Part shown: positions 1 through 64,000 of the stretch, one piece after another
How the letters are laid out: each line of letters opens with the position of its first letter
How positions within the stretch are numbered: position 1 is the first letter of the stretch
DNA from: Crateriforma spongiae
GTDB taxonomy: Bacteria > Planctomycetota > Planctomycetia > Pirellulales > Pirellulaceae
Direction: 5' to 3'
Length of the DNA stretch: 64,000 nt
Assembly (NCBI RefSeq): GCF_012290005.1
Contig: NZ_JAAXMS010000002.1
Location: 620,001-684,000, forward strand
Made by a program: the position numbers and the translations under genes
Notes under the pieces: model-generated
The model's input: only the letters and a program-made list of their open reading frames with translations
Databases searched by the model: none
What the model was told of the DNA's origin: nothing

Positions 1-1
1 C

Positions 2-1024
2 CACGGCGGCATGGTCGACGGGCGACCGTACCCCGGCGCCCCCAACAACCGATTTGCACTACAAACGTTGACCGAAGAAATTCGGGCGACCAAGTGGATC
101 CTGGGCAAACCATTGGCGCGGATGGATCTGGGCGCAATGGTCATTCCGCTGGGCAGCACTCACGGCACCACCAACGCGGTGGTCTTTGGCATGGGCTTGA
201 TGCATTACCGCGACGCCGACCTGAATTTCCAACCGAAGATTCCGGGCAAGTTCACACACCATGACATGGACGCACCGCCGTGGTGGCACTTCGCAAAGCG
301 ACCGTACATCTACATCGACGGGTTCGCGGCCAAAGGGCATCGTGGACTGATGCAGTTCATGTTGGTGCCTGAGAACGGCCCGACGTTCTTTTCCGATCAC
401 GAAGACGACTTCCGCGACGTCTACGCGTACCTGTCTTCGTTGATGCCGCCGAAATTCGAAGGAAAAATTGACACGGCCGTCGCGCGACAAGGCAAAGTTT
501 TGTTCGAGGAACACTGTGCCAGGTGCCATGGCACTTATGGAACCGACGGGACCTATCCCAACCAGCGGATTCCGATCGATGACATCGGCACCGATCGTGT
601 GCGTTTCGATGCGTTATCGGTCAGCGGCCGCCAGAAGTACGCCGACAGTTGGTTCGCCAAAACGGAAACTGCGGAACGCCGCAGCATTGCATCTCCCGAT
701 GGTTACGTCGCACCACCGCTGGACGGCGTCTGGGCCAGCGCGCCGTACTTTCACAACGGCAGCGTGCCCACGTTGTGGGGTGTATTGAATCCCGACCAGC
801 GGCCGGCGGTTTGGCGTTCGGATCGCCTGGAGTTCGATTCACAGGAAATCGGGCTGTGTCACGAAGTGGTGGATCAAGTCCCCGCCGACGTTTCCGACGC
901 CGCCGTCCGCCGCACCTATTTCGACACCGGCCTGCCCGGCAAAAGTCGCATCGGCCATGACTATCCCGATGTCCTGACGGAGCCGGAAAAGCGTGCCGTG
1001 CTGGAGTACCTGAAGACGCTGTAG
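2..1024 (+). CDS. RoxA-like c-type cytochrome, 3' part (5' end outside window)
   Basis: The frame is open to the window edge, so the ATG at 11 is probably internal and the gene is 5'-truncated. One haem c motif CARCH lies about 169 residues after that Met. Further on, a GVWASAPYFHNGSVPTL segment is typical of the RoxA/RoxB and di-haem cytochrome c peroxidase superfamily, in which the conserved His and Asn surround the second haem. Family members usually carry two haems; the first CxxCH would lie upstream of the window. The protein is likely periplasmic and redox-active; the substrate cannot be told. It ends at a TAG 345 bases before thiC. Confidence 0.75.
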   Translation, partial: HGGMVDGRPYPGAPNNRFALQTLTEEIRATKWILGKPLARMDLGAMVIPLGSTHGTTNAVVFGMGLMHYRDADLNFQPKIPGKFTHHDMDAPPWWHFAKRPYIYIDGFAAKGHRGLMQFMLVPENGPTFFSDHEDDFRDVYAYLSSLMPPKFEGKIDTAVARQGKVLFEEHCARCHGTYGTDGTYPNQRIPIDDIGTDRVRFDALSVSGRQKYADSWFAKTETAERRSIASPDGYVAPPLDGVWASAPYFHNGSVPTLWGVLNPDQRPAVWRSDRLEFDSQEIGLCHEVVDQVPADVSDAAVRRTYFDTGLPGKSRIGHDYPDVLTEPEKRAVLEYLKTL

Positions 1025-2698
<1,674 letters not shown>

Positions 2699-2935
2699 GC
2701 GTCGACGGCAATGCCACGCCACACGCCGATTCAGCCTCCTTTGCCATAGCGACCACGTGAATCGAAGGCCCCGGGCCTGATCGCTTCTCCCGATGGGTGC
2801 CACCGGCACCTCGCTTGGTCGCTTCGGTGCAACACCACCGCCACGCCACCGCCGCCACGCGTTTGCCCCTTCGATGGTCGGCTAAATTGGTGAACGCCCG
2901 GCGACACGATAGATCCCCAAAGACCGCCCGGTTGT

Positions 2936-5134
2936 ATGAAACTTCGCGACGATCTTCCCGCCTCCATTTCGGTCTTTTTGGTGGCGTTGCCCCTGTGCCT
3001 GGGGATCGCCCTTGCATCCAGCAGTGAAGCGGTCCCCGTGCCGCTGATGAGCGGGCTGATCGCGGGCATCATTGGTGGAATCGTCGTCGGTTCGATCAGC
3101 GGATCGCACACCAGCGTCAGTGGTCCGGCGGCCGGTTTGGTGGCGATCGTGATTGCCCAAACCGAAGCGTTGGGATCGTTCGAGGCGTTTGTCCTGGCCG
3201 TTTCGCTGGCCGGCGTGATCCAGGTTTTCTTGGGCGCGATGCGGGCCGGCGTCATTGCCTATTACTTTCCGTCCAGTGTGATTCGAGGCCTGCTGACGGC
3301 GATCGGTGTCATCCTGATTCTGAAACAGTTGCCACACGCGGTGGGCTATGACCGCGATGCCGAAGGCGATTTCAGTTTCTTTCAAGCCGACGGCTACAAC
3401 ACGTTCACCGAACTGGGGCACATGTTCGAAGCGTTCAGCGTCACGGCAACGGTAATCAGCCTGGGATGCCTGTGCATTCTGATTTTTTGGGAGAAACGCT
3501 TTTCCGGAAAGACTCCCATCCCCGGCCCCTTGGTGGCGGTCGTCGTGGGCACACTGATCAACGAATTGGTCGGGCTGATTGCCCCCGACTATGCCCTGGG
3601 TGCAAGCCACCGAGTGCAACTTTCCGGCGGCGCCGATTCGTCGTCCGGTCTGTTTACATTCCCTGATTTCAGTGCGCTGCAGGATCCACAGCTGTATCTG
3701 GCTGCGGTCACCATCGCCTTGGTCGCATCACTGGAAACCTTGCTGAACTTGGAAGCGGTCGACCGCTTGGACACATTGAAACGCGTCAGCCCGGCCAACC
3801 GCGAACTGTACGCCCAAGGCATTGGCAATATCTGCAGCGGTTTGATCGGCGGCCTGCCGGTGACCAGCGTGATCGTCCGCAGCAGCGCGAACGTGTACTC
3901 GGGGGCCAAGTCCAAAGCTTCCACGATCATGCACGGCATTTGGCTGGGCGGCACCGTGTTCACCATCCCCTGGTTGTTGGAACAGATCCCGTTATCAGCT
4001 TTGGCGGCGATCCTATTGTTCACCGGTTACAAACTGGCCAAACCGGCAATCTTCATGGACGCCTGGAACAAAGGCTGGAATCAATTCCTGCCGTTCGCCC
4101 TGACCGTTCTGGCAATTGTGTTCACCGATTTGCTGATCGGAATCGTCATTGGTTTGATCGTCGGTGTGATCTTTGTTTTGCGATCAATGGAACGCACGCC
4201 ATTTTTGAGCGAGCAAGAAAACCCGGTCACCGGAAATGTGACACGCTTGAAATTCGGCCAACACCTGACGTTCTTGAATCAATCACGCGTCCGCAAGACG
4301 CTGGACAAGTTTGCCGAGGGCAGTCACCTGATCTTGGACGCCAGCAAGACCGAGTACATCGACCCCGACGTCTTGGACACGATCCGTGACTTTCGCGATG
4401 TCAAAGCGCCCGCCAAAAAAATCGATGTCAGCTTTGTCGGTTTCCGTGATCGCTATGCCTTGGAAGACCGCAAGGGCTACAGCGATGTCGTGACCCGAGC
4501 CAAGCAAGCGGAATTGACACCGCTGGAAACATTGAACTTGCTTCGCCGGGGCAACGAGCGGTTCTTGTCCGGCGAAATGCTGGAACGTGATTGGTCACAC
4601 CAACGCGATCAAACGTCCGAAGCTCAACACCCGATGGCCGCGCTGCTGGGGTGCATCGACAGTCGCGTCCCGGCGGAACTGGTCTTTGACGTCGGCATCG
4701 GTGACATCTTTTCCGTTCGTGTGGCCGGAAATGTGGTCAACGAAGACGTCCTGGGATCGTTGGAATACGCCGCGGAAGTCGGCGAAGTGAATCTGATCGT
4801 CGTCCTGGGACACACCCGATGCGGTGCGGTCACCGCGGCTTGCCAAGGCGTCAAACTGGGACACGTGACCGAGCTGATCGAAAAGATTTCGCCGATCGCA
4901 CAGAACGTCCGAAGCCACCATACGGGCGAAGAAGACGCCGAATTTGTCGATCAAGTCGCCAAGCAAAATGTTTTGCACGTGATCGACGAAATCATCCGTC
5001 GCAGCGAAATCGTTGCGAACCTGATCAAAGAGGGCAAAGTCGATATCGTCGGCGGCATGTACCACCTGAAAGAAGGCCGTGTCGAATTCTTCGGCGGCAT
5101 GATTGAACGACTCTCCGACACGGCGGCCACTTGA
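2936..5134 (+). CDS. SulP-family anion transporter fused to beta-carbonic anhydrase
   Basis: A 732-residue fusion. Residues 1 to about 415 are a SulP/SLC26-type permease with many hydrophobic helices (it opens with KLRDDLPASISVFLVALPLCLGIA split by short loops). About 425-515 is a STAS-like domain (LILDASKTEYIDPDVLDTI). About 530-725 is a beta-carbonic anhydrase with zinc ligands C573, H626 and C629 and the D575/R577 dyad (CIDSR and GHTRCGA). Fusions of this kind are thought to carry bicarbonate coupled to CO2 hydration; that role is inferred here. It is a single gene in the inner membrane with the anhydrase in the cytoplasm. All catalytic ligands are present. Confidence 0.93.
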   Translation: MKLRDDLPASISVFLVALPLCLGIALASSSEAVPVPLMSGLIAGIIGGIVVGSISGSHTSVSGPAAGLVAIVIAQTEALGSFEAFVLAVSLAGVIQVFLGAMRAGVIAYYFPSSVIRGLLTAIGVILILKQLPHAVGYDRDAEGDFSFFQADGYNTFTELGHMFEAFSVTATVISLGCLCILIFWEKRFSGKTPIPGPLVAVVVGTLINELVGLIAPDYALGASHRVQLSGGADSSSGLFTFPDFSALQDPQLYLAAVTIALVASLETLLNLEAVDRLDTLKRVSPANRELYAQGIGNICSGLIGGLPVTSVIVRSSANVYSGAKSKASTIMHGIWLGGTVFTIPWLLEQIPLSALAAILLFTGYKLAKPAIFMDAWNKGWNQFLPFALTVLAIVFTDLLIGIVIGLIVGVIFVLRSMERTPFLSEQENPVTGNVTRLKFGQHLTFLNQSRVRKTLDKFAEGSHLILDASKTEYIDPDVLDTIRDFRDVKAPAKKIDVSFVGFRDRYALEDRKGYSDVVTRAKQAELTPLETLNLLRRGNERFLSGEMLERDWSHQRDQTSEAQHPMAALLGCIDSRVPAELVFDVGIGDIFSVRVAGNVVNEDVLGSLEYAAEVGEVNLIVVLGHTRCGAVTAACQGVKLGHVTELIEKISPIAQNVRSHHTGEEDAEFVDQVAKQNVLHVIDEIIRRSEIVANLIKEGKVDIVGGMYHLKEGRVEFFGGMIERLSDTAAT

Positions 5135-5268
5135 CCGGAACTGCCCGCGCCATCGACATCGCCCGGGCGTCACATCGGGCGGGGCCATGCATGTCACTTC
5201 GCCGCGCCGCCCACTTCGGCAACCTTTGATCCTTACCGTTCCCGCGACGCACGGGTATCCTGCGCCCC

Positions 5269-7548
5269 ATGGAAGTCTCTCAAAAATTGACCGACCGCCT
5301 GATGCAGTTGGTCCATACGGCCGAATATCGCCCCAGCAAACCGAAACACATCGCGGCCGCTTTGAAGCTGGATCCGGATGAGTATCGCGAATTGCGGCGC
5401 GTCATCAAACAATTGGTCATTGAAGGCCGCCTGGTCTATGGCGGGAACCATTTGGTCATTCCGGCCAGCGCTTTCGAAGGCGGATCGGACACCCTGCGCG
5501 GCAAGTTTCGCCGCGCCATGGGCGGCGGATTCGGGTTTGTCCGCCCCGGCGATGGCGGCAACGATCGTGACGCCGAAGTCCCCGACGATATTTTTGTGCC
5601 CCCCGGCAAAACAATGGGGGCATTGGAAGGCGACATTGTCGAAGTCCGCATCGAACCCGGACGACGTGGCGGCACCGAGGGCGAAGTCGTTCAGGTTCTG
5701 CAGCGGGTTCGTCGCCAGTTCACCGGCACGTTTCAAAACGAACAAGGATCTCCGGTCGTTTACCTGGATGGGACGCCCTACGAACACCCGGTGCATGTCG
5801 GAGACGTTCGGGGGATGCCATTGACGGCCGACGACAAAGTTTTTGTCGAACTGGTGGAGTTCCCCGGTGAAGATGGCTTGGGCGGTGAAGCGGTCATCCT
5901 GGAACGACTGGGCACCAGCAAGAATCCCGCGATCGACACGCTGTCGATCATGCGGCAATTTGCGTTACCCGACCACTTTCCCGAAGCGGTGTTGGACGAC
6001 GCCCGCCAGGCCGCCGACGCTTTTGACGACGAATCGGTGCCGGACGATCGGCTGGATCTGACCGACAAGCTGACGATCACCATCGACCCGCGTGACGCGC
6101 GTGATTTCGACGACGCGATCTCGCTGGAACGCGAAGACGGCCGTTGGCGATTGTGGGTCCATATCGCCGATGTCAGTCATTTCGTACGTCCCGGCGGCCC
6201 GCTGGATCGCGACGCCCAGAACCGTGCGACCAGTGTCTATTTGCCCGACCGCGTTGTACCGATGATCCCTGAAATCATCAGCAACCACTTGGCCAGCTTG
6301 CAGCCGGAAAAGATGCGGCTGACCAAAACCGTCGAAATTGAATACACCGACGACCTAGTCATCACACACACCGAAGTGCACAACGCTGCGATCCGCAGTG
6401 ACATGCGATTGAACTATGAACAAGTCGATCGCTTCTTGGCCGACCCGCTACAGCATCGCGGCAAATGGGGCGACGCGGTTTGCGATCTGCTGTCACGGAT
6501 GCATGAATTGGCGATGCACATCCGGCGACGTCGATTCAAATCGGGATCACTGTCGATGGACATGCCCGACATCAAACTGGATTTGGATCGCACCGGTAAA
6601 GTCAAAGGTGCCTATCTGGTCGAACACACCGAAAGCCACCAGATCATCGAAGAGTTCATGCTGGCGGCCAACCAGGCGGTTGCAACCTGGCTGGACGACC
6701 AAGAATTGAATTTCCTGCACCGAATTCACGCACCGCCCGAGCGGCGCAAATTGCGGCAACTGTCGACCTTCCTGCAAGACTTGGGCTTGACCAAACAGTC
6801 GGTCGAAAGCCGATTTGAAATCCAGGCGATTCTGGACGCCGTTGCGGGCAAGCCGCTGGAAAACGCGGTCAACTTTGCCGTGTTGAAAGCAATGAGCAAA
6901 GCGATCTACGCGCCCAATCGCGAAGGTCACTATGCCTTGGACATGGAACACTATTGTCACTTCACCAGCCCCATTCGTCGGTACCCCGATTTGTCGGTGC
7001 ACCGATTGGTCCAGCGATTGATTGAAAATCGTTCACCTGCCAACGAAGGCTCGCGTCCAGACGACTCGTTCGCCGAATTGGTCAAGCTCGGCCATCACTG
7101 CAGCGACATGGAACGCAACGCACAACAGGCCGAACGGGAATTGATCGAACTGAAATTGCTGCACTTTTTGAAAAAGAAGGTCGGTGAAACTTTGTCCGCG
7201 GTCATCAGCCGAGTTTTCGCCGACGGGCTGCACGCGAGATGCATCAAATTGCCGGTCGACGGATTCATTCCCGTTTCCAGTTTGCCCAAGGACCAGTACC
7301 GCTTTGAACGACGCGGTCAGATGATCGTCGGATTCAAAAAAGGAAACCAATTTCGCCTCGGCGACCAACTGACGGTGAAGATCGCAAACGTCGATCTACA
7401 GGACCGTCAATTGTTTTTGGAAGTGGTCACCAACCACAGTGCGTCGTCGTCCGCGGATCGTCCGCGCGAGCGGAACAGCAAAAAACCGAAATACAAAGCC
7501 AAGCGACAGACGGATCGGCGCGCAAAAAAGAAACGTCGCAGACGCTAA
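5269..7548 (+). CDS. rnr: Ribonuclease R
   Basis: 3'-to-5' exoribonuclease of the RNB (RNase II) family, 759 residues. An N-terminal winged-helix region (KPKHIAAALKLDPDEYRELRR) is followed by cold-shock domains. The RNB catalytic core has the metal-binding DPRDARDFDDAISL block near residue 275, and HYCHFTSPIRRYPDLSVHR near 565. A C-terminal S1 domain and a very basic Lys/Arg tail end the protein, as in RNase R rather than RNase II. It degrades structured RNA and takes part in RNA quality control. The ATG at 5269 follows a 134-base gap after the SulP fusion gene. Confidence 0.95.
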   Translation: MEVSQKLTDRLMQLVHTAEYRPSKPKHIAAALKLDPDEYRELRRVIKQLVIEGRLVYGGNHLVIPASAFEGGSDTLRGKFRRAMGGGFGFVRPGDGGNDRDAEVPDDIFVPPGKTMGALEGDIVEVRIEPGRRGGTEGEVVQVLQRVRRQFTGTFQNEQGSPVVYLDGTPYEHPVHVGDVRGMPLTADDKVFVELVEFPGEDGLGGEAVILERLGTSKNPAIDTLSIMRQFALPDHFPEAVLDDARQAADAFDDESVPDDRLDLTDKLTITIDPRDARDFDDAISLEREDGRWRLWVHIADVSHFVRPGGPLDRDAQNRATSVYLPDRVVPMIPEIISNHLASLQPEKMRLTKTVEIEYTDDLVITHTEVHNAAIRSDMRLNYEQVDRFLADPLQHRGKWGDAVCDLLSRMHELAMHIRRRRFKSGSLSMDMPDIKLDLDRTGKVKGAYLVEHTESHQIIEEFMLAANQAVATWLDDQELNFLHRIHAPPERRKLRQLSTFLQDLGLTKQSVESRFEIQAILDAVAGKPLENAVNFAVLKAMSKAIYAPNREGHYALDMEHYCHFTSPIRRYPDLSVHRLVQRLIENRSPANEGSRPDDSFAELVKLGHHCSDMERNAQQAERELIELKLLHFLKKKVGETLSAVISRVFADGLHARCIKLPVDGFIPVSSLPKDQYRFERRGQMIVGFKKGNQFRLGDQLTVKIANVDLQDRQLFLEVVTNHSASSSADRPRERNSKKPKYKAKRQTDRRAKKKRRRR

Positions 7549-7797
7549 TCGCCGACACGGGGGTGATTCCGCGCATCATCGTCCCGATGGCTTGTTCGGC
7601 TTTCCCCCCAGCCATCGCGGCAATGTGAAATCGGGGGTAGGCGGTCGTGACGGGTCGTCTACACTGGACGACCGAGGTGGCCGATACGGTCGCCCCAACA
7701 CTGATCCTTTCCATCACGGCAATTGATTCCTACGGCATCGCGATGTATCGATCGCGTTTGCTACGGCGATACCTTTGTGCACCCAGGACCAGCATTC

Positions 7798-8913
7798 ATG
7801 AATTTGGCCCCGGCCACCACGCCGTTAGATTCCTGGCACCGCCAAGCCGGTGGGAAAATGGTCGACTTTGCCGGCTACGCGCTGCCCGTGCAATACGCCG
7901 GTGGCGGAATCGTCGCCGAGCATCAAGCATGCCGCACAGCGGCGGCACTCTTTGACGTCTCGCACATGGGACGCCTGCGGTTTGATGGCGTGGGCAGCGA
8001 AGCGTTGCTGGATCACTTGCTGACACGCCGCGTCAGCGACATGCCGGTCGGCCGGGTGCGATACGGATTGCTCTGTAATGCCGAAGGCGGCGTGTTGGAC
8101 GATGTACTGGTTTCACACCTGGAAACACCGTCCGGCCAGCGTTACCACCTGATGGTGGTCAACGCCAGCAATCGCCAAAAGATTTGGAAATGGATCCAAC
8201 CTCACTTGGACGATTTCCCCGGCGTCACGCTGACCGACCGGACGGAATTGACCGCGATGATCGCTGTCCAAGGGCCCAAAGCCATCGAACTTTGCGATCG
8301 ACTGTTCAAGGTGCCGCCGTCGCGTCTGAAATATTACCGCGCTACGATCACCGAACAGTTTCAGAAACCTGCGATCGTCAGCCGAACGGGTTACACCGGC
8401 GAAGACGGATTCGAATTGATCGTGCGTGCCGAAGACGCACCGCGTGTTTGGGAAAACTTGTTGTTGGCCGGACGCGACCACGGTGTGATTGCGGCGGGTT
8501 TGGGCGCACGCGATACGCTGCGTTTGGAAGCCGGCATGCCACTGTACGGTCACGAATTGACCGAACAGATTGACCCACTGTCGGCCGGACTTTCGTTCGC
8601 CTGCAACCTGAAGGACCGATCTTTCATCGGCGACGAAGCGCTGCGTCAGATTGCCGATGCCGGTCCCCCAAAGGTGCGAATCGGATTGTTGCCCGAAGGA
8701 AAACGTCCGGCCCGCGAAGGTTGTGACGTCGTATCGGCCGACGGCCAAGTGATCGGACGCGTCACCAGCGGTGCCCCATCGCCGACTTTGGGACGACCGA
8801 TCGCGATGGCCAGCATCGACGCGGCACAAGCCGACAACCAGCGATTCGAAATCGACATCCGCGGCAAACGCGTCGCAGCGATTCGGACCGCCCTGCCCTT
8901 CTACAAACGCTGA
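7798..8913 (+). CDS. gcvT: Glycine cleavage system T protein (aminomethyltransferase)
   Basis: GcvT transfers the methylene group from aminomethyl-lipoyl-H protein to tetrahydrofolate. The 371-residue product begins MNLAPATTPLDSWHRQ. The frame opens 25 codons earlier at 7723, but similarity begins here and AGGA lies at 7784-7787, so 7798 is chosen. Motifs include GGKMVDFAGYALPVQY, DVSHMGRLRFDG, the folate-binding RTGYTGEDGFEL block and AGLGARDTLRLEAGMPLYGHEL. First gene of the gcv cluster; gcvH follows after 58 bases. Confidence 0.96.
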   Translation: MNLAPATTPLDSWHRQAGGKMVDFAGYALPVQYAGGGIVAEHQACRTAAALFDVSHMGRLRFDGVGSEALLDHLLTRRVSDMPVGRVRYGLLCNAEGGVLDDVLVSHLETPSGQRYHLMVVNASNRQKIWKWIQPHLDDFPGVTLTDRTELTAMIAVQGPKAIELCDRLFKVPPSRLKYYRATITEQFQKPAIVSRTGYTGEDGFELIVRAEDAPRVWENLLLAGRDHGVIAAGLGARDTLRLEAGMPLYGHELTEQIDPLSAGLSFACNLKDRSFIGDEALRQIADAGPPKVRIGLLPEGKRPAREGCDVVSADGQVIGRVTSGAPSPTLGRPIAMASIDAAQADNQRFEIDIRGKRVAAIRTALPFYKR

Positions 8914-8971
8914 ACCCCGCGCACACGCGTTCCCCACGATTTCCGTTTTCAGATCTTTCAGGAGACCCAAG

Positions 8972-9364
8972 ATGGCCCGTGACACATCCAAACTTCGCTA
9001 CGCGGAAACTCATGAGTGGGTCGATGCAGGCGATGACGGCGTCGCAACGATCGGCATCTCCGCCTTCGCGATTGAACAGTTGAACGACTTGGTCTACATG
9101 GACCTGCCCGAAGTCGGAAAAGATGTCGCCGTGGGAGACGAAATCGGTGAAGTCGAATCTGTCAAAGCGGTCAGCCCTTTGTACAGCCCGGTATCCGGAC
9201 AGGTGGTCGAAGTCCACACCGAGTTGCCGGACAACTTGGACAACCTGAAAGAAGACCCCTACGAATTCGGATGGATCATCAAAATCAAGATGACCGATGC
9301 GTCGGAAGTCGAAAAATTGATGGACCATGCGGCCTATGAAAAACAGTGCAGCGAAGCGGGCTGA
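8972..9364 (+). CDS. gcvH: Glycine cleavage system H protein
   Basis: Lipoyl carrier protein of the glycine cleavage complex, 130 residues. The lipoylated lysine is K65 in GEVESVKAVSPL. A longer frame opens at 8771 inside gcvT, but the ATG at 8972 has AGGAG at 8960-8964 and starts exactly where H proteins begin (MARDTSKLRYAETHEWV). It shuttles the aminomethyl intermediate between P, T and L proteins. Confidence 0.97.
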   Translation: MARDTSKLRYAETHEWVDAGDDGVATIGISAFAIEQLNDLVYMDLPEVGKDVAVGDEIGEVESVKAVSPLYSPVSGQVVEVHTELPDNLDNLKEDPYEFGWIIKIKMTDASEVEKLMDHAAYEKQCSEAG

Positions 9365-9508
9365 CCTGCACCTCACAGATCGGACCGTCCGGCTTGCAAG
9401 GCACGGCCGCAATTCCGTCACAGCATTACGAAACGTCGGACAGGACGACCGACGCTCTGGTCAAGGAAGCGATCAAACACGCCTCTGAAAAACCTTTGCA
9501 ACAGCGTC

Positions 9509-10879
9509 ATGGCCTATCTATTTCACACCGACGCCGACCGTGCACAGATGTTGGCATCGATCGGCGCCGATTCGGTCCAGCAGATCATCGACCAACAAGT
9601 TCCCCAAGATGTCCAATTGCAGCGGCCGCTGGACTTGGGCGATGCGGCTGGTGAACTAACGCTTGAATCGGAGATGCGTCGGCTTGCCGCCCAAAACTCG
9701 TCGGCATCCAGCCATGCATGCTTCTTGGGTTGTGGCGCCTACGATCATTTCATTCCCGCAGCGGTCGATGAAATCGCTTCCCGCGGCGAATACTACACGT
9801 CGTACACGCCGTATCAGGCCGAGGTCAGCCAGGGCAACCTGCAGGTGATGTTCGAATACGAAACGTTGATCACCCAAATCACCGGATTAGCCGTCAGCAA
9901 CGCCAGTCTGTATGACGGTGGTTCGGCGGCCACCGAAGGCGTCCTGATGGCGTTGGCTTCGGTTCGCAACCGTGAAAAGGTCATCACCAGCGAAGCCGTC
10001 CACCCGGAATACCGCGATATCCTGGAAGCCTATCTGCAAAACATCGGCGCCACTTTGGTCACGGTTCCCGTTGGTGACAACGGGGATTCGTCAGCGATCA
10101 TTTCGGCCATCGATGAACAAACCGCCTGCGTGCTGATCCAGCACCCCAATTTCTTGGGGCGACTGGAAGATGTCACCGCCATCGCCGATGCGGCACATGC
10201 AAAGGGCGCGTTGCTGGTTCAATCGTTCGATCCGATCAGCACCGGATTGCTGAAGCGCCCCGGTGACTTGGGAGCCGACATCGCGGTGGCGGAAGGCCAA
10301 TGCCTGGGCAACCCATTGCAATACGGCGGTCCTTACCTGGGCATCATGGCGTGCCGAGAAGATTTGGTACGACGTCTGCCGGGGCGAATCGCCGGGCAAA
10401 CCACCGACCGCCGCGGAAATCGCTGCTGGGTCCTGACGTTGCAAACGCGAGAACAACACATTCGTCGCGAAAAAGCGACCAGCAATATCTGCAGCAACCA
10501 AACATTGTTGGCCTTGCGGGCGACCGTCTACCTTAGCTTGCTGGGCCCTGAAGGCTTACGCGAAACCGCGTCACACTGTCTGCGGAAAGCTGATTACGCA
10601 AAACGACGAATCACCGCGTCGGACCGATTCGACATCGTCCACGACGGACCGGTGTTCAAGGAGTTTGTGGTCCGCGACCGATCCGATGATGTCGACGGTT
10701 TGCTACGGCACGCCGAATCTCAGGGCATTCTGGCCGGCGTTGCCTTGGGCCAATTCGACCCGTCCATGAATGATTGCTTTCTCGTGGCGGTGACGGAAAA
10801 ACGCAGCCGCGATGACATCGACCGGCTGGCCGCTGTTCTCGCCGACGCGCCGTGCCGTTCGGCTGTGGCATCCGCCTAA
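9509..10879 (+). CDS. gcvPA: Glycine dehydrogenase (decarboxylating) subunit 1
   Basis: The N-terminal half of the split P protein, 456 residues. Typical blocks are FLGCGAYDHFIPAAV, YTSYTPYQAEVSQGNLQ, the PLP-fold segment AVSNASLYDGGSAATEG and EGQCLGNPLQYGGPYLG. It works as a complex with GcvPB, which carries the PLP lysine. The split form is common in many bacteria and archaea, while E. coli has a single GcvP. gcvPB follows with its start 79 bases beyond this stop. Confidence 0.97.
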   Translation: MAYLFHTDADRAQMLASIGADSVQQIIDQQVPQDVQLQRPLDLGDAAGELTLESEMRRLAAQNSSASSHACFLGCGAYDHFIPAAVDEIASRGEYYTSYTPYQAEVSQGNLQVMFEYETLITQITGLAVSNASLYDGGSAATEGVLMALASVRNREKVITSEAVHPEYRDILEAYLQNIGATLVTVPVGDNGDSSAIISAIDEQTACVLIQHPNFLGRLEDVTAIADAAHAKGALLVQSFDPISTGLLKRPGDLGADIAVAEGQCLGNPLQYGGPYLGIMACREDLVRRLPGRIAGQTTDRRGNRCWVLTLQTREQHIRREKATSNICSNQTLLALRATVYLSLLGPEGLRETASHCLRKADYAKRRITASDRFDIVHDGPVFKEFVVRDRSDDVDGLLRHAESQGILAGVALGQFDPSMNDCFLVAVTEKRSRDDIDRLAAVLADAPCRSAVASA

Positions 10880-10958
10880 GCCATCACGAAGGCACCCGAT
10901 CAAGCGTGCCACGCGTCTTCCATCTTCGCCATCCGGTTCCAAGTCATTTGTCCGCATC

Positions 10959-12425
10959 ATGCGAAACCAACAAGCCACCAATCTGCTGTTTGAATTAAGC
11001 CGTCCCGGACGCCGTGCCCATCGGTTGGACGACCTGGACATTGATTCGCCAGACGTCGAACACTTGATTCCTGATGAACACCGGGCCGATCAACCACCAC
11101 CGTTGCCGGAGCTGGCCGAGGGCGATGTCGTCCGTCACTTCGTCGGTTTATCGACGCTGAACATGAGCGTGGATACCCATTTTTATCCGCTGGGTTCCTG
11201 CACGATGAAGTACAACCCCAAGCGGAACGAACGCCTGGCATCGCTGCCCGGCATCCTTGATGTGCACCCGATGCAATCCGAAGGCACCACGCAAGGTTTG
11301 CTGGCGTTGTTGTATGACCTGCAACACATGCTGGCGGAAATCAGCGGTCTGCCTGGTGTGTCGTTGCAACCGGCCGCCGGTGCGCACGGTGAACTAACTG
11401 CGTTGTTGGTGGCGGCTGCCTATTTCCGTGACTCCGGTGAAGACCGCCGAATCGTGTTGACGGCCGATTCGGCACACGGCACCAACCCGGCCAGCGCCCA
11501 GATGGCCGGGTTCAAAACCAAGGCGGTCAAAAGCAATGCCGACGGTTTGGTCGACATGGACGATTTACGTGCCAAGTTGGATGACCAAACGGCCGTCTTC
11601 ATGTTGACCAACCCCAACACCTTGGGCTTGTTTGATTCACAGATCAAGGAAATCACCGACTTGGTGCACCAGGCAGGAGCCCTGATCTATTTGGACGGCG
11701 CCAACATGAATGCCATCCTGGGCATCACGCGGCCTGGTGATTTTGGTGCCGACCTGATGCACTTCAATCCACACAAGACGTTCTCCGGACCGCACGGTGG
11801 TGGCGGCCCGGGTGCCGGTCCGATCTGTGTTCGTGATTTCCTGGCGCCGTACCTGCCATCACCGATCGTGGATAAAGACGATCGGGGAACCTACCGATTG
11901 CGACGCCCCGACAACAGCATCGGTCGTGTCCGCAGCTTTTTTGGCAATGTCGGGGTTTTGGTGCGAGCTTACCTTTACATCCGGACCTACGGTGGCGAAG
12001 GACTTCGTCGCGTCAGCGAAGACGCACTACTGGGTGCAAATTATTTGCTAAGCAAAGTCAAGCACATCATGGATGTTCCACACGGCGAACGCTGCATGCA
12101 CGAATTCGTCGCATCGGCGACCAAGCTGAAGAAACAACACGGATTGTCGGCGATGGACTTGGCCAAGCGAATTCTGGACTACGGATTTCATGCCCCCACC
12201 GTCTATTTCCCACTGGTCGTCGATGAAGCCGTGATGATCGAACCGACCGAGACGGAAAGCAAAGAAACGTTGGACGCTTTTGCCGAAGCACTGTTCCGAA
12301 TCACCGAGGAAGCCGGCGACTTGGTTCACGAAGCGCCTCATACGACTCGTATCAGCCGACCGGATGACGTTACCGCCGCGCGGCGTCCCGTGCTGCGATG
12401 GCAACCAAAGTCCGAAACCGATTGA
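10959..12425 (+). CDS. gcvPB: Glycine dehydrogenase (decarboxylating) subunit 2
   Basis: The C-terminal half of the split P protein, 488 residues, carrying the PLP Schiff-base lysine K273 in HFNPHKTFSGPHGGGGPG. Other markers are YPLGSCTMKYNPKRNE and LTADSAHGTNPASAQMAGF. The frame opens at 10812 inside gcvPA, but similarity starts at MRNQQATNLLFELSRPGR (ATG 10959). With GcvPA it decarboxylates glycine and loads the residue on H protein. Confidence 0.97.
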   Translation: MRNQQATNLLFELSRPGRRAHRLDDLDIDSPDVEHLIPDEHRADQPPPLPELAEGDVVRHFVGLSTLNMSVDTHFYPLGSCTMKYNPKRNERLASLPGILDVHPMQSEGTTQGLLALLYDLQHMLAEISGLPGVSLQPAAGAHGELTALLVAAAYFRDSGEDRRIVLTADSAHGTNPASAQMAGFKTKAVKSNADGLVDMDDLRAKLDDQTAVFMLTNPNTLGLFDSQIKEITDLVHQAGALIYLDGANMNAILGITRPGDFGADLMHFNPHKTFSGPHGGGGPGAGPICVRDFLAPYLPSPIVDKDDRGTYRLRRPDNSIGRVRSFFGNVGVLVRAYLYIRTYGGEGLRRVSEDALLGANYLLSKVKHIMDVPHGERCMHEFVASATKLKKQHGLSAMDLAKRILDYGFHAPTVYFPLVVDEAVMIEPTETESKETLDAFAEALFRITEEAGDLVHEAPHTTRISRPDDVTAARRPVLRWQPKSETD

Positions 12426-12428
12426 TCA

Positions 12429-13211
12429 ATGGCGGTCGTGAAACCTTTCTCGCTGCGATTGTTTCAACCCAGCGAATTTGACGGCCCGACCAACATGGCC
12501 ATCGATCAGGCGCTGTTGGAATCGGTCGCATCGGGTGCCCCCGGATGCCTTCGTTTCTACACCTGGAAACGTCCGACACTGTCTCTGGGATACTTTCAGG
12601 CGTCGGCTGGTCGTCAGGATCACGCACACAGTCGAAACATCGACTTGGTACGTCGCAGCAGCGGCGGCGGCGCGATCGTCCATCATCGGGAATTGACGTA
12701 CAGCCTGGTCGTCCCGCAACCTCGTCAGCAAACGGCCACGCGAACCGATCTGTATGAAATCATGCACGGCACCGTGACCGACATGCTTCACAGTGACGGC
12801 ATCTCCGCGGTCCGCTGGGCAAGCGTTTCCAAGCCATCCGTGGTGCCGCCGCCGGCGGACGGGTCAACACCGCCGCCTTTCCTTTGTTTCCAGCGACGCA
12901 CCGACGAAGACCTGCTGGTGGCCGGCTACAAAGTGCTGGGAAGCGCCCAACGTCGCAGCGGTGACGCGGTCTTACAACACGGCAGTCTGCTGCTGTCGGT
13001 CAGCCCATACGCCCCGGAATTGCCGGGGATTGCCGAGCTGTCGGGGGCCCGGCTGACAGCAACGGAGGTCGCGGCTCGGTGGTGCACTACGCTCGCCGAA
13101 AATCGGCATTGGCGGTTCCAAGAAGCCGAATTGCCCGCGTCGGTAGTTGACCGAGCCGCAATCATCCGAGCCCAGAGATTCGACGAGCCTTCTTGGACAC
13201 ACCGCCGCTGA
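12429..13211 (+). CDS. LipM-like octanoyl/lipoyl transferase (biotin/lipoate ligase fold)
   Basis: 260-residue member of the biotin/lipoate A/B protein ligase family, starting three bases after the gcvPB stop, so cotranscribed with it. Motifs are RRSSGGGAIVHH, DLLVAGYKVLGSAQRRSGD with the conserved lysine, and LQHGSLLL. A cysteine at 153 (LCF) aligns with the catalytic Cys of Bacillus LipM, which argues for an octanoyl-ACP transferase rather than an ATP-using LplA ligase. The context implies lipoylation of the H protein encoded upstream. The exact reaction is an inference. Confidence 0.85.
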   Translation: MAVVKPFSLRLFQPSEFDGPTNMAIDQALLESVASGAPGCLRFYTWKRPTLSLGYFQASAGRQDHAHSRNIDLVRRSSGGGAIVHHRELTYSLVVPQPRQQTATRTDLYEIMHGTVTDMLHSDGISAVRWASVSKPSVVPPPADGSTPPPFLCFQRRTDEDLLVAGYKVLGSAQRRSGDAVLQHGSLLLSVSPYAPELPGIAELSGARLTATEVAARWCTTLAENRHWRFQEAELPASVVDRAAIIRAQRFDEPSWTHRR

Positions 13212-13499
13212 TCGCGAAAACTGCAGACAAAAAACACAGAGGGGAGTAAAAATTTGAAGCCCGCGACGGGCGATATTATCGCTGTAACGGCGTGTTATCG
13301 GCATTCATTCCCACCAAGATTCGGTATAAACTGGGAGATCGATTTACAGGTCCCGCTCCAACCTGCGGAAGACGGTTTGGAGATTTGACGAAGGCTGTAA
13401 ATTGAAACCATGTCGCGGTTTCGATTCTTCCAACCGAGCCTTTGGCTCGATAGTTTCCGGAGCCTCGACACGGCAATGAATTGACAAAAAGGGTGTCGC

Positions 13500-14186
13500 A
13501 TGCTGGTCAAGCTGAAAGTCTGCACGGGAAGTCACGAAGGAAAAGAGATCGCGGTCGCGTCCGAAAAGTTCTTGGTCGGACGCAGCGAATCTTGCCAACT
13601 TCGCCCCAAGAGCGAATCGGTCAGCCGCAAGCATTGCATCTTGGTGTTACGAAACGGTCGCGTCCTGCTGCAGGACCTGAAAAGCCGCAACGGAACTTTC
13701 GTCAACGACAAACGCTTGCCACCGGACAAGGCCAAGGTCTTGAAACCCGGTGATCGTTTGCGAATCGGCAAGCTAGAATTTGAAATTCTGATCGAACACG
13801 GTCTCAATGCCGCCAAGAAGCCCGAAGTCAAAAACGTGGGCGATGCCGCCGAACGCGTGGTGCAATCCGGTGCCGAGGAAAGCCGCTTCGAAGATATCGA
13901 CGTCAGCAGTTGGCTAGACGAAGCCGACCAAATTGATCGCGTGCGTCAGTTGGCGGATCCAGAAACCCGGCAGTTTCATATCGATGCACCGGAGTCGGTG
14001 GACGCGGAACACGGCACCAACAGCGACAGTGACAGCGGCGAATTGTCCGTCGAAGAATCAGAAAAGCCCAAGCGCCCATCAAAGCAAAAGCCGGGCAAGT
14101 TGCCGGACGATAAGCGACGCAACTTGACGGAAAACTCACGCGACGCTGCCGACGACGCGTTGAAACGTTTCTTCACCGGACGCTGA
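13500..14186 (+). CDS. FHA-domain protein
   Basis: 228 residues with an N-terminal forkhead-associated domain (about 1-95) that binds phosphothreonine peptides. The FHA core residues are visible: VGRSESCQLRP, the SVSRKHC serine-arginine-histidine block and LKSRNGTFVND. The rest (about 100-228) is charged and low in complexity, with Ser/Asp/Glu and Lys-rich stretches and no recognised domain. It lies four bases upstream of an ECF sigma gene, so a role in signalling upstream of that sigma factor is plausible but inferred. Confidence 0.9.
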   Translation: MLVKLKVCTGSHEGKEIAVASEKFLVGRSESCQLRPKSESVSRKHCILVLRNGRVLLQDLKSRNGTFVNDKRLPPDKAKVLKPGDRLRIGKLEFEILIEHGLNAAKKPEVKNVGDAAERVVQSGAEESRFEDIDVSSWLDEADQIDRVRQLADPETRQFHIDAPESVDAEHGTNSDSDSGELSVEESEKPKRPSKQKPGKLPDDKRRNLTENSRDAADDALKRFFTGR

Positions 14187-14190
14187 TTCC

Positions 14191-14799
14191 GTGTCGACAG
14201 CCGAAACCAACGCGGCTCTGGCACGTCGCGCGTGTTCCGATCGGGCCGCGCTGTCACAATTGCTGGTGCGTCATCAATCGGTCGTCTTCCAAGCTTGTTT
14301 TCGCTGGCTTCAACATCGCCAAGATGCCGAAGACGTGACACAGGAAACGTTCGCACGCGCGGCGAAGTACATCGATCGTTTCGATCCCGACAAGCCCTTT
14401 GGCCCGTGGCTTTTATCGATTGCGACCAACCGCTGTCGAACTTGGCTGTCCAAACAATCGCGCCAACCGGCCATGTCGGCGTTGGCGGACGCCAATTGCC
14501 CGGTGGGCCAGCCGGACACGGTCTTGCTTCGCGAAGAATTGCACCTCGCGCTGCGGCAGTTACCCGTCAAGCAGCGTGAGGCCTTCGAATTGTTTCATGA
14601 ACATGGCATCGGTTACGACGAAATTGCCAGGCGACTGCGTTGCCCAACCGGGACCGCCAAGACCTGGGTTCACCGTGCACGCCGTGCCATGATGCAGCAC
14701 CTGCGGAACCGTGATGTCACGCCGGCAATTCGCCCCGACGAACCGGTAACGCCAGCGGTTGCCCCGACGCCGTCCTTCGTTTCGGAGGCCCGATCATGA
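14191..14799 (+). CDS. ECF-type RNA polymerase sigma factor
   Basis: 202 residues, GTG start directly after the FHA gene. Region 2 contains DAEDVTQETFARAAKYIDRFDP followed by PFGPWLLSIATNRCR, split here for length. Region 4 is a helix-turn-helix (LPVKQREAFELF, IGYDEIARRLRCPTGTAKTWVHRAR). A short proline-rich tail of about 30 residues follows. The stop overlaps the next ATG (ATGA at 14796), so the downstream zinc-motif protein is probably its anti-sigma factor. Target promoters are unknown. Confidence 0.93.
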   Translation: MSTAETNAALARRACSDRAALSQLLVRHQSVVFQACFRWLQHRQDAEDVTQETFARAAKYIDRFDPDKPFGPWLLSIATNRCRTWLSKQSRQPAMSALADANCPVGQPDTVLLREELHLALRQLPVKQREAFELFHEHGIGYDEIARRLRCPTGTAKTWVHRARRAMMQHLRNRDVTPAIRPDEPVTPAVAPTPSFVSEARS

Positions 14800-15452
14800 T
14801 CCGATGCGAACAATTCCAACAGCGATTGGACGATCAAATGGACCGTCGCCAGCCGGTCCATCAGGATCCGCAACTGATCGAGCATGCGAAACACTGCTCG
14901 ACATGCGCCGTGAATCTATCGGTGGCTCGTTCAATTCAGCAGATGGAGCCCGTCGCCACGGCGAATTATCCGCCAAAAACACCTGCCACCAAGCATCGCA
15001 TTTCCAAAAATCGGAGCACCAAGCCGTCTTCGATCACCTGGGCTTCGGCGGCCTGTGTGGCGCTAGGTTTGATGATTTACGTATGGCCCGATCCAGCCAG
15101 CCCATCGGCGCAGACGGCCGATCGCCATGAAACGCAGGCCGTTCGTTCCGCCAATTCGATTTCGCCTGACGAAAGAGCGCTAGTCGGGACGTCGGATCCG
15201 TCATCGCCAATCGATCGCATCACCAACACGGATCCCAGGCTGCCACAATCTGTGCTTTCGGATCAATGGCTGGCCGGAGGTCCGACGCCGGGACCATCGG
15301 TACCGGCTTGGCAACAATGGCGACCGGACATGTGGGTCGGCCAAACCATGCCGGTCGTCCGTTCGGTCCGCAGCAGTGTTGCACCGGTCGGTCGGTCCCT
15401 GCTGAAAGCCATGGCATTGCTGGCTTCGGACCGAGCCGGAGAAACCAGTTAA
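14796..15452 (+). CDS. Putative ZAS-type anti-sigma factor, single-pass membrane protein
   Basis: 218 residues. The N-terminus has an H-x3-C-x2-C motif (HAKHCSTC, about residues 30-37), as in zinc-associated anti-sigma domains. One hydrophobic helix (SSITWASAACVALGLMIYV, about residue 75-93) would span the membrane, leaving a Pro/Ser-rich tail of about 120 residues outside. It overlaps the sigma stop by four bases, which is the usual layout for a sigma/anti-sigma pair. The motif is short and the tail unrecognised, so the function is inferred mainly from context. Confidence 0.7.
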   Translation: MIRCEQFQQRLDDQMDRRQPVHQDPQLIEHAKHCSTCAVNLSVARSIQQMEPVATANYPPKTPATKHRISKNRSTKPSSITWASAACVALGLMIYVWPDPASPSAQTADRHETQAVRSANSISPDERALVGTSDPSSPIDRITNTDPRLPQSVLSDQWLAGGPTPGPSVPAWQQWRPDMWVGQTMPVVRSVRSSVAPVGRSLLKAMALLASDRAGETS

Positions 15453-17854
15453 TGAATCGGCTCTGGTTCTTTGTTTTGCCTGTCGTCCTTGGCGGTACCA
15501 CCGCGTTTTACCCCACATTTGTGGCTGCGGAACAATTGGTCCTGCTGCGCAATGGCATGGAACTGCGTGGCAACTACATCGAAATCCCTACGATCGACAA
15601 AAACGCGTTTTCGCGTGGCGGGACCACCGGCGGCGGTGCGCTGACGATCGCCATGATCGACGACGGATTGAAACGAACTTACGTGCATCGACGCGGCATG
15701 GTCGTTCGCGTCAATCAGATCGATCCACGGGGTCAAGCCATCGAGATCTGGCAGCCTAAACACGGCAGCGGGACTCCCGTCGGTGGTTTGGGTCGCATCT
15801 ATGGCGTCAGCCCGCTGAACGCCTATGGACGCCGCGAGATTTTTATCCGCGGCCCCAAGGGCGATACCGAAGCCGTGCTGCAAGGCATCACTGAACTGAC
15901 GCCGCGTTACGCCAGCCTAGAAGCATTGACCGGTCGACCGTCCTACAAGTGGGACATGCGAGTGGCGACGTCGACCATCGGCAGCGATTCACTGCGACGC
16001 TTGTTCGGTTCCATCTTTGACCAACAGAGTCGCGAAGAACGCTTGAAGGCGGTTCGTTTTTTCATCTCCACCGAGCGTTACGCCGACGCCAAAGAAGAAC
16101 TTCAGCGGATCAAGAAAGACTTTCCCGACGCGAATGACGGTTTGGATCTTGATGCCAGCATCACTGAGATGTCCGAACAAATCGCGATGCAGTATTTGCA
16201 GGAAGCACAGACGCGGTTGGATGCCGGCCAACCTCAACTGGCTTCTGACATTTTGAACCGAATCCCCGTCGCCGAACTAAGCCGTGAACGTCGGCTGCAG
16301 GTGTCCGATGCAAAGGCGGCCATGACATCGCAGCAGCAGCGTGTCGATGAAGTGCGCGAGCGTTTGATCGAGCAAGTCGCCAAGTTGCCACAGCATTCCG
16401 CCGACGCACTTCAGCCTTGGCTGGATGAATTGGCCCGGGACTTTAACCCGGCAACGCTGGATCGACTAAGCGACTATCTGCGCCTGGGTGAACTGGACAA
16501 CTTACCGCTTGAAAGCCGGGTCGCTCTTGCGGTCAGCGGCTGGATCATGGGCGGTGGTTCGGGAGAGCAAAACCTGAAGGTCGCCACTTCACTGATCGAA
16601 GTCCGCGATCTGGTCGTGGAGTACTTGGGTGAATCAACCGCCCAGCGACGCACGGAAATCCTGGATCGCATCAATCGCTTGGAAGGTGGCCAACCTGAAT
16701 ACATCGCTCGGATGCTGCCGCTGATTCGACCGGCACTGACGTATCCGGATCGATCCCTCGTCGAAGACCGTGTCGGTTTGATCGCGTGGCCACCACAACA
16801 ACAAACGGATGCACCGGAGAACGATTCTGATCCGGTGACCACCGATTTTCAGTACGAAGTCCAGCTGCCACCGGAATACGATCCCCGACGTTCTTATCCT
16901 TGCATCGTTGCCTTACATCCAGCCGGTGGAAGCCCGAGACAACAGATCATTTGGTGGGCAGGCCAGTACAACGAAGGACTGCAACAGCGTGTCGGATTGG
17001 GATCCCGTCACGGCTTCGTTGTGGTCGCCCCGCAATGGAATCGACCAGGTCAACGCAGTTATGAATACACCGCGACCGAACACCATCGCGTGCTGTCGGC
17101 GTTGCGTCACGCGATGCGTCGCGTGTCGATCGATTCGGATCGCGTCTTCATTGCCGGCCACGGGCACGGGGGCACCGCCGCGTGGGACATCGCGGTGTCG
17201 CATCCGGATCACTGGGCTGGATTGATCGCCATCAGCGGTGAACCGGACAAGACGATCCTGCACTATGACAAGAATTCGCGTTACATCCCCAAGTACTTTG
17301 TGATCGGGGAAATCGACGGCAGCCCGCCTCCCCTGGCACGTAACGGTGCCATTTATGACGACTACTTGAAACCCAACGATGATTCAGTCGTGGTCGAATA
17401 CCGTGGCCGCGGCAACGAGCACTTCTTCGAAGAATCGCCCGACTTGTTTCAATGGATGCAGTTGTCTTCGCATCGCCGCCCCGCCATTCCGCGTGACTTG
17501 GAACTGGCCACCATGCGACCGACCGACAATTATTTTTGGTGGCTGGAATTGAACCAGATGAACGATGCGGTTTTGGTTGATCCGGTGCTATGGGAGAACG
17601 TTCGCCGCGCCGGTTCCATCGATTCCAAGGTCAATGAAGGGAACCAGATCCGCGTTAAAGGACCAGCCAAAGAGTTTCGAATCGGTTTGACCCCCGACAT
17701 GGGAATCGACTTGGCCGAACCGATCATCATCCGCTACGGCACCAACAGCCGTGCGTCGTTCGATTATGACGGCGGTGTGCAAACCATGCTGGATGATGTC
17801 CGCAGTCGTGCGGATCGACGTCGCCCATTTTGGATGTTCATTCAGATTCCTTGA
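15452..17854 (+). CDS. Secreted alpha/beta-hydrolase-like protein lacking the nucleophile serine
   Basis: 800 residues, overlapping the anti-sigma stop by one base; an upstream extension of the frame to 15266 lies inside that gene and is rejected. A signal peptide (MNRLWFFVLPVVLGGTTAF...) ends near residue 27. About 180-400 looks alpha-helical and repeat-like. About 475-700 is an alpha/beta-hydrolase resembling PHB depolymerase/feruloyl esterase types: YPCIVALHPAGG, then the elbow FIAGHGHGGTAAWDIAVSHPD, and a late NEHFFEESP histidine. The elbow reads G-H-G-H-G at 569-573, so residue 571, normally Ser, is Gly. It may bind rather than hydrolyse. Confidence 0.85.
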   Translation: MNRLWFFVLPVVLGGTTAFYPTFVAAEQLVLLRNGMELRGNYIEIPTIDKNAFSRGGTTGGGALTIAMIDDGLKRTYVHRRGMVVRVNQIDPRGQAIEIWQPKHGSGTPVGGLGRIYGVSPLNAYGRREIFIRGPKGDTEAVLQGITELTPRYASLEALTGRPSYKWDMRVATSTIGSDSLRRLFGSIFDQQSREERLKAVRFFISTERYADAKEELQRIKKDFPDANDGLDLDASITEMSEQIAMQYLQEAQTRLDAGQPQLASDILNRIPVAELSRERRLQVSDAKAAMTSQQQRVDEVRERLIEQVAKLPQHSADALQPWLDELARDFNPATLDRLSDYLRLGELDNLPLESRVALAVSGWIMGGGSGEQNLKVATSLIEVRDLVVEYLGESTAQRRTEILDRINRLEGGQPEYIARMLPLIRPALTYPDRSLVEDRVGLIAWPPQQQTDAPENDSDPVTTDFQYEVQLPPEYDPRRSYPCIVALHPAGGSPRQQIIWWAGQYNEGLQQRVGLGSRHGFVVVAPQWNRPGQRSYEYTATEHHRVLSALRHAMRRVSIDSDRVFIAGHGHGGTAAWDIAVSHPDHWAGLIAISGEPDKTILHYDKNSRYIPKYFVIGEIDGSPPPLARNGAIYDDYLKPNDDSVVVEYRGRGNEHFFEESPDLFQWMQLSSHRRPAIPRDLELATMRPTDNYFWWLELNQMNDAVLVDPVLWENVRRAGSIDSKVNEGNQIRVKGPAKEFRIGLTPDMGIDLAEPIIIRYGTNSRASFDYDGGVQTMLDDVRSRADRRRPFWMFIQIP

Positions 17855-18077
17855 CGTTGTCGGGTTTGCCGATTTCGTCAGGGCGTTTTGAAGGCGGTCG
17901 TTTCGCTTCGCGATTCACTGGCCGGTCATCGGTGTTGCGACCGACGCGACCTGCTTTTGCAAAGCTTCGACGAGAGTACCTGTCCTTTGGTGGCCGGGGA
18001 TTGTTGGCGGATCGCTGGAGTCCCACGCCGGAATCTCGGCGACAATTTGGTCATACTGTTGTCTCCACCTTCCCTTT

Positions 18078-18083
18078 CGGAGA
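18078..18083 (+). promoter_or_regulatory. Ribosome binding site deciding a GTG start
   Basis: CGGAGA ends eight bases before the GTG at 18092 and supports that start over both the far-upstream ATG at 17888 and the ATG at 18122. Confidence 0.6.
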
Positions 18084-18091
18084 CCAACAAA

Positions 18092-18874
18092 GTGACCGAC
18101 CCGACGTTCCGACAATCCATCATGGGCTGGTGCTTCAAACCCATGGACGCGTTGACTCTGGCGCGACATGCCAAACGCATCGGCTACTCCGCGCTCGAAG
18201 GAATCGACCGGTCGGCTTATCCGGAAGTCCGAAAAATGGGCCTCGAGATCAGCCTGGTCAGCAGCCACGGATTTCGTCAGGGGCCCGTGAACCCCGAGAA
18301 TCACGCCATGGTCGAGGCCAAATTGGTGGAAGCGATCGACGTGGCAGTCCAAAACGGGGCCCCCAATGTCATCACGTTCACTGGAATGCGGGAAAAGGGC
18401 ATTCAGGATGAAACCGCTACCGCCAACTGTTTGCGGTGTTGGAAAAGGGTGCTCCCTTACGCCGAAAGCAAGGGGATCACTTTGGTCCTGGAACACCTGA
18501 ACAGCGTCGACGACAGCCATCCCATGAAGGGTCACCCCGGGTATTTTGGCGACGACGTCCACCGCTGCGTCGACATGGTCAGGTCGATGGATTCCCGGAA
18601 CTTTCGACTACTTTTCGACATCTATCATGTACAGGTCATGCACGGAGACCTGATCCGTCACATTCGCCTTTATCACGACTTTGTGGGGCATTATCACACG
18701 GCAGGAAATCCAGGACGCGGCGAACTGGACGAGACTCAAGAAATCAACTATCCCGCAGTGATAACAGAGATACGGCGGACCGGATTTGACGGATTCTTGG
18801 CCCAAGAATTTATCCCCACCGCCGAAAACCCCATGGCGTCGCTGAAACACGCTTTCCAGATTTGCCAGGGATGA
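18092..18874 (+). CDS. Hydroxypyruvate isomerase-like TIM-barrel protein
   Basis: About 260 residues, xylose-isomerase-like (AP endonuclease 2) fold. Markers are SIMGWCFKPMDAL, SSHGFRQGPVNPENH, VITFTGMREKG, the metal-ligand strand LVLEHLNS, FDIYHVQVMHGDL, GHYHTAGNPGRGELDE and LAQEFIP, which resemble hydroxypyruvate isomerase (Hyi). Hyi converts hydroxypyruvate to tartronate semialdehyde. GTG 18092 is chosen for its ribosome binding site; ATG 18122 is the alternative. Substrate assignment within this superfamily is uncertain. A glycerate 2-kinase gene lies 8.5 kb downstream. Confidence 0.82.
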   Translation: MTDPTFRQSIMGWCFKPMDALTLARHAKRIGYSALEGIDRSAYPEVRKMGLEISLVSSHGFRQGPVNPENHAMVEAKLVEAIDVAVQNGAPNVITFTGMREKGIQDETATANCLRCWKRVLPYAESKGITLVLEHLNSVDDSHPMKGHPGYFGDDVHRCVDMVRSMDSRNFRLLFDIYHVQVMHGDLIRHIRLYHDFVGHYHTAGNPGRGELDETQEINYPAVITEIRRTGFDGFLAQEFIPTAENPMASLKHAFQICQG

Positions 18875-18902
18875 TTTTTACTAGGTATTTCGAGCCCCTT
18901 GG

Positions 18903-20558
18903 ATGGTCCAAGACATTCACCACGACGACGACCTGCGAAACGACTTCCGTCGTTTGGGAGTCCGACGTGACGAATGTCGACAAGCGGTCATTCGCGAAGC
19001 CGCTGCACATCGCGCTTCCAAAATCGCGGAAGTCATTTTCAGTCAGACGGCGTCAGAGCATTTTGACTTAAAAGAAACATCGAATCACCTTTCCGGCCTT
19101 GCGACGTCCACCTATCGGCTGTTGGATCCACGACGCCGTGTCGATTTTGTGCAGCGTGCCCACGTGGCGAGAATACTGCCCTGCGAGTTGGCGGATTCCG
19201 AAATTGCCGAATCACAGTTCCAGCCGCTGATTCTGCCCGATGACCGCACCACGCCATGGCTGTCCGCCGACGCGGATCGCTTCGGTGGAAATCGAGTTCA
19301 AACCGACCAGCGGTTTTGCAACGATCCCGTCGTGATTGTGACGCCCGCGGCTCGGTCACATCGGCCTCGAGGCGGCAATCGACCAGCCCAGTGGATCGGT
19401 CAGTGGGCTTGGTTCACCGCGGGTTGCGTGATCGCGTTGGCTTGCATTTTGCCGGTACTGAGATCGATCCGTTCGTCCGATCCCCCGGCCAAAGCCTTGA
19501 CCAACGATGCGTTGCCAGCCAATGCGTCCTTGCCCGCCGCGGTCGTGCCCCTTGGCACCAACGCTGAGGTAGTCACGCCAACACCGAATGCGACGGACCG
19601 GGTGACTTTGCCGATACCCGAATCGACTTCGCCGAAGAAGCCACCAGAACAATCGACATCCGGCATCATTGCAACGGATGCATCATCCATCGACATGACA
19701 CCCGGAGCCCCGGAAATCGATGCCAAGTCCATCGATTCGCTCCGCAGCAAACCGGGCGATGAATCGGCCAAATCGTCTGGGCCAGATGCCCACACACCAT
19801 TGCCATTTGACGGTGAATCGGACCGCCAGCAAAGCGAGCTTGATGCACGGCAACAAAGCCTGCTGAAGATTCGCTGGAACGATTTGACCGCGGACCTTGT
19901 ATCCGCCCTTCGAATAATCGCCGGATCGACACAATCTTTCATCGACGCACCGGATCAGCGGTGTGCAACCGCTTTCGCGTGGGCAGCCGAGCAGACCATC
20001 AGCACCGATCAAATGATCCTGTGGTCACAAATCGGTTTGGACGCATGCGAGACCAGCCTTTGCCACGAAGCATTCGACGCTTGCGATGTGATGATCGATA
20101 GCGTCGACACGATGAACTTGTCGCATCAACAGCGACAGCAGTGGGACCAAATGCGACGGGATGTCGACCAAGCCAAAGTCGTCGCCGAACGCGTGGGCGG
20201 ATTTCAGCAACTGTTTGAACAGTCCCCAGAAACTCAGTTGTTAACCGCCCGCTACCGCTGTTTGATCTTGCGCGACTGGGACAGCGGATTGGCGATGGTG
20301 CCACCGACCGCCAGCGGACGATTCGCACGCAGTGCCCAGCAACAGTTGCTGCGTGACCCCCACGACGTGCGCGAACTGATTCGTGTCGCACAACTGTGGC
20401 TGCGTACCGCGGACGACGAATCAGGTCGAGAACGCGAATCGATTCACCTGTACGTCCGCGACCAATTGCAACAGGCGGCCGCAGTCGCCACGAATTTGCA
20501 ACGGTTGGAATTGGACGAGATTCTTGATTCCCTACCCACGGTGCAAACGGCGAACTGA
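18903..20558 (+). CDS. Unknown membrane-anchored protein
   Basis: 551 residues, not recognised. The first 150 residues are soluble, charged and helix-prone. One transmembrane segment follows at about 175-195 (WFTAGCVIALACILPVL), then a Ser/Thr/Pro/Ala-rich linker to about 310, then a helical C-terminal domain with many Gln and Asp residues. The layout suggests a cytoplasmic N-terminus and an external C-terminus. It starts 28 bases after the isomerase gene on the same strand and could be cotranscribed. No catalytic motif was seen. Confidence 0.75.
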   Translation: MVQDIHHDDDLRNDFRRLGVRRDECRQAVIREAAAHRASKIAEVIFSQTASEHFDLKETSNHLSGLATSTYRLLDPRRRVDFVQRAHVARILPCELADSEIAESQFQPLILPDDRTTPWLSADADRFGGNRVQTDQRFCNDPVVIVTPAARSHRPRGGNRPAQWIGQWAWFTAGCVIALACILPVLRSIRSSDPPAKALTNDALPANASLPAAVVPLGTNAEVVTPTPNATDRVTLPIPESTSPKKPPEQSTSGIIATDASSIDMTPGAPEIDAKSIDSLRSKPGDESAKSSGPDAHTPLPFDGESDRQQSELDARQQSLLKIRWNDLTADLVSALRIIAGSTQSFIDAPDQRCATAFAWAAEQTISTDQMILWSQIGLDACETSLCHEAFDACDVMIDSVDTMNLSHQQRQQWDQMRRDVDQAKVVAERVGGFQQLFEQSPETQLLTARYRCLILRDWDSGLAMVPPTASGRFARSAQQQLLRDPHDVRELIRVAQLWLRTADDESGRERESIHLYVRDQLQQAAAVATNLQRLELDEILDSLPTVQTAN

Positions 20559-20729
20559 CGTCGAACACGGATCCGTCGGATCGTCGTCCCAATGCGCCAT
20601 CTCTATACGACGGTCTTTGTATCGCGGCATTTGACTGTCGGTCGCAATCTTGCCACGGAGAACTTTGTCCCAAGGCATGCGACCACCCCCAATGTGACGC
20701 ATGGATTCGTCGGCCAAACGCCGCCCCAC
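20532..20729 (-). CDS. Possible small basic protein (uncertain)
   Basis: A 65-residue frame with a GTG start, overlapping the end of the previous gene by 27 bases on the opposite strand. The product (GRRLADESMRHIGGGRMPWD...) has a protein-like mix with Trp, Tyr, Met and charged residues, unlike the Arg/Pro/Ser-rich shadows around it. The frame stays open upstream only to a stop near 20770. No clear ribosome binding site was seen. It could be a small gene, a gene remnant or chance. Confidence 0.25.
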   Translation of the reverse strand: MGRRLADESMRHIGGGRMPWDKVLRGKIATDSQMPRYKDRRIEMAHWDDDPTDPCSTSVRRLHRG

Positions 20730-20994
20730 CAGACGGCCGTGTTGCGGGGTCGATGCAGATGCTGGTCATCGGTTGGCTGTCCCGTCGCCCGGGATTGACC
20801 GCCATTGATTGACCAGGTGTCCGGCTGGAATCCGATCGGCGACTTGACCAACACCATCAGCGGCGAAACGCGGTTGCGGACCGCACTCGGCGAACGTCTT
20901 TTTTTTGTGACACTGCACCAGCCGATACAATCTCGCGTTCCGTTCGCTGTCCGTCGCCGCAGCCCTTTCTGTTCCATCGCCCGTTCGACTTGAG
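20559..20994. other. Intergenic region before the MoxR/VWA pair
   Basis: About 436 bases with no strong gene. The only candidate is the doubtful 65-residue frame on the minus strand at its left end. A run of eight T at about 20899-20906 is not preceded by a clear hairpin. The promoter of the ATPase gene should lie here but was not pinpointed. Confidence 0.4.
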
Positions 20995-22425
20995 ATGTCC
21001 ATGAATGCCGTTTTGGCTCCACCGAAATCATCAAACCTTCGTCAGCTCAGCGAAACCGGTTGGCAATCCAAAACGGTCAAACGCGAAATGCGTGACAACC
21101 TGACTCGGATGCTGGCCGAAGGCGAAGAACTGTTTCCCGGCATCGTCGGCTATGAAGATTCCGTGATCCCTGAAATCAATTTGGCGATCCTTGCCGGGCA
21201 CGACATGCTTTTTCTGGGGGAAAAGGGCCAAGCAAAGTCAAAGATTATGCGGTTGTTGCCGCGATTTTTGGATCCGTGGGTACCCTACATCGATCACCCC
21301 GAATTGCCGGTACACGAAGACCCGTATCGTCCGATCACATCGTTGGGCAAGGACCTAATTGCACGACATGATCCCGAAGACATCCCGATCGCGTGGTGGC
21401 ACCGAAACGAACGCTACAGCGAACGTTTGAGCCCCGGAACCAAGTTTGCCGACATCATTGGCGAGATTGACCCGGCCAAGTTGACCGGTGGCGTCAGTAT
21501 GGGTGCCGAAGAAGCGCTTTCCTTTGGGCTGATCCCTCGTATGCACCGTGGCATCTTTGCCATGAACGAACTTCCCGAGTTGGACGACTTGGTCCAAGTC
21601 GGCTTGTTCAACATTCTGGAAGAACGTGACGTGCAAATCCGCGGCTTTCCGATTCGATTTGACTTGGATATCGCCATTCTGTTTTCGGCCAACCCCGCGA
21701 CCTACAACCGCAGCGGAAAGGTGATTCCGCAGCTGAAGGACCGCATCGGATCCATCATCCAGACTCACTACCCACACGACCGTGTGGAGGGGATTGAGAT
21801 CCTTCGTCAAGAATTGGCCGATGACCTGGATGGTGACTACCCGGTGCAGGTGCCGTTCTTCATGTACCAAATCGTCGAAGAGATCACGGCCCAGGCACGG
21901 CGTAGCAAGTACATCGACCAGGCCTCCGGTGTATCGGCTCGTTTTTCCTTGGCGAACTTCCGCAATATGGTCGCTTCGGCCCGTCAACGCGGAATCCTGC
22001 ACGGGGAAAAACCCGCCGTGCCGCGAATCAGCGATCTGGGGCACCTGTACTCCAGTGCACTGGGCAAACTGGAATTGGACCTGATGGGCTCGCACCAGAT
22101 GAGCGAGAAGCACATCATCGATTCGATCGTCGCCCAGGCGATCGAAACCGTTTTCGGGGAATATGTCGAAGAACACGGGCTGGCAGAGATCGCAGAAATT
22201 TTCCGCGGCGGTGTACGCGTCGAAGTCGGCGACCAGTTGCCCAGCAGCCAATACGCCGAACGATTGCAAAGCGTACCGCCGGCATGGGCAAAGGCTTTCG
22301 AGGTCAATGCCAGCGAAGACCAAGCGGTGCGTGCATCGTGCGTCGAATTCGTGCTGGCAGGCCTGTACGCCATGGACAAGATCAGCCGTTCCACCCAGTT
22401 CGGCAAAATCGAATACGAATTTTAG
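20995..22425 (+). CDS. MoxR/ChlI-type AAA+ ATPase
   Basis: 476 residues resembling the magnesium-chelatase I subunit/MoxR group. The Walker A motif is GEKGQAKS near residue 75 ([18 protein letters not shown]). [26 protein letters not shown] is the Walker B and following region, split across the motif, and the sensor region is [16 protein letters not shown]. It lies 66 bases upstream of a VWA-domain gene. Such pairs act as chaperone-like or metal-insertion machines, with the ATPase remodelling the partner's MIDAS site. The client here is unknown. Confidence 0.9.
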
Positions 22426-22491
22426 GCGGCGTGACCTTCGCGTCTCTGTCTCTGACGATTCCAGCGTTTCCCCCGTATCGAAATCATCGCC

Positions 22492-24189
22492 ATGCGACGA
22501 ATCGGCGGCGTCATTCACGCCTACCAAAAATACGATCCTGTCCAGTTCCCACCGCCTTCGGCACCGCCGCCCGATTTGGTGTCGTCGGCGTTCGAACAGG
22601 CGATGATGTACGGGAATTATCGCGAGCTGACCGAAGAGGAATTGGCCAATGCCGTTCGCTTGGATCCCAGCCAGATCGCCGGCCTCGGTCCCAGCCTCGA
22701 CATGTTGCGGGCCATGCTGGAGGAACGAAAACGAAAGATTTTGGAGACCTACGAGACCTACTCCGTTCAGAAGAAGGCTCGCAAGGCATTTCAGAGTGCG
22801 GCCAAACGCGTCAAGGTCCCAAAGAAGATGGAAAGCTTGTTCCGCCAAGCCATTCATCGGGAACAGCCGTACCTTTTGGAACGACTATGGTTTCAAGCCG
22901 GCGACGACGGTGGCGACACCGCCCGCGGTTTGCTGAACGTGACCGAACGGATGTCGGACAAACACCAAGTTCAAGAATTGGCCAGCAAGTATGACTTCAC
23001 CGGCCAGCAATCCATGTCCGTTCCCAAAGCACTGGAAGTCAAGGAGGAACTGGAGAAGATCGATGAACTGTTGAAGCAATTGGAACAGGCCGCCGAAACG
23101 GCGCAGATCGGCATCATCGACATGGATCTGCTAAGCGAGTTTGCCGAACCTGGCGACATGCAATCCTTGGAGGAAATGCGACAGCAAGTCGAAAACTTGG
23201 TGCGTGAACACGCCCAACGTCAGGGCCTGGAACAAGACAAGCCTGGTGGTGGTTTCCGTTTGACACCCCAGGCTTACAAAATCTTTCAAGGCAAATTGCT
23301 GCAGCGTATTTTCAGCGAACTTCAACCGTCACGAAGCGGTCGCCATCATGGCGATGTGATCGGGGAAGGTGCCGTGGAACTGCAGCAAACCAAACCGTAT
23401 GAATTCGGCGACAGCGTCGCCAACATCGACCTGCCGCAAACCGTTACCAATGCCTTGCTGCGACATGGCGATCAACGGCCGCTTCGTTTGCACAGCGATG
23501 ACATTGTCGTTCACAAAACACGCAACCATCCGAAGTGCGCCACCAGTGTCATCATGGACATGTCGGGGTCGATGCGCTACGACGGCCAATACATCAACGT
23601 CAAACGAATGGCCCTGGCCCTGCAGGGGTTGATCACCAGTGAATACCCCGGTGACTTTCTTCGCTTCATTGAGATGTATACGTTCGCCAAATTGAGGGCT
23701 CCCGGCGAAATCATCGAACTGATGCCCAAGCCGGTCACCATCCACGACCCTTGGGTGCAACTGAAGTGTGACATGTCCGATGATGAGATCAGCGAACATC
23801 AAATTCACCCCCACTTCACCAACATTCAACACGCGTTACAGCTTTCCAGGCAGAACCTAGTCAACTGTGACACCCCCAATCGTCAAATCGTGCTGATCAC
23901 CGATGGATTGCCCACCGCGCACCTGGAGGACGAATGGTTGTACATGCTGTATCCACCGGACCCGCGGACCGAAGCAGCCACGATGCGCGAAGCCATGCTG
24001 TGCAACAAAGAAGGGATCACCATCAACATCTTCTTGGTCCCCAGTTGGTCACAGAGCGAAGAAGACATCCGCTTTGCGCGTCGGATGGCCGAAACCACCG
24101 GCGGACGCGTCTTTTTTACCAGCGGTAACAATTTGGACCGCTTTGTCGTCTGGGATTACGTCAATCACCGTCGGGAAATCATCGGTTGA
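22492..24189 (+). CDS. VWA-domain protein, partner of the upstream AAA+ ATPase
   Basis: 565 residues. The first 330 are helical and charged without a known domain. The C-terminal third is a von Willebrand A domain with the MIDAS motif DMSGSMR near residue 360 and later metal-site segments ITDGLPT and a final NIFLVPSW strand. The gene follows the MoxR/ChlI-like ATPase at 66 bases. It resembles the ChlD-like/CoxE-like partners of such ATPases. The protein is likely cytoplasmic, having no signal peptide. The function is inferred from the pairing. Confidence 0.88.
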   Translation: MRRIGGVIHAYQKYDPVQFPPPSAPPPDLVSSAFEQAMMYGNYRELTEEELANAVRLDPSQIAGLGPSLDMLRAMLEERKRKILETYETYSVQKKARKAFQSAAKRVKVPKKMESLFRQAIHREQPYLLERLWFQAGDDGGDTARGLLNVTERMSDKHQVQELASKYDFTGQQSMSVPKALEVKEELEKIDELLKQLEQAAETAQIGIIDMDLLSEFAEPGDMQSLEEMRQQVENLVREHAQRQGLEQDKPGGGFRLTPQAYKIFQGKLLQRIFSELQPSRSGRHHGDVIGEGAVELQQTKPYEFGDSVANIDLPQTVTNALLRHGDQRPLRLHSDDIVVHKTRNHPKCATSVIMDMSGSMRYDGQYINVKRMALALQGLITSEYPGDFLRFIEMYTFAKLRAPGEIIELMPKPVTIHDPWVQLKCDMSDDEISEHQIHPHFTNIQHALQLSRQNLVNCDTPNRQIVLITDGLPTAHLEDEWLYMLYPPDPRTEAATMREAMLCNKEGITINIFLVPSWSQSEEDIRFARRMAETTGGRVFFTSGNNLDRFVVWDYVNHRREIIG

Positions 24190-24231
24190 TGCCCCCGAGG
24201 CACGGTAAACCGATCGTCAGTTGGGAACGAC

Positions 24232-24723
24232 CTAAAACAGAATCGGCTTGTTCAGTCGTCGACGAATCGGCACGATCTGTCCCGCATGCATCATGGGGTG
24301 CGTGGCAATCAGGGTAAAAAGGCTGCCGACGGTCGGGCAAAATTCCCGCATCGCTTCGGGACCCGCGGCGTCCAGTTGTTCGTCCGACATCGCATCAAGT
24401 GCTTTGGCCGAAGCGGCGCGGACCTTGTCATATAGTTCCAGGTATTCGCCAAGCGAATGAAACTTGGTTCGGTCGTCACATCCCACCTGTTCTTTGCTGT
24501 GGGCTTCGGCAAAGCCGTCGGGTAGGTCAATGCCCTGCCCTGGACAAGCTTGCTGCAGCAGTTGGACTTCCGAAGAAATCAGATGCCCCAACTGCCACGC
24601 GACATGATTACAACCTTCACCTGGACGATTCATAATTTCGCCATCGTCCAAATCGGATAGATACGACTTGAAGACTTGGTCGCTCAGTTGCATCGAATAT
24701 CGAATCGCGTCTCTTGCATTCAT
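24232..24723 (-). CDS. DinB-family protein
   Basis: 163 residues, four-helix-bundle DinB/YfiT type. The metal-site histidines are visible in CNHVAWQLGHLI and in THPMMHAGQI near the C-terminus. The frame opens at 24810, but the ATG at 24723 (MNARDAIRYSMQ) begins the family-like part. Members are thiol transferases or metal-dependent enzymes of mostly unknown substrate. It converges on the VWA gene with 42 bases between the stops, and lies 90 bases downstream of the helicase gene on the same strand. Confidence 0.85.
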   Translation of the reverse strand: MNARDAIRYSMQLSDQVFKSYLSDLDDGEIMNRPGEGCNHVAWQLGHLISSEVQLLQQACPGQGIDLPDGFAEAHSKEQVGCDDRTKFHSLGEYLELYDKVRAASAKALDAMSDEQLDAAGPEAMREFCPTVGSLFTLIATHPMMHAGQIVPIRRRLNKPILF

Positions 24724-24813
24724 CGTCAAACTCGAAAAAGTAGTTTCAATGGGAACAGGGGAAATGACTTGGAAAAAGGTGATGGCCGAAGGCGAACCAT
24801 CGCATCGCACAGG

Positions 24814-27300
24814 TCACTTGCGTCGCCCCGGCGCCAACAGCTCATCGTTTCGTTGATGGTTGGGGCTGAGGATTTCGTCGGTGCTTTGTGGATCAATCTG
24901 CTTGCAAGTTTCCGTCAAGCGTTCGGCCAATTCGTCCAACGGGTCTTCCCAAGTTTCGATCGTCGATTCCGACGGCGGGACGTTTGCCATTTCATCAAGC
25001 AATAAGATCATCCGCAGACAATGTCGAAACAGAATGCCTTCTTCTTTCTGTAGTTTGCGTGAGGTTACGTATTTGTTGAAATCGCCGCCGAATTCCAACA
25101 ATTCCCCGACGATCCAAACAGGACGGACACGAACGTCATCCACACGTGGAAATTCGTGTCGAAACATCCGCAGTAGTTTTTCACCGATCGTCAGTGGCCA
25201 CACTCGCGGTTCATCAAACATGACGCGACCAAACCCACGGTTGGCAACCGGTTCATCATCGTCTTCATCGCTGCGAGCCCCCAATTCTTCCGGCGTCGCT
25301 AAGCCCAACTGCAGTAGTTGGGAATCCAATCGCGTGGTCGCCAAGGGGCCTGGCGGCAATTCATCGGCTTGCGGCACTCGAGCCAATCGCGCGACCGTAC
25401 CGGGCACTTCCAAAACACTTTCCAACGTCGCGATGCGTTCGTTGGGGTCCGCGATCGCCAGTTGATCGGCCAGATAGACGCCGTACAACGGATTGATGCT
25501 TCGCAGATACACTAAGCGTTGCAGACGTTCGGTCGGCATCGCAGTATCGGGCCGATAATCTTCAACTTCGTAACCACGGCTTTGGTCGACGTTTTCGGAT
25601 TCATCGTCGGCCTCGTCCGACGACACGTCATGCCCCTTGGCCTTCATTTCATCCAACAGATGGCCGAACAAGCCGGCCGTGGGTTGTTCCTGTTCCGAAT
25701 TCGACGCTTTGGGTTTGGGCGTGGCCGATTTAGGCCGTGGTTTCGGATCCAGTTCGATGTAGCCAGCCGACCACAGCGTGATCAGCATGCGGTTCAGATC
25801 TTTCTGGGCGTTTTCAACACCCTTGGGCGACAGCAAACGACTGGCCACCAGATCGCGAATGGGCTGGACGTCCGGATTTCGCTGCAGCAAGTACGCCAGC
25901 AATCGCCACGGCAATCGTCCCCGACTGGCCAGATTGGCAGCGGACGCTTCCTGCAACTGCAGAAACTGAGATTCGGTCCAGTAAGATTCGCCCGACCGGC
26001 GTTTGGGCATCTTTTTCTTCAGCTGTTTTTTGGCTTTCAGCAGGCCCGGATCTTTTGTGTCCTCGGGAATCGCGTCGTACTTTTCCCGCCATCGATTGAT
26101 CTTCACGTCGTCTTCGTGCGCGAGCGAATACACGTAACCACGATCGTCGAATTGTGGGCGTCCGGCGCGGCCAAAGATCTGCTGCGCCGATGCGATATCC
26201 ACCAGCTTTTTCTTGTCCCGGGGACCCTTTAAAAGGCTGGGCAAAACCACGCTGCGGGCCGGCAGGTTGATCCCCGCGGCCAGGGTTTCGGTGCACACAC
26301 AAAACGAAAGCAGCTTGCGTTGGAAAAGGTCTTCGACGATACGTCGATAGCGTGGCAGGATTCCGGCATGGTGCACGCCAACGCCTCGCTGCAGAATCGC
26401 TTTTAACTTGGGTCCGGCGCCCTGGGACATGTCGATGTCATCCAGATAATCAGCCAAAGCTGATTGACGTTCTTTGTCGATCAGCTTTTTGCCTTTCAAC
26501 ATTTCGGCGGTCGTCCAACATTGGGAACGACTGAAACAGAACAGCAACGCAGGCGTTCGCCGAACTTCATCGTCGCCCGCAGAAATCTTTTCGGCAAAGT
26601 CTTGTAAGATTTCGTCTTCGACCCACTCATACTGCAACGGGACTTTTCGTTCGGTCCCCTGCACCAGCTTGACTCTTCGCCGGTGCGATCGCCAAAGCCA
26701 AGACGTGAATTCCATTGAATTGCCAACCGTTGCCGACAACAACAGCAAGCGAACATGGGGTGGCAGCAATCCCAATGTCAATTCCCAAACGATGCCACGT
26801 TCGGGATCGTTGAACGAATGAAATTCGTCCATGACGACCGATGAAACCTCCGCAAATTCGAAGGCTTCCGGATTCAACAGGCGATTCAACAGGATTTCGG
26901 CGACGACGACCAAGACCGGCGCCTGTGGGTTGACCGTGCGGTTGCCGGTGACCAGCCCGACTTGATCCGCATCGAATCCCCAGCGAACGGCCGATAAACG
27001 CAATTCGTCCAGCTTTTGATCGGTCAACGCGATCAACGGTGTCGTGTAGTACATCCGCTTGCCGGTCCGCAACGCTTCGTACACGGCGGCTTCGGCGATC
27101 AACGTTTTGCCGGTGCCCGTGGGCGCGCAAACCAACACCCCTTCACCGACGTCCGACGCATCTTCAGCCGGCTCGGCAAAATACGCCAGCAACGCTTCTT
27201 CCTGGACCGGATAAGGGTCGTATTTCAGCAGATCAAAATACTCCGTCGCGACATCATCGCGGGTCGGAGGCGTCTTGGTGGATCCATCTTCAGTGCTCAT
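24814..27300 (-). CDS. Ski2-like DExH-box helicase
   Basis: 828 residues from the ATG at 27300 (MSTEDGSTKT); the longer frame to 27498 would overlap the divergent kinase gene and is rejected. Motifs in order: I APTGTGKTL, II MDEFHSF (DEFH box), III SATVGN, IV/V TETLAAGINLPARSVV and VI QIFGRAGRPQFDDRG. The C-terminal 350 residues include a charged low-complexity stretch near residue 560 and no second helicase cassette. Ski2-like helicases unwind RNA or DNA; planctomycete members are not characterised to my knowledge. It is divergent from the glycerate kinase gene, 129 bases away. Confidence 0.92.
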   Translation of the reverse strand: MSTEDGSTKTPPTRDDVATEYFDLLKYDPYPVQEEALLAYFAEPAEDASDVGEGVLVCAPTGTGKTLIAEAAVYEALRTGKRMYYTTPLIALTDQKLDELRLSAVRWGFDADQVGLVTGNRTVNPQAPVLVVVAEILLNRLLNPEAFEFAEVSSVVMDEFHSFNDPERGIVWELTLGLLPPHVRLLLLSATVGNSMEFTSWLWRSHRRRVKLVQGTERKVPLQYEWVEDEILQDFAEKISAGDDEVRRTPALLFCFSRSQCWTTAEMLKGKKLIDKERQSALADYLDDIDMSQGAGPKLKAILQRGVGVHHAGILPRYRRIVEDLFQRKLLSFCVCTETLAAGINLPARSVVLPSLLKGPRDKKKLVDIASAQQIFGRAGRPQFDDRGYVYSLAHEDDVKINRWREKYDAIPEDTKDPGLLKAKKQLKKKMPKRRSGESYWTESQFLQLQEASAANLASRGRLPWRLLAYLLQRNPDVQPIRDLVASRLLSPKGVENAQKDLNRMLITLWSAGYIELDPKPRPKSATPKPKASNSEQEQPTAGLFGHLLDEMKAKGHDVSSDEADDESENVDQSRGYEVEDYRPDTAMPTERLQRLVYLRSINPLYGVYLADQLAIADPNERIATLESVLEVPGTVARLARVPQADELPPGPLATTRLDSQLLQLGLATPEELGARSDEDDDEPVANRGFGRVMFDEPRVWPLTIGEKLLRMFRHEFPRVDDVRVRPVWIVGELLEFGGDFNKYVTSRKLQKEEGILFRHCLRMILLLDEMANVPPSESTIETWEDPLDELAERLTETCKQIDPQSTDEILSPNHQRNDELLAPGRRK

Positions 27301-27429
27301 GCTGGACGGTTGTAGCAGATTACCGCCGCTTGTTCTTCGGCTTCCCAGATCGAAGATTGCGATCGAACAATTGATGGCCGAGAGCGGACGGCAAATCTTC
27401 ATCCAATCAGCCGCTTCGCACGTCACCGG

Positions 27430-28818
27430 ATGTCGATTGACATGAACGATGCCGCCCACCCCACGACACCTCGTCAAGACGCGACAAATATCTGGCATGC
27501 CGGATTGGACGCCGTACGAGCCCGACCGCTGGTCGCACGCAGTGTCCGTTTCGACGGCGATATGTTGTGCATCGAAGACGTCCGAATCGAACGTACACAG
27601 TTTGACCGATTGATCGTCGTCGGTGCCGGAAAAGCGGCAACCGCGATGGCGAAGGGTTTATTGGATGCCGTCCAAGACGTCGTCCCGGTCAGCGGATGGA
27701 TCAATGTTCCCGACGGCACGCAAAGCGATCTGCCGGGAATCACAGTCCACGTCGGCCGGCCGGCCGGCGTGAACGAACCGACCGAAGATGCGGTGATCGG
27801 GGCGAATCGCATTTTGGAGATCGTTGCACAGGCCGGTCCACGCGACCTGTGCATCGCATTGATTTCTGGCGGCGGCAGTGCCCTGTTGCCCGCACCATCG
27901 GCCGGCATCACCCTGGATGACAAGGTTGCAGTGACCCGATGGCTCAGCGGTGCCGGCGCCGACATCAAAGAACTGAACACCGTTCGGAAACACCTCAGCC
28001 GAATCAAAGGCGGCGGGCTGCTGTCGGCCTGCCGTGCGGGGCGACTGGTGACATTGGTTTTGTCGGACGTCTTGGGGGATCCATTGGATCTGATCGCATC
28101 AGGGCCGACTGTGATGGATCCGTCCAGCAGCCTTGACGCAATCGAAGTGCTGCGAAAGTACGATCCGCAACAAACGTTGCCACAATCGGTTTATCGATGT
28201 TTGCAACATCCCAGAAAGTCAGACACCACGGGTAACCTGCCTCACGACATCGTTGTCTTGGGGAACAATCCGTTGGCCGTCGACGAAGCCGGCATTCGCG
28301 CAGAATCCCTTGGCTACAACCACGTCATGCAGTCGGCCCGCGAATCCGAAGGCATCGCCGAAGACGTTGGGCGACACTTGGCCCGCATGACCACCGACAT
28401 GCTGCGACGCGATGCTTCCGCCCATCCGGTGAACTGTCTGATCAGTGGTGGTGAACCAACCGTTCGTCTTGCCCCACCCGAACGACGCGGCAAAGGCGGC
28501 AGGAATCAACAACTGGTCCTGGCCGCGTACGAAGAACTGTTGAAGCAAGACCTTACCCCGCAACAGTGGGAACAAATTTGCATCCTGTCTGGTGGCACGG
28601 ATGGTGAAGATGGCCCCACCGATGCGGCGGGTGCAATGATCGATGCTCAGGTGCATCGACGCGCTCGCAATGCCGGACTGGATATTCAAGACCACCTTCA
28701 ACGAAACGATGCGTATTCTTTTTTCCTACACTGCGGCGGACTTTTGATCACTGGACCGACCGGAACGAACGTTTGTGACGTCCGCGTTGCGGTTATCAAA
28801 AATTCATCTTGTTTTTGA
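27430..28818 (+). CDS. Glycerate 2-kinase (GckA/MOFRL family)
   Basis: 462 residues. GckA-type kinases phosphorylate D-glycerate to 2-phosphoglycerate. Motifs: VVGAGKAATAMAKGL, LISGGGSALLPAP, LNTVRKHLSRIKGGGL, and the C-terminal MOFRL region (LISGGEPTVRL, GRNQQLVLAAYE, SGGTDGEDGPTDAAGA). The ATG at 27430 or that at 27442 could be the start. It would feed glycerate, for instance from the hydroxypyruvate isomerase route, into glycolysis. It is divergent from the helicase gene. Confidence 0.95.
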   Translation: MSIDMNDAAHPTTPRQDATNIWHAGLDAVRARPLVARSVRFDGDMLCIEDVRIERTQFDRLIVVGAGKAATAMAKGLLDAVQDVVPVSGWINVPDGTQSDLPGITVHVGRPAGVNEPTEDAVIGANRILEIVAQAGPRDLCIALISGGGSALLPAPSAGITLDDKVAVTRWLSGAGADIKELNTVRKHLSRIKGGGLLSACRAGRLVTLVLSDVLGDPLDLIASGPTVMDPSSSLDAIEVLRKYDPQQTLPQSVYRCLQHPRKSDTTGNLPHDIVVLGNNPLAVDEAGIRAESLGYNHVMQSARESEGIAEDVGRHLARMTTDMLRRDASAHPVNCLISGGEPTVRLAPPERRGKGGRNQQLVLAAYEELLKQDLTPQQWEQICILSGGTDGEDGPTDAAGAMIDAQVHRRARNAGLDIQDHLQRNDAYSFFLHCGGLLITGPTGTNVCDVRVAVIKNSSCF

Positions 28819-28928
28819 TAGTGCGTCCTGCCGTTTGATCGCTACAACAAAGGCATGCGACCGGCGCGACCGCACGCAGGTGTTCTGTGCATACCGGGGG
28901 GTCGACTTTCCCGTCTTTGGAGCAACCA

Positions 28929-29099
28929 ATGACGACCACACTCGTTACCGATCTAGGGCATTGTCAACGTTGCGGAACAACGGCTTATCGTGAACGAAGG
29001 CGGTGGTACGAAAAGCTGATGTTGGTGAAGGCTGTTTATGGCTGTCACCAATGCGAACGGCGTTTGAAGAAGTATTGGTTCTGGCCGTTCAACTGGTAG
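28929..29099 (+). CDS. Small zinc-ribbon-like protein
   Basis: 56 residues from the ATG at 28929, with GGAG six bases upstream at 28919-28922. Two CxxC pairs (CQRC and CHQC, about 25 residues apart) form a likely zinc ribbon. The C-terminus is aromatic and basic (RRLKKYWFWPFNW). It follows the glycerate kinase by 110 bases. No function is assigned. Confidence 0.65.
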   Translation: MTTTLVTDLGHCQRCGTTAYRERRRWYEKLMLVKAVYGCHQCERRLKKYWFWPFNW

Positions 29100-29348
29100 G
29101 CCTGCGTTCGAGGGCCCGACCGTTTCTTTCCGCTCGCCTTTCTCAGGCCACTGGCGAGCCCTTGCCCCCCCACCCTTTGGTAGACTGTCGTCGTTTTCAA
29201 TGTTGTCGCCAGCAGCGGCAACGACCAGCGCTTGACGAAATCCCTCGGCCGAAGGGTCAGGTGAGTCAAACGATCGCACCAACAGTCTTTCCCGACACAT
29301 GGGTCTTCCCAAAGTTGTCGGCTTTCCAAAGAAACGTGGGGAAATGGA

Positions 29349-31238
29349 ATGTGTAGACGCTACACCCGTATCGTTACCCGAACGATGATCGCCCTCGGTG
29401 CGGCTTCGTTCATCTTGGGCACCATCCACACGGCGCCGGCCGAAGACCGCCCGAATATTCTGTGGATCACAAGCGAGGATAATGGGCCCGAACTGGGTTG
29501 CTACAACGACGCATACGCCGATACGCCGCGAATTGACGCGCTGGCATCGCGATCGCTTCGATACAAGCGTTGCTGGTCCAACGCCCCGGTTTGTGCGCCG
29601 GCGCGAACGACCATCGTGTCAGGCATGTATGCCACCAGCCTGGGCGGGCATCACATGCGAAGCGCCGTCGAATTGCCCGATGCGATGCGTCTGTATCCGC
29701 AGGTCTTTCGCGACGCCGGTTATTACACCAGCAACAACAACAAGACCGACTATAACTTCGCGAACCCCGAACCCGGTTGGCACGACAGCAGTCGCCAAGC
29801 GCACTGGCGTGGTCGCGCTGAAAACCAGCCTTTCTTTGCCGTTTTCAACTTCACGGTCAGCCACGAAAGCAAGATCCGCAACAAGCCCCACACTCTGATC
29901 CACGATCCGGCCAAAGCCAAACTGCCCGCCTATCATCCCGACACACCGGAGGTCCGGCGTGATTGGGCGCAGTATTACGACCGGTTGACCGAAATGGATG
30001 CGATGGTCGGCAAGGTCTTGGATGACTTGAAGGCCGACGGCTTGGACGATTCCACCATCGTCTTTTACTACGGTGATCACGGCAGCGGCATGCCACGTAG
30101 CAAACGTTGGCCGTTTGATTCGGGACTGCACGTCCCCCTGTTGGTTCATGTCCCTGAAAAGTTTCGTTCCGTTGCACCGGAGAACTATCTTCCCGGCGGC
30201 ATGTCGGACCGATTGGTTGCCTTTGTTGACTTGGCCCCCACCGCGTTGTCGATGGCGGGCATCCAACCGCCGGAAAACATGCAAGGGGTCCCCTTTGCGG
30301 GTCGGTTCGCCGGCGAAGCCAAGCCGTTCATCTTCGGTTATCGCGGCCGGATGGACGAACGAATCGACGAGGTCCGAAGCTGCACCGATGGTCGCTTTGT
30401 GTACATGAAGCACTTTTATCCCGATCGTCCGTACCTGAAGCACGTCGAATACATGTTCCAAACGCCGACCACCCAAGTGTGGAAGCGGATGTTCGACGAA
30501 GGCAAGCTGAACGATGCCCAGAGCAAGTTCTGGCAACCCAAGCCGTCGGAGGAATTGTTCGATCTGGAAAGCGACCCCGATGAAACCGTCAACTTGGCTG
30601 GTCGCCCCGAGCATGCCGATCGACTTCGTCGGATGCGTCAGGCGATGCAAGACTGGAGCATCGAAACCCGCGACTTGGGCTTGCTGACTGAAGCGGAAAT
30701 CCATCGACGCAGCGGCGATCAGGCGCCACGGACTTTCGGGTTGAGCCCCGACTATGACATCGAACAGTTGGTCCAGGTCGCCTATGCCTGCACCGACCGA
30801 GAAAACCCGCCGTCGTTGGGCAAGCTGAACCAATGGGTTCGTAGCAGCGAGTCGGGCGTCCGCTACTGGGCGGTGCGCAGTTTCCTGTGCCGTCCGGACG
30901 ATGCCTGGAAGAACGACGCATCGATCGCCAAGATGCTGGAAGCCGCGTTGCTGGATGATTCTCCCAGCGTCCGTGTGGCCGCGGCGGAGGTGGCGATGCT
31001 GATGGACGGTCCACTGCGCGACCGTGCCCCCGCAGTTCTTGTGAGCTTGGCGGACGTGGACAACTATGGCCAACTCGTTCCGATTGCGGCATTGAACGTG
31101 CTGGATCAGTACTGGTCGGAACTGCCCGCCGAACTGCAGGAACGTGTCGAATCGTTGCCACCAAAGACTAAGAACGCTCCCCAGCGCGTCAGCGGGTACG
31201 TCGGACGTCTGCTCAATCGCGTCAAATCGTTGCCCTGA
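29349..31238 (+). CDS. Secreted sulfatase with C-terminal HEAT-like repeats
   Basis: 629 residues with an N-terminal hydrophobic signal (MIALGAASFILG) ending near residue 31. The type I sulfatase signature C-x-P-x-R is C82-A-P-A-R, where Cys82 would be converted to formylglycine; metal-site residues follow in ITSEDNGPELGCYND and YYGDHGSGMPRSKRW. About 490-610 are helical repeats (SGVRYWAVRSFL, SVRVAAAEVAML) of HEAT type, which many sulfatases lack. It probably desulfates polysaccharides outside the cytoplasm. The substrate is unknown. ATG 29385 is an alternative start. Confidence 0.93.
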   Translation: MCRRYTRIVTRTMIALGAASFILGTIHTAPAEDRPNILWITSEDNGPELGCYNDAYADTPRIDALASRSLRYKRCWSNAPVCAPARTTIVSGMYATSLGGHHMRSAVELPDAMRLYPQVFRDAGYYTSNNNKTDYNFANPEPGWHDSSRQAHWRGRAENQPFFAVFNFTVSHESKIRNKPHTLIHDPAKAKLPAYHPDTPEVRRDWAQYYDRLTEMDAMVGKVLDDLKADGLDDSTIVFYYGDHGSGMPRSKRWPFDSGLHVPLLVHVPEKFRSVAPENYLPGGMSDRLVAFVDLAPTALSMAGIQPPENMQGVPFAGRFAGEAKPFIFGYRGRMDERIDEVRSCTDGRFVYMKHFYPDRPYLKHVEYMFQTPTTQVWKRMFDEGKLNDAQSKFWQPKPSEELFDLESDPDETVNLAGRPEHADRLRRMRQAMQDWSIETRDLGLLTEAEIHRRSGDQAPRTFGLSPDYDIEQLVQVAYACTDRENPPSLGKLNQWVRSSESGVRYWAVRSFLCRPDDAWKNDASIAKMLEAALLDDSPSVRVAAAEVAMLMDGPLRDRAPAVLVSLADVDNYGQLVPIAALNVLDQYWSELPAELQERVESLPPKTKNAPQRVSGYVGRLLNRVKSLP

Positions 31239-31258
31239 TCCGACGAACGGTCCAAGAA

Positions 31259-31297
31259 CCGCAGCGGCCGGCACGCCCGTCGCGTCGACCGCTGCGG
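31259..31297. terminator. Hairpin after the sulfatase gene
   Basis: CCGCAGCGG at 31259-31267 pairs with CCGCTGCGG at 31289-31297 around a 21-base loop. There is no T run, so it is a weak terminator candidate. Confidence 0.3.
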
Positions 31298-31431
31298 ACC
31301 AATGGCCAATTCAGAATCTGTTTTCTACGCTAGGGAAGCTGTGACCGGCCCGATGGGATTGGTCATCGCGGCCGGTGATCCGGTTCGCAAACGTGTTAGA
31401 CAGAGTCGATCCAAGGCAAAGACAGGTCACG

Positions 31432-32682
31432 ATGGAAATCTTAGGCGGGCCGCTGTTTACGGTCGCCGGCGCGGGTGAATCCCACGGGCCGGCGGTCACC
31501 ACCATCGTGGGCGGTTGTCCGCCCGGCTTCTTTTTCCGTCGCCAGCAGATCCAGAATTTTCTGGACCGGCGACGCCCCGGTGGGAACAAGCACGGCACAC
31601 CGCGCAACGAGAAAGACAAGGTGGTCTTTCTGTCGGGGCTGTATCAAGACGATCACGACGAATTGCTGACCGGAACCAAGATCCAGGTCGAAGCCGACGG
31701 TGCCGAGTTTTCGACCGAGGGCTACGAAGCCGGATACACCACCGGCGAACCGATCGCCGCGATGGTTCTGTCGACCAGCAAAAAATCGGGCGACTACGGC
31801 CAATTCACCGGGCCGACCGGCGAAGTCCGACCGGGACACACCGATCTGCTGAAGTATCACAAGTCGCGGGGACGCGTCGACGTCCGTGGCGGTGGTCGTT
31901 CCAGCTATCGCAGCACCATTAGCGATGTCATCGGCGGGTCGATCGCCAGATTGTTTTTGCAGCAAACCTTTGGCACGGTTTTTCTGTCATCGATCTGCCG
32001 CGTCGGTCCCATCGCTGCGAAGACAAGCCTGGCATCGGTCATCAATGACATGGTGACGTCCCAGCCGGGAGTCCGGTTGGATCCGGAGGCCATCACCGGC
32101 ATCGAAGATCAAATCAATGCACCGGAGATCCCGTCCATTGACCACGAATTTGCCGCCAATGCCGCCGAATTGATTAAACAGACACGCAAAGCAGGCGATT
32201 CACTGGGCGCGATGGTGGAAGTCATCGGGATCAATGTACCGCCTTTGTTGGGCGATCCGCTGTATGACAGCCTAAAAGTCAGGCTGATGGGAACGCTAGG
32301 CGGATTGAACGCCGTCCAGTCGTGTGAGGTTGGTGACGGCATCGATGTCGTCGCCCGCGTCGGCAGCCGCAATAACGACCCGATCCGTCACGACGGGTAT
32401 CAAAGCAATACCCATGGCGGATTACTGGGTGGCATGACCAGCGGGATGCCCTTGGTCATGCGGGTCGGATTCAAACCCACGTCGACGATTCATTCGGCAC
32501 AGAAAAGCGTCCGCAAGAACCTGGACGAGATTGATTTCCAATTAAAAAAAGGTCGCCACGACCCCTGCGTTGGCGTTCGTGCCGGCGTGACCCTGGAATC
32601 GCGGATGGCGATTGAAGTGATCAACGCAGCCCTTTCCCACCAAGCCGGCCTGTTGGACAAGCCATTCCAGCCGCTGTTTTAA
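31432..32682 (+). CDS. aroC: Chorismate synthase
   Basis: 416 residues; converts EPSP to chorismate using reduced FMN. The frame opens at 31375, but family similarity starts at MEILGGPLFTVAGAGESHG (ATG 31432). The catalytic histidines are present in GESHGPAV and RPGHTD. Other blocks are RGGGRSSYRST, where most members have RET, NAVQSCEVGDG, GGMTSGMP and GRHDPCVGVRAG. It is somewhat longer and more divergent than the E. coli enzyme but has an intact active site. Confidence 0.93.
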   Translation: MEILGGPLFTVAGAGESHGPAVTTIVGGCPPGFFFRRQQIQNFLDRRRPGGNKHGTPRNEKDKVVFLSGLYQDDHDELLTGTKIQVEADGAEFSTEGYEAGYTTGEPIAAMVLSTSKKSGDYGQFTGPTGEVRPGHTDLLKYHKSRGRVDVRGGGRSSYRSTISDVIGGSIARLFLQQTFGTVFLSSICRVGPIAAKTSLASVINDMVTSQPGVRLDPEAITGIEDQINAPEIPSIDHEFAANAAELIKQTRKAGDSLGAMVEVIGINVPPLLGDPLYDSLKVRLMGTLGGLNAVQSCEVGDGIDVVARVGSRNNDPIRHDGYQSNTHGGLLGGMTSGMPLVMRVGFKPTSTIHSAQKSVRKNLDEIDFQLKKGRHDPCVGVRAGVTLESRMAIEVINAALSHQAGLLDKPFQPLF

Positions 32683-32714
32683 CGCCCGACCTAAGCAACG
32701 CGATCGGATCAATC

Positions 32715-32771
32715 AAAAAGGCTCGCCGAAAATCCGCGGCAATCAATGCACGACGGATTCATTGGCGAGCC
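32715..32771 (-). terminator. Intrinsic terminator of the minus-strand secreted-protein gene
   Basis: Read on the minus strand, GGCTCGCC (32771-32764) and GGCGAGCC (32727-32720) form a stem extended by AATCCG/CGGATT inside, followed by TTTTT (32719-32715). It lies 40 bases beyond the stop of the gene at 32812-33708 and converges on aroC. Confidence 0.7.
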
Positions 32772-32811
32772 GAAGGTGATCTCGATCGCTTTTCCTTCCG
32801 ACGCGTGGGAA

Positions 32812-33708
32812 TCACAACGTGCCGGCAGCCGCCTTTTCCGCTGTGACCGAGGACTGGCCCATCTGCTTGATCGCTGACTGCAGATCCGTCATCGGAACGG
32901 TCGGTTCAGCCTGACCTTGGCTTTCGCCGTTGGCCGACGAGGCGGGTGGCGTGGCCACGGTCGTCTCCGTTGCTGTGGGTGCAACGCTTGCCGCCTGGGC
33001 TTGGGGATTGGCGGCGCTGGTCGTGACAACGGTCCCCGCACCCGTTTCCACGCTGCCCACCTCCGTGGCACTGACTTCCGTGGTCACGGTCGTTGTCAGC
33101 CAAGGAATCTCGGTGACATCCAACGCACGCAAGTTGTTGGCTTCGTTCGTTTCCATCAGCACGTCGTGACTGTCAATCGCAACGACCAGACGTTGAAAAC
33201 CGATGGCTTGACCGTTGCGGTTGCCCATCGCCAGTGCGTCCAGCGGCAGGGTCAATTGAATTTGGACGGTTTGGCCAGCGCAGATTTTGTCGACTTTCGC
33301 CGTCACGTTGGGGCTGGTCGGAAAGATGCGGCCCAGCACTGCGACGGCCGTGACATGAAAATCACAAACGTCACGAATGCTGTGGTTCTTGATATCGACG
33401 GCGATCTTGGGCCCACAGGCCGGGTTATCGTCGGCCACACGGCTGATGTTGGCGATACATAAATCGCCAAGTTCGCCGACCGGAATGACCGCCGCACCGA
33501 ACGGGCCGTGATGGAGCATGGAATACGATGCCGACCGATCGATGCTGTTGTTGACGCCATAGCGGTGCATCATGCCGATCACGTGGTCGCATCGCGACGC
33601 AGTCAACAAATCATCGGTTCGCACGATCTGGGCGGACACGGGTGAGAAAGATGTCGCTGCAATCGCGAGCAGCATCATGGAAAACAGACGGGTTTTGGAA
33701 CAGTTCAT
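32812..33708 (-). CDS. Secreted protein with a CARDB-like domain
   Basis: 298 residues from the ATG at 33708; a longer frame to 34092 runs through the neighbouring gene's coding region and is rejected. A signal peptide (LFSMMLLAIAATSFSPVSA) ends near residue 26. About 65-190 is a beta-rich CARDB-like domain, with DIKNHSIRDVCDF and the typical late VVAIDSHDVLMETNEANN. A long Thr/Ala/Ser/Val-rich tail with no fold of its own follows. Two cysteines in CGPK and VCDF may pair. Probably a surface or periplasmic adhesion-type protein; the role is unknown. Confidence 0.8.
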   Translation of the reverse strand: MNCSKTRLFSMMLLAIAATSFSPVSAQIVRTDDLLTASRCDHVIGMMHRYGVNNSIDRSASYSMLHHGPFGAAVIPVGELGDLCIANISRVADDNPACGPKIAVDIKNHSIRDVCDFHVTAVAVLGRIFPTSPNVTAKVDKICAGQTVQIQLTLPLDALAMGNRNGQAIGFQRLVVAIDSHDVLMETNEANNLRALDVTEIPWLTTTVTTEVSATEVGSVETGAGTVVTTSAANPQAQAASVAPTATETTVATPPASSANGESQGQAEPTVPMTDLQSAIKQMGQSSVTAEKAAAGTL

Positions 33709-33778
33709 GGTTTCTTTCACCTTGATGTGATCAAAGAATGTTTGGGTGGACGGGTTTTCAATTGCCGAACGAGGGCAC

Positions 33779-33817
33779 AAAAAAAGCCCGGCGGCCGATG
33801 GTTGCGGCGACCGGGCT
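33779..33817 (-). terminator. Intrinsic terminator of the tyrosine-rich protein gene
   Basis: On the minus strand AGCCCGG (33817-33811) and CCGGGCT (33791-33785) form the stem, followed by a run of seven T. It lies about 52 bases past the stop at 33869, so this gene has its own terminator. Confidence 0.75.
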
Positions 33818-33868
33818 GCGGAAGCTATGTCGTGCTGCCGCGACGATGGCTTGGCAGCTCCGGTTGGA

Positions 33869-34249
33869 TCACCAGCAACCCCAGTAGCTGCTGTAGACGG
33901 GCGTGTAGTAGCTGTAAGTGACCGGGGTGTAGTGGCGAACCACGGGGTAGCAGTAGCTGCGGTAAACCGGGGTGTAGTAGCGGTAGCCATAGCTGCGGTA
34001 TCCGAAGTGACCGTAGCTGCGATAGCGACGGTAGCAGGCCGCGATGGCTTCTTCATCGCTGCCGCCTTCTTCCCCCAACAGGGCATCCACATCGGCTTGG
34101 CCCAGCAGGTCTTCGTCAGCCTTGGCGACCTTGGCTTCGTCTTGCGACGCTTCCAACTTGGCGACCATTTCCAACAAGTTGTCGTCAGCCATCACGTTGC
34201 CGGCGAACAGGACCATGGGAGCAACAGCGAACAGGATCTTCTTCAACAT
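33869..34249 (-). CDS. Small secreted tyrosine-rich repeat protein
   Basis: 126 residues. A signal peptide (MLKKILFAVAPMVLFAGNVMA) is followed by an acidic middle (about 22-70) and a C-terminal 55-residue segment containing 17 Tyr, with YTPV three times and several RSY/YRSY units plus three to four Cys. A ribosome binding site (AAGGAA) precedes the ATG at 34249 and a strong terminator follows. Such Tyr/Arg repeats suggest an extracellular structural or cross-linked protein. No family is recognised. Confidence 0.75.
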   Translation of the reverse strand: MLKKILFAVAPMVLFAGNVMADDNLLEMVAKLEASQDEAKVAKADEDLLGQADVDALLGEEGGSDEEAIAACYRRYRSYGHFGYRSYGYRYYTPVYRSYCYPVVRHYTPVTYSYYTPVYSSYWGCW

Positions 34250-34641
34250 CGTTTCGTTCCTTAGAAGGCAGTCGAGTTTTTCAAATGACGAAATCGCGAG
34301 TCTGCCAAGCCTCGTCGTTTTCGCTCGTCAGGTGACTAACGAGCCAAGCGAGGGCGAAACGGATGTGTTACACGGAAATCCGAAAATTCCATTTCTGGTT
34401 CCGATACCGAGGTTGAACCCGGAATGCTGATGCCAGCACCGGAAGCCCGGGGCCTGAATGCCGGCGCATTTAGGGACGTAGAGATCGGGACCCGAACGGC
34501 CGCGTCTGCAACTGCCAGTCAATGTCGATGTAACGCATGCGTCTGGATTCCGCTTGGAAAGAAAGAACACACGCGTGGCGTCCCGTTCGGCCAACACCCC
34601 GGTCGCGGACTGCCCCCCTGAAACTTCGAGAGGCCCGTGCC
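34250..34641. other. Divergent promoter region
   Basis: 392 bases between the tyrosine-rich gene on the minus strand and the small secreted protein on the plus strand. Both promoters should lie here. No convincing gene, tRNA or repeat was seen. Confidence 0.4.
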
Positions 34642-35259
34642 ATGACTCCTTCGATCTACCGAATCCTGTGCCTGACCCTGTTCGCATTCACGGTGGCTGC
34701 CGCCGGGTCATCCAACGTCAACGCACAACAAGGCCTGTTTTCCGAACTGTCGATGGGCGAAGTGTTCGAGGAAGCTGATTCGGACAGCACTTCGGACGGA
34801 AACGACCTCCAGCAATTGACCCGGCTGATTCGCAAGAACCCGGAACTGCTGAAACAGTTGCTTTCGGCCGTCGAAACCGAATCGCCCAAAGACGCCGCGT
34901 CATCGCCTGCGGCCGCCGAACCGAAGAAGTCGACAGCTGATGCCACGAAACCCACGCCGGCTTCGGTGGCCGAATTGCCGGCAAAACCACGGATATCGCT
35001 GGTCGGACGCTGGTCGACCCGGCTTCCGGGTGGCGACGCGATGGCAATCGAGTTCGCCAAAGACGCGAGCTTCGTGCTGGTCCATTTGAAAGGACAAAAA
35101 CCGAACATCTCGCGGGGAAAAGCGACACGCGGCCAAGACGTTCTAACGCTCGTCGGCGACGACAAACTGACGCTTCGCGGCAAACTGAACATCGCCGCCG
35201 CCGATCGGTTTGATTGGACGCTTGGCACGACCACGCTGCGTTTCGACCGGGCCAAGTGA
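34642..35259 (+). CDS. Secreted protein with a C-terminal domain shared with the gene at 37621
   Basis: 205 residues from the ATG at 34642; the frame opens at 34537 but a signal peptide (IYRILCLTLFAFTVAAAG) starts here. An Ala/Lys/Pro-rich linker covers about 85-115. The last 90 residues form a likely small beta-barrel (VGRWSTRL, DASFVLVHLKG, VLTLVGDDKLTLRG, DWTLGTTTLRFDRA). They align by eye with the end of the protein at 37621-38625. Same strand and order as the protease gene that follows at 156 bases. Confidence 0.75.
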   Translation: MTPSIYRILCLTLFAFTVAAAGSSNVNAQQGLFSELSMGEVFEEADSDSTSDGNDLQQLTRLIRKNPELLKQLLSAVETESPKDAASSPAAAEPKKSTADATKPTPASVAELPAKPRISLVGRWSTRLPGGDAMAIEFAKDASFVLVHLKGQKPNISRGKATRGQDVLTLVGDDKLTLRGKLNIAAADRFDWTLGTTTLRFDRAK

Positions 35260-35414
35260 CTCAGCTGGCCGACCGCGAAAACACGCCGAAGCAGGAAAGA
35301 AGCGTGTTACATCGGCTGAGACTTGCCGCTTGGATTCATGAAACCGTCATCGAGAACCTTTTTTCTGCCCGGCTTTGCGATGCTCATCGCGGGCCTCAAC
35401 CACGAGACAATCCC

Positions 35415-36614
35415 ATGAACACGTCTGAACGATCCGTCCGGAACCTGATTCGGTGCATCTTCGGCCTGGCGATGGCAGTGATTGCCGTCGGCACCGGCAC
35501 GAACGCGAGCGCCGATTCGGAGAATTACAACCGTGTCTTGAAGAGTACCGCTTGGATCATCACCAGCGATGCCGACGACGAAACGTCCACCGGAACGGGC
35601 GTCTATGTCGACGCGGAAAAGCGGCTGGTGCTGACCAACGCTCATGTGGTCGGCGACAGCCGTTCGGCCGTGGTCTTCTTCCCCGATATCAAGAACGGCT
35701 TGCCGCGGGTCGAACGCAAACACTACCTGACCAACGTCGTCAAACTGGCCCAGCCCGGCAAAGTCGTGGCGATCGATCGGCGTCGGGATTTGGCCCTGAT
35801 TCAGTTGCCCAAAGCCCCCGAAAACGCCGAAGCGATCACGATTGCCGAAACCAGCACCACGCCGGGATCCAAGGTCGACACGATCGGAAACCCGGGGGAC
35901 AGCGACGTGCTGTGGGTGTACACCGCCGGCCGCGTCCGCAGTGTCTATGACAAGAAATTCAAATCCAGCCACGGCGAACACGATTTTCGCGCCGTGGAGA
36001 CCCAAAGCCCGATCAAGCCTGGCGACAGCGGCGGCCCGGTCGTCAATGACGAAGGCCAATTGGTGGCGATCGCCCAGTCGTTTTCGCCTCAAAGCCCGTT
36101 GGTCAGCTTTTGCGTGGACGTTCTGGAAATCCGGAAATTCATGGCAGAAGGCTGGAAACAGGCCCCCGTCGCAACCAAGACCCTGCTGGAGAACGCCGGC
36201 ATCGAGCACGAAAAGCACTCGACCGGCCACTATCGCGTGGACTTCGAATATGCCACGGGAAAGAAACAGCAGGTTTTCGTCGCTAAGAACACGGAATACT
36301 ACCAGCGTGCCGACGTACGACGTGTTTGGTCGCTGGTCCAAGTGTCCAAGGAATCCCCGTCGACCGAGCTGATGATGCGGCTGTTACGGCAAAGTTCCGC
36401 GACGAAGATCGGCTCGTGGGCCGTTGAAAAGAACGACAATGGCGAATTCTTGTTGATCTACATGGCCAAACTGGACGCGACCGCCCCGGACGAAGCCGTC
36501 AGCGGAACGATCGAATACGTCGCCAAGATCGCCGGGGCGATGAACAGCGAACTGAACCCCGACGCCAAGGAAAAATCGGCTGCCGCCACCCTGGCATCCT
36601 GGCTGGCCGACTGA
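35415..36614 (+). CDS. Secreted trypsin-like serine protease (S1C/HtrA-type domain)
   Basis: 399 residues from the ATG at 35415, with a signal peptide (LIRCIFGLAMAVIAVGTGTNASA). The catalytic triad is complete: H77 in TNAHVVG, D125 in RRDLALIQL and S205 in PGDSGGPV. No PDZ domain is visible; residues about 240-399 are of unknown fold. It is probably a periplasmic or surface protease. The frame upstream to 35214 overlaps the previous gene and is rejected. A REP half copy begins 17 bases after the stop. Confidence 0.9.
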   Translation: MNTSERSVRNLIRCIFGLAMAVIAVGTGTNASADSENYNRVLKSTAWIITSDADDETSTGTGVYVDAEKRLVLTNAHVVGDSRSAVVFFPDIKNGLPRVERKHYLTNVVKLAQPGKVVAIDRRRDLALIQLPKAPENAEAITIAETSTTPGSKVDTIGNPGDSDVLWVYTAGRVRSVYDKKFKSSHGEHDFRAVETQSPIKPGDSGGPVVNDEGQLVAIAQSFSPQSPLVSFCVDVLEIRKFMAEGWKQAPVATKTLLENAGIEHEKHSTGHYRVDFEYATGKKQQVFVAKNTEYYQRADVRRVWSLVQVSKESPSTELMMRLLRQSSATKIGSWAVEKNDNGEFLLIYMAKLDATAPDEAVSGTIEYVAKIAGAMNSELNPDAKEKSAAATLASWLAD

Positions 36615-36630
36615 ACGAGTCCAGCAACCC

Positions 36631-36661
36631 GTAGCTGGGCCCGCGGAGGGCTCAGGGCGCA
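36631..36661 (+). repeat. REP-like element, half copy
   Basis: The first 31 bases of the 62-base palindromic element (GTAGCTGGGCCCGCGG...) are present and identical to the full copy at 36676. The second half is missing. Confidence 0.75.
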
Positions 36662-36675
36662 GCACATAAAGATCC

Positions 36676-36737
36676 GTAGCTGGGCCCGCGGAGGGCTCAG
36701 GGCGCAATGGCCCCTGAACGCTGGCGCGTCCAGCTAC
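36676..36737 (+). repeat. REP-like palindromic element, full copy (3' side of RAYT gene)
   Basis: A 62-base imperfect palindrome that begins GTAGCTGG and ends CCAGCTAC. It matches the copy at 37419-37480 at 59 of 62 positions and has the same orientation. It lies 18 bases beyond the transposase stop. Confidence 0.85.
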
Positions 36738-36754
36738 TTTTGAATTCCATCCCA

Positions 36755-37333
36755 TCAGCCTCGCTTTGAATCAGCCACATGAAACAAATCCGTTCGTTTC
36801 AAATAGGAAAGCGCCCGCCAGAGTCGCGGCCACGAGTCTTCTTCGAACAACCGCAGGTCGGGAAAACCGGGCAGTCGACAGCCGGAATATGCGTATGACG
36901 CGAACCGTTTGTGATCGATCAAGCCCGCCCGCTCGGGATTTCGAACGATGTATTCCACAATCGCCCGCAGCTCAGTCTGTTCGACCTCCGTGTCACGCAA
37001 AACGCGATCGTACGCCTGCAATTGCCACCGAAAACCAATTCGCTTTAGCGATAGGTTGGTTTGTTTGCGAAAAAAACTCGTCGCCGCGCGCTGATCCGAA
37101 TCGTCGGCCAATCCATGCCAGAGCATGTGGACGTGATCGGGCATCAGGCAATACACCAGGCAAGCGATCCGATGCCTGAATCCGGTGTGCGTCAGGATCT
37201 CGCGAAATCGATACAAAAACCGAGGATCCAACCAACCGGTGGCGCGCCCGTCCATCGTCAGCGACCAGTGGACCCAAGATTCGCCCTGATAAGCCCCCGG
37301 ACAGAGACGCTTTAGGTAGTCGTCCTGCGGCAT
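36755..37333 (-). CDS. REP-associated tyrosine transposase (RAYT, Y1/HUH family)
   Basis: 192 residues of the TnpA_REP/IS200-like Y1 transposase family. The HUH metal motif is MPDHVHML with H67 and H69. The candidate nucleophile is Y128 in EYIVRNPERAGL, the family's YIxxNPxxAGL block. The gene is flanked on both sides by 62-base REP-like palindromes in the same orientation, which is the classic RAYT/REP layout. Such proteins cut and join single-stranded REP DNA. It appears intact. It sits between secreted-protein genes, transcribed against them. Confidence 0.93.
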   Translation of the reverse strand: MPQDDYLKRLCPGAYQGESWVHWSLTMDGRATGWLDPRFLYRFREILTHTGFRHRIACLVYCLMPDHVHMLWHGLADDSDQRAATSFFRKQTNLSLKRIGFRWQLQAYDRVLRDTEVEQTELRAIVEYIVRNPERAGLIDHKRFASYAYSGCRLPGFPDLRLFEEDSWPRLWRALSYLKRTDLFHVADSKRG

Positions 37334-37418
37334 GATTTTGTGATCTGCGAGGAAATTGGAATCGCCCCGAAATGGCAGAGGGCTGCTGAATGCAACGCGA
37401 ACTTTTTCAAATCAAGCC

Positions 37419-37480
37419 GTAGCTGGGCCCGCGGAGGGCTCAGGCCGCGATGGCCTCTGAACGCTGGCGCGTCCAGCTAC
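37419..37480 (+). repeat. REP-like palindromic element, full copy (5' side of RAYT gene)
   Basis: 62 bases, GTAGCTGG to CCAGCTAC, differing from the copy at 36676-36737 at only three positions. It lies 86 bases upstream of the transposase start codon and 140 bases before the next gene at 37621. Confidence 0.85.
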
Positions 37481-37620
37481 GGGAGGAATCTGAATCCGCA
37501 GAATCCAGGAAATTTCGCTGTAACAACGCGGCGGGGTTCACGCTGAGTCCATTGTCGAGGCAAGGAAGTCGCCTGCCACGACGATCCACCACACACACCG
37601 CCCTGAACCGGAATACTGCC

Positions 37621-38625
37621 ATGAAACGCTCCATCAAAAAGCTGTTCGTCCTGACCGTCACCGCCGCGATCACCGTCGCCGGCACACCTGCCGCGGAAGC
37701 CTGTGGCGGAGGCGGATTCAGCAGTTCACGCTTGGGTTCGTTCCGCGGCCGCGGATTTGCCACCGGCGCACCGCCGGTGATGACTCGCCGCCAGCAAGTC
37801 ACCCGTCACCAAGCGACCTACTCCACGCATCGTGCGACCACCAGCCATTACTCGGCACCAAATTCGTACGCGGCCCCTGCAACTTACCACGCCCAAACGG
37901 GTTACCCGCAGTCGTCTAGCGTGTCGACGATCCGACCGGCGGCACCGCAAGGCATCCCAGCGACGCAAACCATCACGCAACGCCAAATCGCCTCCCCCGC
38001 GACTGCCGCCCAGGCGACCACGGGCAATGCTCCGGTGCAACCGAACGTTAACACTGCAAGTGTTCCGACAAATCAAGCTCCGGTGCAAAACCGTGTCGCA
38101 ACCAACCAGGTCCCCCAAAACGCGGCGCCCACGACACAACAGCCCGCGACGCAACCGTCAACGGCTGAAGCGAAAACCAGCGTGAACGCTCAGCAGTCCG
38201 CGTTGCAGATCCTGGCATCGCTTTCGACCACGGAAAGCAAGTCGACCGAAACTGCCACACAGTCGTCACGCACCGCAACGGCCCCGGCACAACCCGCCGC
38301 AACGATCCCGGAATTCAGTTCCGCCGCGGCCAGTGAATCGCCGGCCGGCGGCGCAGAAGTCGGCACCTGGTCGGTCAATTTGTCGGGCAACCAATCGGTC
38401 CGCTTGACCTTGGGCGACGACGGAAAGTTCGTCTGGACCGCGACGCGGGGCGGAAAATCGAATTCCTTCCAAGGACAGTATCGCCTGCAGGACAAACAGC
38501 TGACTTTGGTTCGAGCCAACGATCTGCAACAGATGCAGGGCACCTGGGTCGGCGGCGGTGACGAATTCACCTTCACCTTGGACGGTGCCAACAACGGCGG
38601 ACTAAAATTCAATCGTGCCGGCTGA
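37621..38625 (+). CDS. Secreted Gln/Thr/Pro-rich protein with the shared C-terminal domain
   Basis: 334 residues from the ATG at 37621 (MKRSIKKLFVLTVTAAI), with a signal peptide ending near EACGGGG. A long Ala/Thr/Gln/Pro-rich region (about 30-235) looks disordered. The last 90 residues (VGTWSVNLSG, DGKFVWTATRGG, LTLVRANDLQQMQGTW, FTLDGANNGGLKFNRA) align with the end of the protein at 34642-35259. The frame upstream to 37450 runs into the REP element and is not used. Confidence 0.8.
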   Translation: MKRSIKKLFVLTVTAAITVAGTPAAEACGGGGFSSSRLGSFRGRGFATGAPPVMTRRQQVTRHQATYSTHRATTSHYSAPNSYAAPATYHAQTGYPQSSSVSTIRPAAPQGIPATQTITQRQIASPATAAQATTGNAPVQPNVNTASVPTNQAPVQNRVATNQVPQNAAPTTQQPATQPSTAEAKTSVNAQQSALQILASLSTTESKSTETATQSSRTATAPAQPAATIPEFSSAAASESPAGGAEVGTWSVNLSGNQSVRLTLGDDGKFVWTATRGGKSNSFQGQYRLQDKQLTLVRANDLQQMQGTWVGGGDEFTFTLDGANNGGLKFNRAG

Positions 38626-39004
38626 TTCGGACCGAAAGAAACAACCGACCCTGGCCGCCCGCGACTCGATCGCGGGCGGCCAGGGTCGTGCGCGGTCCGT
38701 CGCATCGGTTGGCCGCAATCCGACCGCCGCCCCGCCCCGACTGTCCCGCTTGTTTCGCCACGCGGAGAATGTGTTTAGAATAGGGGGTCCGCCGCGGGAA
38801 CCACGCGATGCACCGGATCGGTGATTCCGTTTCCAATCGATGCACCCGATAGGAACAAAACGCATTGGTTAGGATGATGTTCCCTTGGCGGCCCGATCGC
38901 CCTGATCGGACGAGCATGGATGAACGACATCCCCACGGACGACCCTGCCCCGCCCCATCCCCACATCCTCTTGCCAGGGCCCCATCCCACGGGGCTAAAG
39001 ATCC
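38626..39004. other. Intergenic region with a strong hairpin
   Basis: 379 bases without a convincing gene. The main feature is the perfect 18-bp inverted repeat at 38647-38687. The promoter of the AP2-like gene presumably lies in the right half. Confidence 0.4.
38647..38687. terminator. Perfect 18-bp hairpin after the secreted-protein gene
   Basis: Bases 38647-38664 (GACCCTGGCCGCCCGCGA) are fully complementary to 38670-38687, with a five-base loop. It starts 22 bases after the stop at 38625. No T run follows on the plus strand, so it may stop transcription poorly or protect the 3' end of the mRNA. Confidence 0.5.
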
Positions 39005-39442
39005 ATGCGAGCCAACCGAAACATCACCCGTATCGACCGCAAAACGACCGGCGGCTATCTGGTCCGTGTCATGCGCCGGGGCGAATTGACGTCCTGGTAC
39101 TTCAGCGACAAGGAGTACGGCAGCAAACGAAAGGCTCTGGCCGCGGCGAAAGAGTACCGCGATGAACTGGAAGGCGGCTTGGCGGGATACAGCGCCAAGC
39201 AGCTGGCCAAGAAACAACGCAGCAACAACACTTCCGGAGTCGTCGGCGTTCGCTTGGTCGAAGAAAAGGACCCACGTTGGCCTTCACAGCCGACCTACCG
39301 ATACTGGGTGGCCCAGTGGAGTCCGCAAAAGGGCGTCCGCCGCACCAAGCGATTCAGTGTCGAAAAGTATGGCGAAGACAAGGCCTATAAAATGGCGGTC
39401 CAGGCCCGCAAGAAGGGCGTCGCCGAAATGGAAGACCGCTAG
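39005..39442 (+). CDS. AP2-like DNA-binding protein with two repeats
   Basis: 145 basic residues. The second unit (about 77-139: SGVVGVRLVEE, YWVAQWSPQKG, KRFSVEKYGEDKAYKMA) matches the AP2 integrase/homing-endonuclease DNA-binding domain. The first unit (about 16-56: GGYLVRVMRRG, WYFSDKEYGSKRKALAAAKEYRDEL) is a related half. No HNH nuclease or integrase domain is attached. It could be a stand-alone DNA-binding regulator. It converges with rpiB, with a small hairpin in the gap. Confidence 0.82.
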   Translation: MRANRNITRIDRKTTGGYLVRVMRRGELTSWYFSDKEYGSKRKALAAAKEYRDELEGGLAGYSAKQLAKKQRSNNTSGVVGVRLVEEKDPRWPSQPTYRYWVAQWSPQKGVRRTKRFSVEKYGEDKAYKMAVQARKKGVAEMEDR

Positions 39443-39452
39443 CCCAATTGAC

Positions 39453-39472
39453 GGCAACGCCCATCCGTTGCC
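39453..39472. terminator. Small hairpin between convergent genes
   Basis: GGCAACG (39453-39459) pairs with CGTTGCC (39466-39472) between the AP2-like and rpiB stops. There is no T run on either strand. Confidence 0.35.
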
Positions 39473-39480
39473 ATGGTCGA

Positions 39481-39954
39481 TCAGGCCTGGATGCCCTTCT
39501 TTTCAATCTCCAGCACCTTGTCCAGCCGACGCTGATGCCGCGGCTGGGGTGCGTAGGCGGCGTTCAAAAAGGCATCGATGATCTCAAACGCCAATTCGCT
39601 GCCGATGATCCGGCCGCCGATGCACAGGACGTTCATGTCGTCGTGCTCCACACCCTGGCGTGCCGAATAGGTGTCGTGACAGATTGCCGCGCGGATTCCC
39701 GGGATCTTGTTGGCCGCGACACTGACCCCGACACCGCTGCCACAAATCAGCAAGCCTTTGTCGGCGTGTCCGGCCAACAGTTCTTTCGACACCGCGACGG
39801 CGAAATCGGGATAGTCACAGCTTTCCGCCGTGTCCGTCCCACAATCGACCAGCGAAACGACTTGGTCGGCATACCGCTTCGCAACGTCGGATTTCAGGGT
39901 GAAGCCGGCGTGATCGCCCCCCAGGGCAAGGCGGACATCAAAGTTCTTGGACAT
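39481..39954 (-). CDS. rpiB: Ribose-5-phosphate isomerase B
   Basis: 157 residues, RpiB/LacAB family; interconverts ribose 5-phosphate and ribulose 5-phosphate in the pentose phosphate pathway. Blocks: LGGDHAGFTLK, SCDYPDFAVAV, LLICGSGVGVSVAANK, RAAICHDTYSARQGVEHDDMN and LCIGGRIIG. The proton-transfer cysteine of many RpiB proteins corresponds to the CGSGVG segment. Length is normal for the family. It stands alone on the minus strand. Confidence 0.96.
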   Translation of the reverse strand: MSKNFDVRLALGGDHAGFTLKSDVAKRYADQVVSLVDCGTDTAESCDYPDFAVAVSKELLAGHADKGLLICGSGVGVSVAANKIPGIRAAICHDTYSARQGVEHDDMNVLCIGGRIIGSELAFEIIDAFLNAAYAPQPRHQRRLDKVLEIEKKGIQA

Positions 39955-40323
39955 GATCGAGATCTGGACGAAATGTTGTGTTGGGGGGAAATCGTGAAAC
40001 GGGCGGGGGGAAACAGGGGCCGGGCCGCTTGGGAAGGCCGACTTTCATAACCCCGCATCGGATTCATGGCTAGACGTGGGGGAATTCATCGTCCCGGTCA
40101 TGCAAAGCCGGGATTTGTCGGCCGATAGACGTTGTGATCACCGCGGGGCTTTGTTACCCTCCCAGACCCTGTGCATGGAACGTGTCCCCATGCGCCGATC
40201 CGCCGACCGGCCTTCTTTGCGGGTTTTCCCCGGCCGGGCGATCGATTTCCCGTTCCTCCAACCCCACCAGCGCGGTCACGCATTTTTTCTTAAGACCGAC
40301 CGCCTGCGTCCCCGGAATTTTTC
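39955..40323. other. Long leader region of rpsA
   Basis: 369 bases between divergent rpiB and rpsA. It contains no supported gene. The long leader of a ribosomal protein gene could hold the promoter and an autoregulatory RNA structure, but no specific fold was identified. Confidence 0.4.
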
Positions 40324-44550
<4,227 letters not shown>

Positions 44551-44576
44551 CCGCCGATGATCCATGACGATGCCAC

Positions 44577-44619
44577 AAAAAAGCCTCGCCGGCGAACCAT
44601 CACCGGCGAGGCTTTTTTT
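44577..44619. terminator. Bidirectional terminator between icd and the SOD gene
   Basis: AGCCTCGCCGG (44582-44592) pairs with CCGGCGAGGCT (44603-44613). A T run follows on the plus strand and an A run precedes, so it can end both convergent genes. Confidence 0.9.
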
Positions 44620-44641
44620 CATTGCGTTTGGAACCGCTTGA

Positions 44642-45265
44642 TCACTTTGCGGCGGCGTAGCGTTCGGCAACGGCGTCCCAGTTCACCACGTTGAAAAACG
44701 CGCCGATGTAATCGGGGCGACGGTTTTGATAGTTCAGATAGTACGCGTGTTCCCAGACATCCAATCCCAGGATCGGCGTGCCCGAGATGCCGGCGATGTC
44801 GGCACCCATCAACGGGCTGTCTTGATTGGCCGTGCTGCCGACTTTCAGTTCGCCGCCGTCGACGTACAACCAAGCCCAACCGCTGCCGAAGCGGGTGGCT
44901 GCGGCGTTGCTGAATGCTTCTTTGAAACCGTCAAACGATCCACAGGCTTTGTTAATCGCGTCGGCCAAATCGCCGCTGGGCTGGCCGCCCTTGCCCGGAC
45001 CCATCACGGTCCAAAACAGGCTGTGGTTGGCGTGTCCGCCGCCGTTGTTGCGAACCGCCCCCAGCTTGTCGGCCGGGACGTTACCCAGATTGCTGACCAG
45101 GTCTTCGATGCTCAGCTTTTCCAGATCGGTGCCTTCGATCGCCGCGTTGACTTTGGTGATATAGGCGTTGTGGTGCTTGGTGTGGTGGATCTCCATCGTC
45201 CGCGCGTCGATGTGGGGTTCCAGCGCGTCGTATGCGTAGGGCAAATCGGGAAGGGTGTAAGCCAT
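44642..45265 (-). CDS. sodA: Superoxide dismutase, probably Mn type
   Basis: 207 residues from the ATG at 45265 ([20 protein letters not shown]). Metal ligands are in [10 protein letters not shown] (His), [10 protein letters not shown] (His) and [15 protein letters not shown] (Asp and His). GGHANHS and the NQDSPL glutamine are usual in Mn enzymes, whereas Fe enzymes carry other residues at these sites. It converts superoxide to peroxide and oxygen. No signal peptide is seen, so it is cytoplasmic. A 16-codon upstream extension is not used. Confidence 0.93.
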
Positions 45266-45425
45266 GTCGCTGTCCGTACTCGGGTTAAGAAGTTTTGAAG
45301 CGTGAAAGGACACAAAACCTACAAAACCATAGCGGTTCGCCCAGCGGTGGCGAAACGGGGGGCCATGACCGCGACCGTCAGCGGCAGCGGGCTAGGACAT
45401 TGACAGACCAGCCGTGGCGACGAGT

Positions 45426-47675
45426 CTAGGCTTCCTCGGCCGATTGCACCTGGCCCATTAGATAGCAGTTCAAACTGCTGACGACCTGCGAAACACAGGC
45501 GTGCAGTTCGCGACGACGGCGGTCACGGTTGCGGACCGGGCGGATATGGGCGTGCACACGTGTTTGACGCACGCGTGCCCCGCTCATCTGATCACTCAGG
45601 GTCAACAACACCTGCAACGTGATCTGCTGGTCGGCGACACGTCGGCCGCCGCTGCTGCACAGGGCGTTGACTCGCAATTCCAACTGGTCGGCTTTGACCT
45701 GGATGATTTCCGCGTGATGGTCGGCGATGAAGCCGCGCAGTTTTTCCACGGCCAATTCCAGCGGAACCGTCGTCAGCACGACGAACTCCTCCTTGGCCGC
45801 CTTGCGGTTTCCGTCCAGCCAGCCCAGCCAACCGGATCGTTTACCGACCGATTCGCTGGCATCGGTGGCACGGCCGCTGCCCAGTTGGATCACGCGGTTT
45901 CGGCCATTGGATTTGGCTTGCAATAGGGCGCGATCGGCTCGTGCCAAAATGGTTTGGCTGGTGTCGCCGGACTGGAATTCTGTGACGCCAAAGCTGGCCG
46001 TGATACAGTCGTTGCCGATGCTCTTCAGCGGCATCACTTCCAACGCTTGCCGAACCGCTTCGGCACGCCGAGTCGCCGTGGCGTTGTCACAGTTGGCGGA
46101 CAACAACAGAAATTCTTCGCCCCCATAACGGGCCACCAAATCGTCGTCGCGGCTGTGCGATTCCAGCAAACGGGCGAACTGAACCAAAGCATCGTCACCG
46201 GCCGGATGACCGTGCACATCGTTGACTTGTTTGAAGTGGTCGATGTCGCAAATGACCAAACTGAACGTCGCTTCCCCGGATTTGGCTGACTCGGTCAGTT
46301 CCAACAATTGCCGATCGAATTCGGCACGGTTGGCCACCCCGGTCAAAGGATCACGGGTGACCTTGTTGTTCAGTTTTTCCAGACGCTGTTCCAAGTCGGC
46401 TTTGTCGGACAAGTCGTGAAGGATGACCACGACGCCCTGCAATCCAGGCTCGCTGCCCATCACGGGCGACACTTGAATGTGCACCGGCAACGGATCTTTG
46501 CCGGGACGCTCGATCATCATTTTCTTGGAAACCTGGCCTCCGCCGCGCAAACAATCCGTCACGGGGCATCCTGATCGCGTTCCATCGGTATCCCGCAAAC
46601 GCAGGGTTTCATCCTTCCAACGCTGGCCGATGATCGCGTCGGCGGCGATGCCCGTCATCCGTGTCATCGCGTGATTCCAACGCTCGACCGTGCCTTCGCC
46701 GTCGGCGAACACCATCCCCTCGGTCATGTGATCCGACAGACGTTCCAGGAAGAACTCGTCGCGGCGCTTGACGTACTTGCGGGTGGTTTGCGTGTTGACC
46801 TGTAACGCTGCGGCGTCGCCACCGATCATCGGACGATCGACATCTTGGCCCAACTTCTGCAGCCAGCGATTGACGACGGCCCCCTGCAGCAACTCGGGAC
46901 GCTGTTCCAGCATCACGCCGAAATCCAAACTCAATTCCGGATCGAATTGTGTGCCGCTGCCTCGGATCAGTTCGCTGATCGCGCGTTCGCGGCTGAGTGC
47001 CGGCCGATAAACTTGGTCAGTCGTCATCGCGTCAAAAGCACTGGCGATCGACAGCATTCGCGATCCCAACGGCAACGCGTCGCCACGCATCGATTCGTCC
47101 TGGCGGCGGCTGTCGTACCAAGTGTCCGCGTAGCGGATGATGTCCAACAATTCCGTATCCGCGGTGCATCCACGCAAGATTTCGCAAGCGATTTGCGGAC
47201 AAGTGCCCATCGCCAACTGTTCGTCGACCGAAAGCTTTCCAGGCTTACGCAGGATCCGATCGGGGATCCCAATTTTGCCCAAGTCGTGAAGCAGCGCGGC
47301 GACTTCGATGCGATCGCGTGACTCGTCGTTCAACCCCAGACGCTGCGCCCAGGCCGAACACGCCAAGGCAACACGCAAGCAGTGTGCAGCCGTCGGTGCG
47401 TGCTTGGTGCGCAATGCGTAGTACAGCGATGTCGCCATGCCCAGACGAACCATCGCCAAATGGTTTTCGAATTTAGCTTCCTGGGACGCAGTTCCCGAAT
47501 CGGCCGGTGCTAAGGCGTTTTCGCGCAGCCCCGCCAGCAGATCCCCCACGCGTGATTCCGGCGGTGCGACCGACGGATTCGTTGGGTCAGACGCAGCGGG
47601 CGACGCGGCCACCACGGGTGCAAAGGCGGGGTTTGCCGAAGATTCCAGAGGGCACGATGGATTCAGGTCGGACAT
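45426..47675 (-). CDS. HD / PAS / GGDEF signalling protein (diguanylate cyclase)
   Basis: 749 residues. An HD-type domain lies at about 95-280 (LLHDLGKIGIPDRILRKPG). It has lost the HHExxxGxGYP part of HD-GYP phosphodiesterases, reading RYADTWYDSRRQDES there. A PAS domain follows at about 310-420 (ADGEGTVERWNHAMTRMTG). The GGDEF domain at about 440-600 has an intact GGEEF active site near 518 and an inhibitory I-site RDDD just before it. The C-terminal 120 residues are unrecognised. It probably makes cyclic di-GMP; phosphodiesterase activity is unlikely. Confidence 0.88.
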   Translation of the reverse strand: MSDLNPSCPLESSANPAFAPVVAASPAASDPTNPSVAPPESRVGDLLAGLRENALAPADSGTASQEAKFENHLAMVRLGMATSLYYALRTKHAPTAAHCLRVALACSAWAQRLGLNDESRDRIEVAALLHDLGKIGIPDRILRKPGKLSVDEQLAMGTCPQIACEILRGCTADTELLDIIRYADTWYDSRRQDESMRGDALPLGSRMLSIASAFDAMTTDQVYRPALSRERAISELIRGSGTQFDPELSLDFGVMLEQRPELLQGAVVNRWLQKLGQDVDRPMIGGDAAALQVNTQTTRKYVKRRDEFFLERLSDHMTEGMVFADGEGTVERWNHAMTRMTGIAADAIIGQRWKDETLRLRDTDGTRSGCPVTDCLRGGGQVSKKMMIERPGKDPLPVHIQVSPVMGSEPGLQGVVVILHDLSDKADLEQRLEKLNNKVTRDPLTGVANRAEFDRQLLELTESAKSGEATFSLVICDIDHFKQVNDVHGHPAGDDALVQFARLLESHSRDDDLVARYGGEEFLLLSANCDNATATRRAEAVRQALEVMPLKSIGNDCITASFGVTEFQSGDTSQTILARADRALLQAKSNGRNRVIQLGSGRATDASESVGKRSGWLGWLDGNRKAAKEEFVVLTTVPLELAVEKLRGFIADHHAEIIQVKADQLELRVNALCSSGGRRVADQQITLQVLLTLSDQMSGARVRQTRVHAHIRPVRNRDRRRRELHACVSQVVSSLNCYLMGQVQSAEEA

Positions 47676-48146
47676 GGGGGTTGGTCGGTCAAGTTGTGAG
47701 CGTGGGTCCGTCGATTGCGGGTGCCGTTGTTGGACAATCAGCCCTCCCGCTGAATGAAACCTAGGTCAGAATGCCCCTCAAAAAGCCCCCATCCGGACGT
47801 TTTGCCGAAATCCGTCACCTCCAGCTGACGTTGTCGTTGCACAACCCCTCCACAAGACCAAAAACGCTCAAAACACGCACCCTCAACGAGACCGGCGTCG
47901 CGACGCAGTATACAAAAAAGCACGTCACTTCCGCATTCCCGCCCGATCGGGCGGGATCGGGTGGACAGGAAAAAAGGACGGGCAAGCCGCCAGCGATCGC
48001 TGCGACTTCTGCGGCCAGGCGACTATCATTGTGATTGGCGTCCCGCTCCTGCACGGTCGCCGGCGTCCCGCCATTGCCCCTCGCATTCAAAATAATCCCT
48101 GCGACGACGACGGATCGAAGCGTCTTCTCTTCAAAGTTACCGCCCC
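47676..48146. other. Intergenic region with an 18-bp palindrome
   Basis: 471 bases between divergent signalling genes (GGDEF protein and ECF sigma factor). No gene is supported. The clearest element is the perfect palindrome CCCGCCCGATCGGGCGGG at 47938-47955. Confidence 0.45.
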
Positions 48147-48737
48147 GTGAGTCTTTCCGAAGTCGATTTTCGTCTGCTCGAACGCTGCTTGGCCGGTGCC
48201 CCGCAGGCCTGGGACAAGTTCGTCGACCGGTTTCTAGGCTTGGTCATTCACGTCGCCCATCACACGGCGCAGTCGCGTGGGTTGACGTTGGATCGCGAAA
48301 CGGAAAAGGACCTGGTCGGGGAAGTCTTCGTCGTCCTGCTGCAGAACGATCGCGCGGTGCTGCGTCGCTTTCGGCGGAATTGTTCCCTGGCGACCTATTT
48401 GGCCGTGATCGCGCGGCGGGTGATCGTCCGCCGTCTGGTGTCGTTTCAGAAGCAACCGCCCTCGGTCGCCGGCGAACAGCTGGATCGGCAAGCCGCCACC
48501 GACACGTCGATCGAACGGGTGATCGACCGCGACCGGGTGGAACAAATGATTTTGCGTTTGGACCCCCGCGAAGCCGACGCGGTGCGGATGTATCACCTGG
48601 AAGGCAAGTCGTACCGGGAAATCGGCCAGACGGTCGGCATGTCGGAAAACAGCATCGGATCGCTGCTCAGTCGCGCCCGCCAAAAGCTACGCGACGATTC
48701 GAACCGGCGAGACCGAACGGCCACCGAATCGGGCTGA
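48147..48737 (+). CDS. ECF-type RNA polymerase sigma factor
   Basis: 196 residues with a GTG start. Region 2 includes DRETEKDLVGEVFVVLLQND and SLATYLAVIARRVIVRRL. Region 4 has a helix-turn-helix (LDPREADAVRMYHLEG, SYREIGQTVGMSENSIGSLLSRAR). No anti-sigma gene is adjacent, unlike the factor at 14191. It lies 108 bases upstream of guaA on the same strand. Its regulon is unknown. Confidence 0.9.
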   Translation: MSLSEVDFRLLERCLAGAPQAWDKFVDRFLGLVIHVAHHTAQSRGLTLDRETEKDLVGEVFVVLLQNDRAVLRRFRRNCSLATYLAVIARRVIVRRLVSFQKQPPSVAGEQLDRQAATDTSIERVIDRDRVEQMILRLDPREADAVRMYHLEGKSYREIGQTVGMSENSIGSLLSRARQKLRDDSNRRDRTATESG

Positions 48738-48845
48738 TCACCCGAACGTTTGCCGCATGCCGCGTGATGTTGCCCCTTGGGACATCGCGCACCGTTTCCT
48801 AGAATCCCGGATTAGCCAGAGTGCCAAGTCACGGGATATACGGGC

Positions 48846-50441
48846 ATGAGTTCGACAGAAACCCGGTCGTCGTCAGCGGACGTTTCGGTCGCCGGAGAAT
48901 TAACCGATCAGCGGATCTTGGTGCTGGATTTTGGATCCCAGTATGCCCAACTGATCGCGCGTCGCGTCCGCGAACAAAACGTTTACTGCCAGATCGTTCG
49001 CCATGATTTAACGGCCCAGCGAATCGCGGCACTCCGCCCCAAAGGCATCATTTTGTCGGGCGGTCCGTCAAGCGTTTACCAGGACGGCGCCCCGCAATGT
49101 GATCCGGCGTTGTTCGACTTGGGCATCCCCGTCCTTGGCATTTGCTACGGGATGCAATTGGCGTGTGCCGCACTGGGCGGCAAGGTCGACCACACGCCCA
49201 GCCGCGAGTACGGCCGCGCGTCCTGCAACGTGCAGGTGTCGGATGGTCTGTTCGCCGGGCTGCCCGAATCGATCGAAGTTTGGATGAGCCACGGGGATCA
49301 AGTCAGCGCGATCGCCGACGAATTCGAAACCTTGGCGGCCACCCCGACCTGCCCGTTCGCCGCCATCCGTCACCGCAGCCGTCCGATCTTCGGCATGCAG
49401 TTCCACCCGGAAGTCACCCACACACCGCTGGGCAGCCAGATCTTGCGGAACTTTGTCCGCGGCGTCTGCGGTTGCGAAGATTCGTGGCGTTTGTCCGACT
49501 TCGCCGACGAAGCGGTCCAGCGGATCCGTGGAATCGTGGGCGATCGGCGTGTGATTTGTGGGCTCAGCGGCGGCGTCGATTCCTCCGTCGTCGCGGCGCT
49601 CTTGTATCGTGCCATCGGCGATCAGTTGTCGTGCATTCTGATCGACAACGGATTGCTACGGAAAAACGAACAGTCGTTGGTGATCGACGAATTTTCCAAT
49701 CACTTCAAAACCGACCTGCATGTGGTCGACGCCGAAGATCGATTCCTGGCCGACTTGGCGGGCATCACCGAACCGCAGGAAAAACGTCGACGCATTGGTC
49801 ACGCGTTCATTGAATGCTTCAAAGACGAAGCCGAGAAAATTGAAAACGCGCACTTCTTGGCCCAGGGAACGCTGTACCCCGATGTCATTGAAAGTGGGGC
49901 CGACCCCGATGGTCCGGCGGCCACCATCAAATTGCATCACAACGTCGGTGGTTTGCCGGACGAACTGGGATTCGAACTGATCGAACCGTTGCGTGATTTG
50001 TTCAAAGACGAAGTCCGGCGTCTGGGCTTGGAACTGGGGTTGCCCGAATCCCTGGTATGGCGACACCCTTTCCCCGGCCCCGGGTTGGCTGTCCGTTGCC
50101 TGGGCGAAGTCACCCGAGACAAATTGGCGATCCTGCGGGAAGCCGATGCCATCGTCGTCCAGGAAATCCAAGACGCCGGACTGTATCGAGAAACCAGCCA
50201 AGCGTTCGCCGTTCTGTTGCCCGTGCAAAGTGTCGGTGTGATGGGCGATGCCCGAACCTACGACCGCGCCGTCGCCGTGCGATGCGTCAACACCGACGAT
50301 TTCATGACGGCCGACTGGAGCCACCTGCCGTACGATTTGCTGGCCAAGATCAGCACGCGAATCATCAACGAAGTCAAAGGCATCAATCGCGTTTGCTACG
50401 ACATCAGCAGCAAACCGCCGGCGACCATCGAATGGGAATGA
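48846..50441 (+). CDS. guaA: GMP synthase (glutamine-hydrolysing)
   Basis: 531 residues; converts XMP to GMP with glutamine and ATP. The N-terminal glutamine amidotransferase domain has the nucleophile C100 in [10 protein letters not shown] and the His/Glu of [12 protein letters not shown]. The ATP pyrophosphatase domain has the P-loop SGGVDSSV near 241. The C-terminal dimerisation domain ends in KPPATIEWE, the usual GuaA ending. A short N-terminal extension of about 20 residues precedes the first strand. Length is normal. Confidence 0.98.
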
Positions 50442-50588
50442 TCACCGACGCATCGCGGCGATCAACCTATTCAGGCAACCCCAACCGTTGATTCAAACAA
50501 TCCAACGTCCGTGACCAAACCGCTGTCACGGGTTTCATCCGATTCACCACTTTCTTGTCGCTAGTAGCTCATCGCTTACAGCTTCCTT

Positions 50589-52268
50589 ATGGGTACACAG
50601 TTCATTTATCAGATCGAAGGCCTGACCAAAAAGCATGGCCAGCGAACCGTTCTGGACAACGTCCACTTGGCGTTCTATCCGGGTGCCAAAATCGGCGTCC
50701 TGGGTCCCAACGGCGCCGGTAAGTCGACGCTGTTGCGGATCATGGCCGGCCAAGACAACGAATTCGATGGCACCGCGCGGCTGGGCAAAGGTTTCACCGC
50801 GGGCTATCTGCCACAGGAACCACCGCTGAATCCGGACAAGAATGTTTTCGAAAACGTTCAAGAAGCGGTCGCCGAACGTCAAGCCATTCTGGATCGCTAC
50901 AACGAAATCGGCGGTTTGCTGGGCGAAGTCACCGACGACGACCAGATGCAGAAACTGTGCGATGAAATGGCGGTGCTTCAAGACACCATCGACACGCACA
51001 ACCTGTGGGAACTGGACCGTCAAGTCGAAGTCGCGATGGAGGTCATGAACCTGCCGCCCAGTGACGCCGACGTGACCAAATTGTCGGGCGGCGAAAAACG
51101 CCGCGTTGCGATCTGCCAGTTGCTGATCCGCCAACCCGATCTGTTGTTGTTGGACGAACCGACCAACCACCTGGACGCCGAATCGGTGTTCTGGCTGGAA
51201 CAACACTTGGCAAAGTATCCCGGAACCGTCGTCGCAGTGACGCACGACCGTTACTTCTTGGATAACGTGGCCCAGTGGATTCTGGAAATCGACCGCGGCA
51301 AGGGGATCCCGTTCGAAGGCAACTACACCGCGTGGTTGGAAAACCGTGCCAAGCGGATGGCCTTGGAAGAACGTCAACAAAAGGCGCGGGAAAAAACCCT
51401 GTCTCGCGAACTGGAATGGATCCGCATGAGCCCGAAGGCTCGCCAAGCCAAAAGCAAGGCACGGATCAAGTCGTATGAACAGATGGCCGCTCAAGCGTTT
51501 GAAGACCGTCCCGACGAACTGGAAATCCAGATCCCCGCCAGCCGACCGCTGGGCGAAGTCGTCATCGAAGCCAACAACATCAGCAAGGCGTTCGGCGACA
51601 AGGTCTTGATCAAAGACCTGTCGTTTCGCTTGCCCCCGGGCGGAATCGTCGGCGTCATCGGCCCCAACGGGGCGGGCAAGACAACCCTATTCCGCATGTT
51701 GACCGGCCAGGACGAACCGGACGATGGTTCGATCCGTGTCGGTGAAACCGTCGACTTGGGCTACGTCGATCAATCCCGTGACGCATTGGATCCCGACAAG
51801 ACGGTGTATCAGGAAATCAGCGGCGGTTATGACAGCCTGGAAATGGGCGGCCGCCACCTGAATTCCCGTGCCTACGTGTCGCGTTTCAATTTCAAGAAGG
51901 CTGACCAAGAGAAAAAGGTCGGCACCCTATCGGGCGGGGAACGCAATCGTGTGCACTTGGCGTCGTTGCTGCGAAAAGGTTGCAACGTGCTGTTGTTGGA
52001 CGAACCGACCAATGACTTGGACGTCGACACCCTACGCGCCTTGGAGGAAGCGATCGCCAGTTTCGCCGGCTGTGTGGTCGTCACCAGCCACGACCGCTGG
52101 TTCCTGGATCGGCTTGCCACGCATATCCTGTCATTTGAAGGCGATGGCAACGTGACTTGGTTCGAAGGGAATTTTGACGACTACGAACGCAATCTCCGCG
52201 AACGACTGGGATCGGTCAGCGAAGAAGAATTCCGCAAGTCTCGCTACAAAAGCATCCACGCGACCTAG
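50589..52268 (+). CDS. ettA: Energy-dependent translational throttle protein EttA (ABC-F)
   Basis: 559 residues, two ABC domains in one chain and no membrane part. Walker A motifs are GPNGAGKS at about 39-46 and GPNGAGKT at about 358-365. Signatures are KLSGGEKRR and TLSGGERNR. Between them lies the charged ABC-F linker ([24 protein letters not shown], quoted only as a region near 255-280). EttA binds the ribosomal E site and gates elongation by ATP/ADP ratio. Length matches E. coli EttA. Confidence 0.95.
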
Positions 52269-52674
52269 CGAAATCTTGCCACCGCTTCGGCGCGACGGCA
52301 TCCCGATCGGGGCGTCGCCCGATTCCTGGTAACCGTGGCCGTGCCCGCGCGTTGCCAACCATTCGTGTTCCCCCCGACGCCGACGTTTGCGTGGGCGGGG
52401 GGGACACGTGAACGCCGTTGCGACCCGAATATCCCCGTTTGCCAACCGAATACAGAACGCGGCGATGGGGCGGATTCGATCGGCCGCTTTGGCGAACTTT
52501 GGGGCGAAGCAAGTCGCATGACGCCGGCTTTCCCCGTCACGGTCGACGGGACCAGCGAACCAATCCGCTGGTGCCCCGGACCTACTTGGCGTCGGCCGCG
52601 TGGCAACGTCCGCCCGCCTCCCTTCCATTTCCCCAACACCTTTCCCCTACCCCTATCAATAACCCGAAGAAGTC
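52269..52674. other. Intergenic region, no gene seen
   Basis: 406 bases between ettA and the small basic protein. Frames here are Arg/Pro-rich and look like chance. A G-rich run near 52396-52405 is the only notable composition. Confidence 0.4.
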
Positions 52675-52914
52675 ATGACGATTTTGCGAGTCGGCACGAA
52701 CGAAAAATACAGCGAAGGCTGGGACGCGATCTTTGGTGGCCAAACCGGCACCTCGTCCAAGTCGAGCAAGAAGAAGACCAAGACCACCAAGAAGGCGAAA
52801 GCTGCTAAGCCGAAAGCTACCAAAGCCAAGGCCGCCAAGTCGCAGCCCGCCAAAGCATCGGCCAAGAAGAAGACCGGGAAAAAGAAAGCCGGCAAGACCA
52901 AGTCGTCCAAGTAA
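52675..52914 (+). CDS. Small histone H1-like lysine/alanine-rich protein
   Basis: 79 residues. The first 22 are ordinary (MTILRVGTNEKYSEGWDAIF) and the rest is a Lys/Ala/Ser/Thr-rich tail with KAAKPKATKAKAAK-type repeats, as in the C-terminal tails of histone H1-like proteins. It probably binds nucleic acid. A longer frame opening at 52733 in another phase overlaps it, but that phase is the upstream extension of the 1373-residue gene and is Arg/Pro-rich there. The conserved-looking N-terminus argues that this is the real frame. Confidence 0.75.
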   Translation: MTILRVGTNEKYSEGWDAIFGGQTGTSSKSSKKKTKTTKKAKAAKPKATKAKAAKSQPAKASAKKKTGKKKAGKTKSSK

Positions 52915-53038
52915 GCGAAGCCCCTGCCCCCGGATACCAGATCCACATCGTCCTGCCCCGCCCCACGATCCCCTGCCCCCGTGGCTTGAATCTTGCCCCC
53001 AGCCACTAACCATCACCTCGAGTGATCCCCTTCGTCCC

Positions 53039-56000
53039 ATGTTGCTACCCGCCGTACCGGAGAATCTTCGTGATCCGCTGCAGCGTCTTGCCGGGTACCT
53101 GAATTTTTCCTCGGGAAAGACAGACCTGACAACGCTGGCCGCTTGGAACACGGTCTACGGTGAGGCGATCGGTGAGAACGCATTGATCGGGATGCCGGGA
53201 TGGCTGGTGCTTAAGGAATGGCTTCGCAACACGCTGCGGCAGCTGAAGAAGGACCAAGCCGCATTCGCCGATCACCAACAAGCCGACCGTGTCGTGCGGT
53301 TGCTATGGAGCGAATTGCTGCCGGCCTATTTGGACTTCCACAGCGACCTGCTCTTTCATCAAGAGCCCGAAGACGTATTCAACGGGTTCTTTCTGGCCAA
53401 GGCGGCTGAGGCGATCCTGTGCCATTTGGATCGTGGCAACGACGCCGATGTCGTCACTGCTTCGATCGATCGGCTGAACGACTATGTGGGTTATCGCCCG
53501 GTCGCCACGTTGGAAAACCGGCGTGGCGAACCGTACCCCCACGAATTCGTCCGCCCGATTCCGCTGTATTTGCGCGACGTCGGTGTTTCGGCCGGTCCGT
53601 ACCAGGCGATCATCGAACTGACCCTGCAAACGCTACGGGATACCGACGAATCGATTTGTCGCGCCGCGGGCCTGGACCTGGATCGTCTGGATGAATTGGC
53701 ATTCGATCCGCGAGCCTATGACTTTGATCACCCCGTCAATCGACGCCCCAACTATCACTTCGGTGGTTGGGATGATCGCAGCGTCGGAGACGACGGATGC
53801 TTTCACCGGTTTGTGCTGCGGCAGGTCACACTCAATGCGTTGCTGGATCGGGTCAACGAGCCTTCGGAACTGAGCCGCGAGGAATTGCTGGTCGAATCGG
53901 CATCGGTCCTGGCCGGCACGATCCTGATGGCTTCCGGAATCAGCGGCTGGGGGCCGGCGGCATATGGCAGCGAAATCACATTGGGTTCGTTGATGAAACC
54001 CATCGCGGGATATCGCGATGCGTTCTACAAAGATCGCTTGACCCAGATCGCCCCCGACCATGCCCAGCGGTTGGTGTCCGAACAACAAACGCATCACCAA
54101 CCTTTCGGCGCCGCACGACAGTACCTGAACGCTTCGCTGGCCAAACGTCGCGCGACACAGGTCCAGCACGCCCAACTGGCACGTTTGTACGCCCGCATGG
54201 GATATCCCGACGCCGCTAAACGACAATCCGATGTCGTGGCGGTTCCGTCGGCCCGGCTGCTGTCCAAGATTGATTGTGACGTCACCGCGGGTTTGCGAGC
54301 CCTGCGTGCCGGTCGGCTGTCGGTTGCGGTCGACGTTGTTGATGACGCATTCCAACGTTTGCAGCGGGCCATTCAATGCGGCGCCCTGATCGACCCGTGG
54401 GACATCCTGGGATTCGGTGGCAATTTTTCGCTGTACCCCGGGCCGGAAAACTCGGTCCACGATGGGCGGGTCGATGACATCCTGTATGTGATGGACCAGC
54501 TTTTCGGATACATCGCGCGTGTCTGGAGCGAAGCGGCGGCACGCGACGAAACCGAAGCCTACGATCATCTGGAAAAACTGTATCGACGGATCGCCGAATG
54601 GTGGCGTCAATTCGCCGCGCACACGATCGATTCGATCGAAGCGACCGATCCGCTGGAATCCTACGAGTCGGCTAAGTTGGTTTCGCGTGCCTTGCGTCTT
54701 TGGCACCGCGGCGGTGCGGCGGCGGGAGATGTGAAATTCTGGGCGCCACACGCCGACCTGTTCGATTCGCCGCGTGCTTACACGTTGGTCATCTCGGCTC
54801 TGTTGGAACGAATGGACTTTGTTCCCGCGATGGCGTTGTTGGTTCACTGGCTGGGTCGGGCCGACGAAATTGGTCTTTCCCAAGGCGGTAGTTCGCTGCC
54901 GCGGTTGTCCGAACGCTGGCTGCTGCGCGTCCGCGGTCAGCAAACGGCCACGACCGATGCCGATGGATCGGAAACCGACACGGCGAACGATTCGGTACCG
55001 CCGGACTGGGCATTGGTTCGAAAACTGTTCGACTACTACGAAGCCAACGCGGAACAGTATTGGTCGGCGCCTGAATTCAACTTGGGCAGCAACGGCCACC
55101 GCAAATCCCGTGATTCGGTCGATTGGAATGCGGAACTGACCGCAGCCAACGAAGCGGACGGATGGGACGAAGACGACCAGGAAGAAAACCCGTACGCCGC
55201 AGCCTACGAAAACGTCACCTACGAAGATTCCACTGACGACGGCAATGAAGGGGCCGTCTTTGAGTTCGGCGAAGAAAACGGCAGCCAGACCGAACTGCAA
55301 AGCGAATCGAAACGTCTGACCGAACACTTGGCCTTCTTGCAATCCCTGGCACGCATGTGGGCGTTGGCCGCCGACATGCTGGTCAGCCGACACGCCAGCA
55401 AACCAGACGATGCACCCGAGGAAAGCTTGGACTACCTGACGTCCTGGGCCGACCGCGCAAGGGAAAACCGCATCGGATTGCTGGAACTGTTGGATGACAT
55501 TCGCAACTACAAAATCAAACCCGCCGGGACCGACAAGGAATCCATGAAAGCGTACGACCGGACACGGTTGTTACGTGATTCTTTGATGGAACGAGTCATC
55601 GGCACGGCGGTCGAAATGAGTGACACGCGTCGCTTGCTGTGCGCCGCAATTGACGCGATGTCGGGCAAACCGGACGGCGAGATCACCGATCGGTTCCCCG
55701 AGGATGATCCGCAAGCGGTCGCATTGTTTGCGGCACTAATTTCCGGAAACTCAGAAAACGCCAGGCTGTTGTTTCCCGAATTCCTGGATGTCATCCACAA
55801 CAAAAGCCTGCTGTACATTCCACTGTCGCGTGGTGGTGATCCCGTCAAAATCTATGTCGCGCGATTGCGGCAACGCGTCTTGCGGCACTTAGTCCATTGG
55901 CTGCCGCGACGCGGACTGATCATTGAAACGTGCCGCTTGATCGAAACGGCACGGCTGATGGAACAGCATCATCCGATCGGCGTCGGCGCGGTCACCGAGT

Positions 56001-57160
56001 TTGACGGTTTGTTCGCCGACGGTTTTCGCGCGTTGGTTTCCACCGTGGTGCACTCGGTGCGTCAAGCTCACCAAACATCCTCATCGGAACGAACCGACGT
56101 CGATGAAAAAGCGGTCAAGGCGCGACGTGATTTGGCGATCGGTCACGACCGACGCTTGGCCGAACAATTGATCCCTGCGCTCGAACGCTTGACCGAGATC
56201 ATGCTGGGCAGTTGGCTGGAACACAGCAAGACGCTGCGGCTATCCCCGCTGGAAACCGTGACCGATCCCCGGAAATGGGATTCGCTGGTGTCGTTCATCG
56301 ATCGTTACGGCGATCCGTTGTTCACGCAGGTCTTTTTGCAATTGGGCAACATCCGTGCTGTATTGCACCAAGGCGTTTCGTCGTGGTTGCAGCGCGCGAT
56401 CAAGGAAGGCGACGATTCACTGCAAGACACGCGATTGTTCGACGATCTGTTGTCTGGCCAAACCACCGTCGACGCCGCATCGCGGGCGATCACGCTGGTC
56501 TACGAATCGGTGTTCGACCACCATGCCGAATACCTGGACTACAACAGCACCACGACGCAAAGTGATCGTGGCGAACTGATTTACATGTTCTTGGATTTCT
56601 TGCGACTCCGGGCTCGCTACGAACGAATCGCTTGGAACCTGAAGCCCGTCATGTGGGCACACGAAGTCTTGGTGCACGCGGGAATGGATCAGGCCGCCAT
56701 GATCTGGCGACGTTCGCTAAGCGAGCGGATCGGCAGCGAAGCCGAGGTCTACGTTCAAAAATTACAGAAGCTGCAAAAAGAATACGCGATGCGAATGCCG
56801 ACCGTCGCCGACCGCATCAGCGAACGCTTCGCGCGTCCCATGACCATCGACCGCATGCGTGCCTTGGTCGCACCGTCGCTGGACGCCGCCGAAGATGACA
56901 CGTTGTGCACCGAGTTCGAACTGCTGGAAAAAGAAGCCGAACAGTTGGCCGAAACGCCCGCCGGCGTCGGTTTGGATACACCGGCATGGTTGACCGCACT
57001 GGAAAACGAAGTTGAAAAGCTAGCAAAACAAGCGGCGGCTAGTGAGATCGATCCGCAAGCTTTGATGACCATTCGCTACGTCACGCTGTCGTTGGACGAA
57101 TTGAACAATCAGTTGGCCGTTGCCAGCACGCAAGGCCGGCGTTTGCCACACCGACGATAA
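53039..57160 (+). CDS. Very large protein of unknown function
   Basis: 1373 residues from the ATG at 53039 (MLLPAVPENLRDPLQRLAGYL); the 102 codons upstream in this phase overlap the small basic protein and look non-coding. The protein is mostly helical, with no signal peptide or membrane segment. An acidic insert lies at about 700-755 (DEDDQEENPYAAAYE, DDGNEGAVFEFGEEN). Segments such as AQLARLYARMGYPDAAKRQ resemble a TPR unit. No catalytic motif was recognised. It starts 124 bases after the basic protein on the same strand. Confidence 0.85.
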   Translation: MLLPAVPENLRDPLQRLAGYLNFSSGKTDLTTLAAWNTVYGEAIGENALIGMPGWLVLKEWLRNTLRQLKKDQAAFADHQQADRVVRLLWSELLPAYLDFHSDLLFHQEPEDVFNGFFLAKAAEAILCHLDRGNDADVVTASIDRLNDYVGYRPVATLENRRGEPYPHEFVRPIPLYLRDVGVSAGPYQAIIELTLQTLRDTDESICRAAGLDLDRLDELAFDPRAYDFDHPVNRRPNYHFGGWDDRSVGDDGCFHRFVLRQVTLNALLDRVNEPSELSREELLVESASVLAGTILMASGISGWGPAAYGSEITLGSLMKPIAGYRDAFYKDRLTQIAPDHAQRLVSEQQTHHQPFGAARQYLNASLAKRRATQVQHAQLARLYARMGYPDAAKRQSDVVAVPSARLLSKIDCDVTAGLRALRAGRLSVAVDVVDDAFQRLQRAIQCGALIDPWDILGFGGNFSLYPGPENSVHDGRVDDILYVMDQLFGYIARVWSEAAARDETEAYDHLEKLYRRIAEWWRQFAAHTIDSIEATDPLESYESAKLVSRALRLWHRGGAAAGDVKFWAPHADLFDSPRAYTLVISALLERMDFVPAMALLVHWLGRADEIGLSQGGSSLPRLSERWLLRVRGQQTATTDADGSETDTANDSVPPDWALVRKLFDYYEANAEQYWSAPEFNLGSNGHRKSRDSVDWNAELTAANEADGWDEDDQEENPYAAAYENVTYEDSTDDGNEGAVFEFGEENGSQTELQSESKRLTEHLAFLQSLARMWALAADMLVSRHASKPDDAPEESLDYLTSWADRARENRIGLLELLDDIRNYKIKPAGTDKESMKAYDRTRLLRDSLMERVIGTAVEMSDTRRLLCAAIDAMSGKPDGEITDRFPEDDPQAVALFAALISGNSENARLLFPEFLDVIHNKSLLYIPLSRGGDPVKIYVARLRQRVLRHLVHWLPRRGLIIETCRLIETARLMEQHHPIGVGAVTEFDGLFADGFRALVSTVVHSVRQAHQTSSSERTDVDEKAVKARRDLAIGHDRRLAEQLIPALERLTEIMLGSWLEHSKTLRLSPLETVTDPRKWDSLVSFIDRYGDPLFTQVFLQLGNIRAVLHQGVSSWLQRAIKEGDDSLQDTRLFDDLLSGQTTVDAASRAITLVYESVFDHHAEYLDYNSTTTQSDRGELIYMFLDFLRLRARYERIAWNLKPVMWAHEVLVHAGMDQAAMIWRRSLSERIGSEAEVYVQKLQKLQKEYAMRMPTVADRISERFARPMTIDRMRALVAPSLDAAEDDTLCTEFELLEKEAEQLAETPAGVGLDTPAWLTALENEVEKLAKQAAASEIDPQALMTIRYVTLSLDELNNQLAVASTQGRRLPHRR

Positions 57161-57215
57161 CGCCCCGCTCCGGTGAATCCTTCCGTTTGTCGCATCAAAA
57201 CTTGTCACCGAAACT

Positions 57216-57242
57216 TTTGGCGTCGGTCGTTTTGACGCCAAA
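57216..57242. terminator. Hairpin after the 1373-residue gene
   Basis: TTTGGCGTC (57216-57224) pairs with GACGCCAAA (57234-57242) around a nine-base loop, about 56 bases after the stop. No T run follows, so its role as a terminator is uncertain. Confidence 0.4.
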
Positions 57243-57257
57243 CAAATCTTTACAATG

Positions 57258-57385
57258 ATCGCGACGACAGGCATACTCCTGCCGCTGACATCAGCGGCAC
57301 GACGAACCAGGGACGCAACCGTAAACGGTCGCCACGCCCCGGAAAGAAACTCAGCTCGGACGACGGGAGATCGACACTCGCACGG
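57258..57385 (+). promoter_or_regulatory. Possibly structured 5' leader of the TIM-barrel gene
   Basis: The leader contains the inverted repeat GCCGCTGACATCAGCGGC, then CCAGGGACGCAACCGTAAACGGT in two parts: a GGGACGCAA block and the hairpin ACCGTAAACGGT. The GGGACGCAA block recalls the core of GEMM-I riboswitches, but the rest of that consensus was not seen. Only the repeats are observed; a riboswitch role is a guess. Confidence 0.3.
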
Positions 57386-58213
57386 ATGAACACGTTAGCG
57401 ATCAATCAGCTTTCGACGCTTCGCTGGGACATGCAGGATGACGCCCTGGCGTACGCGAATCGAGGCTTCAGCGGCATCGGAATTTATCGTCCCAAGCTGG
57501 AGGACTTCGGCTTGGACCGGACGGTTGAACTATTGGCCGAATCGTCGCTGAGCGCCACGTCGCTCAGTTGGGCCGGTGGTTTTACCGGCAGCGACGGCCG
57601 TCGGTTCGACGAGGCTGTTGACGATGCCATGGTCGCCATTCGTGAAGCAGCGAACTTACGTGCCGGCACCCTGATCGTTCTCGCAGGCGGCCGCAACAAT
57701 CACATCCGCAATCACGTGCGACGCACCTTGCTGGAAGCACTGCGACGTGTCAGCTGCGTGGCCGAAGAATTCGGCGTCACCCTGTCGTTGGAGCCGATTC
57801 ATCCCGGGTGCGGTTACGAATGGTCGTTCATCAACGACCTGGAATCTTGCCTGGAAATCATCGACGCGGTGGGCAGCCCCAACCTGGGCGTGACGTTGGA
57901 TACGTATCATGTCGGGATGGACGACGACATCGTCCGCTGGTTACCGGACGTGATCCCGCACCTGCGTCTGTTGCAGCTTGGCGACGGCCATCATTGCCCG
58001 CTGGGCGAAATGAATCGTTGCTTGTTGGGCGAAGGCAACGTCCCAATTGCGACGTTGTTGCAAACGCTGCGGATGCACAACTATCGCGGTCCGATCGAAG
58101 TCGAAGTCATCGGCGAAGACGTCGAAACGCTTCAGTACGATTGCATCCTGGATCACGCGAAAGGGTTCTTGGATCGCGTGTTGCCCGATGCCACCCGAGC
58201 GACGCTTTCCTAA
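57386..58213 (+). CDS. Sugar phosphate isomerase/epimerase-like TIM-barrel protein
   Basis: 275 residues, xylose-isomerase-like (AP endonuclease 2) family. Putative metal ligands lie on strands LSLEPIHPG (Glu), VTLDTYHVG (Asp/His), LLQLGDGHH and IEVEVIGED (Glu). The N-terminus (TLRWDMQDDALAYANRGFSGIGIY) is typical of these isomerases. The substrate is unknown. A hairpin follows the stop. The gene stands alone behind a leader that may be structured. Confidence 0.88.
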   Translation: MNTLAINQLSTLRWDMQDDALAYANRGFSGIGIYRPKLEDFGLDRTVELLAESSLSATSLSWAGGFTGSDGRRFDEAVDDAMVAIREAANLRAGTLIVLAGGRNNHIRNHVRRTLLEALRRVSCVAEEFGVTLSLEPIHPGCGYEWSFINDLESCLEIIDAVGSPNLGVTLDTYHVGMDDDIVRWLPDVIPHLRLLQLGDGHHCPLGEMNRCLLGEGNVPIATLLQTLRMHNYRGPIEVEVIGEDVETLQYDCILDHAKGFLDRVLPDATRATLS

Positions 58214-58238
58214 CCGATCGGTGCACGCGACCGATCGG
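58214..58238. terminator. Hairpin after the TIM-barrel gene
   Basis: CCGATCGGT (58214-58222) pairs with ACCGATCGG (58230-58238) directly after the stop. Only three T follow, at 58241-58243. Confidence 0.4.
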
Positions 58239-58270
58239 CGTTTCGCAGCACTGTCAGGTGGCAGGCCAAA

Positions 58271-58678
58271 TCAACGGCTTGCCGGCTTTTCGGCCCACAA
58301 CGCTTTGCGTTGATCCTCTGGCAGCCAACGCCGGTTCTGTTTCTCCGGATCTTTCTGTGTCCACGTTTCGCGAAACTGGCTGGCTTCGACTCTTCGAATG
58401 CTGCCGTTTTCACGCCACGACGCAAAATAGCCTCGCGGATTCCACGAACGCTTGGGCAGATGATCGGCTGACTTGATCAATCGCCACGAACGCACCAAGA
58501 AACGATTCTGTTGATCGGACCAATCGTAAAAGATCAGTTGCCGAAAGACTTCGCGGCCTTCTTCGTCGACGAAATGATTCAGTTCAATCAAGTCGACGCG
58601 GGCCACTTGGCGGTGAGCCGAAGAAGCTGATTGCAGACCGGCTGCGGCGATCAAATAGACCGTAAAGATCGATGACAT
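58271..58678 (-). CDS. Small unknown protein with N-terminal signal-like segment
   Basis: 135 residues. GGGAGG sits just upstream of the ATG at 58678. A short hydrophobic N-terminus (SSIFTVYLIAAAGLQSASS) could be a signal peptide. The rest is compact and rich in Trp, Arg and Asp (LNHFVDEEGREVFRQLIFYDW, quoted as the main block; then REN, RETWTQKDPEKQNRRWLP). It looks like a conserved small protein. No function is assigned. It converges on the TIM-barrel gene. Confidence 0.7.
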   Translation of the reverse strand: MSSIFTVYLIAAAGLQSASSAHRQVARVDLIELNHFVDEEGREVFRQLIFYDWSDQQNRFLVRSWRLIKSADHLPKRSWNPRGYFASWRENGSIRRVEASQFRETWTQKDPEKQNRRWLPEDQRKALWAEKPASR

Positions 58679-59195
58679 GTTTTGCCTCCCAACGTGTCAG
58701 GGGAAGGCCATCGCCCGGCAACCACTGGCGGTCGGCCGGTGCCCGGTGCCGCGTTCCAGATCAAGGAAACGCCGACGTTCCGCACGGCCCATTCCTGCGG
58801 GGATACCAAAGATAATTGCCAGACGTAAATAGCGTGAAATCCGCATGGCCCCCGTGGCGACACCAATGCGCGCTGAGGCGGAAATGGGGTCCCTTGTTTT
58901 TTTCATGTCCCCTTTTTTCGTCGAACTAGAATGCGACGTGGTCGCTTCGACGACGGTGGTTGGGCGATGATCCCCGATATCGCCAGATACACCACCCGGT
59001 GTAAATTGATAGCCACGGCTTTGATGGCCGGACTCCACCCACCGTAGCAGTGTTTGGTGTTGATCGCGAACTTGGCTCAGGCGGCCCCTTTTCCAGCCTG
59101 CGTGACGGATGCCGAAACGGCCGCGATCGACCGGACCAAACACTGTCCCCTACTTTTCCTATTCTTTCTCGATCGAAATCCCAGGATGCATCGCG
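58679..59195. other. Intergenic region between divergent small genes
   Basis: 517 bases. A 69-codon minus-strand frame (58697-58906) was considered, but its ribosome binding site is too close to the ATG and its end is Arg/Pro/Gly-rich. No RNA gene was recognised. Two promoters should lie here. Confidence 0.4.
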
Positions 59196-59423
59196 ATGCA
59201 ATTCATCGAGCTGACCGGCAAGACGCTGCTTGACGTTGTGAACGAAGGCGAAATCGACTTCAAAGAGTTGCATCAAGCCGGCGTGACCGGTGATTCCATC
59301 GTCCGCATCAACAAGTACGGCGAAATCGAATTGCGTCGCGCCGATGGCTGGGTTTTGGTGGGCGGATTGCTGGGAAATTTCGAAGAACGTTTGCGACGGC
59401 TGACCGGTCTGGATTGGGCCTGA
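59196..59423 (+). CDS. Small unknown protein
   Basis: 75 residues from the ATG at 59196, with AGGA at 59183-59186. The frame upstream to 59109 lacks a ribosome binding site. The product (MQFIELTGKTLLDVVNEGEI, then DSIVRINKYGEIELRRADGW) is ordinary in composition and compact, likely an alpha/beta domain. It converges with the MfnB-like gene, whose stop is 28 bases away. No function is assigned. Confidence 0.65.
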   Translation: MQFIELTGKTLLDVVNEGEIDFKELHQAGVTGDSIVRINKYGEIELRRADGWVLVGGLLGNFEERLRRLTGLDWA

Positions 59424-59451
59424 CATCGCGCCCTTTTTCCCAGGTCTTGTT

Positions 59452-60243
59452 TCACGGATTTTTGTTCCGACACAGCGCGACCTGACGACGCCAACGATCC
59501 ACACGCTGGCGATCGATCGGGCGAACTCGGTTGCCCCCGCACACGTCACCACGCACGCCAAAACCGTCCGGCAAACAACCTCGGCTGGCGAATCCCGTCA
59601 CATCCGTCATCTTCAAACGCCCGGCGGCCATCCAGCGGATACCGGTCTGTCGCGAACGCTGGTGCAAACGGGCCATGCCGTGCCACCCCATCAACTGGAT
59701 CGATGACGCGGACGTCTTGTCGAAAGTGTCGACCAAAAACCGAGTCATCCCCGCGTACAGCGCCGCCATCAGCACCTGGTCCCAGGGAAGACATTTCGCG
59801 GCTTGGTGATCCGCATAGGCAACCGCAACCAGCTGCGTGTGTGGCGAAAGATCGTTTCGAATCTGGTCCCAAAGCCGGATCAATTCGGCTCGGGAACCGC
59901 AACCCGATGGGCCGACCTTGGCGTAGGCGAATTCGGGCGGGACCGACGCCGCCACGTCACGTGCCTGGTCCGTTTCCCCAAGGGCAGCAGACAATCGCGG
60001 AACGTTGGATGGTCCACCGTGGGTGCTGGTCCCGATTTGACACGCAGCCCTTTGCCACAAGGCCGGCGATACTGGTGCCAATGGACCGCGTGAAGGCGAT
60101 TTGAAGTCCAATAGATCCACGTTAGCGTCGATCGCCGCAATCGCTTCTGGCCAATCCTGCACGCTGACCAACAATTGTGGGACGTTATTGCCGCTGGCGT
60201 TGTCGATCTCGCCGGTCGCCGATTGCATCATCACAGCGGTCAT
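59452..60243 (-). CDS. MfnB-like (5-formylfuran-3-yl)methyl phosphate synthase
   Basis: 263 residues from the ATG at 60243; an upstream extension to 60324 is Arg/Ser-rich and not used. The N-terminus (QLLVSVQDWPEAIAAIDANVDLLDFKSPSRGPL, read in two parts) matches the start of MfnB/DUF556, whose Schiff-base lysine lies in the DFKSP block. Later blocks are AKVGPSGC, VAVAYADHQAA, AGMTRFLVDTFDK, MAAGRLKMTD and GVRGDVCGGNR. MfnB makes the furan precursor of methanofuran; in planctomycetes it goes with tetrahydromethanopterin-linked C1 genes. Substrate specificity is inferred. Confidence 0.82.
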   Translation of the reverse strand: MTAVMMQSATGEIDNASGNNVPQLLVSVQDWPEAIAAIDANVDLLDFKSPSRGPLAPVSPALWQRAACQIGTSTHGGPSNVPRLSAALGETDQARDVAASVPPEFAYAKVGPSGCGSRAELIRLWDQIRNDLSPHTQLVAVAYADHQAAKCLPWDQVLMAALYAGMTRFLVDTFDKTSASSIQLMGWHGMARLHQRSRQTGIRWMAAGRLKMTDVTGFASRGCLPDGFGVRGDVCGGNRVRPIDRQRVDRWRRQVALCRNKNP

Positions 60244-60425
60244 GCGTCGAGTGTTACCGAGCCCGTAGGTACTGTGCCTGGAAACATTGGACCGGATGAC
60301 ACTGGGCCTGGTTTCGCGGATCAACTTCGGTTCCGTGGCGCGGGGTTGTCGGATAGGCCATCGGCTCCGCGTGCACTACATTCATCGCTTCCAGCCGACC
60401 ACGTTTTCAAACGCCATCGTCGACC

Positions 60426-61607
60426 TTGCAATACCAAGCCATCAAGACCCCCGAACAGCTGAATCGCCTTTGCGATCAACTGGCCCAATGTGACGTCATC
60501 GGATTTGACACGGAATTCGTTTCCGAGGACAGCTATCGTCCGGAATTGTGTCTGATCCAAGTGGCTGCCGATGACGTTTTGGCGGTCATCGATCCCTACA
60601 TGGCCGGTGACACCACACCGTTCTGGGAATTGTTGGCCGAAGAAGGCCGTACGGTCCTGGCCCACGCGGCTCGTGAAGAATCGCGTTTCTGTTTTCGTTT
60701 CGCCGGACGGCCGATCGCCGGCTTGTTCGACACGCAATTGTCCGCAGGATTCGTCGGCATCGAATATCCTGCATCTTTGGGGACACTCGTTCAGCGGTTG
60801 TTGAACAAGAAGTTACCCAAAGGTGAAACCCGAACTGATTGGCGCGAGCGTCCGCTTTCCGACGCACAGTTGGATTATGCGCTGCAGGACGTTACCGACC
60901 TGCGTGCGTTGTACGACAAGATCCGTCGCAAGATCGATCAGTTGGGTCGCCAAGCCTGGGTTGATGAAGAAACGCAGGTCTTTCAAGAGAAAATCATCCG
61001 CGCCGAAACTCAGGAAAACTGGCGTCGTGTCAGCGGTTCGTCGGGGCTGCGTCCGCGACAACTGGAAATGGTGCGACAGCTGTGGCTGTGGCGCGAAAGC
61101 GTCGCCCAACAGTGGGATCGGATTCCCAAGCGTGTCTTGCGGGACGATCTGATCGTCGAACTGGCACGCCGCGGCAGCACCGATCTTCGACGCATCCGCA
61201 GCATTCGCGGCATGGAACGTCGCAACCTTCAATCGCAGTACGAAAACATCGCTGCGGCGATTCAGAAAGCGATCGATGTTCCCGACGAACAGCTGCCACA
61301 AAAGGCCAAGGGATCACGACGGGTTGTTTCACCGATGCTCAGCCAGTTCCTGTCGACGTCGATCGCCTGTATCAGTCGCCAGCATCGTTTATCGCCATCG
61401 ATCGTCGGTAACGCCGAAGACGTGCGTGAATTGCTGGGCTATGAACTGGATCCCAAACCGGGTGACCCGACGCCCAGCCTATTGAAAGGCTGGCGGGGTG
61501 AAATCGTCGGCAAATCATTCCGCCAGTTGCTGGCCGGCGAACTGGCGATTCGAGTCGCCGACGTCAAGGAAGCCCAGCCGCTGGAATTCATTTCGGTCGA
61601 CCCTTAG
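60426..61607 (+). CDS. rnd: Ribonuclease D
   Basis: 393 residues with a TTG start. The DEDDy 3'-5' exonuclease domain has IGFDTEFV (Exo I, DE), LVLAHAAREESRF region, FDTQLSAGF (Exo II) and the Exo III tyrosine/aspartate block LSDAQLDYALQDVTDL. An HRDC domain (about 215-290) follows, then a C-terminal helical part. RNase D trims the 3' ends of tRNA precursors and other stable RNAs. It is divergent from the MfnB-like gene. The TTG is the only plausible start near family similarity. Confidence 0.92.
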   Translation: MQYQAIKTPEQLNRLCDQLAQCDVIGFDTEFVSEDSYRPELCLIQVAADDVLAVIDPYMAGDTTPFWELLAEEGRTVLAHAAREESRFCFRFAGRPIAGLFDTQLSAGFVGIEYPASLGTLVQRLLNKKLPKGETRTDWRERPLSDAQLDYALQDVTDLRALYDKIRRKIDQLGRQAWVDEETQVFQEKIIRAETQENWRRVSGSSGLRPRQLEMVRQLWLWRESVAQQWDRIPKRVLRDDLIVELARRGSTDLRRIRSIRGMERRNLQSQYENIAAAIQKAIDVPDEQLPQKAKGSRRVVSPMLSQFLSTSIACISRQHRLSPSIVGNAEDVRELLGYELDPKPGDPTPSLLKGWRGEIVGKSFRQLLAGELAIRVADVKEAQPLEFISVDP

Positions 61608-61636
61608 GCCGACCCGACGAATCGATCGCCACAACC

Positions 61637-61657
61637 CCGGCCGGTCAATCCGGCCGG
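61637..61657. terminator. GC-rich hairpin between convergent genes
   Basis: CCGGCCGG (61637-61644) and CCGGCCGG (61650-61657) pair around TCAAT in the gap between rnd and the DUF11 gene. There is no T run. Confidence 0.4.
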
Positions 61658-61695
61658 CGAATCAATGCCGCCTGCGGGCCGTGCGTCCAGAACAA

Positions 61696-64000
61696 TCAGC
61701 GATTGCTGGCGTCCGTGCTGCGACGGCTGACGCGATCGCTGCGAGGGTTCATGTAGTGGGTGGCTTCTTCGGCCATCAGCGTGATGTCACCGCTGCGGAT
61801 TTCAGTCCGGAATCGGTGATGACCATCATTCTGGGCTCGAGCGACCACCTGCAGCCGGACTTCTTGCCCCGGAGCAATACGATCGATCGGGTCGAACAAG
61901 ACCTGACCGGTCAGCACTTCGCCGGTTTGTCCCGTGATTCGGGTGGGTTCGATTCCGTGACTGAACTGGGCAATGGCACGCACTTGACGTGCTTCCTTGC
62001 TACCGCGGTTGCGAACAACGATTTCGTACATCACGTCTTGGTCGACGGGTGCGGGCGCCGGCGGGTCGTTGATCGACAATACCAGGTCGGCGATGGCTTC
62101 GACGGCGGTTCCCAAGCTGACTTCCGCTTTGCCGGCGGCGGTACCGCGGCAATCGAACGCAAAGACTTGTTCGCCGGTCGTCGTCATTTGACAGCGGAAG
62201 TCATAACTGCGTCCTGCCTTGGGCGACAGCGAATCGATCTTCCATCGCAGTTGGCTTCCGTTGACGCTGGCTCCGTCCAACCCACCCAGGTACTTCACAC
62301 CGGGCGGCAGGGTCAGCGTCGCCACGACGTGCTTGCTGACGGCGGTGCCGACGTTTTGCAGGTCCAAGTGATAGGACGCTTCGCTGTTTTGGTACTTCAG
62401 TTCGGGACCGCTCAGCACGGCTTCAAACTTGGCGGCACTGACGCGGATGACTTTTTCCGCTTCGGCACGCAGTTCCAGATCGCCCGCGGCCAAACCGTGG
62501 ATACGCAAATCTTCCAAGTCCTGGGCGGTCAGTTCGACTTCGAACTGTGCTTCCTTGCCGGCCGGAATGTCACCGACCTTTTGCGATTGAGGCGTTGCGG
62601 AATTTGGTGACAGCGTGAACACGACGTTTGGTGCCACACCGTCGCCGGGGTTCAGCACGCGAACCTTGTAGGATTCCGATTCGCCGTAGACGACTTCGTC
62701 GGGACCGTCGATGAACAGAGCCAACTTCGGTTGCTGGACACGCACCTTGGCGACACTTCGCTGCGGCACCAGCGTCCAATCGACATCGACGTCATACAAG
62801 CCGCTACGCATCGCTTTGAGTTGCATGGTCAACGTTTCGCTATGTCCGGCGGGCAGGCGATCGATCGTCCAAACCAAACGTTCGGCGGAATCTTCGGGGC
62901 CACTTTCCACGCTGCCGTCGGTCGTTTGCTGGCCTTTGACCTCGGCCCAGTCCGGGACCAACGCACGCACCAACAAGCCTTCGGCGTCGATGCTGCCCCG
63001 GTTTTCCACGCGGACAACGTAGGGTCGCGTCTGGCGAATCATCATCTCCGCCGGGCCCTGCGTGATCACACGGATGGACGGCAATTCGGTTGCGACGGCG
63101 GTCTCGCCGGCGTTCAATTGGCGTGCTGACCGATCCGAGGTCGCGGGGATCGACATCGCCGGGATGCCGCCCTGGTTGATCTCGGTCATGGATGAACCGC
63201 TGGCCGACAACGAATTCCCAGTCGTCGCTGGTTTGGATGCCGCGGTGGACGATGCAGCGTTTGCGGGCATCGAAACGGCGGCGGCATCACGTTGGCCGTA
63301 TGGATCGGTGGCCGCGAAATTATCGGAACCGTTCGTCGATTCGGTTTGCGCCGGGGTGCTAGCCGCTGGCGGCATCTGCAGTGCCGGTGGCGTACTGACG
63401 GTGTCTTTGTTGGGGTAACCGGTCAATTGTCCGTTGGTGGTGGCGCTGCCGGTCGGTGACGCCAGCGCGTCGCTGGGAGCCGGCGGAATCGCCAAGCTGG
63501 GCGACGGTTGCGACGCCGCGTAGGGCTGCGAAGTCGGCGGTTGCAGTGTCGTTGCCGATTCGGTCGCGATTGCGGTGTCGGCCGGCGGCGTCAATGCGAC
63601 ATCTTGTTGCACCGGAGCAGCCGGCGTCTTGGCGATGGTTGTGACTTCCGCCGAAGGCACCGGCTGCTTGGGCTTCGGTGCCGGCTTTGCTTCGGCTTTG
63701 GCGACCGTGTTCTTCGACTGCGGTGCTTCGGCTTGGCGACGTGACGATCCGCTCGTCTCGGGCTTTGATTCTGCGACGTCGGCCGATGCCGGGGCGTTGG
63801 TCTTTGTCTGCGTCTTCGCCTTGGTTTCTTCGGTCGGCGTTAATTTTCGGCGAGCGACACGCGGGACCAAATCGTCGATGGAATCGTCGCTTCGGATCTC
63901 GCGACGACGCTGTTGAATGCTTTCGACGGCCGATAGCTTTTCCTCGGTCATGTCACGACTGGACAGACGCGACGACCGGCGGCTGCTGGACTGATCCGAC
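61696..64000 (-). CDS. DUF11/CARDB-type repeat surface protein, N-terminus outside window
   Basis: At least 751 residues from the ATG at 63951, but the frame stays open to the window edge (Ser/Arg-rich), and no signal peptide is seen, so the true start is probably further upstream. Residues up to about 285 are Pro/Ala/Ser/Thr-rich and disordered. Then come several beta-sandwich repeats of DUF11 type, each with a VVRVENRGS/VRVLNPGDG/HLDLQNVGT/IVVRNRGSKEA-like strand at intervals of about 120 residues. Likely exported and part of the cell surface; no catalytic motif is visible. Confidence 0.82.
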   Translation of the reverse strand, partial: SDQSSSRRSSRLSSRDMTEEKLSAVESIQQRRREIRSDDSIDDLVPRVARRKLTPTEETKAKTQTKTNAPASADVAESKPETSGSSRRQAEAPQSKNTVAKAEAKPAPKPKQPVPSAEVTTIAKTPAAPVQQDVALTPPADTAIATESATTLQPPTSQPYAASQPSPSLAIPPAPSDALASPTGSATTNGQLTGYPNKDTVSTPPALQMPPAASTPAQTESTNGSDNFAATDPYGQRDAAAVSMPANAASSTAASKPATTGNSLSASGSSMTEINQGGIPAMSIPATSDRSARQLNAGETAVATELPSIRVITQGPAEMMIRQTRPYVVRVENRGSIDAEGLLVRALVPDWAEVKGQQTTDGSVESGPEDSAERLVWTIDRLPAGHSETLTMQLKAMRSGLYDVDVDWTLVPQRSVAKVRVQQPKLALFIDGPDEVVYGESESYKVRVLNPGDGVAPNVVFTLSPNSATPQSQKVGDIPAGKEAQFEVELTAQDLEDLRIHGLAAGDLELRAEAEKVIRVSAAKFEAVLSGPELKYQNSEASYHLDLQNVGTAVSKHVVATLTLPPGVKYLGGLDGASVNGSQLRWKIDSLSPKAGRSYDFRCQMTTTGEQVFAFDCRGTAAGKAEVSLGTAVEAIADLVLSINDPPAPAPVDQDVMYEIVVRNRGSKEARQVRAIAQFSHGIEPTRITGQTGEVLTGQVLFDPIDRIAPGQEVRLQVVARAQNDGHHRFRTEIRSGDITLMAEEATHYMNPRSDRVSRRSTDASNR

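Follow-up and report, generated by a model that had tools for sequence, protein, structure and literature searches.

The window, i.e. the whole 64,000-nucleotide stretch of DNA analyzed here, holds a complete gene for a REP-associated tyrosine transposase (RAYT) that is bordered on both sides by inverted pairs of GTAG-tagged hairpin repeats (REPINs). The locus is very probably a REPtron: the RAYT, a Y1 HUH single-strand DNA nuclease, is predicted to bind, cut and rejoin DNA at the GTAG hairpins of its own REPINs, in a system that now appears to be quiet. This reading is drawn from sequence, namely from the architecture of the locus, the covariation within the REP stems, the correlation between RAYTs and their REPs, the repeat sites shared with a sister species, the constraint on the REPs and the change in the number of repeat units. 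The locus offers a clean low-copy REPtron outside the Proteobacteria, with a sister species for comparison, and shows that repeats need not fill a genome for a RAYT and its REPINs to persist.

The locus and its transposase

The features of the locus are as follows.
36631..36655, plus strand: single REP (the half copy; its exact identity with the left REPIN spans 36631-36661)
36676..36737, no strand assigned: left REPIN, with a plus-strand REP at 36676-36700 and a minus-strand REP at 36714-36737, located 3′ of the RAYT stop codon
36755..37333, minus strand: RAYT (Y1 HUH REP-associated tyrosine transposase), 192 aa, HUH residues 67-69, catalytic-type Tyr128
37419..37480, no strand assigned: right REPIN, with a plus-strand REP at 37419-37443 and a minus-strand REP at 37457-37480, located 5′ of the RAYT start

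The 62-bp elements at 36676-36737 and 37419-37480 are identical at 59 of 62 positions and have the same orientation. The 31 bases at 36631-36661 are an exact copy of 36676-36706, the first half of the left 62-mer, and are placed head-to-tail 45 bp before the left REPIN. A sequence-only reading of the window had described both repeats, the half copy and an intact RAYT between the repeats; the coordinates and identities were borne out, and the RAYT frame (36755-37333, minus strand) is complete from ATG to stop. Each 62-mer is composed of two inverted REPs, each consisting of GTAG and an 8-bp hairpin. The plus-strand REP has the stem CTGGGCCC/GGGCTCAG and the loop GCGGA, the minus-strand REP the stem CTGGACGC/GCGTTCAG and the loop GCCA, with one G-T pair in either stem. 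Each 62-mer is thus a REPIN whose two REPs differ from one another, and the 31-base copy, which holds one hairpin unit, is a single REP. The term "imperfect palindrome" used in the earlier reading was correct but incomplete, as each half is itself a hairpin and symmetric pairing across the whole 62-mer is found at only 15 of 31 positions.

When folded as single-stranded DNA, both REPINs reach −21.5 to −22.3 kcal/mol on either strand and outperform shuffled sequences (z −2.9 to −4.4, 200 shuffles each). The whole REPINs favor a cloverleaf (−22.9 and −22.0 kcal/mol) over two separate REP hairpins (−13.3 and −13.2 kcal/mol). Both 62-mers are inverted REP doublets able to adopt a single hairpin or a clover, as in a REPIN, and inverted GTAG-tagged hairpin repeats flank the gene on both sides, as in a REPtron.

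The enzyme contains the HUH motif D66-H67-V68-H69 and Tyr128. It is matched by the NCBIfam model REP_Tyr_transpos (NF047646) with an E-value of 4.6e-12 and 46 bits, below the cut-off of 80; because this cut-off is curator-set, the score is read as divergence rather than as exclusion. Every one of the 50 sequences in alignment A3 is also matched by this model (E of 0.001 or lower); A3 joins the window RAYT (P0001) to 49 loci that we chose from the 80 of the named set described below, with L116 and L139 excluded for their stop codons. The Pfam Y1_Tnp score is sub-threshold as well (17.1 bits, cut-off 23). A phmmer search of the PDB with the single RAYT sequence did not find HUH proteins; a profile search with A3 returned E. 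coli TnpA-REP with bound REP hairpin (4er8) as the first match, at 1.3e-5. The AlphaFold model of the RAYT (mean pLDDT 92.4, pTM 0.88) also has 4er8 as its top PDB match in Foldseek (E 5.6e-8, 17% identity in the Foldseek alignment), followed by the IS608 and ISDra2 transposases. The protein combines an HUH motif, one catalytic Tyr and a Y1 fold near TnpA-REP, the features of a REPtron enzyme.

Residues W103, Q104, D109, R110 and R113 share the spacing of W94, Q95, E100, H101 and R104 in E. coli, a region treated as the GTAG-contact region in PMC6006769. According to the same source, subclasses 2.5 and 2.7 carry Asp, sometimes Arg, at two GTAG-contact positions, and have the Tyr motif YI[VI]ANP (2.5) or YI[LR][NQ]NP (2.7) and the HUH motif DH[LF]H or [ND]HVH. 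In the window RAYT, DHVH and WQ fit subclass 2.7, and YIVRNP matches neither the 2.5 nor the 2.7 consensus exactly.

Related RAYTs and their REPs

Relatives of the window RAYT are patchily distributed among the genomes searched. With P0001 as query they were found in 8 of 98 genomes, and with alignment A2 in 36 of the 396 genomes searched from the order, the window's own genome being included in both counts. The order-level set comprises 48 RAYT loci, of which 44 were testable (at least 150 bp on both flanks) and 4 were dropped. A 12-mer starting with GTAG (at most 1 mismatch) is common to both flanks at 42 of these 44 loci, compared with a mean of 0.05 and a maximum of 1 locus in 200 first-order shuffles. 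When seven other tetramers were used as the start of the 12-mer, 3 to 19 of the 44 loci were positive, the highest counts being those of AGTG and GATC, which are found within the common REPs. The named set was taken from planctomycetes, Verrucomicrobia, Lentisphaerae, one Armatimonadetes and others and comprises the best 80 of 298 loci (73 testable, 7 dropped for a flank below 150 bp). Here, a GTAG 12-mer is present in both flanks at 68 of 73 loci (shuffle mean 0.12, maximum 1); the two sets overlap and are thus not two independent tests.

The order-level misses are L106 and L108. One flank of L106 looks replaced, as an ORF of 292 aa ends some 80 bp short of what is left of the RAYT frame; at L108, inspection by eye revealed an altered tag in the REP-like repeats on one side. 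The named-set misses are L124, L165, L187, L189 and L194. Direct reading of the flanks showed REPs with internal mismatches at four RAYTs. The Rhodopirellula baltica relative (L088), which is 50% identical to the window RAYT, has GTAG repeats on both sides. At two RAYT loci of one genome (L042 and L047 in G013), both flanks of the RAYT genes hold REPs that are arrayed in tandem and in either orientation, with a pitch of about 110 bp and about 100-105 bp.

As REPs were chosen by the tag and the 5′ arm alone, the 3′ arm provides a fair test of pairing. With G-T pairs counted and the best loop of 3 to 6 taken, the 82 distinct REPs have on average 7.12 of 8 positions paired, compared with a mean of 4.85 and a maximum of 5.16 in 500 runs with permuted 3′ halves. 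All four Watson-Crick types are seen at stem pairs 5, 6 and 7. Fewer than 6 positions are paired in 13 of the 82 REPs, ten of which were recognized by eye as stems with internal G-A mismatches. The loops are patterned as well: G is first and A last (G-N-N-A) in 46 of the 49 REPs with a four-base loop and at least 7 pairs, and in 6 of the 12 with a five-base loop.

The distances between RAYTs correlate with those between their REPs (r 0.45 for 91 proteins more than 10% apart; r 0.52 for the 47 planctomycete proteins; 0 of 2000 permutations in both cases). Restricted to pairs more than 40% apart, r is 0.185 for all (0 of 2000) and 0.184 for the planctomycetes (1 of 2000). The nearest RAYT outside the genus (L103, 62%), encoded by a gene with one in-frame stop, has CTGG...TCAG REPs. 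The next four are all about 56% identical; one of these (L121) has CTGG...TCAG REPs and the other three have different stems. The 91 non-redundant RAYTs, each with its own REP, offer a ready natural experiment on the co-change of an HUH enzyme and its hairpin.

Published RAYTs have a near-constant Trp at the position of E. coli W94. Across 105 RAYTs of the present set, from which loci without a shared REP, those of at most 140 residues and those contained in another row are omitted, this position is Leu in 62, Phe in 33, Ile in 1, Pro in 1 and Trp in 8, so that 97 of 105 do not have Trp.

Copy number and history in the genus

The window's genome (G000; 6.87 Mb, 48 contigs, 97.8% complete) was searched for further 62-mers, and none were found outside the locus. 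The pattern GTAGCTGGN{11,15}TCAG has 17 matches in this genome and the reversed control 12, a difference that by itself carries little information; 5 of the 17 are at the RAYT locus. In every one of the 17, at least 7 of 8 positions are paired, four pairs being forced by the pattern. Of the 12 elsewhere, 11 have close stems (ATGC/GCAC or GCAT, ACTC/GAGT) and GCCA loops, one differs, and no inverted pairs were found among them. The sequence-only reading had named many intergenic copies of the 62-mer, often in pairs, as what would support a REP family served by this RAYT, and the genome does not contain them. The abundant cognate REPs by which Nunvar et al. selected the RAYTs that they analyzed (PMC2817692) are absent here, whereas Di Nocera et al. 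also counted REPtrons in species without REP families (PMC3733652).

The same-genus genome G001 contains 23 pattern matches (control 11), 6 of them at the locus. In each of fourteen further genomes the count is between 0 and 5, with a total of 39. At least 7 positions are paired in 9 of these 39 matches, three of the 9 being in G053 with ATTC/GAAT stems. For a different pattern, GTAGYGGAN{11,12}TCC, large families are present in G013 (310 matches, control 11), G037 (411 and 18), G050 (57 and 5) and G011 (33 and 9). G045, whose RAYT has REPs of this pattern, contains 28 against a control of 27, and G035, whose REPs end otherwise, 16 against 18. The count is also raised in G007 (101 and 20) and G019 (86 and 36), both without a match in the search with P0001; another RAYT or an orphan REP family may be present there.

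A second RAYT is encoded in G000 (gene C12:156800-157333, within locus L049, G000:C12:155684-161102) and is 47% identical to that of the window. Its REPs are of the type GTAGTGGACGAGGCGACGAGTCC, and most true-looking copies in G000 lie within about 5.4 kb around this gene. No empty site is claimed for it, as the sister stretches match in blocks of 76-79%, compared with 89-95% for most orthologous stretches. G001, where no second RAYT was found at E 1e-10, has a cluster of GTAGTGGACGAGG-type REPs at C1:1815789-1836290 (L051, L052), possibly an orphan cluster.

The RAYT locus of the window lies at the same position in G001 (94% over 10.5 kb). The one same-genus genome thus offers no empty site for this RAYT, a comparison that the earlier reading had proposed; the remaining relatives belong to different genera. 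In G001 a half REP and a REPIN are found on both sides; one extra 45-bp REP unit lies inside its right cluster, so that the window is one unit short on the right. The half copy had been seen as a possible clue to how the elements break up or pair; it is a tandem 45-bp unit of a kind whose number varies between the species on the other side of the gene, and it gives no view of how REPINs arise.

The dispersed REP sites compared, taken from either genome, were all shared by G000 and G001 (12 of 12):
G000 C4: 550947; about 592994; 612348/612392; 615509; about 688060
G000 C5: 164897/164946; 165518/165568; 657385; about 678400
G000 C6 and C1: C6:91182, C6:117936; C1:about 225150

The comparison leaves out the pair C3:539828/G001 1608263, a pattern match that pairs at 7 or more of 8 positions, and the weak G000 C6:560853 and G001 3557275. 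At 7 of the 12 shared sites, visual inspection showed a change in one or more copies in one of the genomes. The number of units differs at C5:164897/164946 (2 vs 1) and C5:165518/165568 (2 vs 3), where units are 49-50 bp long, and, with longer units, at C4:615509 (2 vs 1) and C5:678400 (1 vs 2). As all compared sites are shared, no REP insertion since the split is seen within them, and the doublets do not form a dispersed, multiplying family. Recent activity or amplification, one of the options of the earlier reading, was rejected on these grounds, i.e. the whole-genome searches and the site-by-site comparison within the genus. At one G001 site (L059:2001-4508, about 3318500-3321000), two REPs enclose 2.5 kb of DNA that carries a DDE_Tnp_1 transposase, and the G000 counterpart is a single REP.

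The other option, strong constraint, is supported. Between the species, the five orthologous REPs of the locus are unchanged in the tag (0 of 20) and stem (0 of 80), i.e. 0 of 100 positions, compared with 30 of 286 in the intergenic DNA of the locus outside the REPs and 3 of 23 in the loops (2 if the right plus-strand REP is set against the inner copy of G001). Fisher's test for tag and stem gives p = 1.2e-4 against the intergenic DNA and 0.006 against the loops, values for copies that may be non-independent. The RAYT has a dN of 0.040, a dS of 0.174 and a dN/dS of 0.228; three neighboring genes are at 0.034, 0.006 and 0.034, and a short fourth is at 0.361 on seven changes. The RAYT is under purifying selection and changes faster than three of its four neighbors, which fits the account of Nunvar et al. 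(PMC2817692).

Mechanism, known systems and rival explanations

The transposase-like gene product probably recognizes the hairpin repeat that flanks its gene. Most likely, it would bind GTAG-tagged hairpins when these are single-stranded, e.g. in the lagging-strand template, cut beside them and be able to rejoin the strands, like E. coli TnpA-REP in vitro. The latter acts on single-stranded REP in a strand-specific manner with involvement of the GTAG tag (PMC8266576). The system appears to be quiet now: the REPINs, under sequence constraint, have remained beside their gene, and the dispersed REP relatives predate the split from the sister species and are partly decayed. What differs between the species is the number of tandem REP-plus-spacer units (45-50 bp, two longer), which were gained or lost, probably by replication slippage. 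REP binding and cutting, any movement of the REPINs and the part of slippage in unit-number change are inferred.

The locus shares with the gammaproteobacterial REPtrons (PMC2817692, PMC8266576; 4er8) the Y1 HUH enzyme, the inverted GTAG hairpin pairs on both sides and a REP sequence that tracks the enzyme. However, the window protein is divergent from these, and its genome contains few REPs instead of tens to hundreds. The REPINs of Pseudomonas fluorescens SBW25 (PMC3116915) are likewise inverted REP doublets with a spacer, hairpin or clover folding and an adjoining RAYT; in contrast, inverted doublets are here found at the RAYT only, and the two REPs of one doublet differ in stems and loops. 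Class 3 TnpA-Y1 enzymes are mainly planctomycete and belong to the same HUH/Y1 superfamily, but they are described with a Y----Q motif and a CnGA foot (PMC6006769), whereas in the window the motif is YIVRNP and the feet are GTAG.

The setting in a planctomycete has a precedent, as GTAG REPs and REP transposases of planctomycetes were reported in 2013 (PMC3733652). That report describes several REP families in R. baltica, together with a "plethora" of tyrosine transposases that have repeats on their flanks. It also describes doublets in which the two REPs differ, G-T pairs, sub-families whose stem changes are complementary, and a frequent fit of the loops to CMA. The R. baltica and Opitutus terrae systems belong to the same wider group as that of the window, which differs from them in its few REPs. 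The Leu, Phe, Ile or Pro at the W94 position and the head-to-tail REPs are possible small novelties, and a literature search worded as REP, RAYT and tetraloop found no paper joining the three. A bolder proposal is held only tentatively, and we consider it rather unlikely as a whole: the RAYTs of planctomycetes, Verrucomicrobia and related phyla would form a separate recognition subclass (Leu or Phe for Trp, GTAG REPs with 8-bp covarying stems and G-N-N-A loops), and in this genus selection for a function in the host would maintain the enzyme and its REPINs with no amplification of REPs, the number of tandem REP units being what evolves.

Several points speak against a REPtron: no amplified REP family accompanies the RAYT in G000, the NCBIfam and Pfam scores are sub-threshold, the single sequence retrieved no HUH protein from the PDB, the pattern count is little above its control, and the RAYT-REP correlation falls among pairs more than 40% apart. 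A conventional IS200/IS605-type insertion sequence, moving as one unit with the REPINs as its ends, would likewise have a Y1 transposase with hairpins on each side, and the transposases of IS608 and ISDra2 come next after TnpA-REP in the structural search. Nonetheless, we regard such an element as highly improbable: the genome encodes this protein once, together with a single 47% relative and two distant ones, the sister species has the locus in the corresponding position, the top structural match is TnpA-REP and not IS608, and the GTAG tags and the WQ and YI..NP motifs are those listed for RAYTs in PMC6006769. The REP/RAYT arrangement recognized in the earlier reading is retained on the grounds of enzyme family, repeat architecture and related loci; recent activity is not supported, and the many copies that it proposed to look for were not found.

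Very little weight is also given to the repeats being mainly terminators or other RNA-level hairpins of the neighboring genes, with the RAYT adjoining them incidentally. The left cluster does lie between convergent genes, 16 bp past the upstream stop codon, and one terminator-like match (36720-36734) overlaps it, but such matches occur at chance level (2 found, shuffle mean 2.1), and RAYTs of many genera have their own matching repeats on both sides. For a REPtron in this position, a side effect of the left cluster on transcript ends is possible.
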